A stretch of DNA of 64,000 bases, taken from assembly GCF_003610195.1 (NCBI RefSeq), contig NZ_RAPO01000003.1, positions 434,001 through 498,000 of the forward strand, given 5' to 3'. This DNA comes from Halopiger aswanensis (GTDB lineage: Archaea > Halobacteriota > Halobacteria > Halobacteriales > Natrialbaceae). How positions within the stretch are numbered: position 1 is the stretch's first letter; each line of letters opens with the position of its first letter. The notes beneath the pieces are model-generated. The model worked only from the letters and a program-made list of their open reading frames with translations. It had not been told where the DNA came from and made no database searches. Both the position numbers and the translations under genes were made by a program. Shown piece by piece: positions 1 through 64,000 of the stretch.

Positions 1-235
1 CGGGCACGGCGTTGACCGTCGCCTGGACGACGGGTTCGGCGTCGACGGTCAGGATCCGAACTTGTACGTCGTCCGGTCCCCACGGCCGGTCCTCGTCCGC
101 AACGCGCCAGCCGCGGGCGAACACGAGCGTCTCGAGGAGCCACCAGCCCGCCGAGAAGCCGTACAGCCCCAATCCCACCCAGAGGACCGCGACGAGCGCG
201 CCCGATAACGGATTCGCGAAAAAGAACTCGAGCAT
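1..235 (-). CDS. Glycosyltransferase, N-terminal fragment (runs off left edge)
   Basis: A minus-strand frame starts with ATG at 235 and stays open for 78 codons to the window edge, so only the N-terminus is visible. It opens with a hydrophobic stretch (FFFANPLSGALVAVLWVGLG, residues about 4-23, continuing through FSAGWWLLETLVF), i.e. a membrane anchor. It then has RILTVDAEPVVQATVNAVP, which looks like the first strand and helix of a GT-A nucleotide-sugar fold with a conserved Asp/Glu. Haloarchaeal family 2 glycosyltransferases begin this way. Function beyond sugar transfer at the membrane cannot be read; the catalytic part lies outside the window. Confidence 0.55.
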   Translation of the reverse strand, partial: MLEFFFANPLSGALVAVLWVGLGLYGFSAGWWLLETLVFARGWRVADEDRPWGPDDVQVRILTVDAEPVVQATVNAVP

Positions 236-796
236 GTACTGTCTACTGCTACTGACTGTACCGTCAGATGACAATAAGATTGGCGACTCGGGCCGTAAGA
301 CGGTTACTGATGGCAATCGCGGCGCGTGAAATCGAAGTCGGTCCGTTCGTCAGGTGGAGTCAGCGAGGAACACAGCGCGTGCGACGATGCCACAAAGATC
401 TATTGGAACGGCTCGAAATCGCCCGTATTGCACTCGAGCGAGAGACATTTCCACCGGCAATAGGAGTCGTGGTCGCCGAGCGGAAACGACGGTTTGAATC
501 GACGTATAAATTCCCATTACACAGATCGACGAGGACAATCCGGCGATACGGACGGGGTCTCGGGGAGTCTGTTCGCCCGAGACATCTGCGTGTTACTCGT
601 ACGGACGGCACCGTTTCCGTACTCAAATAAGACACATATCAATGGAACTATATCTCGCGCTTAATACGCTCACCGGCGCTACTCCCTGTCGGGTCACGTA
701 CACGAGGACGGCGAGGCGTCCTGACAACGGGGCGTCCCACCGGGGCCTAGACCAGTGGCGACGCCGTCTCCCCGTACGTGCCCGGAGTGTAAAAGC
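236..796. other. 561-base stretch without a convincing gene
   Basis: Both strands were read. The open frames here (the longest is 268-630 on the plus strand) encode basic, arginine-rich products unlike the acidic proteins of this genome, and none has a recognisable domain. An A+T-rich patch at about 635-665 (tatctcgcgcttaatacg) could be the promoter of the gene at 797, which would then have a long 5' leader. Confidence 0.5.
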
Positions 797-1135
797 ATGA
801 AGCGAACACTTGCAATCGTACTTACAATCGCAGTCGTCGGTGGCCTCCTGTTTATGGGCACAGCCGCTGCACAGGACAACCAAACCGACCAAGATGCGGA
901 TCTCGATCAAGCCGCTGCGAACGTCGCTGATCTCACGCAGGAACAGAATCAGGCGAACACGAACTCGCTCTCCGGCGAGACGGGCGACGCACCGTTGATC
1001 CAGGTCCAGCAATCGGATCAAACGAACTTCGGTGAACAAAGCGCGGATGTCGATCAAGACATCGAGCAAGACACCAGCCTCGAGCAGGAGATCCAACGAA
1101 TCGTCGAGGAGGCCTTAAACGGCAATACAGGATAG
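797..1135 (+). CDS. Small exported Gln/Asp-rich protein, unknown function
   Basis: A 112-residue protein with a Sec-type signal peptide: basic MKR, hydrophobic core TLAIVLTIAVVGGLLFMG, and an AAA-QD cleavage region near residue 27. The mature part is acidic and dominated by Gln, Asp and Asn (for example DNQTDQDADLDQAAANVADL), with no cysteine and no known domain. The start at 797 is chosen because GGAGTG at 784-789 is a good Shine-Dalgarno 7 bases upstream; the frame is open further upstream but without signal-peptide sense. Composition and a short TGDA-type segment recall the exported protein at 48250. Probably a surface or matrix component; the function is unknown. Confidence 0.7.
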   Translation: MKRTLAIVLTIAVVGGLLFMGTAAAQDNQTDQDADLDQAAANVADLTQEQNQANTNSLSGETGDAPLIQVQQSDQTNFGEQSADVDQDIEQDTSLEQEIQRIVEEALNGNTG

Positions 1136-1356
1136 ACCGCCAAGCCACGGAGACGCCTCGAACGCTGGAGTGACGCTCCACACCCCGGAATAGAGAGCAC
1201 GCGCGTTAGGAGTGTTCTCACGGAGGCGGCGAGCCGTCGATGCGTTGCCCACTGTTTCTCGTCCGCCGCCTCCGTTCGACGCGCGCTATCCTCACCGGCC
1301 TGAGCACGACCCGAGGCTGGCGACGTCGGCAAACCCACGCTCTGCCCCGATTCCGA

Positions 1357-3765
1357 TCAGTGTCGCGTCGTTCGTTCCCAGGCGGCCTCCATGAACGTCG
1401 CGTGCACGTCGGTCGAGGGTTCGTCGACCCGTTTCCGACGCCGCTCGTACGACCCGTCCGGTTGCATCACCCACCGATTCCGGGTATCCTCGAGCAGCGT
1501 CTCCAGGATTTCATCGAGCCGGGACTGCAATCGCGGCTCCTCGATCGGCGTCACCGCTTCGACGCGGTTGTCGAGGTTGCGGGCCATCCAGTCCGCCGAG
1601 CCGGTGAAGTACCGCTCCTCGCCGCCCGCGCGGAAGTAGAAGATCCGCGAGTGCTCGAGGAATCGCCCGACGATACTGTGAACGGTGATGGTCTCGCTGA
1701 CGTCCTCGAGTCCCGGTCGCAGCCGGCAGACGTCCCGAACGATGAGATCGATATCGACGCCGGCCATCGACGCGTTATACAGTTCCCGGACGAGCTGAGG
1801 GTCCTCGAGGCGGTTGACCTTCACGACGATTCGGGCGTCCTCGCCGTTGCGGGCGCGCTCGGCTTCCTCGCGGACGAGGTCGACGAACCGCTCGCGCATG
1901 TTCCCGGGGGCGACGAGCAGTTTCCGATACTCGCGGTGCATCGAGTGACCGGTGAAGTAGTTGAACACGCGCACGAGGTCTTGGCCGATATCGCGGTCGG
2001 CGGTGAGCAGGCCGAGGTCCTCGTACTGCTTAGCGGTCTCGGAGTGGTAGTTGCCGGTCCCGATGTGGGAGTACAGTCGGACGCCGTCGTCCTCCTCGCG
2101 GACCACCAGCGAGGTCTTCGTGTGGGTCTTGTAGCCGATCGTCCCGTAGGCGACGTGGATCCCCTCCTCCTCGAGTCGCTTGGCCCACTCGAGGTTGTTC
2201 TCCTCGTCGAAGCGGGCCTTCAGTTCGACCATGACCGCGACCTGCTTGCCGTTGCGCGCGGCCTCGATGAGCGTCTCGATAATCTGGGAGTCGCTGGCGG
2301 TCCGGTAGATCGCCGCCTTGATCGCCAGTACGTCGGGATCGTTGGCCGCCTCCTCCAAGAACCGCTGGACGGTGTCCTCGAAGGCGTGGTAGGGGTGGTG
2401 GACGAGCACGTCGCGGTCGCGAACGACGTCGAAGATCGAGCGGCCGTCCTCGCGCGACCCCAGCCGCGGATGGGGCTGTGGCGTCCAGTCGGGCAGTCGG
2501 AGTTCGGGCCGGTCCAGATCGGCCAGTTCGAAGAAGTCCCGGTAGTCGAGCGGCCCGTCCAGTTCGAACACCTCCCGGTCGTCGAGGTCGAGTTCCCGCG
2601 TGAGGATCTCGAGGATCTGTGCGGGCGGCTCCCGCTCGATCTCGAGGCGGACGACGGTCGCGAACCGGCGTTCCTCTAAGACCTCCTCGACCATCTCGAT
2701 CAGGTCCTCGGCGACCTCCTCGTCGCGGCGCACCTCGGCGTTGCGCGTGACGCGGAACAGCGCCGTGTCGACGATCTCGACGTCCGGAAAGAGCAAATCG
2801 AGGTTCTCGCGGACGACCGTCTCGAGGAGGACGTACCGGTCGTCACCGTTGCCCTCGTCGTCGCCGAGTTGGATGAACCGAACCTGATTGCGCGGGATCT
2901 TCACCCGCGAGAACGTCAGGTCGTCCTCCGGGTGTTCGCGCGTGAGGACGGCCAGCGAGAGGCTCTGGTTCGAGATAAACGGGAACGGGTGGGCCGGATC
3001 GAAGGTCAGCGGGGTCAGCGTCGGCAACACCGAACTCTCGAAGTAGTCTCGGACCTCCCGGCGTTCGGCCGCCGAAAGTTCCTCGTAGTCGACGATGTCG
3101 ATCCCCTCCTCGGCCAGCGCCGGTTTAATCTCGTCGCGGTAGCACGCGGCCTGACGCTCGAGGAGTTCGTGGGATTCGTCGAGGACCTCGCGCCACTGCT
3201 CGCCGGGCGTGCGCCCGTCGGGCGTTTCCTCGGTGATGCCCGCAGCGATCTGCTGTTTCAGCCCGCCGACGCGCTTGCGGATGAACTCGTCGACGTTCGT
3301 CGTAAAGATCGCGAGGAACTTCACGCGCTCGAGCAGCGGGTTCTTCTCGTCGATCGCTTCGTGAAGCACCCGCCGCTGGAAGGCGAGTTCGCTGAGTTCG
3401 CGGTTGAGGTAGTATTTGGGCGCCGAGAGGTCGACGTCGGGCGACGCCGATGGCGGTCGGCCCTCGAGGGGTGACTCTGTGTCGGTCGGCGTATCACCGG
3501 CGTCCACTTCCGCCGCGGATTCGGCTGTGGCGCTCTCGGCATCGTCGCCGGATCGTGCGTCAGTCCCGTCGGCAGCACGGTCGCCGCCGTCGTCCGTCCG
3601 GAACGCGAGGGTCGGTTCGTCGTCGGCCGACTCGTCGTCGTTCGGCGACCCCCCGTCGCTCATCGGCTGAACGGTCAGCCCGTCGCTGCGCTCCCGATTC
3701 GAGTTCGCCGTCGATTTCGAGTTCTGTCCCCCGCAGTCCGCTTCGGACGTGTCATCTCCGTTCAT
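1357..3765 (-). CDS. ppk1: Polyphosphate kinase 1
   Basis: An 802-residue protein, slightly longer than usual because of about 115 acidic, low-complexity N-terminal residues. It reversibly makes inorganic polyphosphate from the gamma-phosphate of ATP. Seen in order: N domain with YYLNRELSELAFQRRVLHEA and FLAIFTTNVDEFIRKRV; DVLVHHPYHAFEDTV before the catalytic half; IYRTASDSQIIETLIEAARNG and VMVELKARFDEENN; and YSHIGTGNYHSETAKQYEDLG near residue 565, which holds the family's phosphorylated histidine. The gene lies 13 bases after a metallophosphatase on the same strand, so the two probably form one transcript. An internal Met (MSDGGSPNDDES) is a possible alternative start inside the acidic leader. 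Confidence 0.95.
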   Translation of the reverse strand: MNGDDTSEADCGGQNSKSTANSNRERSDGLTVQPMSDGGSPNDDESADDEPTLAFRTDDGGDRAADGTDARSGDDAESATAESAAEVDAGDTPTDTESPLEGRPPSASPDVDLSAPKYYLNRELSELAFQRRVLHEAIDEKNPLLERVKFLAIFTTNVDEFIRKRVGGLKQQIAAGITEETPDGRTPGEQWREVLDESHELLERQAACYRDEIKPALAEEGIDIVDYEELSAAERREVRDYFESSVLPTLTPLTFDPAHPFPFISNQSLSLAVLTREHPEDDLTFSRVKIPRNQVRFIQLGDDEGNGDDRYVLLETVVRENLDLLFPDVEIVDTALFRVTRNAEVRRDEEVAEDLIEMVEEVLEERRFATVVRLEIEREPPAQILEILTRELDLDDREVFELDGPLDYRDFFELADLDRPELRLPDWTPQPHPRLGSREDGRSIFDVVRDRDVLVHHPYHAFEDTVQRFLEEAANDPDVLAIKAAIYRTASDSQIIETLIEAARNGKQVAVMVELKARFDEENNLEWAKRLEEEGIHVAYGTIGYKTHTKTSLVVREEDDGVRLYSHIGTGNYHSETAKQYEDLGLLTADRDIGQDLVRVFNYFTGHSMHREYRKLLVAPGNMRERFVDLVREEAERARNGEDARIVVKVNRLEDPQLVRELYNASMAGVDIDLIVRDVCRLRPGLEDVSETITVHSIVGRFLEHSRIFYFRAGGEERYFTGSADWMARNLDNRVEAVTPIEEPRLQSRLDEILETLLEDTRNRWVMQPDGSYERRRKRVDEPSTDVHATFMEAAWERTTRH

Positions 3766-3778
3766 GCTGGGTCCCCCG

Positions 3779-4468
3779 TTACCGCTCCCCGACGGCGACG
3801 AACTTCTCGTCCGGCCGAGCCTCCTGTTCGGGTGTCGAGACGCTCACGAACCGCTCGCGGTGAACGTCGTACGCCGTGAGTTGCCCGCCGTAAACGCAGC
3901 CAGTGTCGAGGCCAACCGCCCACTTCCGCTCGAGGGGCTCCTCGAGCACCGTGTGGCCGAAAAACACCCGCGGGCCGTCGGCGTACTCGTCGAACCAGAA
4001 CGGCCCGTCGTAGCCGTCGCCGTTCGGACTGCGCATCGTCAGCAGGTCGCCGTTCGAGTGCTCGAGAAGGGGGCGGCTCGGGTCGACACCGCCGTGGACG
4101 ACGAGGTTGTCCGCCCACGAGATGGCGGTCGGGAGCGACTCGAGGTACTCGCGGTCGGCCGAATCGAGCGCCGGAAGTTCGGCGCGACCGTCGAGGAGTT
4201 TCTGTTCGTTATTTCCGCGGACGGACTGCAACTGCGGTGACGACTTGACGCGGTCGAGCACCGCCTTGCTGTCCGGTCCTTTCCGCACCAGGTCGCCGAC
4301 GAAGATCGCGAGATCCTTCGCCCCGAACTCGAGCGTCGAAAGCAACCGCTCGAGGGCGTCGGGGCAGCCGTGGACGTCGCCGACGACGTAGACGTCGTCG
4401 TAGCGATCGATATCGATCCGCTGTTGAGTAAACGATGCGTCGTCGCCGGATGCGGATACAATCGTCAC
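3779..4468 (-). CDS. PPP-type metallophosphatase
   Basis: A 229-residue calcineurin-like phosphoesterase. The family metal-binding signatures are all present: GDVHG (residues 30-34), GDLVRKGPDS, RGNNE, a HGGVDP segment and a late GHTV. This matches the PPP/diadenosine tetraphosphatase-like group that removes phosphate from proteins or dinucleotides. The start codon is GTG at 4468; there is no earlier alternative in frame. It sits immediately upstream of ppk1 on the same strand (13-base gap), suggesting cotranscription and a role linked to phosphate or polyphosphate turnover. Its actual substrate cannot be told from sequence. Confidence 0.85.
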   Translation of the reverse strand: MTIVSASGDDASFTQQRIDIDRYDDVYVVGDVHGCPDALERLLSTLEFGAKDLAIFVGDLVRKGPDSKAVLDRVKSSPQLQSVRGNNEQKLLDGRAELPALDSADREYLESLPTAISWADNLVVHGGVDPSRPLLEHSNGDLLTMRSPNGDGYDGPFWFDEYADGPRVFFGHTVLEEPLERKWAVGLDTGCVYGGQLTAYDVHRERFVSVSTPEQEARPDEKFVAVGER

Positions 4469-4689
4469 GAGTGCTGTGACGGAAAATTTCGGAAAATAGA
4501 AAATAAGCCGTTATATGTTACATACAGTACAGTTCATAGGGATACATAGATAACATATTAATTCAGTTTAGAGTACCAATCAGCACCGCGAAAGGTATAC
4601 TGGTGTCCGTCGAGCGTCGATATATACGCTCGAATATTTCGACTATTCAAACTGTTTAATACGTATTAGTATGTACGAGTTCACATCAC
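4469..4689. promoter_or_regulatory. Divergent A+T-rich promoter region
   Basis: A 221-base gap between divergent genes, much richer in A+T than the flanks. On the plus strand TTTAATACG around 4655-4663 is about 30 bases before the start at 4690. On the minus strand a TATTTTC element near 4491-4498 lies about 27 bases before the GTG at 4468. The rest (for example gatacatagataacatattaattcag) contains several short palindromic A/T runs but no clear operator. Confidence 0.5.
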
Positions 4690-5184
4690 ATGGGGAGGGA
4701 GTTGCGAATTCGAGTTAGTGACGCCCGAACACCGCCGCAAGTTGCCGATCTCGAGGGGTTCGAAGTCGGCGACGGAGAGTGGCGGCTCTCGCTCGACGCT
4801 CACCGCGACCTGCTAGTCGATCTCACCGGCGTCGAACCCGACGGCGACCTCGGGCTGCAGGACCTCGTGACGATTCGAGCGCGACTCGAGGGGTACATCG
4901 AGCGGACGAGTCGCCCGGCAAAGGGAGCAGCGGCGGAGACGGTCGACGAAGATCGGAATCGGTCGGCAGGGTGGATAGAACGCGTCCTCGAGTGGCTACG
5001 CGCCGCCATCGTGCGGACTGGCGGAGAACGAGCCGACGAGGGACGGAAAGACGACGGGGAAGTACACTACTCGGAGGAGCGAGTCCGGTGTCTCGCAGCC
5101 ATCTTCCGAGCGGCGGCCGACGCTCGGCGACGCGAGATTACGGGTCCGAGCGCCGCACCGACGGGCCAAACCGCTGCGGACTGA
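4690..5184 (+). CDS. Acidic hypothetical protein
   Basis: A 164-residue protein I do not recognise. It has a beta-rich looking start (LRIRVSDARTPPQVADLEGF), a middle helix (LVTIRARLEGYIERTSR), a segment GWIERVLEWLRAAIVRTGG that could be amphipathic, and a C-terminal helix (VRCLAAIFRAAADARRREI). No signal peptide, cysteine pair or catalytic motif is visible. The start follows an A+T-rich promoter region by a spacing typical of leaderless haloarchaeal genes. It stands alone, divergent from the phosphatase/ppk1 pair and about 100 bases upstream of hef. Confidence 0.65.
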   Translation: MGRELRIRVSDARTPPQVADLEGFEVGDGEWRLSLDAHRDLLVDLTGVEPDGDLGLQDLVTIRARLEGYIERTSRPAKGAAAETVDEDRNRSAGWIERVLEWLRAAIVRTGGERADEGRKDDGEVHYSEERVRCLAAIFRAAADARRREITGPSAAPTGQTAAD

Positions 5185-5280
5185 TCGACGACGGCGGCTG
5201 CGAACGATCCCGGGTACCGGTAGTATTACTTTCACCACGCTTTCTCAACCCTTAACCGCGACCGCGTCGAATCGCCGGCA

Positions 5281-7776
5281 ATGGCAGCCCAGGACGAGGA
5301 ACCGCCCGCCATCGACCACCCGCTGCTCGAGCCCGACTTCCTCGAACGCCGCCTCTACCAGCTGCGGCTCGCGGGCACGGCTGCGAACCACCACACGCTC
5401 GTCTGTCTCCCCACCGGCCTGGGGAAGACGACCGTGAGCCTGCTCGTGACGGCCCGCCGGCTCGAGGAGGTCGGCGGGAAATCGCTCATGCTCGCGCCGA
5501 CGAAGCCGCTCGTCCAGCAACACGCCGATTTCTACCGCGAAGCCCTCCAGATCCCCGACGAGGAGATCGTCGTCTTCACCGGCGACGTCAGTCCGGACGA
5601 CCGCGCCGAAACCTGGCAGGAGGCGACGGTCGTGATGGCGACCCCGCAGGTGATCGAGAACGACCTCGTCGGCTCGCGGATCTCGTTGGCCGACGTGACC
5701 CACATCACCTTCGACGAGTGCCACCGCGCGACCGGCGACTACGCCTACAACTACATCGCCGAGCGCTACCACGAGGACGCCCGCGAGCCGCTCGTGACCG
5801 GGATGAGCGCCTCGCCCGGCGGCGACGAGGAGGCCATCCTCGAGGTCTGCGAGAACCTCGGCTTGGAGGAGGTCGAGGTGATGACCGAGGAGGACGCCGA
5901 CGTCGACGAGTTCACCCACGACACCGACGTCGAGTGGGAGCGCATCGACCTCCCCGACGAGGTGCTCGAGATCCGCGACACGTTAAACGAGGTCATCAAG
6001 GAGCGCCTCGAGAAGCTCAAAGAACTCGGCATCGCGAGTTCGACCCAGCCCGACCAGTCCCAGAAGGACCTGAACAAGATGCGCGCGGAGCTCCAACAGC
6101 TGATCAACAACGACCAGTCGGAGGGGTTCGAGGGGATGTCGATCCACGCCGAGGTGATGAAGCTCCGCCAGGCCGTGACGCTGGTCGAAACCCAGAGCGT
6201 CGAGGCCGTCCGGCGATACTTCGACCGCCAACGCAACCAGGCCCGCTCCTCGGGCGCCTCGAAGGCCAGCCAGCGGATGGTCTCGGATCCGCGAGTGCGG
6301 GAGGCCATGCGCAAGGCCGAGGACTTCGACGAGATCCACCCCAAATACCGGAAGACGCGGATGCTGCTCGCCGAAACGCTCGGCCTCGAGGGCGGCGAGC
6401 GCGTGATCGTCTTCACCGAATCGCGCGACACCGCGGAGGCGCTGACGGACTTCTTGAGCGATAGCTTCGACGCGAAGCGGTTCGTCGGGCAGGGCGACCG
6501 CGAAGGCAGCGACGGGATGACCCAGAAGGAGCAACAGGAAGTCCTCGACGAGTTCCGGGCGGGCGAGTTCGAGGTGCTCGTCTCGACCTCCGTCGCCGAG
6601 GAAGGACTGGACGTGCCCGAGGTCGACCTCGTGCTGTTCTACGAGCCCGTGCCGACGGCGATCCGCTCGATCCAGCGCAAGGGCCGAACCGGCCGCCAGT
6701 CGGAGGGGCGGGTCGTCGTCCTCATGGCCGAGGACACCCGCGACGAGGCCTACTTCTGGATCTCGCGGCGGCGCGAGCAGGAGATGGAGGACGAACTCCG
6801 CGAGCTGAAGGGGATGGCCGACGACCTCGAGGAAGAACTCGACGATTCCCAGCAGGCGCTGACCGATTTCGACGGGAGCAAGAAGCAACGCTCCTCGGAC
6901 GGGGCGACCGGCGGAGCCGCGAGCCGAGGCGACGAGAGCGAAGTGAAAGTGGACGCTAGAGATGGCGACCCCGACGCCGTCCCGGATTCTTCCACTGGAA
7001 ATGAGGGGGATGCGACACAGCCCGGACTGCGGGATTTCGCCGGCGAGATCGACTCGAGTTCGGCGGACGCCGGCGAAGCGGACGACGTCGAAACGCACGA
7101 ACCGTCGGCCGAGGGCGACACCATCGAAATCGTCGCCGACCAGCGCGAGATGGACGCCAACATCGCGCGAGACCTCTCGAGACGCGACGAGATCGAGGTC
7201 AGCCTCGAGACGTTGGACGTCGGCGACTACGTCCTCTCGGACCGGGTCGTCGTCGAGCGCAAGTCCGTGGCTGACTTCGTCGATTCGCTGGTCGGGGGCG
7301 ATCGGTCCGTCTTCGAGCAGATCGGCGCGATGGCTCGTCACTACTCCCGCCCGATCGTCGTCGTCGAGGGCGAGGGACTGTACGAACAGCGGGACATCCA
7401 CCCCAACGCCATCCGCGGCGCGCTCTCGAGTCTCGCGGTCGATTTCGACGCGAGCGTCCTCCGAACGGAAAGCGAGGACGACACCACCGAACTGCTGGCG
7501 ACGATCGCGGGCCGCGAGCAGGAGACGAGCGACCGCGAAGTCTCGGTCCACGGCGAGAAACAATCGAAGACGCTGGCCGAACAGCAGGAGTACGTCGTCG
7601 CTTCGATCGCCGAGATCGGGCCGGTTACCGCGCGGTCGCTGCTCGAGGAGTTCGGGACCGTCGAGGAAATGATGATCGCGACCGAGGACGAACTGCAGGA
7701 AGCTGACGGCGTCGGGCAGGTGACGGCCGAGCGGATCCGCGAAGTCGTCGGCAGCCGGTATCAGGGCCAGGGGTAA
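5281..7776 (+). CDS. hef: Hef: fused superfamily 2 helicase and XPF-type nuclease
   Basis: An 831-residue protein of the archaeal Hef/FANCM family, which unwinds and cuts stalled replication forks. The helicase half (about 1-520) shows Walker A LPTGLGKTT (about residue 43), DECH (about 145), TGMSASPGG, and the late motif QRKGRTGRQSEGRVVVLM. A charged linker of about 90 residues follows. The nuclease half has VADQREMDANIA and the catalytic ERKSVADFVDSL near residue 658 (ERKxxxD). A tandem helix-hairpin-helix ends the protein (IGPVTARSLLEEFG and ADGVGQVTAERIREVV). All active-site residues are intact. In haloarchaea Hef and the Holliday-junction resolvase Hjc provide overlapping routes for fork repair. 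Confidence 0.96.
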   Translation: MAAQDEEPPAIDHPLLEPDFLERRLYQLRLAGTAANHHTLVCLPTGLGKTTVSLLVTARRLEEVGGKSLMLAPTKPLVQQHADFYREALQIPDEEIVVFTGDVSPDDRAETWQEATVVMATPQVIENDLVGSRISLADVTHITFDECHRATGDYAYNYIAERYHEDAREPLVTGMSASPGGDEEAILEVCENLGLEEVEVMTEEDADVDEFTHDTDVEWERIDLPDEVLEIRDTLNEVIKERLEKLKELGIASSTQPDQSQKDLNKMRAELQQLINNDQSEGFEGMSIHAEVMKLRQAVTLVETQSVEAVRRYFDRQRNQARSSGASKASQRMVSDPRVREAMRKAEDFDEIHPKYRKTRMLLAETLGLEGGERVIVFTESRDTAEALTDFLSDSFDAKRFVGQGDREGSDGMTQKEQQEVLDEFRAGEFEVLVSTSVAEEGLDVPEVDLVLFYEPVPTAIRSIQRKGRTGRQSEGRVVVLMAEDTRDEAYFWISRRREQEMEDELRELKGMADDLEEELDDSQQALTDFDGSKKQRSSDGATGGAASRGDESEVKVDARDGDPDAVPDSSTGNEGDATQPGLRDFAGEIDSSSADAGEADDVETHEPSAEGDTIEIVADQREMDANIARDLSRRDEIEVSLETLDVGDYVLSDRVVVERKSVADFVDSLVGGDRSVFEQIGAMARHYSRPIVVVEGEGLYEQRDIHPNAIRGALSSLAVDFDASVLRTESEDDTTELLATIAGREQETSDREVSVHGEKQSKTLAEQQEYVVASIAEIGPVTARSLLEEFGTVEEMMIATEDELQEADGVGQVTAERIREVVGSRYQGQG

Positions 7777-7926
7777 CGCCGATCGTCGGTCTCGAGCAGA
7801 TCAGTAGTCTCGAGGGCGAGACGTTAGAGTGCTCGAGGATATGGAATTCGGTTCTCGAGAACTCGGGTCCGATTCGAACGAAACCTGATTCGGATCGAAT
7901 TACGGTTCAAACCGAATCGGGAGTCG

Positions 7927-9084
7927 TCAGCCCTCGTAGCCCGCGTACTCCATGACGTCCGCAAAGACGTCGGAGTCCATGGCGTCGCGATAGACGATGC
8001 CGTTGACCATTCCGCCGGGGTAGGAGTTTCCGTTCATCGCGTGATCGACCTTGTGACAGTGCATCAGGTAGATGCCGGGGTCGGCGTCGGCTTCGAACTC
8101 GATAGTGTGGCGTTCGGCGGGCGCGAGGTTCGTGATGTCCTCCTCGTGCCGGGCCGCTTCGGGGATCTGGCCGCCGTCCTTCTCGACGAGGCGGAAGCGG
8201 TGGTTGTGGGTGTGCATCGGGTGGGACATGTAACCCGCGTTGACCATGTGGAGCCGGACGGTGTCGCCGTGGTCGACGATGATCGGCGAGCCGTCTTCGG
8301 GGTGGAGCGTCCGCGGCAGGCTCTTCCCGTTGATGGTGAACACGTCCGGTTTGCGGTCGCGGGTGCTGTACTGGACGTCCTCGCCGGCGTACTGGCGGTT
8401 CAGTCGGGAGTCCCAGTCCTTCAGCGTGAAGAAGTACTCCTTGTCGGCAGGTTCGTACCCCTTCGGATCGACGCGGAAGATGCCGTACATCCCCATGTCG
8501 ATGTGGCGGTGCGTCTGGTAGTGACAGTGATAGAGGTGCGTGCCGGGGACGTTCGCCGGGATCGAGTAGGTGTGCTTCTCGCCGGGGCCGACCGTGATGC
8601 CGGTCGTCGTGGGGACGCCGTCGTTCTCCCACGTCTTGCGGACGCCGTGGAAGTGGAGCGTGTGTGCGTGGTCGGCGTCCGTGTTGTCCAGCGTCACCTC
8701 GATGTCGTTGCCCTCGGTCGTTCGAATGATAGGGCCGGGAACGCTCGGCTCGCCGTCGTCGGCCTGGAACGCCCACACGCGGGGGAGTTCGACCGGACCG
8801 CCCATCGAGTCCATCGGGTGGACGGCGTGCTTGGCCGGCACCGAACGCAGCGTAACGCTGCCCCCCTGCTCGTCGACGTTGACGACTTCGGGCGGACTCG
8901 TCCAGGGAAGATCGGCACCCTCATCCTCGTCGGCCGAGGACGCATCCGCCGTCGCCGGCTGCGCCTGCGAGCCGTCCCCGCTCGAGGTACAGCCCGCGAG
9001 CGCCGTCGCCGCACCGATACCGGTCGCCGCAACGAAATCGCGTCGAGAGATACCCAATCCGGGTGCACCAATACGATCTTTCAT
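7927..9084 (-). CDS. Tat-exported two-domain multicopper oxidase
   Basis: A 385-residue copper oxidase. The start at 9084 is chosen because the next residues form a Tat lipoprotein signal (ISRRDFVAATG then lipobox LAGC) and a TATA-like GTTATAC lies about 27 bases upstream. Domain 1 holds HFHG and HCHYQTHRHIDMGMYG; domain 2 holds HPMHTHNHRF and HCHKVDHAMNG. Together these supply the type 2/3 trinuclear centre. The Cys-His-Met spacing of a type 1 copper is complete in domain 1; domain 2 has the Cys and His but no Met at the same spacing. Likely oxidises phenols, metals or cuprous copper outside the cell. It converges with hef. Confidence 0.88.
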   Translation of the reverse strand: MKDRIGAPGLGISRRDFVAATGIGAATALAGCTSSGDGSQAQPATADASSADEDEGADLPWTSPPEVVNVDEQGGSVTLRSVPAKHAVHPMDSMGGPVELPRVWAFQADDGEPSVPGPIIRTTEGNDIEVTLDNTDADHAHTLHFHGVRKTWENDGVPTTTGITVGPGEKHTYSIPANVPGTHLYHCHYQTHRHIDMGMYGIFRVDPKGYEPADKEYFFTLKDWDSRLNRQYAGEDVQYSTRDRKPDVFTINGKSLPRTLHPEDGSPIIVDHGDTVRLHMVNAGYMSHPMHTHNHRFRLVEKDGGQIPEAARHEEDITNLAPAERHTIEFEADADPGIYLMHCHKVDHAMNGNSYPGGMVNGIVYRDAMDSDVFADVMEYAGYEG

Positions 9085-9378
9085 ACAGTGTTCCGTACGA
9101 AGACCCACCGTATAACGGGTTAACCCGGTTTCTGCTGATTGGGAAGTCCCGGAAACATGTTCGCCGCGAGTATATAAATGGGGACTCGACGGCGGCCGGA
9201 ACGACGGCTCGAGGAGACCTCGTTCACCACGGAACCAGTCGGGCGATATCGGAACCGGACGCGGTCGGTTCGATGTCGACAGCGGGTGCAGCCGCTGCAA
9301 TCGGGATCGAACCACAAACGAGCGTCTTCGAACGTACTTCTCGAGGGAGAACGGAAACCGATCGGATCGACGACGCGC
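9085..9378. other. Gap of about 290 bases with no gene seen
   Basis: Apart from the oxidase promoter at its left end I see no supported gene. The frames that cross it (9178-9486 plus, and the upstream extension of the oxidase frame) encode basic products without domains. Confidence 0.5.
9105..9116 (-). promoter_or_regulatory. TATA-like box of the multicopper oxidase
   Basis: On the minus strand the sequence GTTATACGG is centred about 27 bases before the ATG at 9084. That spacing is what leaderless haloarchaeal transcripts show, and it supports the short form of the protein over the longer open frame that extends to 9315. Confidence 0.5.
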
Positions 9379-10146
9379 TTACCGGAGCGTCGACAACGTC
9401 TCGCCGGCCTCGCGGGCGGCCTCGAGACACTCCGTCGCGTACCGGGGATCGTCCGTCGCGGCGGCCTCGCCGGCGAACTTCTCTAGGGCCTGCACGAGCG
9501 ACTCGCGGGCGCGCTCGAGGTCGCCGTCGACCGGCGGCGACGCGGCTGCGCGGCGGGTCGCTCGGTCGCGACGACCGCCAGCTCGGGACTCTTCGGCAGC
9601 CGACTGCGAGTCGCGGTCGGCAGCACGGGACGGCGTCTCCGCGTCGTCGGCCTGCCGGACGCGACGGGACGGACCCGACTCGCGGCTGCGCTCGCCCGAG
9701 GCGCTCGCGCGTCGATCCCGCTCGTCCGCGCCGCTCGAGTCGGTTCGGTCCGGCTCGGCGCTGGTGTCGGTCGTCGACGCCGTCTCGGCAGCGCCAGCGT
9801 CCGGCGCTGCGTCGGCGTCGGACGGCGACGCCACGTCGATCGACTGCGCCGACGCGTCGGTCGCGGCGGACTCGTCAGTCCCGGCAGCGTCGGGGGCTTC
9901 CTCGGCCGGCTGGGCCTCGAGGTCCGTTCCCTCGACGGCGTCGGGGTTGCCGTGACAGCTCGGACAGAATGTGGTGCCGTCCTGCTTGAAGAGGGGATCG
10001 CCGCAGGTACCGCAGTGCATGTTGGTCATCGTCGCACCCTTGAGCAGCAGATCGCTCATCCGCTGGGTGGCCTCCCGTTCGGCCTTGTCGCGCTCGTACT
10101 TCTCCCGGAGTTTCTCGCGCTCGGCTTCCTTGTCGAAATCGCTCAT
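9379..10146 (-). CDS. Zinc-ribbon protein of the Sjogren autoantigen 1 family
   Basis: A 255-residue protein. The N-terminus is a charged helix (KEAEREKLREKYERDKAERE) followed by a single zinc ribbon, CGTCGDPLFKQDGTTFCPSC at about residues 47-66. This is the arrangement of the archaeal and eukaryotic Sjogren/scleroderma autoantigen 1 (p27) family. The middle 100 residues are low-complexity Ala/Asp/Ser sequence, and the last 40 residues form a predicted helical hairpin (LERARESLVQALEKFAGEAA and ATECLEAAREAGETLSTL). The family is conserved in haloarchaea with no assigned activity. It stands at the head of a run of minus-strand genes. Confidence 0.85.
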   Translation of the reverse strand: MSDFDKEAEREKLREKYERDKAEREATQRMSDLLLKGATMTNMHCGTCGDPLFKQDGTTFCPSCHGNPDAVEGTDLEAQPAEEAPDAAGTDESAATDASAQSIDVASPSDADAAPDAGAAETASTTDTSAEPDRTDSSGADERDRRASASGERSRESGPSRRVRQADDAETPSRAADRDSQSAAEESRAGGRRDRATRRAAASPPVDGDLERARESLVQALEKFAGEAAATDDPRYATECLEAAREAGETLSTLR

Positions 10147-10235
10147 ACGCGACTAGAGGTGACGGGCCGTCGAAAAAGCTGCGACGGGACGACGGTATCG
10201 TTGCGGTGCCCGCGAGCGGTGCGGCCGACTCGGAC

Positions 10236-10664
10236 TCACTCCGTTCGCCGGTACATCCCCTTCGAGGCGGGACGCGTCTCCTCGTACCCGAACCGCTCGT
10301 AGAAGCCGTCGACGTCCGCCAGCAGGTTCACGTACGCGTCCGACGGCGCCGTCTCCTCGAGGTAGCGCTCGAGGGCCTCCATGATCCGCGTCCCGAGCCC
10401 CTGGCCCTGATGGTCCGGATGGACGGCCATATCCGAGATCTGATAGACGGTCCCGCCGTCCCCGACGATCCGCCCCATGCCGACGACCTCGCCGGTCGGC
10501 TCGTGGACCGCGACGACGCCGAACAGCGAGTTCGGGAGGCCGCGTTCGATCCCCTCGAGCGAGCGGGGCGACATCCCGGCTGCCTCGCGCAGGTGAGCGA
10601 ACGTTTCGGGCTCGGGGAGTTCCTCCCGGATCGCGTACGGATCCGACTCGTCGGTGTCAGCCAT
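10236..10664 (-). CDS. GNAT-family N-acetyltransferase
   Basis: A 142-residue acetyltransferase. The acetyl-CoA pyrophosphate-binding motif is clear: MAVHPDHQGQGLGTRIMEAL (Q-x-x-G-x-G type). Strand beta-4 (GVVAVHEPTGEVVGMGRIVGD) precedes it and a typical C-terminal FYERFGYEET follows. The start at 10664 (MADTDES) is preferred over a GTG/ATG extension nine codons upstream because haloarchaeal proteins commonly begin with such an acidic stretch. Substrate unknown; the neighbours are unrelated enzymes. Confidence 0.85.
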   Translation of the reverse strand: MADTDESDPYAIREELPEPETFAHLREAAGMSPRSLEGIERGLPNSLFGVVAVHEPTGEVVGMGRIVGDGGTVYQISDMAVHPDHQGQGLGTRIMEALERYLEETAPSDAYVNLLADVDGFYERFGYEETRPASKGMYRRTE

Positions 10665-10763
10665 AAGGCAGTGGTCCCGCCGATCGTACAAAATTCTGCT
10701 TACAACGCCGCTCCCGGAACTCGAGACCGAGGACGGACACGCGGTGGCTCGGACCGATTCCGC

Positions 10764-11540
10764 TCAGACCGACTCCTCGTGCCAGAACGTCCGAATTTCG
10801 GCTGCAACCCGATCGGGCGCCGTCTGAATACCGACGTGACCGACGTCCTCGAGGTCTACGAGGCGACTCCGGGGGAGGCGCTCGTCGAGCGTCCGGACGG
10901 CGTCGCGTAGATGCGACGGCCCGCGTTCGCCCGTCAGGAGGAGCGTCGGCCGCTCGCGGTCGATCGTCGCGGGGAGGTCGTAGGTCTCGACGGCCGCGGT
11001 CTCCCGAATCACGGTCTCGAGGAGGTCGAACTGCACGTCGTCGGGCCAGATCGGTAACCGCTCGGGCGCGGGGATCCCGGCGCCTTCCCGATAGAACCGC
11101 TTCATCGCGGCTTCGCGGCCGTCGGTCGCGAAGCGTTCCTGCAGACGGTCGCTGAGACTATCCGCACGGTGGTCGCCGACGAGCAGCGACGGCTCGTAGA
11201 GGGCGAGCCGATCGATCGAACGCTCGTCGGTCGCGGCCGCGGCGAGCGCCACGAGTCCGCCGAAGGAGTGCCCGAACACCGAGACGTCGCCCTCGAGCGC
11301 GTCGACGATCGCGCGGAGGTCGTCGACTTCGCGGTCGAGCCCGTACGCCTCGGCGTCGCCGCTCTCGCCGCGACCGCGTCTGTCGGGGACGACGAGCGTG
11401 AAGTCGTCCGCGAGCTGCTGTCGGAGAGGGTACCAGGACCGGCGCGTCGCCGAACTCCCGTGGAGGAGCACCAGCGGCGGCCCGTCGCCGACCGTTTCGT
11501 AGCCGATACGCGTGCCGTCTGCCGACGTTACCGTCTGCAT
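10764..11540 (-). CDS. Alpha/beta hydrolase
   Basis: A 258-residue alpha/beta hydrolase. The oxyanion motif is LVLLHGSSATRRSWYPL, the nucleophile elbow is VFGHSFGGLVAL (G-x-S-x-G, Ser at about residue 94), and the catalytic His is in DVGHVGIQTAPDRVAAEI near the C-terminus. The lid region is rich in acidic residues. The family covers esterases, lactonases and C-C hydrolases, and the substrate cannot be read from sequence. It lies between the acetyltransferase and a Bat-type regulator, all on the minus strand but with gaps of about 90-100 bases. Confidence 0.85.
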   Translation of the reverse strand: MQTVTSADGTRIGYETVGDGPPLVLLHGSSATRRSWYPLRQQLADDFTLVVPDRRGRGESGDAEAYGLDREVDDLRAIVDALEGDVSVFGHSFGGLVALAAAATDERSIDRLALYEPSLLVGDHRADSLSDRLQERFATDGREAAMKRFYREGAGIPAPERLPIWPDDVQFDLLETVIRETAAVETYDLPATIDRERPTLLLTGERGPSHLRDAVRTLDERLPRSRLVDLEDVGHVGIQTAPDRVAAEIRTFWHEESV

Positions 11541-11629
11541 CGTTGGGAGTACTGCTTCGAGGCGGTTCCGGGTAGGGCTGACTCTCGATCGTCCGGCCGT
11601 TTAAAAGGAGACTCGCCGACGGACCGCCC

Positions 11630-12316
11630 TCACCGGTGCAGCGGCGGCCACATCGTGGCGACCGACTCCTCGAGGAGTTGCGTCTGGGCGCGGCGCAGGC
11701 GTTCGGAGGCCGACGACGTCGAAATATCGAGTTCGGCGGCGACGTCCTCGAGCGACGCGCCCCGCGGAACGTCGAAATACCCCAGTTCGTAGGCCGTCCG
11801 CAGCGCCTCGCGCTGGGGGTCGGTGAGGCCGTCGCCGGGCGGCTCGGGATCGCCGTCTCGAGTGAGCCGGCGGAGCCGGAAACAGTCGTTGCGCTGCCAG
11901 AACTCCCGAAACGCGTCGAACGCCGCGCGGTCGGCGAACCAGCCCGTCTGCGTCCATCCCTCGTCGGTCACGTCGATCCGTTCGATGATCGCGTCGGCCG
12001 TCGCGAGCGCCTTCAGCCCCTCGAGGTCGTCGAGGTGAGGGCCGAGCTGTTCCTCGAAGCTGAGCGCCGGGAGCGCCTGATAGCGTCGCGTGTCGCCCGC
12101 CCGACCCACCAGCGTCCACTCGGCGACGTCGACGGCGTCGTCGAAGGCCCGTTCGATCGCCGCCGGCGAGCCGCCGGTCACGGTGGCGAGAAACGGCGGC
12201 CGCTCGCCGTGATTGTACTGTAACTCGAGCGTCAGCGCCGCCTCCGGGACGGCCGCCGCGACGCCGACGAGCGGAAGGTGTTCGCAGGGGATGTCGAATT
12301 CGGCCACGAGACCCAT
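11630..12316 (-). CDS. Bacterio-opsin-activator-type HTH regulator
   Basis: A 228-residue transcription regulator of the haloarchaeal HTH-10 family. The C-terminal 60 residues carry the signature LTDPQREALRTAYELGYFDV followed by the helix-turn-helix ASLEDVAAELDISTSSASER. The N-terminal 150 residues form the mixed alpha/beta sensor domain (FDIPCEHLPLVGVAAAVPEA onward) seen in these proteins. There is no PAS or GAF domain, so it is the short form. Regulated genes are unknown; the alpha/beta hydrolase gene 90 bases downstream is a candidate by position. Confidence 0.88.
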   Translation of the reverse strand: MGLVAEFDIPCEHLPLVGVAAAVPEAALTLELQYNHGERPPFLATVTGGSPAAIERAFDDAVDVAEWTLVGRAGDTRRYQALPALSFEEQLGPHLDDLEGLKALATADAIIERIDVTDEGWTQTGWFADRAAFDAFREFWQRNDCFRLRRLTRDGDPEPPGDGLTDPQREALRTAYELGYFDVPRGASLEDVAAELDISTSSASERLRRAQTQLLEESVATMWPPLHR

Positions 12317-12424
12317 GCCGGCCAGTAGCCGAATCCGGCCCTAAATCAGTTCCATTCGATCGCCGAAACCGCGGCGAGATGGACGGGATCGGTCGGCCGC
12401 CGCTCGAAACCGCCGGGCTCTCGG

Positions 12425-12898
12425 TCAGGAACGGCGCTCGAGTCCCGCCTCGACGGCCTCGACGGCCGCTGCGGGCGTCTCGACGGTCTCGATCTCGATC
12501 GCGAGGTCCTCGAGACTCGAAAGCTCGTGAGTCTCGAGACCGACGACGGGGCGGTCGTAGATGCCGGCGAAACCGATCTCGGTGAGAGTCCCGACGCCGC
12601 CGGACAGCGCGATGACGGCGTCGCCGTTCAGCGGGACCAGCGCGTTTCTGGCGTGACCGAGCCCGGTCGCGATCGGGACGTCGACGTAGTCGTTGGCCGC
12701 GCTCGTCGTCGCCTCGGGGAGGATGCCGATGGTCGTTCCGTCCTCGTCTTTCGCACCGCGACAGACCGCCTCCATCGTGCCGCCGCGGCCGCCGCAGACG
12801 ACCGCGTGGCCCCGCGCGGCGAGTTCGCGGCCGACTGCCTCGGCGACCGCGGCTTCCTCGTCCGTGATCGTGCCGCCGCCGATGACGCTGACGCGCAT
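12425..12898 (-). CDS. SLOG/LOG-like nucleotide-binding protein (TIGR00725 type)
   Basis: A 157-residue Rossmann-like protein. It starts [20 protein letters not shown] (phosphate-binding loop), then [39 protein letters not shown] and [12 protein letters not shown], the classic pattern of the LOG/SLOG superfamily (GGxGT). The start at 12898 puts the loop at the very N-terminus; the frame is open further upstream but reads as low-complexity. Plant and bacterial LOG relatives release cytokinin from nucleotides. This small archaeal branch has no proven reaction, and the PGGxGTxxE catalytic motif is only partly present ([11 protein letters not shown]). Confidence 0.82.
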
Positions 12899-13057
12899 AC
12901 TCGAGTGGGCGGCGCCGGAGCCTATGGACGATTCGGTTGCTGCCGGCCGTCGTTCGCCGAAGGGGTTCGACAACTGTCGACCGGAAACCTCGTCGAACCG
13001 GCTGAAGCGCCCGTTTTCGACGGATTTAACGCAAGGGGTGGTAGAGTTTTACACGGT

Positions 13058-13972
13058 ATGACGAAAGTTAGCGTGGTCGGCGCGGCCGGAACGGTCGGGG
13101 CCGCCGCTGCCTACAACATCGCGCTTCGGGACATCGCGGACGAACTGGTGCTGGTCGACATTCCGGACAAGGAAGACGACACGATCGGCCAGGCCGCCGA
13201 CGTCAACCACGGCGCAGCGTACGATTCGAACACGACGATCCGTCAGGGCGGCTACGAGGACACCGCCGGCTCGGACGTCGTCGTCATCACGGCCGGCATC
13301 CCGCGCCAGCCGGGCCAGACCCGCATCGATCTGGCGGGCGACAACGCGCCGATCATGGAGGACATCGGCTCCTCGCTGGCCGAGCACAACGACGACTTCA
13401 TCACCGTCACCACGTCGAACCCGGTCGACCTCCTCAATCGCCACCTCTACGAGTCAGGCGACCGCGCACGCGAGAAAGTGATCGGCTTCGGCGGCCGCCT
13501 CGATTCGGCCCGCTTCCGCTACGTCATCGCCGAACGCTTCGACGCGCCCGTCCAGAACGTCGAGGCGACCATCCTCGGCGAGCACGGCGACGCCCAGGTC
13601 CCCGTGTTCTCCAAGGTGCGGGTCAACGGCCAGGACCTCGAGTTCGACGACGAGGAGAAAGCAGAGTTACTCGAGGAACTCCAGACCTCCGCGATGAACG
13701 TCATCGAGAAGAAAGGCGCCACCCAGTGGGGCCCCGCCACGGGCGTCGGCCACACGGTCGAGGCCATCCTCCGAGACACCGGCGAGGTGCTGCCCTGCAG
13801 CGTCAAACTCGAGGGCGAGTACGGCCACGAGGACGCCGCCTTCGGCGTCCCCGTGAAGCTGGGTTCGGACGGCGTCGAGGAGATCGTCGAGTGGGATCTA
13901 ACCGAGTTCGAGCGCAACCAGCTCGGCGAGGCCGCCGAGAAGCTCTCGGACCAGTACGACAAGATCGCGTAA
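13058..13972 (+). CDS. mdh: Malate dehydrogenase
   Basis: A 304-residue NAD-dependent dehydrogenase of the LDH-like type, the length of the well-studied haloarchaeal enzyme. The start at 13058 gives [20 protein letters not shown], the dinucleotide-binding loop. [16 protein letters not shown] carries the substrate-binding arginines, [15 protein letters not shown] follows, and [14 protein letters not shown] holds the catalytic histidine. The protein is strongly acidic, as expected for a halophile. It interconverts malate and oxaloacetate in the citric acid cycle. A weak TATA-like TTTAAC at 13025-13030 lies about 30 bases upstream, consistent with a leaderless transcript. Confidence 0.95.
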
Positions 13973-14054
13973 CGACCGCTTCCCGGATTCTTTTCGCAGC
14001 GCACCCGACGCACTGTCGACTGCGAGTCGCCGCAGGTGCAACCGAGGCCGATCC

Positions 14055-14300
14055 TCAGGGAATCAACTGCTCGCCGTCGTCGTCGTAGATTTTGATCGCG
14101 TCGACGGGACAGGTCCGGGCGGCGAACTTCGCGTCGAGTTCCGCGTCGTCGGGCACCTCCCGAACGAAGACGCCGTCCTCGACCTCCTCGCTGTCCGCGA
14201 GGTCGGCCTTGCCGGTCGATTTGTTCTCCTCGAAGGCGTCCCACTCGGCGACGCACTGGAACATCCCGATGCAGACGTCCTCGTCGAATTCGACCTTCAT
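14055..14300 (-). CDS. Small single-cluster ferredoxin
   Basis: An 81-residue acidic electron carrier. The N-terminal half has DEDVCIGMFQCVAEWDAFEE and the C-terminal half RTCPVDAIKIYDDDGEQ. That gives only three cysteines in a C-x5-C ... C-P pattern, which points to a [3Fe-4S] cluster or a [4Fe-4S] cluster with a non-Cys ligand, as in ferredoxins that serve cytochrome P450s. The start at 14300 (MKVEFDEDV) is favoured; a start seven codons upstream is possible. It is separate from, and convergent with, malate dehydrogenase. Confidence 0.85.
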   Translation of the reverse strand: MKVEFDEDVCIGMFQCVAEWDAFEENKSTGKADLADSEEVEDGVFVREVPDDAELDAKFAARTCPVDAIKIYDDDGEQLIP

Positions 14301-14424
14301 AGGAGCCCGTTCGGCCGACATCGGTAAAGCCCTGACGGGACGCCGATCGACCCACCGCAGGTTATAAAAATACGTATTATTTTGATGTTGAATTTAAGTT
14401 TAGAGAGGTGAGGTATATGACTGC

Positions 14425-15501
14425 ATGGCTGGTAACTCAGACAGATCGGGAGGGGCAGACGGGACGAATCGACGGCGGATGCTTGGCCTCGGCGCGGGGC
14501 TCCTGGGACTGGGCGCGGTCACGGCCGGGTTGCGACCCGGTGCGGCCGTCACTGGGACAGGCAGCGATCAGAACGGCGACCTCGCCGCGGTACAGCAGGA
14601 CGATACCGACGGCTGTGCCGCGATGTCTCAGTGGGACGTCTCGCTCGCAGAAACGACCGCCGACTGGAACACGCGCTCGAGTGCCAGCAGGTACTGCTCC
14701 GTGCCGTGCGAGACGACCGAGGGAACCGCCCTCGAGCGCGGCCAGCAGATCCGGATTGCGGCCGACGACGCCAGCGGCGGCTTTCCGGACGCGGTCTACA
14801 CGATCGTCTCGACCCACGAGGGGACGGCCGTTCGACTGACGCAAGGCGGCCTCGAGCGGATCGGGGCGAGCGATTCGGCGGCGGCGACGCTCGGCGGGCG
14901 GGCGGTTCATCCGAGCTACGACACGCGCGAGTTGGGCCGGTACAACGACGAGTACGTCGAGTATCTCGTCGGCGAGGACGACGAGACGACCGACGTGTTC
15001 GCGATGGCGCCCCACGGCGGCTTCGTCGAGTACGGCACGGACTTTCAGGCCGAACGGGTCGCGAACCTGCGCGGCGATCTGGCCTGGATCTGTGCTGGAT
15101 TCAACGACGGCGGCGGCGCGTACAGCCGCTGGCACGTTCCCTCGACCGAGATCAACCGCCGGTCGTTCCCGCTGCTCGACGGCCTGTCGGACCAGCCCGG
15201 CGACTGGGCCGTGTCGTTCCACGGCTACGCGGACGAGACCGTCTTCGTCGGCGGCACCGCCAGCGAGGCTGATCGACAACTCGTCGCCGAAGAAATCAGC
15301 GCCCGCATCGACGGGGTCGACGTCGTTCTGGCGAGCGGCGACGCGACCGACTACGACGGCGCCGCGCCGACGAACATTCTGAACGAGTCCGCGCCGGTTG
15401 GCCGGACCATTCAGATCGAGCAGCCGTCGGGCGTGCGACAGCGCCAGTGGCGCGCCGTCGCCGACGGCGTCGTTTCGGGGCTCGAGACGCTGCTCGAGTA
15501 G
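14425..15501 (+). CDS. Tat-exported poly-gamma-glutamate hydrolase family protein
   Basis: A 358-residue exported protein with the Tat signal NRRRMLGLGAGLLGLGAVTA at residues 13-32. The body matches the phage-type poly-gamma-glutamate hydrolase family: VFAMAPHGGFVEYGTDFQAE (metal-binding His plus Glu), a central region, and WAVSFHGYADETVFVGG with a second His. Enzymes of this family are zinc amidases that cut gamma-linked polyglutamate. A TATA-like TATAAAAATA at 14363-14372 precedes it, and a GAGGTGAGG stretch at 14405-14413 can serve as ribosome site. Some haloarchaea secrete polyglutamate, so the protein may recycle its own or other cells' polymer. Confidence 0.8.
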   Translation: MAGNSDRSGGADGTNRRRMLGLGAGLLGLGAVTAGLRPGAAVTGTGSDQNGDLAAVQQDDTDGCAAMSQWDVSLAETTADWNTRSSASRYCSVPCETTEGTALERGQQIRIAADDASGGFPDAVYTIVSTHEGTAVRLTQGGLERIGASDSAAATLGGRAVHPSYDTRELGRYNDEYVEYLVGEDDETTDVFAMAPHGGFVEYGTDFQAERVANLRGDLAWICAGFNDGGGAYSRWHVPSTEINRRSFPLLDGLSDQPGDWAVSFHGYADETVFVGGTASEADRQLVAEEISARIDGVDVVLASGDATDYDGAAPTNILNESAPVGRTIQIEQPSGVRQRQWRAVADGVVSGLETLLE

Positions 15502-15630
15502 CAGCCGTCAGCAGCCGCCGCGACCGGACCAACAGCGGCCGGGCCGGCTGGACGATCGAACGCGCGGTCGTCGGTCGGTGAGCCTCGAGTCAACGCTTTT
15601 CCCGGCGGTTGTGGAAGAACAGCGGACAGA

Positions 15631-16839
15631 ATGGTCACCCCGTCGTCTACGCTAGTCATCGGCGTCGCGATCGTTGCCTGCCTGTGTATGGCGTGGGTCC
15701 TCGGCGCCAACAGCAACTCGCCGCCGTTCGCCCCGGCGATCGGCGCGAACGCGATTTCGACGATGCGGGCCGCGTTCGTCATCGGACTACTCGCGACCGC
15801 GGGGGCGCTCATGCAGGGCGGGAGCATCTCGGAGACCATCGGCGCCGACCTCATCGACGGGGTCGCGATCACGCCGCTTGCGGCCACCGCGGGGTTGCTC
15901 ACCGCGGCGACGTTCATGGGAATCGGCATCTACACGCGGTATCCGATTCCCGCGGCGTTCGCGACGACGGGCGCAATGGTCGGCGTCGGCCTCGCGCTGG
16001 GCGGCGATCCGGCAGTGGCGACCTACCGGCGACTCGGGACCTTCTGGCTGCTCGTGCCGATCATGTCCGGGGGGCTCGCGTACGCGACGGCGACGATCCT
16101 CCGGCGCGACGACGTGCCGGAATCGATCGGCGTCCCGCTGTTGGCGGGCATCGTCGGGGCGATCCTCGCGAACGTTCGACTGGGCGTCATTCCGGATCCG
16201 GTAGCGAGCCAGGGGACGCTCGCCCGGTTTCTCGCTCGCCGGTTCGGGGGTGGCCCGACGCTCGTCGGAGACGTCACCCTCGGAGCCGCCCTCGTGACGA
16301 TCGGCGCCGGCGCCCTCGCGTTCTACTGGGTTCGCAAGCGGGTCCTCGCCTCCGTCGAGCACGGCATCCGCTCGTTCCTGCTCGTCCTCGGCGGTATCGT
16401 CGCCTTTTCGTCGGGCGGGTCGCAGGTCGGGCTCGCGACGGGGCCGCTCGAGAACCTCTTCCGAACCGAACTCGGGCTGCCGAGCATCGTGTTGCTGTCG
16501 ATCGGCGCGACGGGGATTCTCGCCGGCGCCTGGATGGGTGCGCCGCGGCTCCTGCAGGCGACCTCGCGGGAGTACGCCCAGCTCGGCGTCCGGCGCTCGA
16601 TCGCGGCGCTCGTCCCCGGTTTCATCATCGCGCAGGTGGCGATCGCGCTGGGGATTCCGATCTCGTTGAACAACATCGTCCTCTCGGGCGTGATCGGCGG
16701 CGGCCTGGCGGCCGGATCGGCCGGCGTCTCGCGGCGCAAGATCGGCGTGACGATCGCGTTCTGGCTGCTGACGCTTGGCAGTTCGACCGCCGTCGGCTAC
16801 GGGCTCTATCGGGGGCTCGCGGCGGTTCTCGGCGGCTGA
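15631..16839 (+). CDS. PiT-family inorganic phosphate transporter
   Basis: A 402-residue integral membrane protein with about ten hydrophobic segments. The duplicated PiT signature is visible: WVLGANSNSPPFAPAIGANA with MRAAFVIGLLATAGALMQGG in the first half, and GIPISLNNIVLSGVIGGGLA in the second. The first motif differs from the usual GANDVANAFG by using SNSPPFAP, a variation seen in archaeal members. It takes up phosphate with a cation. The neighbours are a convergent universal stress protein and, upstream, the poly-gamma-glutamate hydrolase; neither shows that it belongs to a phosphate operon. Confidence 0.9.
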   Translation: MVTPSSTLVIGVAIVACLCMAWVLGANSNSPPFAPAIGANAISTMRAAFVIGLLATAGALMQGGSISETIGADLIDGVAITPLAATAGLLTAATFMGIGIYTRYPIPAAFATTGAMVGVGLALGGDPAVATYRRLGTFWLLVPIMSGGLAYATATILRRDDVPESIGVPLLAGIVGAILANVRLGVIPDPVASQGTLARFLARRFGGGPTLVGDVTLGAALVTIGAGALAFYWVRKRVLASVEHGIRSFLLVLGGIVAFSSGGSQVGLATGPLENLFRTELGLPSIVLLSIGATGILAGAWMGAPRLLQATSREYAQLGVRRSIAALVPGFIIAQVAIALGIPISLNNIVLSGVIGGGLAAGSAGVSRRKIGVTIAFWLLTLGSSTAVGYGLYRGLAAVLGG

Positions 16840-16879
16840 TCCCGAATCCGCCGCTCGAGTCGAGCGCATCCAGTCGGCC

Positions 16880-17317
16880 TTACTCGAGGACCGTGACCGG
16901 CTCGGTGGTCCGCTCGACGACCGTCGCGGCGATACCGCGGCCGAGGAAGCGACGCAAGAATCCGGACGACCGGGTATCGTGGCCGTACATGACGACGTGG
17001 TCCACGGCCTCGTCGCTCGCGTATTGCGGAACGACCGTTCCGGGCCGTCCCTCGACGGTGTCGATCCGCACGCGATCCCGTTTCGCGCGCGGAACGGTCT
17101 CGAGCAGGGCTTGCGACTTCCGGCGCGCCTGCGCCGTTCGCTCGTCGTCGCGCTCGAGGACGCCGCCCTCGCTGAGCGGCGCGTCAAGCGGCGTCACGAC
17201 CGAAAGCAGCGTGACGTCGGCGTTGGGAAACGTCTCGAGGGCGTAGGCCAGCGCCTCGTCCTCCCGCGGGCGGCCGAGCGCGGGGACGAGGACGCGGTCC
17301 GGGTCCGAATCGGCCAT
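16880..17317 (-). CDS. Universal stress protein (UspA) family
   Basis: A 145-residue single UspA domain. It opens with DPDRVLVPALGRPREDEALA and has a helix-strand core with VDHVVMYGHDTRSSGFLRR before FLGRGIAATVVERTTEPVTVL. The nucleotide-binding G-2x-G-9x-S/T motif is degenerate (GHD...G..GRGIA), so ATP binding is uncertain. Family members respond to stress and can bind ATP or small metabolites. It converges with the phosphate transporter and is divergent from the membrane protein at 17469. Confidence 0.85.
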   Translation of the reverse strand: MADSDPDRVLVPALGRPREDEALAYALETFPNADVTLLSVVTPLDAPLSEGGVLERDDERTAQARRKSQALLETVPRAKRDRVRIDTVEGRPGTVVPQYASDEAVDHVVMYGHDTRSSGFLRRFLGRGIAATVVERTTEPVTVLE

Positions 17318-17468
17318 GCGCCGTCTTCGGTCGCCACCGGCATCGGTCTATCGCTCGCAGGGGTTGACAGACAGCGCGCCCCGATGGAAGTACCGATCTG
17401 TGAAGGGTTTCGAGCATGCGCGAGAAGAAGTCAATAAATTGATTGTTAGCGGCGCGTACGTTCTCGAT

Positions 17469-18134
17469 GTGCGTTCCTCGCGGAAGCGATCGCAGACGGC
17501 GTTCGTCTGGGTACTCCTCGCGAATCTCGCGTCGGTGCTCGCGATCCGGTGGTACGACTGGCAGGCGCACGCGCTCCTGATCGTCTACTGGCTCGAGACC
17601 GGGGTCGTTCTGGCGGTCTACGCGGCGAAGATCCTTCGAGCCGAAGGAACCGACGATCCGGCAGAGATTCGGTCGTGGACGCAAGTCGACGGCGAGCCGC
17701 CCGAAGCGTACATCGGAGAGTCAAATCGACAGGTCGCCGACGCGCTCGTCCTGAACTACGTCGGCATCTGGCTTTTCGCGGGTGGATTCATTCTCCTCAT
17801 CCCGTTCACTGAAGAGGCGATTCTGGAACTAGCGAGTCCGGACGCCGTCGCCCTCGCGGGCGTCAGTCTCATCGGCTACCACATCTTCTCGTACTGGTAC
17901 GAGTACGTCGGATTGCGGGAGTACGAACGGCGGGGCCCGGTATCGTTGCTGGTCGAGCCGGCACCGCGATTCTGGGCGCTCCTGCTGACCCTCATCTTCG
18001 GCCTGGGTGCGACCCAGTTTACCCGAACTCCGACGGGAGTGATCGTCGTGCTGGTGTTCTTCAAGACCTGTGCCGATCTCATCGCCCACCGGCGAGAGCG
18101 CAAGCGCGCTCTCGAGGCGGTGTCCGAGTCGTGA
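17469..18134 (+). CDS. Membrane protein of the DUF6498 type
   Basis: A 221-residue protein with about five to six membrane segments ([103 protein letters not shown]). It ends with the basic [11 protein letters not shown]. It resembles the uncharacterised DUF6498 family. The start is uncertain. GTG at 17469 is preferred because AATAAATT at 17433-17440 is a TATA-like box at leaderless spacing; the longer frame back to 17316 overlaps the divergent stress-protein gene and reads as non-coding. Function unknown. Confidence 0.65.
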
Positions 18135-18188
18135 GAAGAGCCAGCAGATTCGATTCTCGAGCGGAGGGTTCGGCCGCCGAGACGACAG

Positions 18189-18194
18189 TTTAAA
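18189..18194 (+). promoter_or_regulatory. TATA-like box of hel308
   Basis: TTTAAA centred about 28 bases before the ATG at 18220. It supports that ATG as the start of a leaderless mRNA, rather than the longer open frame that extends back to 18070. Confidence 0.55.
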
Positions 18195-18219
18195 CCACGG
18201 GACGCGCCAAAGACGGGTA

Positions 18220-20637
18220 ATGAACGTCGAGGAGCTGTCCGGGCTCCCACCCGGTGCCGTTGCCCACTTTCGGGACCAGGGCATCGAGGAGCTCTATCCG
18301 CCACAGGCCGAGGCCGTCGAGGCCGGCGCGACGGAGGGCGATAGCCTCGTCGCCGCGGTGCCGACCGCCAGCGGCAAGACGATGATCGCCGCCCTCTCGA
18401 TGCTGTCGGCCGTCCAGCGCGGCGGGAAGGCGCTGTACATCGTTCCGCTTCGGGCCCTGGCCAGCGAGAAGAAGGCGGAGTTCGAGGCCTACGAGGAGTT
18501 CGGCGTGACCACGGGCGTCGCGACCGGCAACTATGAATCGACCAGCGACTGGCTCGCCACCAAGGACATCGTCGTCGCAACCAGCGAAAAGGTCGACTCG
18601 CTGGTTCGCAACGGCGCCGACTGGCTTTCCGATCTCACCTGCGTCGTCAGCGACGAGGTCCACCTCATCGACGATCGGAATCGGGGGCCGACGCTCGAGG
18701 TGACCCTCGCCAAACTCCGAAAGCTCAACCCCGATCTACAGACCGTCGCGCTCTCGGCGACGGTCGGCAACGCCGACGAGATCGCCGACTGGCTCGACGC
18801 CGAACTCGTCGAGACCGACTGGCGGCCGATCGATCTGCGCATGGGCGTCCACTACGGGAACGCGCTGAACTTCGACGACGGCTCGACCAGAGAAGTACCC
18901 GTCGAGGGATCGGAGAAGCAGGAAGCCGCGCTCGTCCGGGACATTTTGCAGGAGGGCGGCTCCTCGCTCGTGTTCGTCAACTCGCGGCGCAACGCCGAGG
19001 CCGCCGCCCGCCGGCTGGGCCAGGTCTCGAGCCGCGAACTCACGGCCGAGGAGGAGGCCGAACTCGCCGACCTCGCCGCGGAGATCCGCGACGACAGCGA
19101 CACCGAGACGAGCCGCGATCTGGCCGACTGCGTCGAGCGCGGCGCGGCCTTCCACCACGCCGGGCTCTCTTCTACCCAGCGCTCGATCGTCGAGGACGCC
19201 TTCCGCGACCGGCTGCTGAAGGTCATCTCCGCGACGCCGACGCTGGCCGCCGGCGTCAACACCCCCGCGCGGCGGGTCATCGTCCGCGACTGGCGGCGGT
19301 TCGACCCCAGCGCCGGCGGGATGGCCCCGCTGGACGTCCTCGAGATCCACCAGATGATGGGCCGGGCGGGCCGGCCGGGACTCGACCCCTACGGCGAGGC
19401 CGTCCTGTTGGCGAAGAACCACGACGAGAGCCAGGAGCTGTTCGACCGGTACGTCTGGGCCGAGCCCGAGCCCGTCCGGTCGAAGCTGGCGGCCGAACCC
19501 GCACTGCGGACGCACGTGCTGGCGACCATCGCCTCGGGATTCGCCCGTACGCGGGACGGATTGCTCGAGTTCCTCGAGGCGACGCTGTACGCGAGCCAGT
19601 CGAGCGAACCGGGGCGGCTCGAGCGGGTGACCGACGACGTCTTGGACTACCTCGAGCGGAACGACTTTATCGAACGCGAGGCGCCACGCACCTCGGGATC
19701 CTCGAGCGGGTCACCGCGAGAGCGCTCTGGCGGCGGCGCAGGAGACGCCGAAGCCGATGCGGGTGGGTTCACCTCCGCCGCCGACCTCGCCGAGCAAAAC
19801 GACGGCGAGGAGGAACTCGAGGCCACCAGCCTCGGCCACACCGTCTCGCGGCTCTACCTCGATCCGATGAGCGCCGCCGAGATCGTCCACGGGCTCGAAA
19901 GCGCCGACGACCGGCCGACGGCCCTCGGGCTCTACCAACTCGTCTCGCGCACGCCGGACATGTACGAACTCTACCTGCGCTCCGGCGAGGACGAAAAGTT
20001 CGGCGAGCTCTACTACGAGCGCGAGGCCGAACTGCTCGGGGACGCGCCCAGCGAGTTCGAGGAGGACCGCTTCGAGGACTGGCTCGCGGCGCTGAAGACG
20101 GGCAAACTGCTCGAGGACTGGGCCGAGGAGGACGACGAAGAGCGGATCACCGAGCGGTACAAGATCGGCCCCGGCGACCTCCGCGGGAAGGTCGACACCG
20201 CCGAGTGGCTGCTCGGGGCCGCCGAGTCCCTCGCGCGGGAGATCGACAGCGAGTGGACCGTCGCGGTCCGGGAGGCCCGCGCCCGCGTCGAACACGGCGT
20301 CAGCGACGAACTGCTCGAGCTCGTCTCGGTCGGCGGCGTCGGCCGCAAGCGCGCCCGCCGGCTCTACGAGGCCGGCATCGAGGAACCCGCGGACCTGCGC
20401 AGCGCCGACAAGGGCGTCGTCCTGAACGTCCTCAAGGGGAAGAAGACGGCCGAGAACATCCTCGAGAACGCCGGCCGCGAGGATCCCTCGATGGACGGCG
20501 TGGAACCGACGAGCCCGGATGCCGGCGGAGCGGCTGGCGACTCGAGTCGCAAGGACGAATCGACCGATTCCGGCGGCGCCGCGACGGCCGACCCGGCCGA
20601 TGCCGACGAGAGCCAATCCAGCCTGGGTGATTTCTGA
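18220..20637 (+). CDS. hel308: Hel308-type DNA helicase
   Basis: An 805-residue Ski2-like superfamily 2 helicase that acts 3' to 5' on stalled forks. Visible motifs are [12 protein letters not shown] (Q-motif region), Walker [12 protein letters not shown] (about residue 50), [16 protein letters not shown] (Ia), SDEVHLIDD (II), [16 protein letters not shown] (III), [15 protein letters not shown] (IV) and [19 protein letters not shown] (VI). The C-terminal part has the ratchet helix region and a helix-hairpin-helix ([20 protein letters not shown]), then an acidic tail ending ESQSSLGDF that resembles a PCNA-interacting peptide. It overlaps the next gene by one base. Confidence 0.96.
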
Positions 20638-21164
20638 TGCAACTGCTCGAATGCCGACTCGAGATCGACGACCTCGATTCGTTCGTCGCCGACCTCAACG
20701 AGATCGGCGACCGACACGACGTGACGATTCAGGCGTTCGACGCCCGCTACGTCGCCGACCGCCGGCACGTAGAGCGGGCGGTCGAACTGGCCGACCGAGC
20801 CATCGACCGCGGCGATAACGTCGCCCGGAACCGCGCCGTCGAAATCCTGCTGTACGCCGCCGGCCGCCGGCAGATCGATCGGGCGCTCGAGATGGGCGTC
20901 GGCGAGGGCGAGAATCGGGCAGTCGTGCTGGTCGATAGCGTCGACGACGAAAACGACGAGGCGGACGGTGAAAACGAAGCCGCTGCGATCGAGGACGTCA
21001 CGGCGCTCGAGGCGTGCCTCGAGCGCACTCCGACGCTCGAGTCGACCGACGAGGGAACGCTGTGTGACTTCTTCGAGATTACCGACGCCGAACGGGCGGC
21101 GACGGACGCGTCGCTCGCGGCGCTCGTTCGGGAGCGGGTCGCGCTGCTCGAGGTCGAGAAGTAG
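20637..21164 (+). CDS. cgi121: KEOPS complex subunit Cgi121
   Basis: A 175-residue protein matching the archaeal KEOPS subunit Cgi121, which helps the complex make the t6A modification on tRNA and binds the tRNA 3' end. Seen are [60 protein letters not shown] and GVGEGENRAVVLVDSV. An acidic insert of about 15 residues (DDENDEADGENEAAAIED) is a halophile feature. Its ATG shares one base with the hel308 stop (TGATG), so the two are translationally coupled, a pairing common in haloarchaea. Confidence 0.9.
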   Translation: MQLLECRLEIDDLDSFVADLNEIGDRHDVTIQAFDARYVADRRHVERAVELADRAIDRGDNVARNRAVEILLYAAGRRQIDRALEMGVGEGENRAVVLVDSVDDENDEADGENEAAAIEDVTALEACLERTPTLESTDEGTLCDFFEITDAERAATDASLAALVRERVALLEVEK

Positions 21165-21341
21165 CCGCGCTGCACCGCCGCCGTCGGCGTCGATCCGCTC
21201 GCAGTCTCGCCGAACTTGTAAGCTCGAGACACTACGCTGCGCGGTGTAGTCCGATCGCGTCGTTATCGTGTCAAATACGGCGTCTGTAGCCGATTCCGAA
21301 CCAACCATCTATATTGGACATCGGCGCCTGGGCTCGCACGA

Positions 21342-22517
21342 ATGATCAGGAAAGTGATGACGGTCGTCCTCGCGCTCGGCGTCTGTACCACCGGCGCGCT
21401 CGGCGGACTCTACGCCGTCGGCGCGGTCGGGCTCCCCGATGCCGGCCTCGCGGACAACGAGTGGGGCGAGGTCACCGACGAGCGGATCGAAGTAATCTCG
21501 ACGGTCTGGATCGACAACCCCAACCCCGGGATCGAACTCGAGGACGTGACCCTCGAGTACGACCTCGCGATGAACGACGTCGACCTCGCGAACGGATCGG
21601 TCGACGGCGTCGCGGTGCCCTCCGGCAACTCGACGACCGAGATTCGGACGGACCTGCGCTACGAGCGCCTGCCGTCGTGGTGGGTCTCGCACGTCCGAAA
21701 CGACGAGGTGAGCGAACTCGCGGCCGACGTGACGGCCCACGCCAGCCTCGGTCCGCTCTCGGGATCGCCCACCTACACCCACGAGGACGAGATCGAGACG
21801 GACCTCGAGACGATGATCGAGGAGTCGCTGGCGGCCCACGAGGGCGAGCACTCGCTGTCGCCGGTCCAGACCGGCTCGGGGCCGCAGCGGGAGTTGGTCG
21901 AGCCGACGGTCGAAATTCGCGACACCGACGCCGAGTGGGGCGAGGTGACCGAGAACCGGACCGAACTCCACCTCACCTTCGAGGTGCACAACCCGAACGC
22001 CTATCCGCTGCCGACGCCCGCGCTGACGGGTGAGATGGAGTTCAACGAGCAGATGGTCGCCCAGTGGGACGCCCACGAGGTCGAACTGCTCGACGCCGCC
22101 TACGACACGACGATCCCGCCCCGGAGCACCCGCGAGATCACGTTCGTCGCCTCGATGGACAACGACGACGTCGTCTCGTGGTTCGCGACCCACGTCGACA
22201 ACGAGGAGGTCACCGACGCCGAGATGCGCGCCCAACTCGCGATGAACATCAACGGCGAGACGGTGACGATTCCCGAGGACGGCGACGCGATCCGCTGTAA
22301 CTACGACATGCGGACCGCCATCTTCGTCGACCAGGAGGCCGGCCTCGAGCAGCGGGGCTGCGAGGTCATGCCGTGGGCGACCCCCGACGGCGACGCGTTC
22401 GACGACCGCGACGGAGGACTCGATCTGACCGACTGGAACGCTACCGAGAGCGACGGTACGAACGAAACCGAGTCGGACGAGAGCGGTTCCGACGGCCCGC
22501 TCCGGATCGGTATCTAA
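21342..22517 (+). CDS. Exported LEA14-like protein with two WHy domains
   Basis: A 391-residue protein with a hydrophobic N-terminus (MTVVLALGVCTTGALGGLYA) acting as signal or anchor. Two repeats of the LEA type 2/WHy fold follow. The first has EWGEVTDERIEVISTVWIDN then NPGIELEDVTLEYDLAMN; the second has EWGEVTENRTELHLTFEVHN then PNAYPLPTPALTGEMEFN. Each ends with a VSxWxxxHVxNxEV segment. The tail is low-complexity Asp/Glu/Ser/Thr. Such proteins are tied to desiccation or hypo-osmotic stress but their biochemical role is unsettled. A TATA-like CTATATT at 21309-21315 gives a near-leaderless start. Confidence 0.8.
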   Translation: MIRKVMTVVLALGVCTTGALGGLYAVGAVGLPDAGLADNEWGEVTDERIEVISTVWIDNPNPGIELEDVTLEYDLAMNDVDLANGSVDGVAVPSGNSTTEIRTDLRYERLPSWWVSHVRNDEVSELAADVTAHASLGPLSGSPTYTHEDEIETDLETMIEESLAAHEGEHSLSPVQTGSGPQRELVEPTVEIRDTDAEWGEVTENRTELHLTFEVHNPNAYPLPTPALTGEMEFNEQMVAQWDAHEVELLDAAYDTTIPPRSTREITFVASMDNDDVVSWFATHVDNEEVTDAEMRAQLAMNINGETVTIPEDGDAIRCNYDMRTAIFVDQEAGLEQRGCEVMPWATPDGDAFDDRDGGLDLTDWNATESDGTNETESDESGSDGPLRIGI

Positions 22518-22600
22518 GGAAGCGCGCTTCTCGAGCCCGGATTCACCCGATTTCGTAGTCGTCCCTATTCTCCGCCGCCACCGCCGTGCGCCGCACTGAG

Positions 22601-23455
22601 TCAGTCGTCCGCCGTCTCCGGGTCGCCCGTCTCGCTGCCGAACCGCCGCTCCCTCGCTTCGCGGAGGCCGTCGCAGATGCCGCCCTGACTCGACATGTTG
22701 ACCTGCGCGAGGCGACCCCGCTGGTGGACGAGGTCGAACGACTCGGGGTCGATCGGCTCCCCGTCGGGCGTACGAAACAGCGGCTCGGTCGACTCCTCGA
22801 GCACGCCGGTCTCGCGGGCCTTCTCGAGGTAGCGGTCGATCGGCGCCGCGGGAACGGTGACGACGACTGCCCCCTCCTGAACGGAGATGGCGAGCCGATC
22901 GGTGTCGTCGCCGTCGCTCGCAACGTCTTCGGACCGGTCGTCCGTCTCCTCGGACCCGTACCGCTCGAGATCGACCGGCCGCAGGGAAGCGATCGTCGCG
23001 GGCTCGAACCCGGCCTCGAGCAGCGCTTCGACGGCGTCGTACTGGCGGACGACGCGGGCCTTCTCGTCTAAGTCCGCGCGGACGGCCGCGACGTCGCCGT
23101 CGGCGTCGGGGAACGACTCGGCGAACGACAGCCGTTCGTTGACGCCGCGGTTGATCTCTTCGGCGTGCATGTGCTCGTCGAGGACGATGCGGGCTGCCTC
23201 GACGCCCGGCAGCGACTCGACCTCGTCGCGGGCGTCGACCGCCATCATCCAGGCGAAGGCCGGTGAGCACCACGCCGTCGGCAGCGTGAACTCGACCGTG
23301 ACGCGGTCGCCGTCGATCTCGATCGCGTCGACGTACTCGAGTTCGACGATCGAGCGGTCGAGTTCGGGATCGGTGACCCGATCCAGTCGGTCGCGGACGG
23401 CCGCCCGCGTCGGGACGGGAGGCCCGGCGCGGCCGTCGGACTCGGTTTCGCTCAT
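22601..23455 (-). CDS. DUF59/MIP18-type protein next to amidohydrolase
   Basis: A 284-residue protein. The first 110 residues are a DUF59 (MIP18/SufT) domain: VRDRLDRVTDPELDRSIVEL, VTVEFTLPTAWCSPAFAWMM and VEAARIVLDEHMHAEEINRG. DUF59 proteins help assemble iron-sulfur or metal centres. The rest has a helical region and a C-terminal domain with DRLAISVQEGAVVVTVPAAP and MSSQGGICDGLREARERRFG. Its ATG overlaps the stop of the upstream amidohydrolase by one base, so they are cotranslated. In bacteria a DUF59 protein of this kind sits beside an amidohydrolase and an alcohol dehydrogenase in propane-monooxygenase clusters. Confidence 0.82.
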   Translation of the reverse strand: MSETESDGRAGPPVPTRAAVRDRLDRVTDPELDRSIVELEYVDAIEIDGDRVTVEFTLPTAWCSPAFAWMMAVDARDEVESLPGVEAARIVLDEHMHAEEINRGVNERLSFAESFPDADGDVAAVRADLDEKARVVRQYDAVEALLEAGFEPATIASLRPVDLERYGSEETDDRSEDVASDGDDTDRLAISVQEGAVVVTVPAAPIDRYLEKARETGVLEESTEPLFRTPDGEPIDPESFDLVHQRGRLAQVNMSSQGGICDGLREARERRFGSETGDPETADD

Positions 23456-24519
23456 CAGTCGTCCGCGGGGGCTGGTTCCCCGCTGGCGTAGTGGTCCTCG
23501 AGGCCGAACCGCTCGCTGATGTCGTCGTCCTGGAACTGGCGGCGCTTCGCCTCGAGGTCGATGTCGTACAGTTCCGCGGCGTTTTCGCCCATGACCTTCT
23601 TCTTCGTCTCTAAGTCCCACTCGACGCCGTACTCCATGCGGTGTTCCTGCAGGAACTCGGCCTCCATGACCTCCTCGACGAGCCAGTCGGGGTTCCACAG
23701 CGCGTAGTCGGAGCCGAACAGAATGCGGTCCTCGCCGAGCCACCAGAGCAGTTCGGACATGATCTCCGAGAACTTACCGGGGCGGTTCTGGGCGAACGGC
23801 GCGGCGACCGCGAGCCCGCCGTAGACGTTGTTCTCCTGGGCGGCGATCCAGCAGAAGTCGTCCAGCCGCGGCAGGCCGACGTGTTCGACGATGAAGTTGA
23901 GTTCCGGGAACGACGACGCGGCGTCGTCGACGTCGGCCACGTCGAAGGCGTCGCGGTTGAGGGGTCGAATGGTCGGCCCCTTGTGCGCGTGGATGTTCTC
24001 GATGCCGAGATCGGAACATTTCTGGAGGAACTCGAAGGCCTCCTCGTCGTCGAGGCGCCACCCCTTCGAGTCGCCGCGCCACTCGGCGGTGTAGAGCTTC
24101 ACGCCCGGCACGTCGTAGGTCTCGTGGAGTTCCTCGAGGTACTCGAGGCCCTCGTCGCCGTCGCGGGGGTCGAACGAGCCGTTGAGGACGAACCGTTCGG
24201 GATACTCTTCGGCGAGTTCGGCGTTCTGCTCGGTGGTGTTGAACCCCTCCTCGTAGAAGTCCGTGAGGTAGGTCGGCTGGAAGATGCCCATGTCGACCGC
24301 CGCGTTGCCGAACATGTCTTCGACCATCCGGTCGGCGCCGTACTTGCGGTACTCCTCGATGGACCACTGTCGGTCGTCCGGCGTGAACGTCGTGTGGTAG
24401 TCGTAGAAACACTGGATGAACTCCTCGCCCCCCTCGTGCTGGATGTTCTCCTCGGTCGCGTCCCACAGGTGCACGTGGGCGTCGATGACGAAGACATCCT
24501 CACCGTCATGCTGATACAT
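23455..24519 (-). CDS. Amidohydrolase-2 family protein (alkane-monooxygenase cluster type)
   Basis: A 354-residue TIM-barrel amidohydrolase. The first strand has VIDAHVHLWDATEEN (metal ligands HxH); later come FVLNGSFDPRDGDEGLEYL, GVKLYTAEWRGDSKGWRLDD, NIHAHKGPTIRPLN, NFIVEHVGLPRLDDFCWIAA and DRILFGSDYALWNPDWLVEE (catalytic Asp). The start at 24519 (MYQHDGEDV) is preferred over a frame extending to 24615, which crosses the A+T-rich promoter. The ending with DIDLEAKRRQF and the partnership with DUF59 and an alcohol dehydrogenase match the protein needed for maturation of bacterial propane-type di-iron monooxygenases. No monooxygenase is in this window. Confidence 0.85.
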   Translation of the reverse strand: MYQHDGEDVFVIDAHVHLWDATEENIQHEGGEEFIQCFYDYHTTFTPDDRQWSIEEYRKYGADRMVEDMFGNAAVDMGIFQPTYLTDFYEEGFNTTEQNAELAEEYPERFVLNGSFDPRDGDEGLEYLEELHETYDVPGVKLYTAEWRGDSKGWRLDDEEAFEFLQKCSDLGIENIHAHKGPTIRPLNRDAFDVADVDDAASSFPELNFIVEHVGLPRLDDFCWIAAQENNVYGGLAVAAPFAQNRPGKFSEIMSELLWWLGEDRILFGSDYALWNPDWLVEEVMEAEFLQEHRMEYGVEWDLETKKKVMGENAAELYDIDLEAKRRQFQDDDISERFGLEDHYASGEPAPADD

Positions 24520-24689
24520 AGCACGCTGGCAGTCAACATGGTTCTTAATTATTCTTTCCCATAAATTAGCGAACTGCCACCGAGAGCGACACTTATCTGC
24601 GTGAATTGTAGACATTCAGTCAACATATTCGGCTACAGAGAGGCGGGGTGAACGTTTACGTCGTGTGCGGTGAAGTGTGGTGTGCTACC
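24520..24689. promoter_or_regulatory. Divergent promoter of amidohydrolase and alcohol dehydrogenase
   Basis: A 170-base gap between head-to-head genes. On the minus strand TAATTAAG at 24543-24551 is centred about 27 bases before the amidohydrolase ATG at 24519, so that mRNA is probably leaderless. On the plus strand the best candidate is CGTTTAC near 24653, about 35 bases before 24690, which is weaker. A second A+T patch lies at 24559-24568 (CATAAATTAG). No clear palindromic operator is seen. Confidence 0.5.
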
Positions 24690-25733
24690 ATGCAAGCAGC
24701 TCGACTCCACGAGTACACCGAGGACATGAGCGAGGCGCTGCAGATCGACGACGTCGACCGCCCGGAACTCGAGCGCTCCGATCAGGTGCTGGTCGAGGTC
24801 GAGGGCGCGGGCTGGTGCCAGACGGACAACCACATCATCGAGGGGATGTGGACCGACTACGCCCCCCAGGACCTGCCGATGACGCTGGGTCACGAGAACG
24901 CGGGCATCGTCGCCGAGACGGGCGAGGAGGTCACGCTGGTCGAGGAGGGCGATCCGGTGATCTGTCACCCCGTCCAGACCTGCGGTATCTGCCGGCCCTG
25001 TCGGCTCGGCGAGGACATGTACTGCGAGAACTCGGCGTTCAACGGGCTTACGACCGACGGCGGCTTCGCCGAGTACCTCCAGACCAACGAGCGCGCGGTG
25101 ATCCCGCTGCCCGACGGCGTCGATCCGACCGAGATCGCGCCCCACGCCGACGCGGGGATTACGGCCTACCACGCCGCCAAGAAGGCCGTCGACGAACTGA
25201 ACCCCGGCGACGCCTGCGTCGTCATCGGCATCGGCGGCCTCGGCCACATCGGCCTCCAGTGTCTCGAGGCGATGACCGCCGCCGACATCCTCGCCGTCGA
25301 CGTCAAGGACGAAGCGCTCGAGCTGGCCGAGGATCTGGGGGCGCGACACACCGTCAACTCCGCCGAGGAGGACCTCGCGGACGCCGTCGCGGACCTGACC
25401 GACGACGAGGGCGCCCAGCAGGTGCTCGACTTCGTCGGCGCCGACGAGACGACCGGGGCCGCACCGGACATCGTCGCCGCCGGCGGCGACCACCACATCG
25501 TCGGCTACGGCGGTCACATCCACGAACCCTGCCAAGCGCTGGTCGACGGCGAGTTCTCCTTCAAGGGGACGCTCGTCGGCCGGTACGCCGAACTGCAGGA
25601 ACTCGTCGCGCTGGTCGATCGCGGCGACGTCGAACTGCGGACCGAACGGTACGACCTCGCGGACATCAACACGGTCGCGGAACGGCTCGAGCACAACGAG
25701 ATCGAGGGCCGGGCGGTCGTGACGCCGCCCTGA
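24690..25733 (+). CDS. Zinc-dependent alcohol dehydrogenase
   Basis: A 347-residue medium-chain dehydrogenase. Catalytic zinc ligands are in GAGWCQTDNHIIEG (Cys) and TLGHENAGIV (His, Glu). The structural zinc motif is CGICRPCRLGEDMYC (C-x2-C-x2-C-x7-C), and VVIGIGGLGHIGLQCLEAM is the NAD(P)-binding loop. The start at 24690 follows the family; an upstream in-frame ATG at 24648 adds an unlikely cysteine-containing extension. It is divergent from the amidohydrolase and DUF59 genes, and the trio recalls the propane-oxidation clusters of actinobacteria, where the dehydrogenase oxidises the alcohol product. The actual substrate is unknown. Confidence 0.92.
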   Translation: MQAARLHEYTEDMSEALQIDDVDRPELERSDQVLVEVEGAGWCQTDNHIIEGMWTDYAPQDLPMTLGHENAGIVAETGEEVTLVEEGDPVICHPVQTCGICRPCRLGEDMYCENSAFNGLTTDGGFAEYLQTNERAVIPLPDGVDPTEIAPHADAGITAYHAAKKAVDELNPGDACVVIGIGGLGHIGLQCLEAMTAADILAVDVKDEALELAEDLGARHTVNSAEEDLADAVADLTDDEGAQQVLDFVGADETTGAAPDIVAAGGDHHIVGYGGHIHEPCQALVDGEFSFKGTLVGRYAELQELVALVDRGDVELRTERYDLADINTVAERLEHNEIEGRAVVTPP

Positions 25734-26095
25734 CGCAGTGTGGCGAGCCCCGATTTCCACGCTCGCCGCAGCGGGAATCAGCCGCCGTACGGCACCGTGA
25801 ACGATCCGTACGGGAAGAGTTTCACCTCCGAGAGCGCAACCAACAACCGCTGACGAGTCGCCGACACCACGCACTCATTCGTCTGCATCGGGTGAATGAG
25901 TCTTCTCGACAGAGTATTCCGGAAGTACAGTAGTATATAATCTTCATAATTGATACTCCTCTCGGCCGATTTTCACTCCGATCGGCGGCGTACTCGCAGA
26001 CTCCGATATAGCTCGGACATATACGATTCAGCGTTCGAATAGCAAGTTATAGTGAGAATGATACAATTTGTGCGGATATTCTCTGCGGACGTGTA
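25734..26095. other. 362-base gap with promoter-like DNA, no supported gene
   Basis: The left 120 bases are GC-rich and carry a 37-codon open stretch (GTG 25740 to TGA 25853) with plausible codon use but no recognisable product. The right half is A+T-rich (agtatataatcttcataattg at about 25930-25951, and agttatagtgagaatgatac at about 26043-26063). It probably holds the promoter of the protease at 26096. Confidence 0.5.
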
Positions 26096-27337
26096 ATGCA
26101 GATCGACGGATTAGATAACGGGCATATCGATCGACGAATGCTTCTCAAAGCGGTAAGTGGAACGGGACTGGCGCTGGGCGGCCTCGCGGGCTCGGTCGGC
26201 GTCACCGCCCAGGAGTCCGACGGAGAACGGACGCTGCTCGACCTCGACGACCGAGCACGATTCAACATCGGATACGCGACCCCGCACGGAGCCGAACTAG
26301 CAAGAGAAGCGGCAAACGGCGTCGTCCACGAAATCGACCCGATCGGCGCGATCACCATCGAGTCGACGCTCGACGCCGTGCAGGACCTCGCCGGCTCCGA
26401 TCACATCGAGTTCGTCGAGATCGATCCGGTGTACCGACTCATCCTTCCGCCGCAGGCGGTACAGGATCGCGATCCGACCGGTCAGACGGTGCCGTGGGGT
26501 ATCGAACGCATCGGTGCGCCGACCGCTCACGCGGCCGGTATCCGGGGCGAGAGCGCTCACGTAGCAGTGATCAATACGGGAATCGATCCGACTCACGAGG
26601 ACCTTCGTGCGAACGTTGGCGACGGCATCGCAGTCACTCCGTGCCGAGGAGAGTGCGAGACGGCGTGGGACGACGATTTCGGACACGGAACGCACGTCGC
26701 CGGCACTATCGGCGCGCTCGACAACCGGCTCGGAGTGCTCGGCGTCGCACCGGAGGCGACGCTGCACTCCGCCAAAGTGTTGAACAGCAACGGGGTCGGA
26801 TTCGCGTCAGACGTCGCGCTGGGTATCCTCTGGACCGCCGCGCAGGGCTACGACGTCGCGAACATGAGTCTCGGCGGCCCGTTCTCGACGGTGGTCCAGG
26901 ACGCTCTCGAGTTCGCAGCCGAACGAGACGTATTACTGGTGGCCGCCGCGGGGAACCAATCGGGGCCGGTCAGTTACCCCGCATCCGCCGATGAGGTGAT
27001 TGCGGTCAGCGCAACGACCGAAACCGACGACCTCGCCGTGTTCTCGAACGTCGGACCGGAAATCGAACTGGCAGCCCCCGGTGTCGACGTTCTCTCGACC
27101 CTCCCGAACGACCGGTACGCGGAACTGAGCGGGACGTCGATGGCGGCACCGCACGTGAGCGGAACGGGTGCACTACTCGCGGGGATCGGCTACTCCGCCG
27201 AGGAAGCGCGAACCTTCATGAAGGAGACCGCGGAAGATCTCGGCCTCCCGCCCGAAGAACAGGGATCGGGTCTCGTTACCGCCGCAGCCGTCGCCGAGCG
27301 GCGACCGAAAAAGAGCGGGCGGAAAACCGCACCCTAA
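26096..27337 (+). CDS. Subtilisin-like protease homologue with Asp-to-Asn active-site change
   Basis: A 413-residue Tat-exported S8 protease homologue. The Tat signal is DRRMLLKAVSGTGLALGGLA; a propeptide-like region follows to about residue 135. The catalytic domain has DFGHGTHVAGTIGA (His), AAGNQSGPVSYPAS (oxyanion Asn) and GTSMAAPHVSGTGALLAG (Ser). The first triad position, normally D in a VIDTG motif, reads AVINTGIDPTHEDL: the codon at 26573-26575 is AAT, Asn. Otherwise the fold is complete and in the halolysin length range, without the extra C-terminal domain. The protein may be inactive or very slow. Confidence 0.88.
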   Translation: MQIDGLDNGHIDRRMLLKAVSGTGLALGGLAGSVGVTAQESDGERTLLDLDDRARFNIGYATPHGAELAREAANGVVHEIDPIGAITIESTLDAVQDLAGSDHIEFVEIDPVYRLILPPQAVQDRDPTGQTVPWGIERIGAPTAHAAGIRGESAHVAVINTGIDPTHEDLRANVGDGIAVTPCRGECETAWDDDFGHGTHVAGTIGALDNRLGVLGVAPEATLHSAKVLNSNGVGFASDVALGILWTAAQGYDVANMSLGGPFSTVVQDALEFAAERDVLLVAAAGNQSGPVSYPASADEVIAVSATTETDDLAVFSNVGPEIELAAPGVDVLSTLPNDRYAELSGTSMAAPHVSGTGALLAGIGYSAEEARTFMKETAEDLGLPPEEQGSGLVTAAAVAERRPKKSGRKTAP

Positions 27338-27501
27338 TCGGGTTTCCACTGCCGCGTTTCGGGCCGAAACAGCGTCCCGCCTTCGGACCCACTGCTTCTC
27401 AGTTTCGTCCCTCGTCGCGACGAAAGACGCGTCGTCGTAACGAGCGTAGCGGACGATATCTACGCCGGCCGCGATTGACGCGTTCGGACGCACCGAACGG
27501 G

Positions 27502-27711
27502 TCAGCCGACGGGCCGGAACCACTCCTCGTCGGATCCAGTTCGCTCGAATCGAGCGCCTTGGCCGCACTTCGGACAGTTGAACTGCCGAAACTCGACTTC
27601 CTGTCCGATAACTGGAATCGTCTTCATGGTCCCCTGATTCCTGAGTTCCATTTCGATTCCGCACGTCGAACACGTGGGCGGGTCCGCCGTCGGATCGGTT
27701 TCGGTGGGCAT
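27502..27711 (-). CDS. Small zinc-ribbon protein
   Basis: A 69-residue protein with two Cys pairs, PPTCSTCGIEMELRNQG and FRQFNCPKCGQGARFER, separated by a beta-rich spacer (TMKTIPVIGQEVEFRQF). This is a single zinc ribbon of the kind found in many haloarchaeal mini-proteins. The start at 27711 (MPTETDP) is preferred; an ATG eight codons upstream (27735) is possible. A promoter-like TATATTAT at 27723-27730 overlaps that extension. It is divergent from the Old Yellow Enzyme. Role unknown. Confidence 0.72.
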   Translation of the reverse strand: MPTETDPTADPPTCSTCGIEMELRNQGTMKTIPVIGQEVEFRQFNCPKCGQGARFERTGSDEEWFRPVG

Positions 27712-27851
27712 CGGTTCATTGGTGTATATTATCATTGAACATACTTCAGACATTCGCATCCGCTCCGAAGGCGACCCAGACCGACCGACGAGACGCGATC
27801 GCAGCGCCGCACCGGCAGTACCCTCTTGTGCGGCCGGAGAATACGCCCGCC

Positions 27852-29201
27852 ATGGCCACCCTCGAGGACCCCGTCGAGATCGGCGGCTGCGAAGTTCCAA
27901 ACCGGCTCTACCGCGCGCCGCTGCTCGAGTGTGCGGGCAACGGCCCCGACGCCGTCGACGCGCTGATCGAGGACCTCGAGCCCGCGGCCGCGTCGGGCGT
28001 CGGCCTCATCTGCCAGGGTGCGACGATCGTCCGCGGTGAGGGCGGCTGCGCCGCGCCGGGGATGACCCGCGTTCACGATCCGGCGTTCGTCTCGCGTCTC
28101 GAACGGTTGACCGATCGGATTCACGACCACGGCGGCCGGATCTTCATCCAACTCGAGCACGGCGGCCTCCGGAGCATGGAGACGTGGCACGCCGAGTACC
28201 GCCGCGAGCATCCCGATCTCGAGCAACTCGCTGTCTCCCGGCCGCCGTGGCAGTTGCGCCTGCTCGACCGGCTGGGATTCCTCTCCTACGACCCGCACGT
28301 ACTCTCGACCGACGAGGTGTACGATCTCGCGGCGGATTTCGGTCGGGCCGCGGCATACGCCGTCGACGCGGGCTACGACGGTATCCACCTCTCCGGGGCG
28401 AATATGGGGATCGTCCAGCAGTTCTGCTCGCCCTTTTACAACCGCCGCGACGACGAGTTCGGCGGCAGTCCCGAAGCGCGACTCGAGTTCCTCGCGCTCG
28501 TCCACGACGAGATCCGCGATCGGGCCGGCGACGTCCCCCTGATGACCAAGGTGCCCGCCGAGACCCCCGCACCGCCGTCGCCGCTCGTCCGCCGGAAACT
28601 CTCGCTGGCCGACGGTGTCGAAATCGCGCGGCGACTCGAGCGGATCGGCTACGACGCGGTGGTGCCCGTGCAGACGTCGGTTATCTGGGACATGAGCATC
28701 GTCCGCGGGGAGTATCCCGAGCGCGCCTGGAACAACGAAGCGCTGCAGGAAGCGTACGACGCGGCCTTCGGCGGGTCGGCGCGTCGTCGGTTGGTCGCGC
28801 TCGGAAACTGGCTCGAGTCGCTCCAGTACGATTTCGAACCCGCCTGGAACGAGGATTTCTGTCGACGGGTCCGCGAGCGGGTGTCGATTCCTGTGCTTGC
28901 AGAGGGTGGTATTCGGGACCGGGCACAGATGGATCGGCTCCTGGGCGAGGGGAAGGCGGAGCCCGCATGCGATATGGTCGGCATGGCTCGCCCCTTCTAC
29001 GCCGAACCGCGACTGGGCGCGCGGCTGCTCGAGACCGACTCCGAGACCGAAAATCCACGAGTCGTCTGCGAAAGCTGCAACAACTGTACGGTGCCGCAGG
29101 TAACCGGCGCGCCGGGGATCTGCCGGACGCCCGACGTGTTGCGGCGGCGCGGCGAACTCGAGCGCGAGGGGGCGTACGAATTTTGGCGGTCCGAGTCGTA
29201 G
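27852..29201 (+). CDS. Old Yellow Enzyme / 2,4-dienoyl-CoA reductase-type NADH:flavin oxidoreductase
   Basis: A 449-residue FMN enzyme. The start at 27852 (MATLEDPVEIGGCEVPNRLY) fits the family. The barrel has IFIQLEHGGLRS, GYDGIHLSGANMGIVQQFCS, FYNRRDDEFGGSPEARLEF (FMN/substrate residues) and IPVLAEGGIRDRAQMDRLL. Near the C-terminus CESCNNC followed by a Cys 12 residues later supplies a [4Fe-4S] cluster, which places it in the dienoyl-CoA reductase/trimethylamine dehydrogenase branch. It lacks the long C-terminal FAD/NAD domain of full-length bacterial dienoyl-CoA reductase, so electrons must come from a partner. Substrate unknown. Confidence 0.88.
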   Translation: MATLEDPVEIGGCEVPNRLYRAPLLECAGNGPDAVDALIEDLEPAAASGVGLICQGATIVRGEGGCAAPGMTRVHDPAFVSRLERLTDRIHDHGGRIFIQLEHGGLRSMETWHAEYRREHPDLEQLAVSRPPWQLRLLDRLGFLSYDPHVLSTDEVYDLAADFGRAAAYAVDAGYDGIHLSGANMGIVQQFCSPFYNRRDDEFGGSPEARLEFLALVHDEIRDRAGDVPLMTKVPAETPAPPSPLVRRKLSLADGVEIARRLERIGYDAVVPVQTSVIWDMSIVRGEYPERAWNNEALQEAYDAAFGGSARRRLVALGNWLESLQYDFEPAWNEDFCRRVRERVSIPVLAEGGIRDRAQMDRLLGEGKAEPACDMVGMARPFYAEPRLGARLLETDSETENPRVVCESCNNCTVPQVTGAPGICRTPDVLRRRGELEREGAYEFWRSES

Positions 29202-29216
29202 TACGAAAGGAAGGTT

Positions 29217-29894
29217 TCAGGGCGTGATAACGGTACTCGTCAACTCGGCGAGAGTCCCTTCGACCGTGTAGTCGGGCGCTTCGACTCTGAACGGCGACGC
29301 AGTCGACCCCGCGTAATGTAGCTGTAGCGTGTACGACCCGTCCTCGGCGATCGGCGCTGCTTCGTTGCGGTCGGCGTCGACCTGCTCGAGCATGACCATC
29401 TCGCCGGCGTAGCTGGCGTCGGACTGTCCCTCGATCTTGTAGGTTGTACGCTCCTGTGAGACCGCCGATCCCTCGAGTGGATATCCGTTATCGATCCAGG
29501 CCTGAAACCCTTCGTCGAGCGCGTACACCTCCTCGTACCCGTCGTCGATCAGCGATGCGGCTCGCATGGACGACAGGTGGTGCGGGCACCCACAGTAGGT
29601 GACGATCTGCGTATCGGTCGACCACTCTTCGGCTGGATCGTTTTCGGTCCCGTCCGGTGCAGGCGAAAAGACGGCACCGGCAATGTGTCCCTGTTCGTAC
29701 TGATTCCGACCGCGCGCATCGGCAAAGTTCGCCTCGTCGTTCTCGTACCACTCGTACACGTCGTCGATCGGAGCGAGGGGCACCTCGATCCCGTTCGTGG
29801 TCGTCGTTTCGTATCCGTCATTGCCGCCGAGACAGCCAGCGACGGTCCCGAGGGCCGTCGCCCCACCGAGTCCGAGAAACGTCCGTCGGTTCAT
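29217..29894 (-). CDS. Tat-exported rhodanese-like lipoprotein
   Basis: A 225-residue protein. The N-terminus is a Tat lipoprotein signal (NRRTFLGLGGATALG, lipobox TVAGC). A rhodanese domain follows: NFADARGRNQYEQGHIAGAV, then IVTYCGCPHHLSSMRAASL with the active-site Cys in TYCGCPH, and YALDEGFQAWIDNGYPLEGS. The last 80 residues form a small beta domain (SYTLQLHYAGSTASPFRVEA). It probably handles sulfur or persulfide on the outer face of the membrane. Its stop faces the Old Yellow Enzyme gene 16 bases away; the two converge. Confidence 0.87.
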   Translation of the reverse strand: MNRRTFLGLGGATALGTVAGCLGGNDGYETTTTNGIEVPLAPIDDVYEWYENDEANFADARGRNQYEQGHIAGAVFSPAPDGTENDPAEEWSTDTQIVTYCGCPHHLSSMRAASLIDDGYEEVYALDEGFQAWIDNGYPLEGSAVSQERTTYKIEGQSDASYAGEMVMLEQVDADRNEAAPIAEDGSYTLQLHYAGSTASPFRVEAPDYTVEGTLAELTSTVITP

Positions 29895-30035
29895 ATATTA
29901 CCCTCTAACGAGGATGGAAAGATAGGGTTTCTGGTGACGGACGTGTTATCGGCAGGTTGGACCGACCCCTTCGTTTCAACTGGAAACCAGCCGACGGTAC
30001 GCAGGGAAGACTCGAGTCGAAAGAACGGAAAGGAG

Positions 30036-30108
30036 TAGTCCCACCAGGATTCGAACCTGGGTCGAAGCCCCCAGAAGGCTTCAGGATTGGCCACTACCCT
30101 ATGGGACT
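30036..30108 (-). tRNA. tRNA-Gln (anticodon CTG)
   Basis: On the minus strand a full cloverleaf can be drawn: acceptor AGTCCCA (30108-30102) pairs with TGGGACT (30043-30037), with A as discriminator at 30036. The T arm is CCAGG-TTCGAAT-CCTGG. The anticodon stem AAGCC/GGCTT closes the loop TTCTGGG, which places CTG at positions 34-36 and T at 33. The 3' CCA is not encoded. The anticodon reads CAG codons, i.e. glutamine, which in haloarchaea is first charged with Glu and then amidated. No intron is seen. Confidence 0.93.
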
Positions 30109-30248
30109 TGACATGTTTCGTCGGTCTCCGCTTACCGACGACGTATCAGGTCGTAGTAGGGGAGTATATTAGAGTGTTACGAACTGAGTCGGGGATGCGA
30201 ATGAGTCTGAATGGCGTGCAAACCTCAGCAAGCGACACCTACGCTCGG

Positions 30249-31037
30249 CTATTCGTAGTTCGGCGGATCATAGTGTTCCTTTCGATGGCAATTCGCACAG
30301 AGGACGGTACACCGTTCTATTTCGGTTCGAATTCGTTCTTTCGGTCGATTATCCGCGACCAGCCTCGTAACGGATGCCTCCTTCGTATTTCGGTCGTGAT
30401 GAAAGTCTAAACACGCGGGGTCAGTCGCAGTACAGCGGTTACAGCCGGCGTTACGTTCCCTATTGTGTATCCATCGACGACGGTTCTGGGCTGGCTGTAC
30501 GTAATGGAGCTTCCGGTGACAATTCGCACAGAGAACGTCACACTTCTCGATTTCGTCGCGAAGTCGCGCCTTCCCGTAGCCGTAGGTGACCATCTTCCCG
30601 ACTGCCATCTCCTTCGCGGTAGTATCGACGTGGTGAAAGTCGAGACACGCGGCAGTATCGGTCCCACACCGTGAACACCCTCGATTTCGCTTTATCTCGT
30701 TGAGCCACGAACGAAGCCGTGATCGGCGGCGCAACGACCGCTCCGTATTCCACTCGGCGTTTCGGTAGTGCCATCGCTGATCGACCGAAAGTTCCTCCCA
30801 GACGAGATCGGACGGAAGCTCGATGTCGTCCGGTTTCGGTTGTACGCGAGAGCCCCTCGAGGAGGACGTCTCGAGCCCCACAATTTCTTTCGCCTCGCTC
30901 CACCCGCCCCACGTCCGGATGATAGTCGCGGACGCCGGCGTCAAGCCCAGTTCCTCGTACTCGGCCTTCGTCGGAGATTCGCCGAGCCGTTCGGCGGCCT
31001 CCCGCAGCGCCTCGAGACACTCCGCTTCGGTCGTCAC
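30249..31037 (-). CDS. Double-HNH protein with homing-endonuclease-associated repeat
   Basis: A 262-residue protein starting at GTG 31037. Residues 1-55 ([20 protein letters not shown], then [20 protein letters not shown]) match the small helical repeat that accompanies HNH homing endonucleases. Two HNH units follow: [16 protein letters not shown] to [14 protein letters not shown] (about 121-179) and [16 protein letters not shown] to [14 protein letters not shown] (about 199-256). Both keep the zinc cysteines and the DFHH and CHRK residues. A TATA-like box at 31061-31068 lies 27 bases before the GTG, so a leaderless gene is likely and the longer open frame upstream is not coding. The next gene downstream is tRNA-Gln. 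Confidence 0.75.
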
Positions 31038-31060
31038 GCCCCGATTGGTCGCGGCATCCG

Positions 31061-31068
31061 ATATAAAC
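31061..31068 (-). promoter_or_regulatory. TATA-like box of the double-HNH gene
   Basis: GTTTATAT on the minus strand, centred 27 bases before the GTG at 31037. It decides the start: the frame is open for another 640 bases upstream but overlaps purO on the other strand. Confidence 0.55.
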
Positions 31069-31157
31069 GTGCGGCCACGACAACCCCGGTTCCGGCGAAT
31101 ATAGCCAGGCGATCGCAAACCGATACGGCTTTTCCGCTCTCTCGAGCACCCACGCGT

Positions 31158-31748
31158 ATGTACGTCGGACGCTTCGTCGTCGTCGGTCCCGAGGTCGGCG
31201 CCTACCGCGTCTCCTCGCGATCGTTCCCGAACCGCAAGCTCACCGAACGCGAGGACGCCCTGACGGTGGGCCCTACGGAGGACGCCCCCGAAACGGACAA
31301 CCCCTACGTCTCCTACAACTGCCTGCGGGTCGTCGAGACGCCCACGGGCGAGACGGCCGCCTTCGGCAACGGCTCGCACGTCGATCCGATCGCGGAGAAA
31401 CTCGAGTTGGGCTACCCCGCCCGCGACGCGCTCGCGGAGAGCCTGCTCGCGCTGGATTACGAGAAGGACGACTACGATACGCCACGCATCGCGGCGACGA
31501 TCGGGGACGACGGGGAGGCGCTGATCGGCACCGTCCGCAAGGACGCGCTGCTGGTCGAAACCGTCGACGAGCCGACGCTGGTCGCGACCTACGAGAAGAA
31601 CGCCCCCGAGTCGTTCGATTTCACGGCCGAGAGCGCATCCGAGGCAGCGAGCGAGGCCTATGACCTCGAGTTCGAGCACGCGGTCTGTGCGGCCGGCGTC
31701 ACGCGGACCGACGACGGGTTCGAGACGGCGATCGAGAACGGCAACTGA
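31158..31748 (+). CDS. purO: Archaeal IMP cyclohydrolase
   Basis: A 196-residue enzyme closing the purine ring to form IMP, the archaeal PurO type unrelated to bacterial PurH. Seen are [20 protein letters not shown] at the start, [70 protein letters not shown] and [20 protein letters not shown]. Length and order fit the family. The start at 31158 is the only Met before the conserved N-terminus; the longer open frame upstream overlaps the HNH gene on the other strand. Confidence 0.92.
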
Positions 31749-31801
31749 GCGCGAGCAGCCAACCTACAAACCCCTCGCGTGCGTTACCTTCGCGCAGGAC
31801 G

Positions 31802-32470
31802 ATGAAGGTCGGACTCATCTCGGACGTCCACGGCAATCGGGTCGCCCTCGAGACCGTCCTCGAGGAGATGCCGCCGGTCGATCAGCTGCTGTGTGCGGGC
31901 GACGTGGTCGGCTACAACCCCTGGCCGGCCGACTGCGTCGACGAGCTCCGGGAGCGCGACGTCCCCACGGTGATGGGGAACCACGACGCCGCGGTCGCCG
32001 CGGAGACGCCCTTCCGGTTCAACGGGATGGCCCGCGCGGGCGTCGAGTACGCCGAGACACAGCTTTCGGACGACCAACTCGAGTGGCTCGCGGACCTCCC
32101 AGTCGAGCGTACCGAATGCGACGGGCGGGTGAAACTCGTCCACGGCCACCCGGACGATCCGGACCGCTATACGCGGTACACCTACCCCGAGGAGTTCTCC
32201 GCCAGGATGCTCGGCGACGAGGACGTGCTCGTGCTCGGTCACACCCACGTCCAGGGCGTCCGCAAGTACGCGGAGGGGATCGTCGTCAACCCCGGCAGCG
32301 TCGGCCAACCGCGGGACGGCGATCCGCGAGCGGGCTACGCGGTGGTCGATCTCGACGCGATGACCGTCGACACCTATCGGGTCGAGTACGACATCGACGC
32401 GGTTCAGGAGGCCATCAGGGAGGCCGGCCTTCCCGAACGGATCGGGAGTCGACTCGAGCGCGGGAAGTGA
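31802..32470 (+). CDS. YfcE/MJ0936-type metallophosphoesterase
   Basis: A 222-residue phosphodiesterase-like protein. The metal-binding motifs are MKVGLISDVHGNRVALETVL, LLCAGDVVGYNPWPADCVDE, TVMGNHDAAVA, LVHGHPDDPDRY and VLVLGHTHVQGVRKYAEGI, ending with VVNPGSVGQPRDGDPRAGYA. This is the small archaeal/bacterial family that hydrolyses phosphodiesters in a metal-dependent way; the natural substrate is unknown. It follows purO by 53 bases and precedes the cysE leader by 39 bases on the same strand. Confidence 0.9.
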   Translation: MKVGLISDVHGNRVALETVLEEMPPVDQLLCAGDVVGYNPWPADCVDELRERDVPTVMGNHDAAVAAETPFRFNGMARAGVEYAETQLSDDQLEWLADLPVERTECDGRVKLVHGHPDDPDRYTRYTYPEEFSARMLGDEDVLVLGHTHVQGVRKYAEGIVVNPGSVGQPRDGDPRAGYAVVDLDAMTVDTYRVEYDIDAVQEAIREAGLPERIGSRLERGK

Positions 32471-32479
32471 AACGAACCC

Positions 32480-32485
32480 TTTTAG
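32480..32485 (+). promoter_or_regulatory. TATA-like box of the polycysteine leader and cysE
   Basis: TTTTAG centred 27 bases before the ATG at 32510. This is the spacing of leaderless haloarchaeal genes and places the likely transcription start at or next to the leader-ORF start codon. Confidence 0.45.
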
Positions 32486-32509
32486 GCTGCCTCACCGGTA
32501 TGCCCGGAT

Positions 32510-32668
32510 ATGGTATTTCCCGGCCACACCGCGCGCATCGACAGGGACCAGCGTCGTCGCGTCGGGGGCCGGTGTTGTTGCTGCCAGCGTCGTCAGCGGC
32601 GACGGCGTCACTCCGTAATCGATCCGACTGCGTTCGACGAGGTGAACGATGTTTCGACGGCTGCGTGA
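32510..32668 (+). CDS. Polycysteine leader ORF upstream of cysE
   Basis: A 52-codon ORF. The peptide is basic (14 Arg) and has four consecutive Cys codons, TGT TGT TGC TGC at 32573-32584 (residues 22-25), followed by an Arg/Gln run. Haloarchaeal proteins contain very little cysteine, so this is not chance-like. The ORF ends with TGA at 32666-32668, 20 bases inside cysE and in a different frame, so its translation is physically linked to cysE translation. By analogy with polycysteine short ORFs known in mycobacteria, ribosome stalling at the Cys codons during cysteine shortage would raise cysE output. The regulatory role is inferred. Confidence 0.6.
32639..32645 (+). promoter_or_regulatory. 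Shine-Dalgarno of cysE inside the leader ORF
   Basis: GAGGTGA ends 3 bases before the cysE ATG. It is a strong haloarchaeal ribosome site lying within the leader ORF's coding sequence, so a ribosome translating or stalled in the leader would change its accessibility. Confidence 0.6.
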
Positions 32669-33161
32669 GGACACTCGGGCGATGTGCGAGCGCGACCCCG
32701 CCGCGAAGAGGTGTCTCGAGGTCGCGCTGGCCTATCCGGGCGTCCACGCGGTCTGGGGCCACCGGATCAGCAACTGGCTCTGGAATCGGGACCTGCAACT
32801 CGTTGCACGGCTGTTCTCGCACCTCGTGCGGCTGCTGACCGGCGTCGAGATCCACCCGGCTGCGGATCTCGGCCGGCGGGTAACGATCGACCACGGTATG
32901 GGCGTCGTCATCGGCGAAACCGCCGAGATCGGCGACGACGTCCATATGTACCACGGCGTCACGCTCGGCGGCGATACGAACGAGCCGGTCAAGCGCCATC
33001 CAACTGTGGAGGACGGCGTCCAGATCGGCGCGAACGCGACGCTGCTGGGCGACATCACGATCGGCGAGGACGCGGCCGTCGGCGCCGGCTCGGTCGTCAC
33101 CGACGACGTGGAGCCCGGGGCGACCGTCGTCGGCGTGCCGGCGAAGCGAGTCGACGACTGA
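32649..33161 (+). CDS. cysE: Serine O-acetyltransferase
   Basis: A 170-residue enzyme making O-acetylserine, the committed step to cysteine. The N-terminal helices ([34 protein letters not shown]) lead into the left-handed beta-helix: [80 protein letters not shown] and VPAKRVDD. The catalytic His and Asp in the IDHGMG and YHGVTLGG segments are present. Length matches the short CysE form. It has its own Shine-Dalgarno and is overlapped at its 5' end by the polycysteine leader, which probably regulates it. Confidence 0.94.
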
Positions 33162-33200
33162 GACTGAACGGCGTCGCTCGAGGTACTTGCTACGAGACCG

Positions 33201-33572
33201 TCACTGCTGCTCGTCGCTCACCGTTCCGTCCGTGCCCGGCGGCGACTCTGACGCCGGCACACCGTCGTCCGTTTCGGCGTCGCTCGAGGACTCGCCCACC
33301 GCCTCGTCGGTCATCGTCTCCTCGGGATCGGATCGGTAGCCCAACTCGAGGTGAAGCTTCGCGGTGCAGTCCATTCCGGTTTCGTCGACGTCGGTCTCGT
33401 CCTCCTGCTGGTTGAGGTAGCCGTTGCAGCGACCGTGTTTGACGACGTTCATCAGCGTCGCAGCCGAGCCGCACTCGGGGCAGTCGATGTAGTAGTTGCC
33501 GTCGTCGTCCTGGTGCCAGGCGTCGGGCGTGAGTTCAGTGTATGCGGCGTCTTCGTGGTCGCGCTGGCTCAT
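33201..33572 (-). CDS. Cysteine-containing acidic hypothetical protein
   Basis: A 123-residue protein. The first 80 residues look like a zinc-binding domain: DGNYYIDCPECGSAATLM, VVKHGRCNGYLNQQ and TGMDCTAKLHLELGY. The remaining 40 residues are disordered Asp/Ser/Glu-rich sequence. The start at 33572 (MSQRDHEDA) avoids a nine-codon hydrophobic extension. I do not recognise a named family with certainty. It converges with cysE. Confidence 0.65.
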   Translation of the reverse strand: MSQRDHEDAAYTELTPDAWHQDDDGNYYIDCPECGSAATLMNVVKHGRCNGYLNQQEDETDVDETGMDCTAKLHLELGYRSDPEETMTDEAVGESSSDAETDDGVPASESPPGTDGTVSDEQQ

Positions 33573-33830
33573 AGGTGTACGCGCCAGCGCGACAGTCATA
33601 AAGCGGCACCCGGAGATCGCAAACCGGCCGTCTCCTCGAGTGAAGCGTCACGGCGGTGCTCGCGGTGCTCCAAGTCGCGCCGGCGCACTGCGGTCGAAAT
33701 CGCATCGCTCTCGACCGCGACCCTGACGCAGCATTCGGAGTTTTTCCGGTGGAGCTCTGGCCAGCAGAGACTGTTAGCTGATCGGGCGACAGTCCCCTGA
33801 GAAAAGAGTCGATCGACGGAAGGTCGGGAG

Positions 33831-34367
33831 TTACGGCAGCCTGTACCCCAGCACGTCTATCCGGCTGCTTACAAAGCGTACATGTTCACTCGTCGTGACT
33901 TCCTGATCAACGTCTGAAAGATCGAGCAGCATCGCTCCGCATCCGAGTGAAATAACTGCCGAAGAGAGGTCCTCGAGGGACGCAGGATCGAGTCCCCGCC
34001 CTCGATCACCCGGTTCGAATCCGTCTACGAGCCGTATCTCCTCCAGCAACGTGGCGGTATCGTCAACGACGGCTTCGACGGTCCCCTGGAACGCGTGGTC
34101 CTGCCATCCAGTCGGATTGTCTGTCGACGGGTCGATCAAACGTTCCCCGGATTCGACGGGGACCACTTCTGTCGTCATCGTCGCCATTAGTAGTACTTCC
34201 ACGTCTCTCTGTTCGAGCCACTCGGCAGTCGCAACCTGAAGAGCGCCGCCTTTGCTCTGCTTGTAGCCGTCGAACACGCCAAACTTCGTTCCGTCTACCG
34301 AGACGATGATGCGTGGCTGTCCGTTTTTCGGCCCGACGTCGTCGATATGTGCATTGATGAGTTCCAT
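33831..34367 (-). CDS. Putative immunity protein of an orphan toxin cassette
   Basis: A 178-residue acidic protein I do not recognise by family. It has a beta-rich start (INAHIDDVGPKNGQPRIIVS then VDGTKFGVFDGYKQSKGG), a central AVVDDTATLLEEIRLVDGF helix and a C-terminal VISLGCGAMLLDLSDVDQEV. It begins 16 bases after the stop of the toxin-tip ORF at 34384-34851 on the same strand, the position of an immunity gene in polymorphic toxin loci. Opening with a residue stretch naming the DNA-pairing-like motif VSVDGTKFGVFDGYK is noted without a function. The role is inferred from position only. Confidence 0.5.
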   Translation of the reverse strand: MELINAHIDDVGPKNGQPRIIVSVDGTKFGVFDGYKQSKGGALQVATAEWLEQRDVEVLLMATMTTEVVPVESGERLIDPSTDNPTGWQDHAFQGTVEAVVDDTATLLEEIRLVDGFEPGDRGRGLDPASLEDLSSAVISLGCGAMLLDLSDVDQEVTTSEHVRFVSSRIDVLGYRLP

Positions 34368-34383
34368 CGTGATCAGTAGGTAT

Positions 34384-34851
34384 CTACGGCAGGTTTTGGG
34401 GATATGCTGTTTGAGTGAACCCGTTCGATCCCACGTAGACCGTGACTGGTTTCTTGTCCGATTCTACCTTGTAGACGAAGACCGCCTTACCATCGCTAGT
34501 GGTCGTGACTCTGTCCGGGTTTCGGATGATACTGTTCACGAGACTCTCGACGCCGTCGGAACTATCGATAGATTCGTACTTATTTACGAGGTCACTCGTG
34601 TGTTTGTCATCGATGTGGCGCCATCCGGTCCCGTCATCTCCGGGAACACCTCGTTCAATCCAGACGATGTCGTTGTCGAGCCCCGGGACGTCGTTCTGCT
34701 TCTTCACAACCCACCGAGTCTCGCCGAGATTACCATTACTACGGACGACCTCTAGGAGGTCGCTCGCACTTATGCTGGAGTCGATCAACGTATCGGTAAT
34801 TCGGCGGAGATGATCGGCCTCGAGGTCGCCCTCGCCGTAGCCGACGAGCAT
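34384..34851 (-). pseudogene. Stand-alone toxin tip (orphan C-terminal cassette)
   Basis: A 155-residue open frame homologous to the C-terminus of the 1,832-residue protein upstream. It begins YGEGDLEADHLRRITDTL, against YGEGDIDADHLQRMNKLL there. Both share RWV/LxV, then IVWIERGVPGDD against LRWLERGVFNPD, then WRHIDDKH against YLEARHID, and both end near QTAYP or RTAYP. Homology continues about 12 codons before the ATG (RVNDATATRML against RVDDATTRQML) until a stop codon, so it lacks its own N-terminal delivery part. It is therefore a displaced or silent cassette that could recombine onto the large gene. Confidence 0.7.
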
Positions 34852-34882
34852 CCGGGTAGCAGTCGCATCGTTGACCCTCCCG
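34807..34882 (-). repeat. Toxin junction repeat, copy in the orphan cassette
   Basis: A 76-base block aligning without gaps to 36885-36960. By hand count about three quarters of bases match, including the identical run tcgccctcgccgtagc. It encodes the RVNDATATRML..YGEGD segment at the boundary between the conserved carrier and the variable tip, where a crossover could swap tips. Confidence 0.65.
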
Positions 34883-34893
34883 AGCCACGTCTT

Positions 34894-35430
34894 CTACGAG
34901 GCTCGATCGGTGTTGCTTCTGGGCTCTTCAGCCCTGGCGATTTCTTCCCGAATTTGCTCCATCACGTCCCGAGTCCGCAGGTTCGGATTCATCTCGATAA
35001 CTGTATCGTGAAAGTCTCGAGCAGTTTCTACGACTTCCTCGATCCACGCCTCTTTTAATACAGGTCGAGAGGTGTCAATATCGAGGCGGTCGTCCGGGTT
35101 TCGAGCACCCATCAAGGTCGAGCTTTTCGCCACGTTGACCGCTTCGTCGTCCCACGGTTCGACTACCATCCAAGATGGTCCGAATTCGAACTCGATTATG
35201 TAGCGCTCGTCAGAGAGTACCGCATCCACCGAGTCGAGTAGGTTGAGGACGATTCCACATGCGAATCCCGTTACGCCGCTGTCGGAACTCCCCCATATGT
35301 ACATCTCGCGGACCGCTATCGAGACCTCGATCCATCCGTCCGGATTCTGCTTCTCGGAAACTCTCTGCCGGTACTCCGAGTCGTAGTGGAACGTGATCGT
35401 CGCCGAGTCAGTGGGCGCAGTTTCGTTCAT
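34894..35430 (-). CDS. Putative immunity protein
   Basis: A 178-residue acidic protein of unknown family. The start at 35430 (MNETAPTDSATITFHYDSEY) is preferred to an extension with a basic start. Visible parts are a beta-rich N half (WIEVSIAVREMYIWGSSDSG, IIEFEFGPSWMVVEPWDDEA) and a helical C half (KEAWIEEVVETARDFHDTVI, DVMEQIREEIARAEEPRS). Its outline resembles the gene at 35776: a segment with D-E/D-A-V, then helices of similar length. It sits just upstream of the orphan toxin tip within a run of small minus-strand genes behind the large toxin gene, so immunity is the best guess. Confidence 0.5.
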   Translation of the reverse strand: MNETAPTDSATITFHYDSEYRQRVSEKQNPDGWIEVSIAVREMYIWGSSDSGVTGFACGIVLNLLDSVDAVLSDERYIIEFEFGPSWMVVEPWDDEAVNVAKSSTLMGARNPDDRLDIDTSRPVLKEAWIEEVVETARDFHDTVIEMNPNLRTRDVMEQIREEIARAEEPRSNTDRAS

Positions 35431-35461
35431 GTTGTATCGATAAACCCTCCGTCCCCGTCGT

Positions 35462-35775
35462 TTAGTTGCGGTACCCACCGCTTGACAGCAGATCTACTGA
35501 GCGGATATGCAGTTTCAACTTCCCATTAGGCAATACGAGGACCCGCATATTATCGATACCATTATCGAGATATCCGTTCTCTTTTGGACGGAAATAGTAT
35601 TTAGGGCACCGGTGACTGGTCAGAAGAGATTCGGTCGCTCGAGCCGTCATGTCAGAACGAGCGCGACTGGTCCATGAGAAATCCGGTGGTGGCGGACTGA
35701 TCGGTTGGTTACAGGAAAATAGCGAGACACTACAACCCGATGCAGTAGGTGATTCACCAGATCCGGTACCGGTAG
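35462..35775 (-). pseudogene. Remnant of another toxin C-terminus
   Basis: The frame ending at 35462 has its first ATG at 35650 (62 residues) but stays open upstream to the end of the preceding gene. Its end, YLDNGIDNMRVLVLPNGKLK, lines up with FVDRTGVSEIEVIIRNGNVR at the C-terminus of the large protein: a strand ending in NG followed by another strand. The terminal AYP is absent. It lies directly behind the first immunity gene, where a replaced older toxin end would be expected. Codon use is poor, so it is probably not a functional gene. Confidence 0.4.
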
Positions 35776-36273
35776 TTATCGAATCTCCTCTTCTTCGAGA
35801 ACCTGTTCAGCCTCTGTGAGCGCTGTATCAATCGGCTGAAACCAATCAGTATCCGTTAAATCGTCGTTAGCCGACAGTGCTTCATCGGCCCACCATCTAA
35901 TGGTCGTGTAAATCTCCTTGACGAGCGCAGTACGATCGACGAGCTCCGGTGCATCATTCCGGACGTCTCGTGGCAGTTCATCAATGTGGAAATACACGCC
36001 CACGGCGTCGTTCTCTGGGACAGGTGTGAATTCGAGTTCTCCCATATCGAACTCTGCAGCGCACTCCTCGTCCTCGAGGATCGCAGCCATGCACCGGAGC
36101 AGATCAGGGAACACTTCGTTCGGCAGGCTCACGTCATCCCAAGGACGATCCTCTCCGTCCTCAATTCCACCCGGGTGGATACGCATGTCGGCACCTGGCA
36201 TCCATCCTTTCTGTAGATGGTCAGCCGGCGGTGATTCGACTTCTATATCGATCTTATCATGCTTATCACCCAT
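35776..36273 (-). CDS. Putative cognate immunity protein of the large toxin
   Basis: A 165-residue very acidic cytoplasmic protein (no signal peptide). It follows the large exported protein with a 5-base gap; AGGGGTGA at 36286-36279 ends 5 bases before its ATG, so it has its own ribosome site. GTG at 36282 is an alternative start that would overlap the toxin stop. Segments seen are DIEVESPPADHLQKGWMPGA, DVSLPNEVFPDLLRCMAAIL, MGELEFTPVPENDAVGVYFH and TTIRWWADEALSANDDLTDT. The family is not recognised. Gene order, tight coupling, size and acidity are those of an immunity partner. Confidence 0.62.
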   Translation of the reverse strand: MGDKHDKIDIEVESPPADHLQKGWMPGADMRIHPGGIEDGEDRPWDDVSLPNEVFPDLLRCMAAILEDEECAAEFDMGELEFTPVPENDAVGVYFHIDELPRDVRNDAPELVDRTALVKEIYTTIRWWADEALSANDDLTDTDWFQPIDTALTEAEQVLEEEEIR

Positions 36274-36278
36274 GTTTA

Positions 36279-36283
36279 TCACC
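36279..36283 (-). promoter_or_regulatory. Shine-Dalgarno of the immunity gene, overlapping the toxin stop
   Basis: GGTGA on the minus strand; its last three bases are the toxin TGA stop. It lies 5 bases before the ATG at 36273 and so favours that start over GTG 36282. The arrangement couples immunity translation to toxin translation. Confidence 0.55.
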
Positions 36284-39200
36284 CCTCATGTCTCCAGCCA
36301 ACGTCGTTCTGACTGATATATTTCCAGACCGCTGAACCCTTTGTTGGGTAAGCAGTTCGAACATTACCGTTTCTGATTATAACTTCGATCTCTGAAACGC
36401 CTGTTCTATCGACGAAGCTTTGATCGAATTTGCTGAACTTGAATGAGTCTTGTGGAGTCGTCTCTGTGTCTTCAAGAGCTTTGTAAATGGCTTTACTGAT
36501 GTCTCTTTCCGACATCGAATTCGGAATTGGCTGCGTCTTTGAATCGAAATTCTGGCCCGTTGGCCAAAGGGTAGTTGCTCTCTTCTCCTTCATCAATTCC
36601 CCATCAATATGACGTGCTTCCAGATAGGCCCATCCGTAGTCTTTGTTGCTAGTATCCGGGTTAAAGACACCACGCTCGAGCCAGCGAAGATTCCCGTTAT
36701 TGTCAGTGACCACGAGTCGAGTTGTGCTCAGATCATTACCCTGTTCCGGGATTTCAAGGAGATCATTTGCTTGAATGGTGTCCTCGATAAGAGGATTGTC
36801 GGCCTTCGTTTTCAGCATCCCCATCATCTGCTGGATATCGGCTTGGTCCATCTTTCCATCATCCAGCAACTTGTTCATCCGCTGGAGATGGTCAGCGTCG
36901 ATATCGCCCTCGCCGTAGCGGGCCAGCATCTGCCTAGTGGTCGCGTCGTCGACGCGCTCGAGGACCTGCCGGCTATCAGCGCCCGTGCTCTTCACGAACT
37001 GGTTTGCATCGAACGAGTCACTGCGACTGTTGACGACCGTCAGTTGATCGCGGAGATCCTCGCTGATGTCACCACAATTGATCGACAGTAACCGGGCGTC
37101 ACTCGCCTGCTGCGAGACTTCCGCATTGGGTCCCGAGATCCGAGGGCGACGACACGGCGCTCCGAAGAATTCGTCACGCGCATCGGCGTCGAGATCGTCG
37201 ACAAGTTTTGCGCCGTCATCACCCGTTCGCAGGAGATACTGACCGAGTTGCTCTTGGCGAGCGTCCGAAAGCGAATCGACGTCAGCATCCATCGCACGCT
37301 GATGTCGCCAGAGCCGGTACGCCCCGCCGGCGGTGTCGGCCTGACTCAGCAGCGGTTCGGCCGCGTCGCCGTCGACGGCAAGCAGAATCCGTGCCGTTGC
37401 ACGGCCCTTTGCGGCTTTCTTCGCGTCGCTGACCCGATCGAGGGCCTTCAGCGCCTTCGTGTCGGAGAGTTTCGACCCGACGTCCTGGACCTTATCAGAG
37501 CTCTTGAGGGCCGTTTTGACGCTGCCGGAACGGCTCTGGTCGAGGGCCATCTTCGCGAGGAAGCCCGCGGCGTATCCCTCGTACCAGTTCTCCCTGAAGG
37601 TGTCGTACAGGTCTGCCTGCTCTTTCTCCTCGAGCGAGCCGTAGGGGTTGTTCACCGCCTGTTTCCGCTCGACGTCCTGTGCCATCGCCTTGACGAGCGT
37701 CTCGGCGGCGCCGAGCCCCTCCGACTGGGCCAGGTCGAGCAGCGCTCTAATTCCCTCGACGACCGCCTCCGGATCGTCGATGAGCTGCGAGATGTCTTGG
37801 AAGGCGACGCCCAGACTCGCGGAGAACCCGGAGACGGTTGCGAACTCGCTGGCCACGACGTAATCGGCCGGAGTCCCCGTGTAGAGGCTGCCGGCCGCCT
37901 CGCCGTAGAAGTTCGCCCGTTCGACGCCGACCGCGTCGTCTTCGTTGCCGTTCCGGTCGCGCGTTTCGACGTAGATCGTCGTCCCCGCGGTCGTATCGCC
38001 GACGGATTCGGCGACGCTCCCGGTCGTTTCAACGGCCTTGGCGCCGAACGAGATGAACGTCGATTTGTACGTACTGGTGTCGACGTCAGTGTCCGACTCG
38101 GCGAGTTCCTCGGTGAACTCGAGGTAGTCGTAGACGGTCTCGCCGCCGTCGTAGTTCGCCGACGTCTCCTCGTTCCCAGCTTTGACCAGCGCGGCGCGGT
38201 CAACGCCCGCCGGGTCGTGGATCCGAACGGAGACCCAGTACGTGGTATCGAGGCTCATCTCGGGGATGTGATACCCCGAGTTCTGAACGTCGATTTCCGG
38301 CGGCCGAACGTCGTACAGAGTCGGATCGCCGGCGCTCTCGACCTCTTCGCGATCGAAGATTCCGTCGCGGTCGGTGTCACTCCCGGTCGGATCCGTCGCA
38401 AGTTCGCGCTCGCGCGCGTCGTCGAGGCCGTCGCCGTCGCTGTCGGCGCTCCACGGGTTGCTCGTCGTCTCGTAGGTCGTGTAGGCGTCAGTCAGCGTCT
38501 CGGCGTCGGACCCCTCGAGAGCGCGCTTGGACTCGCTGACGCTGGTCGTTCTGACGACCGTGCTCTTCCCGATTCGTTCGGTGTAGTCATCGAGCCCGTC
38601 ACCGTCGGAGTCGGGCGCCGTCGGATCGCTCGCAATGTTGAGATAGACGCCTCTGGTCGAGTTCGTGTCGTACCCGGCCGCCTCGACGGTGTCGAGGAGT
38701 GCGCGAGCGCGCTGTCGCTGTCGGTCCGAAGCGCCGCTGGACGGATCGAGCCGGTCGGTGACGTCGTCCAGACTCGTCGGTTCACCGACTTCCTCGCGGT
38801 CGCTAAGTCCGTCGCCGTCCGTATCGGCGGTATCCGGATCGGTCGTGATTTTGCCGTGCGGGGTCAGGAATCCCTTCCGCTCGGTGGCGTCGGGGATGCC
38901 GTCGCCGTCGGTATCGACCGCCTCGGTGGAGAGTAGTTGCGCTCTGAGATTCACGCCGTCGGCGCTGAGCGTCAACGTCGCCTCCCCGTTACTGAGTGCC
39001 GAGACGTCGACCACCTCTTTGACGGTCCCGACGGTCCCGATAGAGAGCGACTCCGTGATCGTGGTCCCGTTTGCGCCGGTTACGGTGAACGTCGCGTTCG
39101 GATCGACATTCGTCTGCTCGGTCTGGTACGCGACCGATATTTCGTCGGTTCCCTCGCTCAAATCGTACGTGACGGACGCGTTTCCGGAGTCGCCGACCGC

Positions 39201-41777
39201 ATCGGCCGACTCGTTCATCGCCGGCGCTTCGGGGACGTGGACGGTCACCGGCTCGTCCATCTGCAGCGAGTGGGATCGGGGATCGGTCGCGCGTCCCGTG
39301 AGAACCTGCCAATCGGTGAGTTCGCCGGAGTCGAGCGGCGATCGTGTCGCTGCGTCGTTGAACGCGGGATTGATCGTTACCGACTGATTCGTGAGTCCGC
39401 CGCGGAAGACGCCACCGTCGGTTCGGATCCGGTTCCAAGCCCAGTCGAACCGTGTCTCGTGTCTGTAATCTCCGGAGTCGTCCCTGACGATCCAGTTACC
39501 CTGATCCGTGGGAAGATCGTCGAAGGTCATCGTGACGGCGCCGCCGGAGCCGTCGCTCGGCTTGTCGTGAAGGAGAACCAGACTCAGCCCCTCCGGACCG
39601 GACCAGAAGAACAGTTGACTCTTATCGCTCTCGGCGATCGGCAGCGGTGAGTTGATCTGCGCGTTCGCGTAGTCGTAGAACTCCTCTATCCGCTGACCGT
39701 TACTCAGCGGGACGACGTCGAAGCTATCGGACCCCTGTTCGACGGTAATCTTGCGGGCGTTCGGCTCGCCGCCGAGAACGAACGTCGAATCGTTCGTAAC
39801 CTCACACGCGGCATTGCACGTGACGTTCGCATCGGCCTGAAACGGCAGTTCCTCGCTGGTTTCGTCTACCAGCGTCGCGTCAACCCACTCGTCGGCATCC
39901 AAGACGGTGAAGTACGAGAAGGAATCAACCGTCGCGCGTGCAGTTCCGTTTTCGATCGTCGACTCGACCGGCATCCAGGTTTCGTTCGCCGAGCCGCTCC
40001 ATTTGAATACGGAGAGGTTCTCGTACTCCGATTCAGGAACCGTTTCGTTGATCGGAATCTCGATAGTCGCGTTCGTGAAATCGGAGCGATTAACGACACG
40101 AACGGTGGGACTAGCGCTGATATCGTCCCCCTCAAAGTACGACGATTTCGGGGTGATCTCCACATCGGACGGTGCGGTACCGGTACCGCGCATCGTCAGG
40201 GAAACGTCGGTTTCGTCGTCACGGATCGTCGTTTCGAACGTCGTGTTCCCGTCCGCGATGCCATCACCGTCGGAATCGGCCGCTAGCGGATCCGTTCCGA
40301 GCTCGAGTTCCTCGCCGTCCAGCAGGCCGTCGTCGTCGGTATCCGAATTGTCGGGTTCAGTGCCGACATCCAGTTCGCGGCCATCATCGAGTCCGTCTCG
40401 ATCCTCGTCCGCGAGTTGCGGGTTCGTTTCGGCCTCGTACTCCTCGCGGTTCGTCAGGCCGTCGTCGTCGAGGTCCCACTCGGCGTCGTCGACGCCGTCG
40501 TCGTTCGTATCGGCGCGCGTCTGATCGAGTTCGGGATACTGCGCTTCGTAGTGGTCCGGCAGCCCGTCGCCGTCGGTGTCCGACGCGAACGGATTGGTGT
40601 CGAACCGGCCCTCGTGGTAGTTCGAGAGGTTGTCGTCGTCGAAGTCCTCGAGGCCGTCGATGACGCCGTTATCGCCGACGTCGGCGTCGACGCGCGGCGA
40701 GTCGCTGTCCGGATCCCGGGGATCGGTTTCGACGACGTCGACCTCGTACGTGTCCGGCAGTCCGTCGCCATCGAACAGGACGGTATCGCTGCCGGCCCGC
40801 GACGCGTCGGGGCTTCCATGTGGCCGAGTGTCGGAAACGTCGACCTCGACCGACGTGATGCGTTCGTCGAGGGAGACGTTCGCGGCGAACGTCGCGTTCA
40901 GGCTGTATCCGGTCGGCTCGACCGGGACCGTTTTCGTCTCGTTGCCGGCGACCGTGATCGTCGCGTTCGGGAGTTCGTGCGGTCGAACGTCGAAGACGGT
41001 CCCGCGGATCTCCCCATCGATCGAGTCGCTGCCGTTGCGGGGCGGATCGCCGCGCGTCGTCACCGTCACCTGCGGCGTCGTCTCTCGCTGGATCGTGTCG
41101 AGCGCTTGCTGGCTCTGTCGCCACGCCGTCATGAACTGTCGGATCGCACGCGACCGATCGCGCGACGCCCCGGCGACGTCCCCGTCGGTGTCGGCCTCGA
41201 GCGCGTCCTGTCCGCGGTCGTACGCGCGGTTCGCGTTCCGAATGTGGCTCTCGATCGCGTTCCGATGGCCGGGATCGTCGAGTTCGTCCGAGAACCGCTC
41301 GAGGGCGACCTCCGCGTCCGCGATCGATCTGTTGGCCGTCCGCGCGTTCGCGTGTGCGAGGAGCCACGTCGTCCTGTTGACCCGTTCGGGATCGGCGTCC
41401 GAAACCGACGCGAGCTGCTGAACGGCCGCGGCGTCACCCTCGAATACGGCCGGGCTGTCAACGCGATTCCCGTCGAGGTAGACGTCGAGCGTCCCGTTAA
41501 TGCGGTCGCCAGCCCGTCGGAGACGCCGCTCATCGGATTTATGTGCAGGCGTTATTGACGCAAATTCGGAGACGGCCGCATACTTCAACCCGAGCGCGGT
41601 GCCGCCACCCCCGGCTGAGAGGAACTGACTCGTTGCGTCCGATGGAACGGAACTTGCGTTCGTTGCGGGTTGTGCAGCCGTAGTACCCCTAGTCGCGGTC
41701 ACCGCCGGGCCAACCGCGCCGGTGATCAACAATACGGAGAATACCACAGCCAATAACTTCCGGTTACGAATTTCCAT
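36279..41777 (-). CDS. Giant secreted polymorphic-toxin-like protein with TSP3 repeats
   Basis: An 1,832-residue exported protein. A Sec signal (KLLAVVFSVLLITGAVGPAV) is followed by a helical domain. A first block of Ca-binding TSP3-type repeats lies at about 335-510 (DGDGLPDTYE, DTDGDGLPDHYE, DSDGDGIADG). A beta-rich region spans about 520-950, and a second TSP3 block about 957-1150. A helical pre-toxin part (about 1290-1610) contains QVLERVDDATTRQMLARYGE. The variable tip (about 1617-1832) ends EVIIRNGNVRTAYPTKGSAV. A terminal NG..xAYP strand is typical of several small ribonuclease toxin folds (inference). A TATA-like GATATATTC lies about 25 bases before the ATG. The tip region is richer in A+T than the rest. 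Confidence 0.75.
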   Translation of the reverse strand: MEIRNRKLLAVVFSVLLITGAVGPAVTATRGTTAAQPATNASSVPSDATSQFLSAGGGGTALGLKYAAVSEFASITPAHKSDERRLRRAGDRINGTLDVYLDGNRVDSPAVFEGDAAAVQQLASVSDADPERVNRTTWLLAHANARTANRSIADAEVALERFSDELDDPGHRNAIESHIRNANRAYDRGQDALEADTDGDVAGASRDRSRAIRQFMTAWRQSQQALDTIQRETTPQVTVTTRGDPPRNGSDSIDGEIRGTVFDVRPHELPNATITVAGNETKTVPVEPTGYSLNATFAANVSLDERITSVEVDVSDTRPHGSPDASRAGSDTVLFDGDGLPDTYEVDVVETDPRDPDSDSPRVDADVGDNGVIDGLEDFDDDNLSNYHEGRFDTNPFASDTDGDGLPDHYEAQYPELDQTRADTNDDGVDDAEWDLDDDGLTNREEYEAETNPQLADEDRDGLDDGRELDVGTEPDNSDTDDDGLLDGEELELGTDPLAADSDGDGIADGNTTFETTIRDDETDVSLTMRGTGTAPSDVEITPKSSYFEGDDISASPTVRVVNRSDFTNATIEIPINETVPESEYENLSVFKWSGSANETWMPVESTIENGTARATVDSFSYFTVLDADEWVDATLVDETSEELPFQADANVTCNAACEVTNDSTFVLGGEPNARKITVEQGSDSFDVVPLSNGQRIEEFYDYANAQINSPLPIAESDKSQLFFWSGPEGLSLVLLHDKPSDGSGGAVTMTFDDLPTDQGNWIVRDDSGDYRHETRFDWAWNRIRTDGGVFRGGLTNQSVTINPAFNDAATRSPLDSGELTDWQVLTGRATDPRSHSLQMDEPVTVHVPEAPAMNESADAVGDSGNASVTYDLSEGTDEISVAYQTEQTNVDPNATFTVTGANGTTITESLSIGTVGTVKEVVDVSALSNGEATLTLSADGVNLRAQLLSTEAVDTDGDGIPDATERKGFLTPHGKITTDPDTADTDGDGLSDREEVGEPTSLDDVTDRLDPSSGASDRQRQRARALLDTVEAAGYDTNSTRGVYLNIASDPTAPDSDGDGLDDYTERIGKSTVVRTTSVSESKRALEGSDAETLTDAYTTYETTSNPWSADSDGDGLDDARERELATDPTGSDTDRDGIFDREEVESAGDPTLYDVRPPEIDVQNSGYHIPEMSLDTTYWVSVRIHDPAGVDRAALVKAGNEETSANYDGGETVYDYLEFTEELAESDTDVDTSTYKSTFISFGAKAVETTGSVAESVGDTTAGTTIYVETRDRNGNEDDAVGVERANFYGEAAGSLYTGTPADYVVASEFATVSGFSASLGVAFQDISQLIDDPEAVVEGIRALLDLAQSEGLGAAETLVKAMAQDVERKQAVNNPYGSLEEKEQADLYDTFRENWYEGYAAGFLAKMALDQSRSGSVKTALKSSDKVQDVGSKLSDTKALKALDRVSDAKKAAKGRATARILLAVDGDAAEPLLSQADTAGGAYRLWRHQRAMDADVDSLSDARQEQLGQYLLRTGDDGAKLVDDLDADARDEFFGAPCRRPRISGPNAEVSQQASDARLLSINCGDISEDLRDQLTVVNSRSDSFDANQFVKSTGADSRQVLERVDDATTRQMLARYGEGDIDADHLQRMNKLLDDGKMDQADIQQMMGMLKTKADNPLIEDTIQANDLLEIPEQGNDLSTTRLVVTDNNGNLRWLERGVFNPDTSNKDYGWAYLEARHIDGELMKEKRATTLWPTGQNFDSKTQPIPNSMSERDISKAIYKALEDTETTPQDSFKFSKFDQSFVDRTGVSEIEVIIRNGNVRTAYPTKGSAVWKYISQNDVGWRHEG
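36885..36960 (-). repeat. Toxin junction repeat, copy in the full-length toxin
   Basis: The partner of 34807-34882. It marks the point, near residue 1606, after which the large protein and the orphan tip diverge. Confidence 0.65.
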
Positions 41778-42003
41778 ACTGTCAGTCTAAAGTAAGAATA
41801 TATCAACATATCGGGGAGAATCAAATCTGATAACGTCCGTCCCTGGAATTATTGAAAGTTGTATCGAGGACATCGACTCGGACCACTGCACGGCAACCAA
41901 TACTGCAATCGAGCGACTCCGAGATCGAATCGACGCGACGACTGAGCAAAAACGCCGAACCGTTAGCGACTCGAGCTCCCGCTTCCGGCTGCCACGCCGA
42001 CGG

Positions 42004-43404
42004 TTACACTAAGGGCTCGACCAGATCCTCGCCGGCCTCGAGCAGCTCCGTCACGCGCTCCTCGTCGGACGCCTCGGCGTAGACCCGCAGCACGGGCTCG
42101 GTACCGCTGGGGCGGATCAGCAGCCACGAGCCGTCGGCGAGTTGCAGTTTGAACCCGTCGGCGGTGTTGACGCCCTCGACGTCGGTGCCGGCGACGGCGT
42201 CGGGGATTTCGTCCTCGAGGTCCTCGAGCACCCGCGTCTTCTCGTCGTCGGGACAGGCGACGCTGAGCTTGTCCTGGACGACGGTGCCGTGTTCCTCGAG
42301 CAGGCGATCCACGCGGTCGTCCAGCGGTTCGTCGGCGTGCATCACGGCCGCGAGCAGGGCCATCAGGACGCCGTCTTTCTCGCGAACGTGGCCGCGGATC
42401 GTGAACCCGCCCGACTCCTCGCCACCGACCAGGGCGTCGTGCTCGGCGATCCCCTGTGCGACCCACTTGAAGCCGACCGGCACCTCGTGGACGGTCTCGC
42501 CGTGGGCCTCGGCGACGCGGTCGATGAGGAACGTCGTCGAGACCGTGCGGATCGCCGGGCCGGCGTCGTCCTCGAGCAGGTAGTCGTACAGCGCGGCGAA
42601 AAAGAGGTTCTCGTCGAGGTAGCCTCGTTCGGGCGTGACGATCGCGATCCGGTCGGCGTCGCCGTCGTTCGCGACGCCCAGTTCGGGACCGGCCTCGTCG
42701 TCGGTGACGAGGTCGATCAACGTTTCGAGGTTCTCGGTGGCGGGTTCGGGCGCCCCGCCGCCGAAGTCGGGATCGCGCTCGCAGCGCAGACACTCCAGGG
42801 AGGCGCCGGCGCGCTCGAGGAGGGCGTCGGTCGTCCCGCGGCCGCTGCCGTGCATGGCGTCGTAGGCGACGGTGAGCCCCGAGAGGTCGACGGGATCGGC
42901 GCCGGTCACGTCCGCGACTAACTCGAGGACGGCGTCGGCGTGGGGGCCGGCGAGGTCGACCTCCTCGACGGTGCCGTGCTCGCTCTCGGGGAGGGGATCG
43001 GGGTCGGCGAGTCGGTCGGCGATGGCGTCGGTCACCTCGGGTAGGGCCGGCGCGCCGTCGTCAGGGATGAACTTCACGCCGTTGTACTCCGGCGGGTTGT
43101 GCGAGGCAGTGATCGCCAGTCCGCCGGCGAGGTCCCGGTCGACGATGGCGTGGGCGACCAGCGGCGTCGGCCGGTCTCGCTCGGGCATGATGACGTCGAA
43201 CCCGTTCGCACACAGCACCCGGGCCAGTTCCTCGGCGAACCCGCGAGAGGTCTCGCGGGCGTCGTAGCCGATCACGACGGGCGCGTCTCGGCCCTCGTCG
43301 CGGAGATACGTCGCTACGGCTTGTCCCACCATCCGTACTCTAGGGGCGGTAAATTCATCGAGCGTCGCCCGCCAGCCGTCGGTACCGAAACTGATCGGCT
43401 CCAT
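42004..43404 (-). CDS. Phosphohexomutase (phosphoglucomutase/phosphomannomutase)
   Basis: A 466-residue alpha-D-phosphohexomutase. All four signature loops are present: the phosphoserine loop ITASHNPPEYNGVKF, the metal loop VANDGDADRIAIV, the sugar loop GGEESGGFTIRG and the phosphate loop IRPSGTEPVLRVYAEA. The start at 43404 (MEPISFGTDGWRATLDEF) fits; the frame extends upstream with a cysteine-containing non-family stretch. It moves phosphate between C1 and C6 of glucose or mannose, feeding glycosylation and exopolysaccharide. Several homologues usually exist in haloarchaea, so sugar preference is open. Confidence 0.93.
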   Translation of the reverse strand: MEPISFGTDGWRATLDEFTAPRVRMVGQAVATYLRDEGRDAPVVIGYDARETSRGFAEELARVLCANGFDVIMPERDRPTPLVAHAIVDRDLAGGLAITASHNPPEYNGVKFIPDDGAPALPEVTDAIADRLADPDPLPESEHGTVEEVDLAGPHADAVLELVADVTGADPVDLSGLTVAYDAMHGSGRGTTDALLERAGASLECLRCERDPDFGGGAPEPATENLETLIDLVTDDEAGPELGVANDGDADRIAIVTPERGYLDENLFFAALYDYLLEDDAGPAIRTVSTTFLIDRVAEAHGETVHEVPVGFKWVAQGIAEHDALVGGEESGGFTIRGHVREKDGVLMALLAAVMHADEPLDDRVDRLLEEHGTVVQDKLSVACPDDEKTRVLEDLEDEIPDAVAGTDVEGVNTADGFKLQLADGSWLLIRPSGTEPVLRVYAEASDEERVTELLEAGEDLVEPLV

Positions 43405-43556
43405 ATCTCCCCCATCACTGGCCCGCTCGAAAAAAGCGACGCACGCTGTTCGGGAGTTCACCGGTCCACCCGACGATGAAGCGGTCGCCGGCCGGTTCCG
43501 TCGGACGAAATTACTGAAGACCGCGGATTTTTACGTGAAAAAGTGCTATTGAAAAT

Positions 43557-44162
43557 ATGGCCCCGACGCCCTCCGTCCTCGCCGTCAACGGCAGCCTCCG
43601 GGTGGAAAGCTACACTCGAACGGCGCTGCGATACGTCCTCCGGGCGGCCGAAGACGCCGACGCCGAAACGACCCTGCTCGACCTGCGAGAGTACGACCTC
43701 CCCGTCTACGATCCCGACGTCGACGATCGGAATCAGGGCGACGCCCGCGAAGTGAAACGGCTCGTCCGCGAGGCCGACGCCGTCGCACTCGGCACCCCGG
43801 TCTACCACGGCTCGTACTCCGGGGCGCTGAAAAATTTCCACGACTACTGCGGGTTCGACGAGTACGAGGACACGACCGTCGGCCTGCTCGCGACCGCCGG
43901 CGGCGGCAGCTACGGCTCGACGCTCGATCACCTCCGGATCACCGTGCGGGGCGTCCACGGCTGGGTGCTCCCCCATCAGGTCGGCATCCGCAACGCCTCG
44001 AGTCGATTCCGGGCCGATCCGGATGCGATCGACGGCCGTGCCTTCCGAGAGGACGACCTCCGGGAACGCGTCGAGAAACTCGGCCGGATGCTCGTCGAGT
44101 ACGCGTCCATCGATCCCGACGTGACTACGCCCCGGACGACGGACGCGGATGCGGACGACTGA
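43557..44162 (+). CDS. NADPH-dependent FMN reductase family protein
   Basis: A 201-residue flavodoxin-like reductase. PSVLAVNGSLRVESYTRTAL is the FMN phosphate loop. LVREADAVALGTPVYHGSYS and GALKNFHDYCGFDEYEDTTV are the typical second signature, and TVGLLATAGGGSYGSTLDHL is the third. It reduces FMN, quinones or azo compounds with NAD(P)H; the physiological acceptor is unknown. The short, A-rich upstream sequence (gtgaaaaagtgctattgaaaat) suggests a leaderless or near-leaderless start. Divergent from the phosphohexomutase. Confidence 0.88.
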   Translation: MAPTPSVLAVNGSLRVESYTRTALRYVLRAAEDADAETTLLDLREYDLPVYDPDVDDRNQGDAREVKRLVREADAVALGTPVYHGSYSGALKNFHDYCGFDEYEDTTVGLLATAGGGSYGSTLDHLRITVRGVHGWVLPHQVGIRNASSRFRADPDAIDGRAFREDDLRERVEKLGRMLVEYASIDPDVTTPRTTDADADD

Positions 44163-44175
44163 CGGGCCCGGGCCC

Positions 44176-44427
44176 TTACTCGAGTCCGATCAGCCGTTCC
44201 TTCTCGGCCCGGCTCAGTTGCTTGATCTCGTACTCGCGAGACATCGCCGCGGATCGGGAGTCGAATCGCTCGTGGTACTGTAACTCGACCGGCGTCCGCC
44301 CCCGCGTGTACTTGGCACCCGCTCCTGCGTCGTGCTCGGCGACGCGTCGCTCGAGGTCGGTCGTGTAGCCCGTATAGAGGGTCCCGTCGGCACACTCGAG
44401 GACGTAAACGACGTGCTCGTCGGCCAT
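44176..44427 (-). CDS. GIY-YIG domain protein
   Basis: An 83-residue stand-alone GIY-YIG nuclease domain of the UPF0213 type. [20 protein letters not shown] carries the modified GIY/YIG pair (VYV..YTG), [20 protein letters not shown] has the catalytic Arg and His, and [20 protein letters not shown] has the Glu. The start at 44427 (MADEHVVYV) removes an 18-codon basic extension. Biological role unsettled; possibly a DNA repair or structure-specific nuclease. It converges with the FMN reductase. Confidence 0.85.
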
Positions 44428-44518
44428 CGGGTCGGTCGTAGGGGAACGACGGTGAAAAGCGTCGCGTCCGTAGGAGTCCACCGGCTTGCTTGTCCGTCGC
44501 GATGCTCAGGGGGTCGGA

Positions 44519-44668
44519 TCAGGCGCCGCGAGCGCGTTCTCGCGCTGCCTCGGCGATACCCGCGTTTGCCGAACAGCTCACGCAGGCGTGGATTTCGCCG
44601 TGTTCGTCGGCGAAGACGCGCGCGAAGCGCTCGGACACATGCGCGCCGCAGTGGTTACACTTGGGCAT
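44519..44668 (-). CDS. 49-residue zinc-finger mini-protein
   Basis: A small gene, ATG at 44668 to TGA at 44519, encoding MPKCNHCGAHVSERFARVFA, then a linker, then CVSCSANAGIAEAARERA. The CNHC...CVSC arrangement is a single treble-clef or zinc-ribbon module. It matches a widespread haloarchaeal mini-protein family (DUF7563 type, from memory). Function unknown, perhaps nucleic-acid or protein binding. The third codon positions are strongly G/C, as for real genes here. It is between the GIY-YIG gene and larB, all on the minus strand. Confidence 0.8.
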   Translation of the reverse strand: MPKCNHCGAHVSERFARVFADEHGEIHACVSCSANAGIAEAARERARGA

Positions 44669-44762
44669 TGGTCACACCGGCCGAAGCCGGCACCTAAGCA
44701 TACTGCGGACGGATATAAAAAGACTTTGCCAAACGAGGACTGTGGTTTTCGAAGACGAAAGA

Positions 44763-45542
44763 TTATTTTTTCTCTTCGGTACCATCGGTTCGCGCCGCGT
44801 CGATCGCGCGGGCGATGAGCGTCGCCTGTGCCCCGGCCACGAAGCCGGCGTCGACGTTGACGGCCGACATCACGGTACAGGACTGGAGCATCCCCGAAAG
44901 CGCCGCTTCGCCGTCGCCGCCGTAGCCGTAGCCGCTCGAGACCGGGAGGCCGATCACCGGCGTGTCGACGAGGCCGGCGATGACGGTCGGCAGGGCGCCC
45001 TCGCGGCCGGCGGCGACGATCAGCACGTCCGCCTCTCGGAGCCGGTCGACCTGATCGAGCGTGCGATCGAGCGCCGCGACGCCGATGTCGTCGACCCGAT
45101 CGACCGTCGCACCCGCGTCGACGCAGACGGCTTCGGCCTCGTCGGCGACCGGCTGGTCGACGGTGCCCGCCGTCACGAGACCGATCGTCGCCTCGAGCGA
45201 CGGCCGTTCGTAGTCGGGCGTTCGAATCAGCAGGGACGAACTCCAGCGGTCGAACGTCGCATCGGGGACCGTCTCGGGGATCGCTTCCTCGAGCGCCTCG
45301 AACTGGTCCTCGGAGAGGCGCGTCAGCAGCGCGCGGTCGGTCGTCTCGAGGGCCGTTTCGGCGAGTGCGACGACCTGCGCCGGCGTCTTCCCGTCCGCGA
45401 GGATCGCTTCCGGAATGCCTCGGCGCTGTTGGCGAGCGGCGTCGAATCGCCCCGCTTCGCCGGTGACGTACCCCTTGAGTTTGGCTTCGGCCTGTGCTGG
45501 CGAGAGGGAGCCGTCGGCGACGGCATCCAGAAGTTCGCGCAT
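44763..45542 (-). CDS. larB: LarB, pyridinium biscarboxylic-acid mononucleotide synthase homologue
   Basis: A 259-residue protein. The start at 45542 (MRELLDAVADGSLSPAQAEA) matches the family. The AIR-carboxylase-like core is present: IGLVTAGTVDQPVADEAEAV, VLIVAAGREGALPTVIAGLV, VIGLPVSSGYGYGGDGEAAL and SGMLQSCTVMSAVNVDAGFV. LarB makes the precursor of the nickel-pincer cofactor used by lactate racemase. LarC and LarE are not in this window, so it is either a scattered member of that pathway or works elsewhere in pyridine-nucleotide metabolism. Confidence 0.9.
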   Translation of the reverse strand: MRELLDAVADGSLSPAQAEAKLKGYVTGEAGRFDAARQQRRGIPEAILADGKTPAQVVALAETALETTDRALLTRLSEDQFEALEEAIPETVPDATFDRWSSSLLIRTPDYERPSLEATIGLVTAGTVDQPVADEAEAVCVDAGATVDRVDDIGVAALDRTLDQVDRLREADVLIVAAGREGALPTVIAGLVDTPVIGLPVSSGYGYGGDGEAALSGMLQSCTVMSAVNVDAGFVAGAQATLIARAIDAARTDGTEEKK

Positions 45543-45795
45543 ATCGGGTTCTCCGCGGCGACCGTACTCGAATCCGTCGACCCGGCACGAACGGGGTGGC
45601 CCAACCGCTCCGCGACCCCCCGAATCGCGAAAGCGCGCGAGAGGGTTCGAACCGCGCGCGAGCCGCATTCTACGGTCCAAACGGCTGGAACGCGACGCCG
45701 GCGACTCATCAGTCATATACTTTCCGGTGAACACAGCCCCCGAAACGGACGAATCAACCCCTGAGGGGCGGGTATTTCGACCCTCAACCAAAGCA

Positions 45796-45801
45796 TTTAT
45801 A
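45796..45801 (+). promoter_or_regulatory. TATA-like box of the histone-fold mini-protein
   Basis: TTTATA about 30 bases before the ATG at 45829. It supports this ATG, even though an out-of-frame ATG lies at 45804. Confidence 0.45.
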
Positions 45802-45828
45802 CCATGGAAGGGGAAACGGATACACCGT

Positions 45829-45996
45829 ATGGCAGACCTTATCGTCAAAGCCGCCGTGAAGGAAGCGCTCGATGACAAGAACGTCGCCTCGGACTTCTAC
45901 GACGCACTCGACGAGGAAGTCGACGAGCTGCTCGAGGACGCCGCCCGTCGCGCGGAAGCCAACGACCGGAAGACGGTCCAGCCCCGCGACCTGTAA
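45829..45996 (+). CDS. 55-residue histone-fold-like protein (DUF1931 type)
   Basis: A very small acidic protein: MADLIVKAAVKEALDDKNVA, then FYDALDEEVDELLEDAARRA, then NDRKTVQPRDL. The layout (short helix, long amphipathic helix, RKTVQPRDL loop) is that of half of an archaeal histone fold, and it matches the DUF1931 family common in archaea. It might dimerise and bind DNA or act as a transcription cofactor. The upstream start is fixed by a good TATA-like box. Divergent from larB by about 290 bases. Confidence 0.8.
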   Translation: MADLIVKAAVKEALDDKNVASDFYDALDEEVDELLEDAARRAEANDRKTVQPRDL

Positions 45997-46148
45997 GGCG
46001 CGAGGTCAATCGTTCACATTTTTTGGCAGTCAGTACACCGTAGCGTAGCGACTGGTTTCTATCGTCAGGGAATAGATACGCATAATCGGCACGGAGCCGC
46101 CGGTAGTGTTCTTTTGGCACTCGTCGGTGTAGGCTACTGCGATCACGC

Positions 46149-46586
46149 ATGCTCCGGAAACTGTTGATCGCGTTTGGTATCTTCGAGGTCGGCATGCCAC
46201 AGCCGGTCATCGACGCCTGCGAGCGGATCGGTCTCGAGAATCCCGAGGAAGCGCAACTGCGGCCACAAGCGCTGTGGGGCGCCAGACTCGAGGGAATGCT
46301 GTTCGTCTGGCTGCTCGCCCGCCGGGAATCGGGCTCGCGAATCGCCAATAACCTGCTCGCGGTCGCCGGGATCGTCCTGGTCGTCCTTCCCCAGCCGATC
46401 ATCGAGTTCAGTCAGACCCTCGTCTACGAGAACACCGACGACCTCGAGTTGAAGCCGTGGGTGAAACCGGCGGCGCGACTGCTCGGCGCCCTCTATCTGA
46501 CCGTGGTCTACCTGTCGACGACGGGCGACGAGAACAGCGACGAGCAGTCGAGCGAAACCAAGACGGAAGCGGTTACGATCGACTGA
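46149..46586 (+). CDS. Small membrane protein, paralogue A
   Basis: A 145-residue protein with hydrophobic segments at about 3-18 and 49-83 and near 107-120. Characteristic are FEVGMPQPVIDACERIGLEN, AQLRPQALWGARLEGMLFVW, VYENTDDLELKPWVKPAARL and LGALYLTVVYLS. The same features recur in the next gene, so these are tandem paralogues. Family unknown to me. The C-terminus is a short acidic tail (DENSDEQSSETKTEA). The two conserved ELKPW and ARLEG motifs presumably face the membrane surface. Confidence 0.75.
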   Translation: MLRKLLIAFGIFEVGMPQPVIDACERIGLENPEEAQLRPQALWGARLEGMLFVWLLARRESGSRIANNLLAVAGIVLVVLPQPIIEFSQTLVYENTDDLELKPWVKPAARLLGALYLTVVYLSTTGDENSDEQSSETKTEAVTID

Positions 46587-46651
46587 CCGCGACGCGCGAC
46601 CGCAACTCGCACCCCCGAGATCCTTTTATCATCCCCGTGCGAACCGCTTGC

Positions 46652-47074
46652 ATGAAACGAGCGCTCGCACTCGGATTCGCACTGCTCGAGATCCTCGTCC
46701 CTCGATATATCGTCACTCCGGCCGAACGGCTGGCCTTCCGAAACCCGGCGGTCGGACGGCTACGGCCGTCGACGATTCCGATCGCTCGACTCGAGGGCGT
46801 CCTGTTCGCCTGGCTCCTTCTCCGAGGACGTGGATTGTCGCGACCGCTCCGCGCCGCGTTGGTCACGCTCGGTACCGCCATGGCGCTGCTGCCCCGGACG
46901 GCCGTCGAGTCGGGGCTCGCACTCGCCTACGAGAACCCCGGGGAACTCGAGTTGAAACCGTGGGTCGTCCCCGTAACGCGGCTCCTCGGGGCGGTCTATC
47001 TGATCGCCGGCTTCGTCGCCGGACGCGCGGAGACGCCAACCGACGGGACTGACCGCGATCGCCGCCGAGCGTAA
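46652..47074 (+). CDS. Small membrane protein, paralogue B
   Basis: A 140-residue protein clearly related to the preceding gene: LEILVPRYIVTPAERLAFRN, VGRLRPSTIPIARLEGVLFA, LAYENPGELELKPWVVPVTR and LLGAVYLIAGFVAG. It has three hydrophobic segments. The start at 46652 is chosen because CCTTTTATC at 46621-46629 is a TATA-like box about 27 bases upstream, giving it its own leaderless promoter instead of cotranscription with paralogue A. Function unknown. Confidence 0.75.
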   Translation: MKRALALGFALLEILVPRYIVTPAERLAFRNPAVGRLRPSTIPIARLEGVLFAWLLLRGRGLSRPLRAALVTLGTAMALLPRTAVESGLALAYENPGELELKPWVVPVTRLLGAVYLIAGFVAGRAETPTDGTDRDRRRA

Positions 47075-47079
47075 CCCGC

Positions 47080-47787
47080 TCAGTAGTCCCGAACCTCGAG
47101 CCCGTCCTCGAGTCCCACGTAGGTCGCGTCGGCGAGGTCGACGAACAGGCCGTGTTCCACGACGCCGGGGAGTCGCGAGAGTCGCGCCGCCAGCGCGTCG
47201 GGGTCGTCGATCCGGCCGAACTCGCAGTCGAGCACCAGATTCCCGTTGTCCGTAACGACCGGCCCGTCCTTGCGTTCGGCGTCCCGCAGCGTCGGGTCGC
47301 CGCCCAGGTCGCGGAGTCGGTCGGCGACCACGGTGCGGGCGTCCGGAAGTACCTCGATCGGGACCGACCGCTCGAGGGCGTCGGCGAGTTTCGTCGGATC
47401 GGCGACGACGACGAACCGCTCGGCCGCCGCATCGACAAGTTTCTCCCGTGCGTGCGCGGCGCCGCCGCCCTTGACGAGCGCGCCGTGGGCCGGCGAGTCC
47501 GGATCGTCGACGACCTGATCCGCGCCGTCGATCGCCAGATCGACCGTCTCGACCGCGTCGAGGTCGGTCAGCGGAATTCCGACCTCGAGCGCCAGTTGCC
47601 GGGATTGGAAGGAGGTCGGGATTCCCCGCACCTCGAGGCCGTCGGCGACGGCCTCGCCGATGGCCTCGATCGCGTAGGCGGTCGTCGAGCCGGTGCCGAG
47701 CCCGACGACGTCGCCGTCTTCGACTTCTTCGGCTGCGCGTTCCCCCGCGCGCCGTTTCGCTGCGTCGGTGCCGCCTGCCGTCTTCAT
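47080..47787 (-). CDS. rpiA: Ribose-5-phosphate isomerase A
   Basis: A 235-residue isomerase converting ribulose-5-phosphate and ribose-5-phosphate. Signatures are VVGLGTGSTTAYAIEAIGEA (phosphate loop), RGIPTSFQSRQLALEVGIPL, VDLAIDGADQVVDDPDSPAH (active-site DGAD), LVKGGGAAHAREKLVDAAAE (GGGAA with Lys), VVVADPTKLADALERSVPIE and VVTDNGNLVLDCEFG. All catalytic residues are present. The start at 47787 (MKTAGGTDAAKRRAGERAAE) is preferred; upstream sequence is not family-like. It converges with the paralogue pair. Confidence 0.94.
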   Translation of the reverse strand: MKTAGGTDAAKRRAGERAAEEVEDGDVVGLGTGSTTAYAIEAIGEAVADGLEVRGIPTSFQSRQLALEVGIPLTDLDAVETVDLAIDGADQVVDDPDSPAHGALVKGGGAAHAREKLVDAAAERFVVVADPTKLADALERSVPIEVLPDARTVVADRLRDLGGDPTLRDAERKDGPVVTDNGNLVLDCEFGRIDDPDALAARLSRLPGVVEHGLFVDLADATYVGLEDGLEVRDY

Positions 47788-48249
47788 ACTACCTCGGGCG
47801 TGGGGCGACGGGAAAAGCGTTGACCTCCGGCTCGGGTCCGGCGGGTCCCATTCGCGGTAGCTATGTCGGTTCGGTCGATTTCTCAGCGACGACCGCGGTT
47901 TTGCTACGACCGAAACCGATCGATTTCGGTCACCCTTCGGAATCGTTGTGCGGAGAAACAGCGCGTTGGCAGGAGGATTGTAACTGACTACTGCATCTGA
48001 AGCGTCCGTCCCTGGGGTGGAAACGAAACCGTACGGACCGAGGTGCCTGTGACTGCCAGCCGGTTTTCCAAACGTACACTGGTACGTCTCGCGGCGTCGC
48101 TCGCCCATCCGTCAACCACTCGCCCGAATTATTTAATTTATACAGGAAATAACACGTATATCTGGAAACAGGGAACCGAATTTAATACCGATATCGGATA
48201 GGTTTCCACTCGAGCATCTCGCAGCGCTACCGAGGTGCCACTGACAACC
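47788..48249. other. 462-base gap without a supported gene
   Basis: Several short frames cross it but none has acidic composition or a domain. The right 120 bases are A+T-rich (attatttaatttatacagg at about 48127-48145) and probably hold the promoter of the exported protein at 48250, with a leader of up to about 90 bases. Confidence 0.5.
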
Positions 48250-48864
48250 ATGACAGACAACGACCCAAGCGTAACGCGGCGTCGACTGTTGAAAGCCAGC
48301 GGAGCGACCGTCGTTGCGGGCGGTGCGTTCGCATCGACCGCGAGCGCCCAAGGCGGTCCGTTCAATCCGATCGTGGACGCAACCATCAACTGTACTGCCG
48401 GGACGATTACGTTCACGCTCACGGATCGCGACGACTTCCCCGGGGCAATCAACCTCTTCGTGAATGGAGTTCGAGTTGGAGGATTCGGTCCAGAGGGTCA
48501 AGACCCAGAAGGTAGCACGCTGACTGTGGACATCGATCCCGAAGCCTCGCCGTTTAACCTCAGGGCAACCGCTGAGGGTGAACCCCAAGGAACGGGTACG
48601 ACGGTCCGTCCGGATCGCCTTACTTGTCCCGATAACGGCGATGGAGACGGTGACGGCGGACTCTTCGGCGAAGACGGCTTATTCGGCGAAGACGGGCTCG
48701 ACGCCATCGATCAGGACCAGGACGTCACCGCAAACCAGACGATTGAGAGCGGGGACGCGAACGTGTCCGTCGATGTCGACCAGTCGTCGTCGAACGTCCA
48801 GACGGGAGAAGCGGAAAGTGGGGACGCCACCGCAACGAGTTGGCTGCCGTTGGATCTCTTCTGA
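48250..48864 (+). CDS. Tat-exported acidic protein with Asp/Gln/Asn-rich tail
   Basis: A 204-residue protein. The Tat signal is VTRRRLLKASGATVVAGGAF, with cleavage near ASAQ. A beta domain follows (VDATINCTAGTITFTLTDRD to PDRLTCPDNG) with two cysteines likely to pair. Then come a short repeat (LFGEDGLFGEDGL) and a tail DQDQDVTANQTIESGDANVS, VDVDQSSSNVQTGEAESGDA. The tail resembles in composition the protein at 797. The start is ATG 48250; a GTG at 48235 is less likely. The family is unknown; a surface or matrix role is guessed from export and low complexity. The signal peptidase homologue next door may be linked. Confidence 0.75.
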   Translation: MTDNDPSVTRRRLLKASGATVVAGGAFASTASAQGGPFNPIVDATINCTAGTITFTLTDRDDFPGAINLFVNGVRVGGFGPEGQDPEGSTLTVDIDPEASPFNLRATAEGEPQGTGTTVRPDRLTCPDNGDGDGDGGLFGEDGLFGEDGLDAIDQDQDVTANQTIESGDANVSVDVDQSSSNVQTGEAESGDATATSWLPLDLF

Positions 48865-48906
48865 CTGATCCCGAACCCTCGTCGACCGAGACGAGGATCT
48901 TCTCAT

Positions 48907-49416
48907 TTAGCGATACAGTGGATCCGTCATTCGATGGACAGCGACATCGATCAGCTGCGATAGTAGCGACTCGAAGGCGAGCCGGATCCGACCGAGCCAC
49001 GGAATCCGGAGCGCCGCTTTGCCGACGATCCAGTCCGGCCGGACGACGGCCGTCTCGGCACCGGCGTTCGCGACTTGATCGTACAGTCCGTTGTTGTCGC
49101 CCTTCGTGACGAACCCGCCATGGGGCGCTGGGCAAGCGGCGACAGCATCGCAGGTCGTTCCGCGGAGGTTCGTCGACTCGGCCTCGGTGTCGACCCAGTT
49201 CTCGCCCTCCTCAACCCAGAAGTGCGCGCGGTGGATCACCGGGGTTCGGGAGTCGTTTCCGTCGGGCCGAAAGACGACGACGTCGCCGGGTCGATCGAAC
49301 GTCTCGTAGCCGCTCTCCCGTCCGTTCTCGAGGGTGACGACGCCGGTACCATCGATCGGGTCGTCGCCGGCGAACCGGTCGGAATCGACGACGAAGACGA
49401 GGTCGCCGGTGTTCAT
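48907..49416 (-). CDS. Signal peptidase I (Sec11) homologue, C-terminal part
   Basis: A 169-residue frame holding the second half of an archaeal signal peptidase: NTGDLVFVVDSDRF directly after where SGSMEP should be, then RPGDVVVFRPDGNDSRTPVI with the catalytic His in VIHRAHF, then GGFVTKGDNNGLYDQV with the Asp. Its ATG overlaps the stop of the N-terminal frame (ATGA). One extra base would fuse the two frames in the usual order SGSMEP-x-MNTGDL. Alone it lacks the serine nucleophile. It may be inactive, may be joined by frameshifting, or may reflect a sequencing error. Confidence 0.75.
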   Translation of the reverse strand: MNTGDLVFVVDSDRFAGDDPIDGTGVVTLENGRESGYETFDRPGDVVVFRPDGNDSRTPVIHRAHFWVEEGENWVDTEAESTNLRGTTCDAVAACPAPHGGFVTKGDNNGLYDQVANAGAETAVVRPDWIVGKAALRIPWLGRIRLAFESLLSQLIDVAVHRMTDPLYR

Positions 49417-49709
49417 GTCGGTTCCATGCTTCCGCTTTCGATGGCGACTAGCGGCGGCCAAACCCCGCTAACGGCAAACAGCACGAGACCGACGAGACCG
49501 ACGATGGCGACTGCGCTCGAGACGTCCCGGACGACGGCGATCCACGGGTCGTCGCTGTGACGGATCCATCGCAGGAACCCGTCATCGACGACGGAAATCG
49601 AATCGGCTGCTGACTCGTCGGAGTCAACATCAGCTCCGGTGTCGGTGGCAGGGTCGGCATCGGTGGAGGACTCGTCCGTCACGGACTCGTCAGGGGGACG
49701 GTCGGACAT
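49413..49709 (-). CDS. Signal peptidase I (Sec11) homologue, N-terminal part
   Basis: A 98-residue frame: an acidic leader of about 55 residues, one membrane segment (SSAVAIVGLVGLVLFAVSGV) and the start of the catalytic domain, VAIESGSMEPT, with the nucleophilic Ser. It ends at a TGA that overlaps the ATG of the following frame by one base-pair step (ATGA). Normally the chain would continue with (H)MNTGDLVF, so a one-base difference separates the halves. Orientation and order are right for a single gene. Confidence 0.75.
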   Translation of the reverse strand: MSDRPPDESVTDESSTDADPATDTGADVDSDESAADSISVVDDGFLRWIRHSDDPWIAVVRDVSSAVAIVGLVGLVLFAVSGVWPPLVAIESGSMEPT

Positions 49710-49810
49710 CGTGCACGAGTGCGATCCATCAAATAATCAAGGTTATCACTACGACTCGAGCGACCTGCTGCCCGGCGAACCTTTTTTGCGGCGTCCGTGG
49801 TCGAACGTCC

Positions 49811-50671
49811 ATGGCGACATCGGGATCGGGAGCGAGTACAGAGTCGGAGACGACGCCGGAACCGGGGAGCGCAGTCCGCCTCGAGAACGTCCGCAAGACC
49901 TACCAGTTGGGCGAGCCGGTCCACGCGCTCGACGGCGTCTCCCTCGAGGTGCCGCGGGGGTCCTACACCGCGATCATGGGGCCCAGCGGCTCCGGGAAGT
50001 CGACGCTGATGAACCTCGTCGGCTGTCTGGACACGCCGACCGAGGGGACCGTCGTGGTCGACGGCGAGGACGTCGCGCAACTGGGCGATCGCGAGCGGAC
50101 TCGACTGCGAGGGAACACGGTCGGCTTCGTCTTCCAGACGTTCAACCTGATGCCGCGGCTGAACGCCCTCGAGAACGTCGCGCTACCGCAGCTGTTTCGG
50201 GGCGTCGACCGGGAAACGCGGCGCGAGCGGGCGCGAGACCTCCTCGAGCGGGTCGGGCTCGGCGACCGGGCCGATCACCTGCCGAACGAACTGTCGGGCG
50301 GCCAGCGCCAGCGGGTCGCCCTGGCGCGGGCGCTGGTCAACGATCCGGCGATCGTGCTGGCCGACGAACCCTCCGGCAACCTCGATACCGAGACGGAGGC
50401 CGACGTGCTCGACCTCTTCGCGGAGTTTCACGACGCGGGCACGACGATGATCGTCGTCACCCACGAGCGCCACGTCGCCGAGCGCGCCGAGCGGATCGTC
50501 CACCTGCTCGACGGGACGATCGAACGGATCGAACCGCTCGAGGGTAGCGGGACCGTAGACGATGCGAGGTCCGCGAGCGGTTCGGATGCGAGCGCGAGCG
50601 CGGACGCAAACGCGGAACGACCGGCAGACGGAACCGAAACCGACGACTCGCCGGAGACGGAGCGGCGCTAA
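49811..50671 (+). CDS. MacB/LolD-type ABC transporter ATPase
   Basis: A 286-residue ATP-binding subunit. Walker A is GPSGSGKSTLMNLVG, the Q loop is FVFQTFNLMPRLNALENVAL, the signature is LSGGQRQRVALARALVND, Walker B is IVLADEPSGNLDTETEADVL, and the H loop is VVTHERHVAERAERIVHLLD. The family drives MacB, LolCDE and FtsX-type machines. A disordered acidic tail of about 45 residues follows, as often in haloarchaea. The permease gene starts 3 bases after its stop, so the two form an operon. Confidence 0.93.
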   Translation: MATSGSGASTESETTPEPGSAVRLENVRKTYQLGEPVHALDGVSLEVPRGSYTAIMGPSGSGKSTLMNLVGCLDTPTEGTVVVDGEDVAQLGDRERTRLRGNTVGFVFQTFNLMPRLNALENVALPQLFRGVDRETRRERARDLLERVGLGDRADHLPNELSGGQRQRVALARALVNDPAIVLADEPSGNLDTETEADVLDLFAEFHDAGTTMIVVTHERHVAERAERIVHLLDGTIERIEPLEGSGTVDDARSASGSDASASADANAERPADGTETDDSPETERR

Positions 50672-50674
50672 CGA

Positions 50675-51991
50675 ATGCGCCCGCTCGAGCACCTGCGGCT
50701 CGCGTGGCGCTCGATCCGCGGCCACAAACTCCGGTCCGCCTTGACGACGCTGGGGGTCGTGATCGGCATCGCCGCCGTCATCGCGTTCGTCACGCTCGGA
50801 GCGAGCCTCCAGGCGGGCGTCATCGGCGACATCAGTCCCGACGACCGTCGCAATCTCTACGGGTGGGCCGCCGACCCCGATACTGAGGGCGGGCCGCTCG
50901 CCGGGGCCCAACCCGTCTTCAGCCAGGACGATCTCGAGGAACTCGAGGGTCGCGAGGATATCGAGGCGGCCTACGGCTACGCGACGATCCAGACGCAGGC
51001 GGTCTCGAACGGCGACGAGCAGATCGCACAGGGGGACGGGTTCGTCGCGTCGGGACCGTCGTACATTCGGGAGGGGCGACTCGCGGAGGGGCGCCAGTTC
51101 GAGATGGGCGAGTCGGAAGCGGTGCTCAATCCCGCCGCAGCGGGCCAGTTCGAGGACAACGTAAGCGTCGGCGACGAACTAACGGTCACGTTCCTCGGCG
51201 GCCAGCAGGCGACCGTCGAGGTGGTCGGGATCACCGACACGTCCGAAGGGTTGAGTCCGTTCGAGGGATTCGAGGCCGCGCCGCGGATCTACGTGCCGAC
51301 CGAGCCCTACTACACGGAGCAGGCAGCCGGGTTGGGGATCGGGACGGACGGCGGTAGCGACGGTGGTGATGGTGACGAGAACGGGACCGAGTCCGGCACC
51401 GCCCAGGGCGGCCAACCCCGCTACCTCGCGATCGTCGTCGAGGCCCAGTCCGCCGCCGAGAGCGACGTCGACGCCGCTCGCGAAAGCGCACTCGCCTACC
51501 TCGAGAGCGACGCCGCCGACGCCAGCGAGTTCCTCGGCGACGACCTCGCGGTGACCTTCCAGACGAGCACGGAACTGCTCTCGCAACTCGAGGACATCCT
51601 CGAGCTGCTCCAGAACTTCATCGTCGGGATCGCGGCCATCTCGCTGGTCGTCGGCTCTATCGGCATCGCGAACATCATGCTGGTCTCGGTGGCCGAGCGG
51701 ACCCGCGAGATCGGGATCATGAAGGCGGTCGGCGCGCAGAATCGGGACGTACTGGGACTGTTCCTCACCGAGGCGGTCGTGCTCGGGGTGATCGGCGCGA
51801 TTCTGGGCACTGCACTCGGGCTCGCGGCGGGGTATCTCGGCGTGTGGTACATCGACCTCCCGCTGGTCTACCCCTACGAGTACGTCGCGCTGGCGGTCGC
51901 GGTCGGCATCCTCGTCGGCATCGGTGCGGGGTTGTATCCGGCCTGGCGGGCGGCGCGGACGGATCCGATCGACGCGCTCAGGTACGAGTGA
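50675..51991 (+). CDS. MacB/FtsX-type ABC transporter permease
   Basis: A 438-residue permease. The first membrane helix (SALTTLGVVIGIAAVIAFVT) is followed by a large extracellular MacB-like domain (about residues 45-300) containing an acidic Gly-rich insert. Three more helices follow at the C-terminus: NFIVGIAAISLVVGSIGIAN, ILGTALGLAAGYLG and VALAVAVGILVGIGAGLYPA, then the conserved ending WRAARTDPIDALRYE. In bacteria such pairs export peptides or lipoproteins or change envelope mechanics. Substrate unknown. It is translationally linked to the ATPase before it. Confidence 0.92.
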   Translation: MRPLEHLRLAWRSIRGHKLRSALTTLGVVIGIAAVIAFVTLGASLQAGVIGDISPDDRRNLYGWAADPDTEGGPLAGAQPVFSQDDLEELEGREDIEAAYGYATIQTQAVSNGDEQIAQGDGFVASGPSYIREGRLAEGRQFEMGESEAVLNPAAAGQFEDNVSVGDELTVTFLGGQQATVEVVGITDTSEGLSPFEGFEAAPRIYVPTEPYYTEQAAGLGIGTDGGSDGGDGDENGTESGTAQGGQPRYLAIVVEAQSAAESDVDAARESALAYLESDAADASEFLGDDLAVTFQTSTELLSQLEDILELLQNFIVGIAAISLVVGSIGIANIMLVSVAERTREIGIMKAVGAQNRDVLGLFLTEAVVLGVIGAILGTALGLAAGYLGVWYIDLPLVYPYEYVALAVAVGILVGIGAGLYPAWRAARTDPIDALRYE

Positions 51992-52083
51992 GTGGGAGAA
52001 CACGGGTGGTGTGCGGGTGGTATACGGGCGATGCGGCGGCGAGGGAGATCCCTCGCAGGGTCACCCCGACAGCGGGAGCCGAA

Positions 52084-53250
52084 TTAGATATCGTCGGTGA
52101 CGATCTCGGCGACGCGGTCGCGGTCGAACAGCTGTTCGTCATCGGGGATATCGACCGAGTCACCGGGCCACTCGCCGAAGCGATCGGGGTAGACCTGTTT
52201 GGCCAGCGCCTCGGTCGAGAACAGGTGCGTGATCGGCCCCATGAACTGACCGGCGGAGCGGACCACGTTGCCGTTCTGGACGGCCGAAAGTCGACTCGCG
52301 GTCGAGTGATCCTCGAGCGGCTCGACGACCTGGGACTGCCACTCGTCGCCGGTCATCGAGGCGAGGTTGTAGGCGGCGATGTAGTCGGGGTCGAGATCGA
52401 GCAGCGTCTCGTAGCCGACTGCACCGTCGGGATCGAGGCCGGCCTCGGCGAAGGCGTCGCGAAAGCCCAGATCGCGGAAGCTCCGGGCGTCGTTGCGCTT
52501 CTCGTGGATCGGCGCCGGTCGGAACTCGCCGGCGTCGGCGTCGATGCCGCGCCAGAAGACGGCGACGGTCGGCCCCTCGCCGTCCGGAAGCTCCGACTCG
52601 ATCTCGTCGATGAACTCGTCGTGGAGGTCGGCCCAGGCCTCGTACTGGGCCCGTCGCTGGAACATCGTAGCGATCTTCTCGAAGAGTTCGTACATCGTGT
52701 AGTAGGGCGCCTCGCCCTCGTAGTCGAAGCGGATGTACGAACCGAGGATCGGTGCGACGTTCTCCTCGATTTCCGCCATATCCTCGTCGCTCCAGTTGGA
52801 GTAAAACTGGAGCATCCGGGGATCGGCGAGGACGACGTCCGGATCGACCTCGTAGAAGATTTCCTTGTCGTAGTTGCGGGCGGACTCGCCCTCGCCGTAC
52901 TGGAGGATCTCGTCCGGATCGTGCTCGACGTCCGGTAACTGGTCGTAGAACTTGTAGGGCTTGCGATCGGGATAGGCGTGGGCGTCGACCTGAATGCCGA
53001 GCGACATCGCCATGTCCTCGGCCGCGCCGGGGATGGTAAAGACCGTCTCCGGCACCTCCTCGAAGGTGTGACAACCCGCGGGTTCGATGCACACCTCGTA
53101 AGAGTCGTCGACCGACTGCGTCGACGATTCTCCGCCGTTACCGTTCCCGTTGCCGTTACCATTCCCCGATTCGTCTCCGCCGAGACAGCCGGCGATACCG
53201 GCGCCGAGGAGCGTTGCGCTCGATGCGAGTAGTCGTCGTCGTTGGACCAT
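52084..53250 (-). CDS. Iron-siderophore ABC transporter substrate-binding lipoprotein
   Basis: A 388-residue periplasmic-binding-type protein. The Tat lipoprotein signal is QRRRLLASSATLLGAGIAGC, followed by an Asn/Gly linker. The two-lobed fold of the siderophore/vitamin B12 class is visible through VFTIPGAAEDMAMSLGIQVD, DPDVVLADPRMLQFYSNWSD, DLDPDYIAAYNLASMTGDEW and VQNGNVVRSAGQFMGPITHL. It has its own promoter: a TATA-like CTTTTAATG around 53272-53280 and two DtxR-type operators at 53255-53270 and 53289-53304. The ATG is about 27 bases from the TATA centre, so the mRNA is leaderless and iron control is expected. Companion genes are just upstream. Confidence 0.92.
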   Translation of the reverse strand: MVQRRRLLASSATLLGAGIAGCLGGDESGNGNGNGNGNGGESSTQSVDDSYEVCIEPAGCHTFEEVPETVFTIPGAAEDMAMSLGIQVDAHAYPDRKPYKFYDQLPDVEHDPDEILQYGEGESARNYDKEIFYEVDPDVVLADPRMLQFYSNWSDEDMAEIEENVAPILGSYIRFDYEGEAPYYTMYELFEKIATMFQRRAQYEAWADLHDEFIDEIESELPDGEGPTVAVFWRGIDADAGEFRPAPIHEKRNDARSFRDLGFRDAFAEAGLDPDGAVGYETLLDLDPDYIAAYNLASMTGDEWQSQVVEPLEDHSTASRLSAVQNGNVVRSAGQFMGPITHLFSTEALAKQVYPDRFGEWPGDSVDIPDDEQLFDRDRVAEIVTDDI

Positions 53251-53254
53251 GTGG

Positions 53255-53270
53255 TTTAGGCTAGCCTAAA
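53255..53270. promoter_or_regulatory. Iron-type operator, perfect palindrome (site 1, binding protein)
   Basis: TTTAGGCTAGCCTAAA is a perfect 16-base inverted repeat of the DtxR/MntR/Idr class (TTAGG-n-CCTAA). It lies between the TATA-like box and the start codon at 53250, where a bound repressor would cover the transcription start. Confidence 0.82.
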
Positions 53271-53288
53271 ACATTAAAAGTATGTTTA

Positions 53289-53304
53289 TTTAGGTTTGCC
53301 TAAA
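53289..53304. promoter_or_regulatory. Iron-type operator, imperfect palindrome (site 2, binding protein)
   Basis: TTTAGGTTTGCCTAAA differs from site 1 only in the centre. It begins 34 bases from the start of site 1, just upstream of the TATA-like box, so the two operators flank the core promoter. Confidence 0.78.
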
Positions 53305-53357
53305 TATTCGGGCAGGGAGACGGGACGGCAGGCGTCGACTCGAGGGATACACCCGAG

Positions 53358-54262
<905 letters not shown>

Positions 54263-54263
<1 letters not shown>

Positions 54264-55414
54264 TAGACCTCACCCAGGTTCTCCTTCCGGCGCATCAGGT
54301 AGAGGAAGTACGGGCCGCCGATCAGTCCGGTGACGATCCCGACCGGAAGCTGGACGGGATTGAGCGCGAGCCGCGCGCCGACGTCGGCGACGATCATCAG
54401 CGCCGGGCCGACGAAGACGCAGCCGACCATCAGCTTCCGGTAGTTGCTGCCGACGACGTTGCGCACCACGTGCGGGACGATGAGCCCGACGAAGCTGACG
54501 ATGCCGGCGACGGCGATGCTCGCGGCCGCCGCGAGGACCGCGATCCCCGACAGCCCGAACCGGACCCGTTCGACGGACATGCCGAGCGACGAGGCCGTCT
54601 GTTCGCCGAGCAGGAGGACGTTCAGTTGACGCGAACTCAGATACGCCAGGCCGACCGAGGCGGCCGACCACGGGAGCGCGATCCGGACGTGTTGCCAGTT
54701 GACGCCGGTAAGGGAGCCGTTCAGCCACGAGATCGCCTGCTGGACGACGGCGATGTCGTCGGTGAAGACGAACATCGCGGTCTGGAAGGATCCGAAGACG
54801 GTGCTGACGATGACGCCGGCAAGCACCAGTCGCACGGGACTCGTCCCGTGGTTCCACGCGATGACGTAGACGAGCAGGAAGGCGATCGACCCGCCGACGG
54901 CCGCGATCAGCGGCAGGACCGTCGTCAAGCCGCTAAAGACCGTCAACACGAGCAGGATCATCAGTCCGGCCCCCGAGGAGACGCCGAGGATGAACGGGCT
55001 CGCGAGCTCGTTCCGGGTGACCGCCTGGAAGATCGCCCCGGAGATCGAGAGGTTGACCCCCACGATGATCGCCGTGAGCACCCGCGGGAGCCGGATATTC
55101 CAGACGATGTGGGTTGCCGTCGACAACTCCGGCAGATCCCCCGCCTGATGCCCCGTCAGCGTCTCGAGTAACCCCTCGCCGAGCAGGAAGTTGAGCAGCC
55201 AACGGTAGTCGAGCAGCACCGTCGTATCGAACAGCGCCCGCCAGGCCTCGGCGAAGGACATCGAGTACGCGCCGAAACTGATCTGAACGAATCCGCTTAC
55301 GAAGACGATCAGCGAGCCGCCGAGACAGACCGAGAGTAGCTTCGAGTCCACCAGCGAAAACCGATCCGTGTCAGTGCTCGACGAGGAAACCCCCTCCGGC
55401 GCCGTCTCAGGCAC
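54263..55414 (-). CDS. Iron-siderophore ABC transporter permease (FecCD family)
   Basis: A 383-residue permease with nine to ten hydrophobic segments and the family landmarks RLPRVLTAIIVGVNLSISGA, IFQAVTRNELASPFILGVSS, GAGLMILLVLTVFSG and AGIVSFVGLIVPHVVRNVVG (coupling helix), then LPVGIVTGLIGGPYFLYLMR. The start is uncertain. GTG at 55414 is the first possible start inside the frame, but the promoter puts the mRNA start near ATG 55526, which is in another frame. Only one permease is present, so it probably forms a homodimer. First gene of the iron-regulated operon. Confidence 0.9.
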
Positions 55415-55526
55415 GGACGACCCCTCCGTTTCGCGTCCGACCGACGAGCCGACGTCGCCCAGTATCCTGCCGGGCCGTCGCCGATCCAGTCGGGAGTCGC
55501 CGGGACGCAGTCGCGTCTTGTTCCAT
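55407..55526 (-). CDS. Short leader ORF at the iron-operon promoter
   Basis: A 39-codon ORF with ATG at 55526 and TGA at 55409-55407, ending 8 bases inside the permease frame. The product (MEQDATASRRLPTGSATARQ then basic residues) is not recognised. Its ATG holds exactly the same position relative to operator and TATA box as the real start codon of the binding-protein gene (53250). It is therefore either a true leader peptide or the former permease start, put out of frame by a one-base change. The permease frame itself is open back to this ATG. Confidence 0.35.
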   Translation of the reverse strand: MEQDATASRRLPTGSATARQDTGRRRLVGRTRNGGVVRA

Positions 55527-55529
55527 GTG

Positions 55530-55547
55530 TTTTAGGCTAGCCTAAAA
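55530..55547. promoter_or_regulatory. Iron-type operator, perfect palindrome (site 1, permease operon)
   Basis: TTTTAGGCTAGCCTAAAA, an 18-base perfect inverted repeat. It lies between the TATA-like TTTATTG (minus strand, about 55548-55555) and the ATG at 55526, matching the layout at 53255-53270. Confidence 0.82.
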
Positions 55548-55564
55548 CAATAAATGTGCTTTGA

Positions 55565-55580
55565 TTTTGGGGAGCCTAAA
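55565..55580. promoter_or_regulatory. Iron-type operator, degenerate (site 2, permease operon)
   Basis: TTTTGGGGAGCCTAAA matches 13 of 16 bases of the perfect site. It begins 34 bases from the 16-base core of site 1, the same distance as in the binding-protein promoter. Confidence 0.55.
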
Positions 55581-55668
55581 GAACGGGTTCAGTCGAAGAC
55601 ACCGCGACCGACTACGAAAAAAGTAGGGGAGGCGGCGATCGACGCCGACAGCCGCGTGCGGCGGGTGA

Positions 55669-56352
55669 CTACTCGTCTCGCTCGCGTTCGCGTTCACGCT
55701 CACGATCCTCGCGGTATCGATCCGTCTCGGAGCCCCTCGAGTCGGTATCGAACGGTTCTCGATCTCGAGTCGCCTCTCGATCGGGTTCCTGTTCTCGGCC
55801 CCAGTTCCGGTCCCGATTTCGGTCGTCGAACTCCTCGAGGTCCGAAGCACGGCCGTCCGATCGATCGGCCGGCGGATAGCGCTCGGGCGATCGCCCCCTC
55901 GAGTCGGGGTACGACGGCGCTCCCGCGTAATCCGATGGGGAGTCAGCGGCCATCCCGAGCGATCGACGCGTCGTCCGGCGTTTCCGGGGGTATTCCCGTG
56001 CGAGGTACGCGCCGAGATAGCCGCCCAGCAGCGAGAGGCCGACGGTGTAGAGGAGGACGATCAACGCGAAGACGAGGATGGTGAACGCGGCGATCGCAAA
56101 CCCCTCGAACGGCGCGGCGGCGACCCCCATTCCGAACCCGAGGAAGCCGAGCAGCAAGACGGCGACCGCGGCGACCGGCACGAACGCGATGATGCCGGCG
56201 ACCGCGCCGGCGATCGTGCCCGCCCGGCTATCGGGCCCCTCGAGAAAGCCGGCAACGGCGCCGCCGATGACGGTGGAAAACGGGATGAACGAGAGGACGA
56301 TGCCGACGACGGCACCGATAACCGCGTGGATGAGAGTTCGGTCGCTCGCCAT
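55669..56352 (-). CDS. DUF5518-type membrane protein with charged tail
   Basis: A 227-residue protein. The first 140 residues hold four hydrophobic segments: LIHAVIGAVVGIVLSFIPFS, GTIAGAVAGIIAFVPVAAVA, FGMGVAAAPFEGFAIAAF and LIVLLYTVGLSLLGGYLGAY. They are Gly/Ala-rich, as in the DUF5518 family of haloarchaea. The last 90 residues are hydrophilic and very rich in Arg, Asp and Glu (DRYREDRERERERERDE). Function unknown. It is alone on the minus strand between the iron operon and the AI-2E family protein. Confidence 0.8.
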   Translation of the reverse strand: MASDRTLIHAVIGAVVGIVLSFIPFSTVIGGAVAGFLEGPDSRAGTIAGAVAGIIAFVPVAAVAVLLLGFLGFGMGVAAAPFEGFAIAAFTILVFALIVLLYTVGLSLLGGYLGAYLAREYPRKRRTTRRSLGMAADSPSDYAGAPSYPDSRGRSPERYPPADRSDGRASDLEEFDDRNRDRNWGREQEPDREATRDREPFDTDSRGSETDRYREDRERERERERDE

Positions 56353-56427
56353 AGTGGATCGTCCACGAGCGCGGTGAAAAGTGTCGGTGGTCGAAGGAGA
56401 GTCGGCGGCGGGCTGAATCTCGACGGG

Positions 56428-57552
56428 TCAGTCGTCGGCAATCGGCGGATCCGGTTCGTCGTGGTGCGGCTCGGTAGCCGAGTCGCTATCGGCGTCGGAG
56501 TCGGCCGCGGCGAGTTCGGAGAAGGTGATTTCGCTGTTGACCTCCTCGGAGAGCAAGTCGACCGCCTCGACGAAGACCGCGATGATCAGCGGCCCGACGA
56601 CGATGCCGATCGGACCCAGCGTGAAGAGCCCGCCGGTAAAGCCGATGAAGTAGAGGCTCCCGGGCAGGCCGGCGGAGCGGCGGGCGAGCCGCGGCCGAAC
56701 GGCGATATCCGGAAGCCAGCCGATGAGCACGAGGCCGAAGACGGAGAGCAACACCGCTGCGGCGATCTCACCCGCGGTGACGTGGTAGACCGCGATCAGT
56801 CCGATCAGGATGCTCGGACCGACGATCGGCACGAACTGCAAGATCGCGGCGATGATCGCGAGCGTCAGCGACATCTCGTAGTCGAGCAGCCAGAAGACGG
56901 GGTAGGCGATGAGCAACGTCGCGACGGACGTCGCGAGTTGCAACACGTAAATCGCGTACAGCGTCTCGCGGGCTCGAGTCGCGAGCGCGTAGACGACGTC
57001 GCGGTACTCGCGGGGGATCGGGGCGATCGCGGCCCGGCCGGCCGAGTCGGCCTCGAGCAGGAGCGCAAACAGGAGCGTGAGAAACAGCGCGAACTTGATC
57101 GCGAGCACCGGCAGCGACAGCGCGAAGGTGGCGGCGATGCTGCTGAGGTAGTCGACGACGAACGACTGCACCTCCACCGCTTCGATCGTGTACGTGAAGT
57201 TGAACACCGTAATCGGCACCGATTCCGGCAGTCCCTCGATGATCCTGGTGATCTCGTCGACCCGGAAGTACAGGGTCACCGCGATCGGCGAGAAGACGGC
57301 GACCGCGCCGACGAAGCCGATCACCGTCGCGGCGGCGGCCCCGAGCCATTCCGAGAGTCCGCGCCTGACGAGCCAACCCTGCAGCGGCAATAAGACGTAA
57401 GCGACCGTCAACGCGAACAGGATCGTTCCGAGCACCTCGAGGAGGATCGCGCCGGTGACGATCCCGAGAAGTGCGACGACGCCGGCGAGGACGTACCGAC
57501 GCCGGCGGCCGCCGGAACGCGACGACCCGTTCGATTTCGTGTTCGTCGACAC
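56428..57552 (-). CDS. AI-2E family transporter-like membrane protein
   Basis: A 374-residue membrane protein of the AI-2E/YdgG superfamily: eight or so helices with ILFALTVAYVLLPLQGWLVR, AATVIGFVGAVAVFSPIAVT, ILQFVPIVGPSILIGLIAVY and FIGFTGGLFTLGPIGIVVGP (conserved GxxxGP). Members export diverse molecules or exchange sodium and protons; the quorum-signal role is specific to one bacterial member. The start is a choice between GTGs. The one at 57552 is preferred because ATTTTATC at 57574-57581 is a TATA-like box at about -26; GTG 57567 is the alternative. The tail is acidic. Confidence 0.85.
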   Translation of the reverse strand: MSTNTKSNGSSRSGGRRRRYVLAGVVALLGIVTGAILLEVLGTILFALTVAYVLLPLQGWLVRRGLSEWLGAAAATVIGFVGAVAVFSPIAVTLYFRVDEITRIIEGLPESVPITVFNFTYTIEAVEVQSFVVDYLSSIAATFALSLPVLAIKFALFLTLLFALLLEADSAGRAAIAPIPREYRDVVYALATRARETLYAIYVLQLATSVATLLIAYPVFWLLDYEMSLTLAIIAAILQFVPIVGPSILIGLIAVYHVTAGEIAAAVLLSVFGLVLIGWLPDIAVRPRLARRSAGLPGSLYFIGFTGGLFTLGPIGIVVGPLIIAVFVEAVDLLSEEVNSEITFSELAAADSDADSDSATEPHHDEPDPPIADD

Positions 57553-57639
57553 AGTCGTGACTGTCACTGCGAGGATAAAATCTTTCCCACCGACCGGCGC
57601 GGCAGCGGTCTTAAGCCCTCACGGGGCGATGATCCGCGC

Positions 57640-58770
57640 ATGAGACGGCGGACGCTCGTCCGCGGTGTCGGGGCGGGTACCGGAGCCGCACTGACGGGAC
57701 TCGCGGGGTGTCTCACGCGTGACGCCGAGGAGGAAGAACCGGACGACGGCGTCGAGGAACCCGACGAGAACGCGCTCCGCATCGCGACGTACACCTCGAT
57801 GGTCACCGGCGAGCGGCCCGCCGGCCGGTGGCTCGAGGAGGCGTTCCTCGAGGACCACCCGAACGCCGAACTCGACTGGCGGGTGCCCGAGGCCGGCATC
57901 GAGCACTTCATCCGGCGCGGCGAGATCGGCGCCGAGCCGGGCGCGGACGTCTATCTGGGACTGACGCTCGGCGAACTCGTTCGCGTCGACGAGGCCCTCG
58001 GCGACGACGGCGAACTCTTCGAATCGCTCGAGCGGGGGCGGCTCGACCGCGACGGGCGGCTCCGCGACGACCTGACGGTCGACGATCCCGACGACAGGGT
58101 CCTGCCGTTCGATACGGGCTATATCTCGCTGGTTTACGACGAACGCGACCTCGAGAACGGGCCGCCCGACTCCTTCGACGCCCTGCTCGAGTCCGAGTAC
58201 GAGCGGGCGCTGCTCGCGCAGGATCCTCGCTCGTCTGATCCGGGGTTGGCCTTTCTGCTGTGGACCATCGCAGCCACCGGCGAAGACGGCTACCGCGAGT
58301 ACTGGCAGGCCCTTCGGGACAACGGCCTGCGCCTCGGCGAAAGCTGGACCGAGACGTACCGGAACCGGTACCTCGAGGGAGAGGGTTCGATGATCGTCTC
58401 CTACTCGACGGATCGGGTCGGCGCGGCCGCAGCCGAGCGCCCGCTGGCGCGCCACCGGGTCGCCATGCTCGAGGATGCGGGCTACCGCAACACCGAGTTC
58501 GCCGCCGTCTTCGCCGACACCCCTCGAGCGGAACTGGCCTACGAGTTCCTCGACTTCCTGCTCTCGTCGACGGCCCAAGCCGAGATCGCGACCCGTAACG
58601 TGCAGTTCCCGGCCGTCGCGGACGCGTCCGTCGATCTCGAGCCGTCGTTCGCCGACCGCGCCCGCGAGCCGGAGCGGACGGTAACGATGACCTACGATGA
58701 CATACGGGGTAACCTCGGCGACTGGCTTTCGGAGTGGGAAACGCTGTGGACCGGTGAAAGCGACGGGTAA
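57640..58770 (+). CDS. Thiamine-type ABC substrate-binding lipoprotein
   Basis: A 376-residue binding protein. The Tat lipoprotein signal is RRRTLVRGVGAGTGAALTGL with lipobox LAGC. The mature protein matches the ThiB/TbpA class: LRIATYTSMVTGERPAGRWL, LPFDTGYISLVYDERDLENG, LLAQDPRSSDPGLAFLLWTI, SMIVSYSTDRVGAAAAERPL and YEFLDFLLSSTAQAEIATRN. It should bring thiamine or its phosphates to a membrane permease. No permease or ATPase gene is adjacent, so it either works with a transporter elsewhere or is an orphan. Divergent from the AI-2E gene. Confidence 0.87.
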   Translation: MRRRTLVRGVGAGTGAALTGLAGCLTRDAEEEEPDDGVEEPDENALRIATYTSMVTGERPAGRWLEEAFLEDHPNAELDWRVPEAGIEHFIRRGEIGAEPGADVYLGLTLGELVRVDEALGDDGELFESLERGRLDRDGRLRDDLTVDDPDDRVLPFDTGYISLVYDERDLENGPPDSFDALLESEYERALLAQDPRSSDPGLAFLLWTIAATGEDGYREYWQALRDNGLRLGESWTETYRNRYLEGEGSMIVSYSTDRVGAAAAERPLARHRVAMLEDAGYRNTEFAAVFADTPRAELAYEFLDFLLSSTAQAEIATRNVQFPAVADASVDLEPSFADRAREPERTVTMTYDDIRGNLGDWLSEWETLWTGESDG

Positions 58771-58832
58771 CCCGCACGGCGCTCAAACGCCCAGCGCAGT
58801 TTTAAGGACGGGTACGTGGTACGTCGCTGCGC

Positions 58833-59198
58833 ATGGCGCTCCAACGGCTACTCAGCGGCAACCCATCGAGAAACGCGAAACTCTACCTCGCGATCGGCGG
58901 CCTCTCGCTCGTGAAAGCGATCGCAGTTCGGAACGATCGCGAGCGGTTCCGCCGGGAGCTGGTCGACGCCGGGATGTTCATCGGCGCCGGCCTCCTCCTG
59001 CGACAGTACAGCCAGCTCAAGGAACAGAAACGGGAAGAGATCGAGTCACAGATGCCCGACTGGGCGGTCGGCATCGCGGAGTCCGAATCGGCGAAACAGG
59101 GCATCCGCGCGGCCGCAAATCGGCTGCAGAACCGGTCGGAGTCCGAGCCCGAACCGACGCTTCGCGATCGGGCGCTGGGCTTCGTCTCGAGTCAGTAA
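58833..59198 (+). CDS. Small hypothetical protein with one membrane-associated segment
   Basis: A 121-residue protein: NAKLYLAIGGLSLVKAIAVR and DAGMFIGAGLLLRQYSQLKE are two weakly hydrophobic stretches, followed by a charged helix (QKREEIESQMPDWAVGIAES) and an acidic/basic tail. It is conserved-looking in codon use but I cannot name a family. It follows the thiamine-binding gene by 62 bases on the same strand; cotranscription is possible but not shown. Confidence 0.7.
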   Translation: MALQRLLSGNPSRNAKLYLAIGGLSLVKAIAVRNDRERFRRELVDAGMFIGAGLLLRQYSQLKEQKREEIESQMPDWAVGIAESESAKQGIRAAANRLQNRSESEPEPTLRDRALGFVSSQ

Positions 59199-59209
59199 CG
59201 CGATCCCGC

Positions 59210-60574
59210 TCACCGGTCTTCGGACCGCGGCTCGAGCCCGGCCGTGAAGTGCCGTAACTCCGGCATCTCGGGTTCGGTCACGATCTCGAGCCCGTCGACG
59301 GCGCGTCCCTTCTCGAGTACGGTTGCGGCGGTCTCGGCGACGTGGTCGAAGTGTTCTCGGTGGTAGGTTCGGCGCGGCACGGCGAGCCGAACGAGCTCCG
59401 GGCGATCGGTCTCGGGAAAGGCGAAGCTGCCGAGTTCGACCCCGCGGACGCCGCCCTCCCGGTAGAGCTCACAGACCAGCGCCTGTCCGGGGAACGCGTC
59501 GGCCTCGAGGTGGGGCAGCGCCGCGGCGGCGTCGAGGTAGACCGCGTGGCCGCCGACCGGCTCGTAGATCGGAACGCCCGCGTCCCGCAGCAGCGAGCCG
59601 AGCGTTCGGACTTGTTCGACCCGATCCGCGACGTACGACCGCTCGACGGCCTCCCGGAGGCCGACGGCCATCGCCTCGAGGTCGCGGCCGGCCATCCCGC
59701 CGTACGTCGGAAACCCCTCGTAGAGGATGGCGCGCTGCTTGCAGCGCTCGAAGAGTTCCTCGTCGTCGGTTGCGACGAAGCCGCCCGCGTTGACGAGCCC
59801 GTCCTTCTTGCCGCTCATCACGACGGCGTCGGCGTAGCCGAGTTGCTCGCGGGCGATCTCGGCGATCTCGGTCTCGGCGGCGGCGAACTCGTCCTCCCGC
59901 TGTCCCACGAAGTACGCGTTCTCCGCGAACCGGCAGGCGTCGATGACGAACGTCGCGTCGATCTCGTCGGCGAAGTCCCGAACCCGCCGCGTGTTCTCGA
60001 CGCTGACCGGCTGGCCCGCCGCCGAGTTGTTCGTGATCGTCTGGATCACTAGCGGGATCCGATCCGCGCCGACCTCGTCGACCAGCGCCCGGGCCCGCTC
60101 GAGCGAGAAGTTCCCCTTGAACGGCGCCTCGAGACCGGGATCGTGCGTGCCGTCGACGGGACAGTCGATCGGTTCTGCCCCCTGGTTCGCGACGTGGGCG
60201 CGGGTCGTATCGAAGTGGGTGTTGTTCGGGACGACCGCGTCCTCGGCGTCCGAGAGGAGCGTGCCGTAGAGGACGTTCTCCGCGCCGCGGCCCTGATGGG
60301 TCGGCACGACGTGTTCGACGCCCATCACGTCCCGGACGGCCGACTCGAGGCGATCGAAGCTGCGCGAGCCGGCGTAGGCCTCGTCGCCGCGCAGCAGGGC
60401 GGCCCACTGCGCGTCGCTCATCGCGCCCGTGCCGCTGTCGGTCAGCAGATCGATGAAGACCTCGTCGGCGGGGAGATTGAAGACGTTGTACTGGGCTCGC
60501 TCTAAGTTACGTTCGCGTCGCTCCCGGGCGGGGAGCGAAATCGGCTCGACCATCTTGGACTTGTATCCGGCCAT
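59210..60574 (-). CDS. Tryptophanase / tyrosine phenol-lyase family enzyme
   Basis: A 454-residue PLP enzyme of the beta-eliminating lyases. Seen are FIDLLTDSGTGAMSDAQWAA, VVPTHQGRGAENVLYGTLLS (PLP phosphate site), VIQTITNNSAAGQPVSVENT, FVIDACRFAENAYFVGQRED (Asp-Ala-Cys-Arg) and VVMSGKKDGLVNAGGFVATD with the PLP-binding lysine. The SGKKDGLVN segment resembles tyrosine phenol-lyase as much as tryptophanase. The start is ATG 60574; GTG at 60580 adds two residues. The reaction is release of indole or phenol with pyruvate and ammonia; which one is not decided by sequence alone. Confidence 0.88.
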   Translation of the reverse strand: MAGYKSKMVEPISLPARERRERNLERAQYNVFNLPADEVFIDLLTDSGTGAMSDAQWAALLRGDEAYAGSRSFDRLESAVRDVMGVEHVVPTHQGRGAENVLYGTLLSDAEDAVVPNNTHFDTTRAHVANQGAEPIDCPVDGTHDPGLEAPFKGNFSLERARALVDEVGADRIPLVIQTITNNSAAGQPVSVENTRRVRDFADEIDATFVIDACRFAENAYFVGQREDEFAAAETEIAEIAREQLGYADAVVMSGKKDGLVNAGGFVATDDEELFERCKQRAILYEGFPTYGGMAGRDLEAMAVGLREAVERSYVADRVEQVRTLGSLLRDAGVPIYEPVGGHAVYLDAAAALPHLEADAFPGQALVCELYREGGVRGVELGSFAFPETDRPELVRLAVPRRTYHREHFDHVAETAATVLEKGRAVDGLEIVTEPEMPELRHFTAGLEPRSEDR

Positions 60575-60798
60575 ATCCACACACTCACGCCCTGATAGTT
60601 CAATTCGAGCGACGAAAGGTGGCGAGCGACGGCGGAACTCGAGGGTCGGCGGACAGGACCGAGCGGTAACGAACGGTGTTGTTCTCGAGGGTGACCGCGT
60701 CGGCGGGCGCGTCGGTTGGCGCGGCGGTTCGGGCCCGATCGGGATGCAGACTGGTCGAGACTATCTCGGAAGGAGATGAACGTAGCGTCGGCTACCGA

Positions 60799-60945
60799 CT
60801 AAATACCGGATTCGTTGAACGACTCACCGCAGGCGAGACAGCGCCGCAGCCCCGGCGTTGCGGGGATACCGACCGTCCGCGCCGACTCGCAGTGGGGACA
60901 CTGCGTTCCCAGCCGTCGGCACAGCGAGCGGAGTCGATCGCGCAT
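60799..60945 (-). CDS. 48-residue zinc-finger mini-protein
   Basis: A small gene, ATG 60945 to TAG 60799. The protein is MRDRLRSLCRRLGTQCPHCE, a short linker, then RRCLACGESFNESGI: CPHC and CLAC pairs 17 residues apart form a zinc ribbon. The N-terminus is basic. Codon use is strongly G/C in third positions. Haloarchaea carry many such one-domain proteins; function unknown. It lies between the tryptophanase and aspartate kinase genes on the same strand. Confidence 0.7.
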   Translation of the reverse strand: MRDRLRSLCRRLGTQCPHCESARTVGIPATPGLRRCLACGESFNESGI

Positions 60946-61052
60946 ACCCGGCGCAACGGCGGGCAGTCACAAACGCGTTTCCGCCGGCAAAGATCAGTGT
61001 GCGAATCGCGCGAGTGGCGCCGGACGCGGAGCCGCGCTCGCGCGACCGACGT

Positions 61053-62231
61053 TCAGAAGAGTTCTTGGGTGATCTCGAGGGTCTTCTCGCGGTCCTCCCA
61101 CTCGACGAACAGCGCGACGCTGGTCGCGCTCGTGATGACGTCCTGCAGGTGGATGCGCTCCTCGGCCAGCGGCGTGACGATGTCGCTGACGATCCCCGGC
61201 TGGTTGGGGAGTTCGCCGCCGGTCACGCGGACGACCGCGATCGGCGAGTCGACGGTGACGGAGGAGAGTTCGTCGCGCGCGATGACCTCGCGGTGGAGGA
61301 TGTTCTCGGCGCGTTCGGCCTCGGCCTCGTCGATGTAGAACGTGACCGTGTCCATCCCGCTGGCGACGGCGTCGATATTGACGTCGCTCTCGGCCAGCGC
61401 CTCCGAGAGGTGGTTGAAGACGCCGGACTCGTTGCGGATCGCCCGGCCGGCGACGGTCAGGCAGGCCAGGGGCCGCTCGCGCAGGTCCACGAGGTTTTTG
61501 AACTCGCCCTCGATGCTGGTGCCGCCCGAGAGCAGGTCGCCGTGCTGGTAGTGGACGACGCGGACGTCGAGTTTCCCGTCCTTGTACGACAGTGCGGAGG
61601 GTGCGACGACCTCAGCGCCGCGGAACGAGAGGTTCCGCAGTTCGTCGACGGAAATCTCGCCGACGTTGCGGGCGCCCTCGACGACGTTCGGGTCGCCGGT
61701 CATGACGCCCTCGACGTCGGTCACGATGACGACTTCGTCGGCGTCCATGTACTTGCCCATCATCACGGCGGTGGTGTCGCTGCCGCCGCGACCCAGCGTC
61801 GTGATCGAGCCGTCCGGTCCCTCCGCGAGGAAGCCGGTGATGACCGGGACGACCTCGTCCATCTCCGCGGCGACCTCCTGGGCTCGCTGCTGGGTCGCCT
61901 CGACGTCGACCTCGCCGTACTCGTCGGTGATGACCGGCCAGTTCTCGCTGCCGGGCTCTAAGAAGACCGCGTCGATGCCCCGCGAGGAGAGCGCGGCCTT
62001 GAGCATCCGTACGGAGGTGCGCTCGCCCATGCTGACGATCTGGGCGCGGTCGGCTTCGTCGGTCTCGAAGGTGATGTCGTCGAGCAGGTCGTCCGTCGTC
62101 GATCCCATCGCGCTGGCGACGACGGCGATCTCGTGGCCGTCCTCGACGGCGGCGGCGATCGAGTCCGCGGCGCGGTCGATTCGCTCGCCGCTGCCGAGAC
62201 TGGTCCCGCCGAACTTGGCTACGACTCGCAT
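61053..62231 (-). CDS. Aspartate kinase
   Basis: A 392-residue monofunctional kinase that phosphorylates aspartate, the first step to lysine, threonine and methionine. The kinase domain has RVVAKFGGTSLGSGERIDRA, SMGERTSVRMLKAALSSRGI, VPVITGFLAEGPDGSITTLG, RGGSDTTAVMMGKYMDADEV and IVTDVEGVMTGDPNVVEGAR. Two ACT domains follow (ACLTVAGRAIRNESGVFNHL and AVVRVTGGELPNQPGIVSDI), the site of feedback inhibition. The start at 62231 (MRVVAKFGG) fits; the upstream frame is not family-like. Haloarchaeal members are usually this length. Confidence 0.94.
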   Translation of the reverse strand: MRVVAKFGGTSLGSGERIDRAADSIAAAVEDGHEIAVVASAMGSTTDDLLDDITFETDEADRAQIVSMGERTSVRMLKAALSSRGIDAVFLEPGSENWPVITDEYGEVDVEATQQRAQEVAAEMDEVVPVITGFLAEGPDGSITTLGRGGSDTTAVMMGKYMDADEVVIVTDVEGVMTGDPNVVEGARNVGEISVDELRNLSFRGAEVVAPSALSYKDGKLDVRVVHYQHGDLLSGGTSIEGEFKNLVDLRERPLACLTVAGRAIRNESGVFNHLSEALAESDVNIDAVASGMDTVTFYIDEAEAERAENILHREVIARDELSSVTVDSPIAVVRVTGGELPNQPGIVSDIVTPLAEERIHLQDVITSATSVALFVEWEDREKTLEITQELF

Positions 62232-62437
62232 ACTGACACCTCGCACTTGTCCTGTGTTCGCATACCGGTGGCGTGGCTCATACACCGTCGTTACCAGACC
62301 GAGCAGATAACTGTGTCCCATTGGCCGCATTTTTACCGGCGATGCCCCCGCTCCGGCGGTCTCGACCTGTCGATCGATTCACACTCACCCCCGTCGCGGG
62401 CGGGATTTATGGTCGTGCGCATCAATACCACACGCTA

Positions 62438-62875
62438 ATGAACGTACGGGACGCTCTCGAGGCCGACGCCGACGCGCTCGCGTCGATCGCCGACTCGCCG
62501 ACCGACGTGATGCGCAACCTCGTCCACGACCGGACGGTCCGCGTCGCGGAGGACGGCACCACCGATCCGAACGCCGACGTCTCGAGTTCCCAATACGACG
62601 GCTCGGACCCGGAGGATCTCCTCGGGTTCATCAGCTTCGACGCGCGCGAGGATACCGTCCACGTCACGCAACTCGACGGGACGACCGAGGCCTGCAAGCG
62701 ACTCCTGGCCGAACCGGTCCGGTTCGCCGAACGCGAGTCGATGGCCGTCGAGGTGCTCGCGCCGCCGGATACGGACGTGATCGTCGACGCCGCGGAGGAA
62801 CTGGGCTTCGAGCGCCGGGGGACCGGCCCGCGGTTCAACGGCTCGCGGACGATCCGGTTTCGACTGGAACCGTAG
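62438..62875 (+). CDS. GNAT-like hypothetical protein
   Basis: A 145-residue acidic protein beginning NVRDALEADADALASIADSP, the typical first helix of GNAT acetyltransferases. It continues with LLGFISFDAREDTVHVTQLD and EVLAPPDTDVIVDAAEELGF-ERRG, like the C-terminal motif B. The acetyl-CoA loop (Q/RxxGxG/A) is missing: the place is taken by TTEACKRLLAEPV. So it has the fold's outline but probably no normal CoA site. A TATA-like ATTTATG at 62404-62410 lies about 30 bases upstream. Function unknown. Confidence 0.7.
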   Translation: MNVRDALEADADALASIADSPTDVMRNLVHDRTVRVAEDGTTDPNADVSSSQYDGSDPEDLLGFISFDAREDTVHVTQLDGTTEACKRLLAEPVRFAERESMAVEVLAPPDTDVIVDAAEELGFERRGTGPRFNGSRTIRFRLEP

Positions 62876-62955
62876 CTGTCACAATCGCCGTCGTGTAACC
62901 GAAAACCGACCGGCGATGAACAGCTACATACCGTCTGACTGACTATTTATTCATA

Positions 62956-63573
62956 ATGAGTGACACGGATCTCTTCGCGGCTGCGACCGACGATACGCAC
63001 GCACAGATGATGCAAGCGACCTACGAAGCGCTGCGGAAACACGGCTACTCCGAACTAACGATCCAGCGCATCGGCGACGAGTTTCCCAAGAGCAAGTCGC
63101 TGATCTACCAGCACTACGACAGCAAGGACGAACTGCTCGTCGCCTTCCTCGAGTACCTCCTCGAGCAGTTCGAGGCGGATCTGCCGATCGGCGACGACTT
63201 CGAGAACGCCAAAGAACACCTCGAGATGCTCATCGAGTACGCCCTCCCGAACGAGTTCGGCGACGATCACCTCGATTTCGCGAGGGCCGTCGAAGCGCTG
63301 CGCGGGCAAGCGCCCCACGACGAGGCTTATCAGGAGCAGTTCGCCGCAACCGATGCGTTCTACCGGCGCCTCACCGCCGACGTCATTCGGGTCGGGATCG
63401 AGCAGGGTGTCTTCCGCGACGTCGATCCCGAGCAGACGGCTGCGTTTATCGTCGCAAGCGTCCACGGCGCACGAAATCAGCGCGTGACCGCCGACACGGC
63501 GGCTCCGGTCCGCGCCGCGCGCCGGGAACTCGAGCAGTACATTCGGACGCGACTGGTCGCCGACGACCAGTGA
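62956..63573 (+). CDS. TetR/AcrR-family transcription regulator
   Basis: A 205-residue regulator. The N-terminal DNA-binding domain is MMQATYEALRKHGYSELTIQ, RIGDEFPKSKSLIYQHYDSK and DELLVAFLEYLLEQFEADL, the standard TetR helix-turn-helix. The ligand-binding half has YALPNEFGDDHLDFARAVEA, FYRRLTADVIRVGIEQGVFR and TAAFIVASVHGARNQRVTAD (C-terminal TetR pattern). Target and ligand are unknown; no efflux gene is adjacent. A short A+T-rich stretch (ctatttattcataatg) precedes the ATG. Confidence 0.88.
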   Translation: MSDTDLFAAATDDTHAQMMQATYEALRKHGYSELTIQRIGDEFPKSKSLIYQHYDSKDELLVAFLEYLLEQFEADLPIGDDFENAKEHLEMLIEYALPNEFGDDHLDFARAVEALRGQAPHDEAYQEQFAATDAFYRRLTADVIRVGIEQGVFRDVDPEQTAAFIVASVHGARNQRVTADTAAPVRAARRELEQYIRTRLVADDQ

Positions 63574-63594
63574 CCCGGACAGGAGGCGGGTAAC

Positions 63595-64000
63595 TCAGAG
63601 CTTGTGCCGAAACGCCCGCAACGCGTTCTCTCCCGTCTCCGTCAGCGAGACCTGCTTCGTGCGGCCGACGGACTCGACCTCGATGTAACCGACCTCGAGC
63701 AGCGGCTCGACGATCCGGTTGTTCAGCAGGGCGAACTTCGCCTTCTCGTTTGCGGGATCGGACTTAGTCATGAACTCGAGGGACTCCTCCTCCGCGAAGT
63801 CGATAAGGTCGCTCTTTTTCGGCGTGTAGACCGCGGTATCGGCGCCGTCGATGTAGTTCAGGATTCGGACCTGATCCGTCGACGGCGTCTCGAGCGGGTA
63901 GGAGGGAAGCTGTTCGGCCATCGCCATCCCCTCGGTGCGGGGCCGCTCGTCGACCGGATGGGCGCGGGATTTCGGGTGGACGTAGTAGCCGCTCGCATCG
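63595..64000 (-). CDS. Winged-helix protein, partial at right edge
   Basis: A frame ending at 63595. An internal ATG at 63927 would give 110 residues, but the frame stays open to the window edge with good codon use upstream (YYVHPKSRAHPVDERPRTEG), so the true start is probably outside the window. Visible are STDQVRILNYIDGADTAVYT, KSDLIDFAEEESLEFMTKSD and FALLNNRIVEPLLEVGYIEV, then SVGRTKQVSLTETGENALRA. The last part is a winged-helix with a GYI-V wing typical of haloarchaeal MarR/PadR-like regulators. Convergent with the TetR gene. Confidence 0.65.
   Translation of the reverse strand, partial: DASGYYVHPKSRAHPVDERPRTEGMAMAEQLPSYPLETPSTDQVRILNYIDGADTAVYTPKKSDLIDFAEEESLEFMTKSDPANEKAKFALLNNRIVEPLLEVGYIEVESVGRTKQVSLTETGENALRAFRHKL

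Follow-up and report, generated by a model that had tools for sequence, protein, structure and literature searches.

What becomes of an exported subtilase in which the aspartate of the catalytic triad is an asparagine is the question raised by a gene of Halopiger aswanensis that lies in the 64,000-nucleotide stretch of DNA analysed here (hereinafter, the window). The gene (26096..27337, + strand, as are all its features given below) encodes a 413-aa protein that matches the Pfam profile PF00082 above the cut-off, over profile positions 3-287 of 288 (E = 1e-49), and its best solved relative is the Bacillus subtilisin 1c9m (phmmer, E = 1.7e-59 over residues 130-399). In the phmmer alignment, Asn160 (AAT, 26573..26575), which is part of VAVINTGIDPTHE, is found opposite the catalytic Asp of VAVLDTGIS in 1c9m, that is, Asp32 of BPN'. 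The remaining catalytic residues are intact, namely, His197 in GHGTH (BPN' His64; 26684..26686), the oxyanion-hole Asn287 in AAAGN (BPN' Asn155; 26954..26956) and Ser348 in GTSMAAPH (BPN' Ser221; 27137..27139). The D-[ST]-G motif around the catalytic Asp of S8 subtilases is missing from this protein and from the whole clade of asparagine-type relatives described below. The features of the sedolisins (S53, Ser-Glu-Asp) are absent as well: H197 and N287 are present, and there is neither a Glu in place of the His nor an oxyanion Asp. Judging by these motifs, the protein is an S8 subtilase by descent and not by possession of the full triad.

The N-terminus of the protein is twin-arginine-like (IDRRMLLKAVSG, by inspection). 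The putative twin-arginine (Tat) signal, IDRRMLLKAVSGTGLALGGLAGSVGVTA, spans residues 1-39 (26096..26212), has no lipobox Cys and contains an RR motif that is aligned in the relatives. An earlier note on this DNA had reported the replacement of the triad Asp, the integrity of the other three residues and a Tat signal, and the alignments, the profile match and inspection of the N-terminus bear it out on these points. Downstream of the signal are a propeptide region (approximately residues 50-115, 26243..26440), which aligns with the propeptides of relatives that have the Asp (hereinafter, Asp-type), a long linker between the propeptide and the mature domain (residues 116-129, 26441..26482) and the catalytic domain (residues 130-400, 26483..27295), which corresponds to residues 2-267 of 1c9m. 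The Asp-type sister lineages have this linker too, so its presence does not depend on Asn160. The protein stops about 13 residues past the end of the catalytic domain (at about residue 400) and has no C-terminal extension. An AlphaFold prediction, given two sequences only, had a mean pLDDT of 29.6, too low for use.

Relatives were searched with the window protein among 125 Natrialbaceae genomes; the genus-mate of the window genome is Halopiger xanaduensis SH-6 (G001). The motif VAVINTGID is present in five relatives (L008, L010, L011, L012 and L014), and Asp is found in L009, L013 and all the others. The nearest relative by identity (L008, 67%) is of the asparagine type and comes from a genome of genus group g15 (G067), the DNA of which in part resembles Natrinema and Natronococcus plasmids. 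The other four asparagine-type relatives (56-59% identity) belong to genus group g13, Natrialba, with N. chahannaoensis (G043), N. hulunbeirensis (G044), Natrialba sp. SSL1 (G046) and a fourth member (G045) that we take to be N. magadii. At similar distances are the Asp-type genes of Natronococcus sp. AD-5 (L009, 58%) and of G038 (L013, 56%). Altogether, the asparagine type is represented in 6 genomes of 3 genera, all from separate assemblies, and His, the oxyanion Asn and Ser are retained in each of the 6 genes.

In a 37-row phylogenetic tree, the six asparagine-type genes lie on one side of a branch with 99/98 support, and the clade is recovered with 99/97 support in a 34-row tree from which positions 160 and 230 (see below) were removed. 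The Asp-type sisters encode the triad residue by GAT, the window gene and L008 by AAT, and the four Natrialba genes by AAC. This amounts to a single transition and, later, a synonymous change; hence it was the amino acid, not the codon, that was kept. The dN/dS values within the clade (0.07-0.25) are similar to those in Asp-type groups (0.06-0.30), with 0.20 for the pair of the window gene and L008, a rough estimate since dS is 1.26; the asparagine-type genes are under ordinary purifying selection. With five further Asn-bearing genes in a single clade against 29 of 29 other close relatives with Asp, the Asn in the triad is, by sequence comparison, more than a chance occurrence. The trees and codons indicate that the Asp to Asn change arose once, in the common ancestor of a small Natrialbaceae lineage, and was kept thereafter, so Asn160 is an inherited, selected trait. 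The earlier note had considered a recent mutation and had named relatives that all carry Asp, together with read evidence for a single-strain error, as what would refute its observation; with VINTGID conserved in five relatives of other genera, with two synonymous codons and under purifying selection, that explanation is rejected. By the same token, a sequencing error or a mutation of a single strain is refuted, since the six asparagine-type genomes are separate assemblies and represent three genera.

The genes around this clade show some peculiarities of their own. In the Asp-type sister L013 (G038, - strand from 2733), the oxyanion motif reads SAQN, not SAGN (BPN' G154Q). An Asp-type sister group (L015-L018, L090) is found in other Natrialba and in Halostagnicola; G047 has two copies of this sister gene, separated by approximately 6 kb, and in H. 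larsenii the gene is carried by a 574-kb plasmid. In the N. hulunbeirensis gene seen at L043:5574-6836 (the same gene as L014), the frame is shifted by an ambiguous base close to the 3' end, which is probably a flaw of the draft assembly.

How rare such subtilases are was gauged by scanning one genome per species, in 84,980 species, for the strict motif [VIM]A[VIM]x-N-[ST]-G-[VIM]-D-x-x-H, with records near the window genome left out. The ten matches comprise 3 Natrialba genes, L048, L047 and L050, and four matches that by inspection do not resemble subtilases. Hence no intact asparagine-type subtilase was detected outside the clade with this motif in the 84,980 species, although other motif contexts may escape such a scan. 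A looser motif, applied to 394 genomes of the class, yielded, in a subtilase context, only the same six genes (places beyond the 30 loci were judged from the matched DNA), and its Asp version is present in 108 of the 125 family genomes. The bacterial match L048 (a frame of 884 aa on the - strand of an Oligoflexia MAG), is a subtilase with Asn for Asp in a degenerate site: the catalytic His is lost (HGTH to QGTH), as is the oxyanion Asn, and GTSAA is kept. Its subtilase domain is preceded by long DPGQ and PPVDD repeats, and the protein seems to be a pseudoprotease of independent origin. The Asn-bearing subtilase motifs of L047 (about 7677-7712, + strand, IINSGVDYNHPDL) and L050 (about 2339-2374, - strand, VINSGIDLNHPNL) lie in short or broken frames, and these are probably decayed genes or draft errors. 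Matches to ILNSGIDGVH, in many family genomes, and to VINWGID, in G105, were discarded because they are not subtilases. Also outside the subtilases, ILNSGIDGVHGAVAQLG is a motif that recurs, strongly conserved, in many Natrialbaceae within a long open frame (about 1501-1530 in L057, L058, L072 and similar 3030-base loci). A natural lineage of Asp-to-Asn subtilases was not found described in the open-access literature, the absence not being proof.

Comparison of alignment columns between 29 Asp-type relatives and the 6 asparagine-type rows shows how narrow the change is. Among the 99 columns conserved in the Asp-type set (at least 93%), 77 are kept in the asparagine clade and 22 vary somewhere within it, and only two that are fully conserved in the Asp-type set are changed in all six genes, namely, 160 (BPN' 32) and 230 (BPN' 97). 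In both, Asp is replaced by Asn: position 230, where KVLD becomes KVLN (Asn230, AAC, 26783..26785), is Asp in 29 of 29 Asp-type rows and Asn in 6 of 6 asparagine-type rows. We assume that this position belongs to the loop after Leu96, which borders the substrate cleft in subtilisins. A functional link between the two replacements is suggested by this pattern, with the caveat that, given the single origin, it amounts to one coincidence of two changes. No Asp or Glu specific to the asparagine clade was gained, which leaves unsupported the possibility, raised in the earlier note, that another Asp might serve the triad. Elsewhere in the cleft, the residues of the window protein and L008 are ordinary ones; in the four Natrialba members, replacements are also seen at BPN' 127 (G127S) and 222 (M222F), along with small residues at 217. 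The ratio of the propeptide rate to that of the catalytic domain in the asparagine clade is not consistently above that in Asp-type pairs, so the idea that a relaxed propeptide betrays the loss of self-processing, hinted at by comparison with one Asp-type group, was abandoned.

The genomic setting offers no partner for the protein. The window genome encodes five other S8 proteins, all with Asp, and the nearest of these paralogues is 35-40% identical and located elsewhere; no second close homologue was found at E <= 1e-70 in any of the asparagine-type genomes. Near the window gene are genes for a zinc alcohol dehydrogenase, an amidohydrolase and an oxidoreductase of the old-yellow-enzyme type; in Natrialba, the neighbourhood includes a SOR/SNZ gene and one for a GHMP kinase, and in G067 a recombinase-like ORF (by inspection). 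No neighbour or operon partner is shared among the window, G067 and Natrialba settings. Further along the window (29217-29894, - strand), a protein is encoded that has a rhodanese domain and an N-terminus resembling a signal, MNRRTFLGLGGATALGTVAGCLGG; it may be a Tat lipoprotein. Without a close Asp-type paralogue or a shared neighbour, a dedicated sister protease is not evident, and the suggestion of the earlier note that the protein is a chaperone-like inhibitor of such a protease is not supported. Regulation of one sister protease, as a decoy, inhibitor or chaperone that arose by gene duplication, would follow a known route of pseudoenzyme evolution, and the genome has five other S8 genes with Asp; given the low identity of the nearest paralogue, its location elsewhere and the lack of a shared neighbour or of a second close homologue, we consider it very improbable.

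Tentatively, we favour the view that this exported subtilase is a Ser-His-Asn enzyme whose slow or conditional state became fixed in the lineage; this view is slightly preferred to that of a binding pseudoprotease, which is nearly as likely. Low activity and a binding pseudoprotease are two of the four readings offered in the earlier note. Under the slow-protease model, a Tat-exported, propeptide-bearing subtilase would retain Ser348, His197 and the oxyanion Asn287, and Asn160 would position and polarise His197 less well than Asp does; turnover and self-maturation would then be strongly cut at neutral pH and higher in alkaline surroundings. The benefit, we infer, would be safety because Tat substrates fold on the cytoplasmic side, and an active halolysin maturing inside the cell would damage it. 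In trypsin D102N, kcat is 10^4-fold lower and about 6% of the wild-type activity is reached at pH 10.2 (PMC12018205), and in the case of the Tat-dependent halolysin SptA, intracellular activation affects growth and has been linked to cell death (PMC6085418). It is this combination of residual activity in the Asn form and toxicity of halolysins inside the cell that favours a slow or conditional enzyme. Also in line with it are the persistence of the Asn in all six members, dN/dS values of the same order as in Asp-type relatives and a propeptide retained at about the usual relative rate. The retention of His, Asn and Ser leans the same way, but does not stand out significantly from the conservation of the fold in general, and it was discarded as proof of activity because 77 of the 99 conserved columns are kept anyway. 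On the other side of the ledger, the Asp32-to-Asn replacement blocks self-processing of subtilisin E, and the G127S and M222F changes in Natrialba may reflect a drift away from catalytic function. Of the Natrialba species, N. magadii, N. chahannaoensis and N. hulunbeirensis are haloalkaliphiles from soda lakes; the Halopiger of the window is not known to be alkaliphilic. The pH argument therefore fits Natrialba better and does not extend to every member, and a uniform link with alkaliphily was dropped because it fails to cover the Halopiger member. The most elaborate version of the model, namely, a lineage of secreted Ser-His-Asn proteases that would be slow or silent in the neutral cell and switched on by alkali outside, with the second Asp-to-Asn change, near the cleft, as part of the adaptation, is rather unlikely.

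A true pseudoprotease, a serious contender although it stands somewhat behind the slow enzyme, would use its fold and cleft outside the cell for binding peptides, a partner or a cell-surface component without cutting them, and the propeptide would stay in place unless another protease removed it. Most natural losses of triad residues end catalysis, at least one catalytic residue is replaced here and the replacement is conserved in the lineage, and the Natrialba members have altered their clefts further. Moreover, real functions are known for two subtilase pseudoproteases, CspC and CspA of Clostridioides difficile (PMC6636752). However, in contrast to CspC, with its replaced His and Ser, and to L048, none of the six genes from three genera has lost any other catalytic residue, a conserved partner gene was not found beside the subtilase, and the Asn variant of the related triad of trypsin keeps some activity (PMC12018205). 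The remaining alternatives assume that a carboxylate function is somehow restored. Near-normal activity would result if another acid or a small anion of the brine took the place of the triad carboxylate, and anion-rescued subtilisins that lack Asp32 have indeed been engineered; but the acids present in the clade are also common in Asp-type relatives, the second conserved Asp is itself Asn now, and Asn160 occupies the space that an anion would need, all of which makes this scenario improbable. Even less probable is a timer in which Asn160 would slowly deamidate, more readily at alkaline pH, and so restore the Asp triad after export. Asp is the natural deamidation product of Asn, alkali speeds up the reaction, and such a timer would explain why the Asn is held by selection with the other residues intact, as is the case here; but the residue that follows Asn160 is Thr rather than Gly, which implies slow deamidation, and the site of the triad Asp is buried in subtilisins.

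The role of the triad Asp has been studied almost only in laboratory mutants. A lineage with a fixed Asn, all the other catalytic residues and a second acid changed in step lets one ask in a natural setting if a protease with a Ser-His-Asn triad is of any use or, alternatively, how a protease turns into a binding protein, and it would bear on the self-protection of cells that export folded proteases. With the S8A subtilases of MEROPS (subtilisin and the Savinase group), the window protein shares the fold, as judged by sequence (1c9m), the His, oxyanion Asn and Ser motifs and the propeptide, and it differs from them in having Asn at the position of Asp32 and also at BPN' 97, which is Asp in the close haloarchaeal relatives. 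Like the halolysins SptA of Natrinema sp. J7 and Nep of Natrialba magadii, it combines a Tat-type signal, a propeptide and a subtilase domain in a haloarchaeon, but it lacks their C-terminal extension and the triad Asp. CspA and CspC of C. difficile are likewise subtilases in which an altered triad has been kept by selection; however, in CspC it is His and Ser that are gone and Asp that remains (PMC6636752), whereas in the window protein Asp alone is changed. The chemically identical change in the triad is that of the laboratory mutants, trypsin D102N and subtilisin Asp32, from which the window protein differs in that its change is natural, inherited and paired with a second clade-wide replacement of Asp by Asn.
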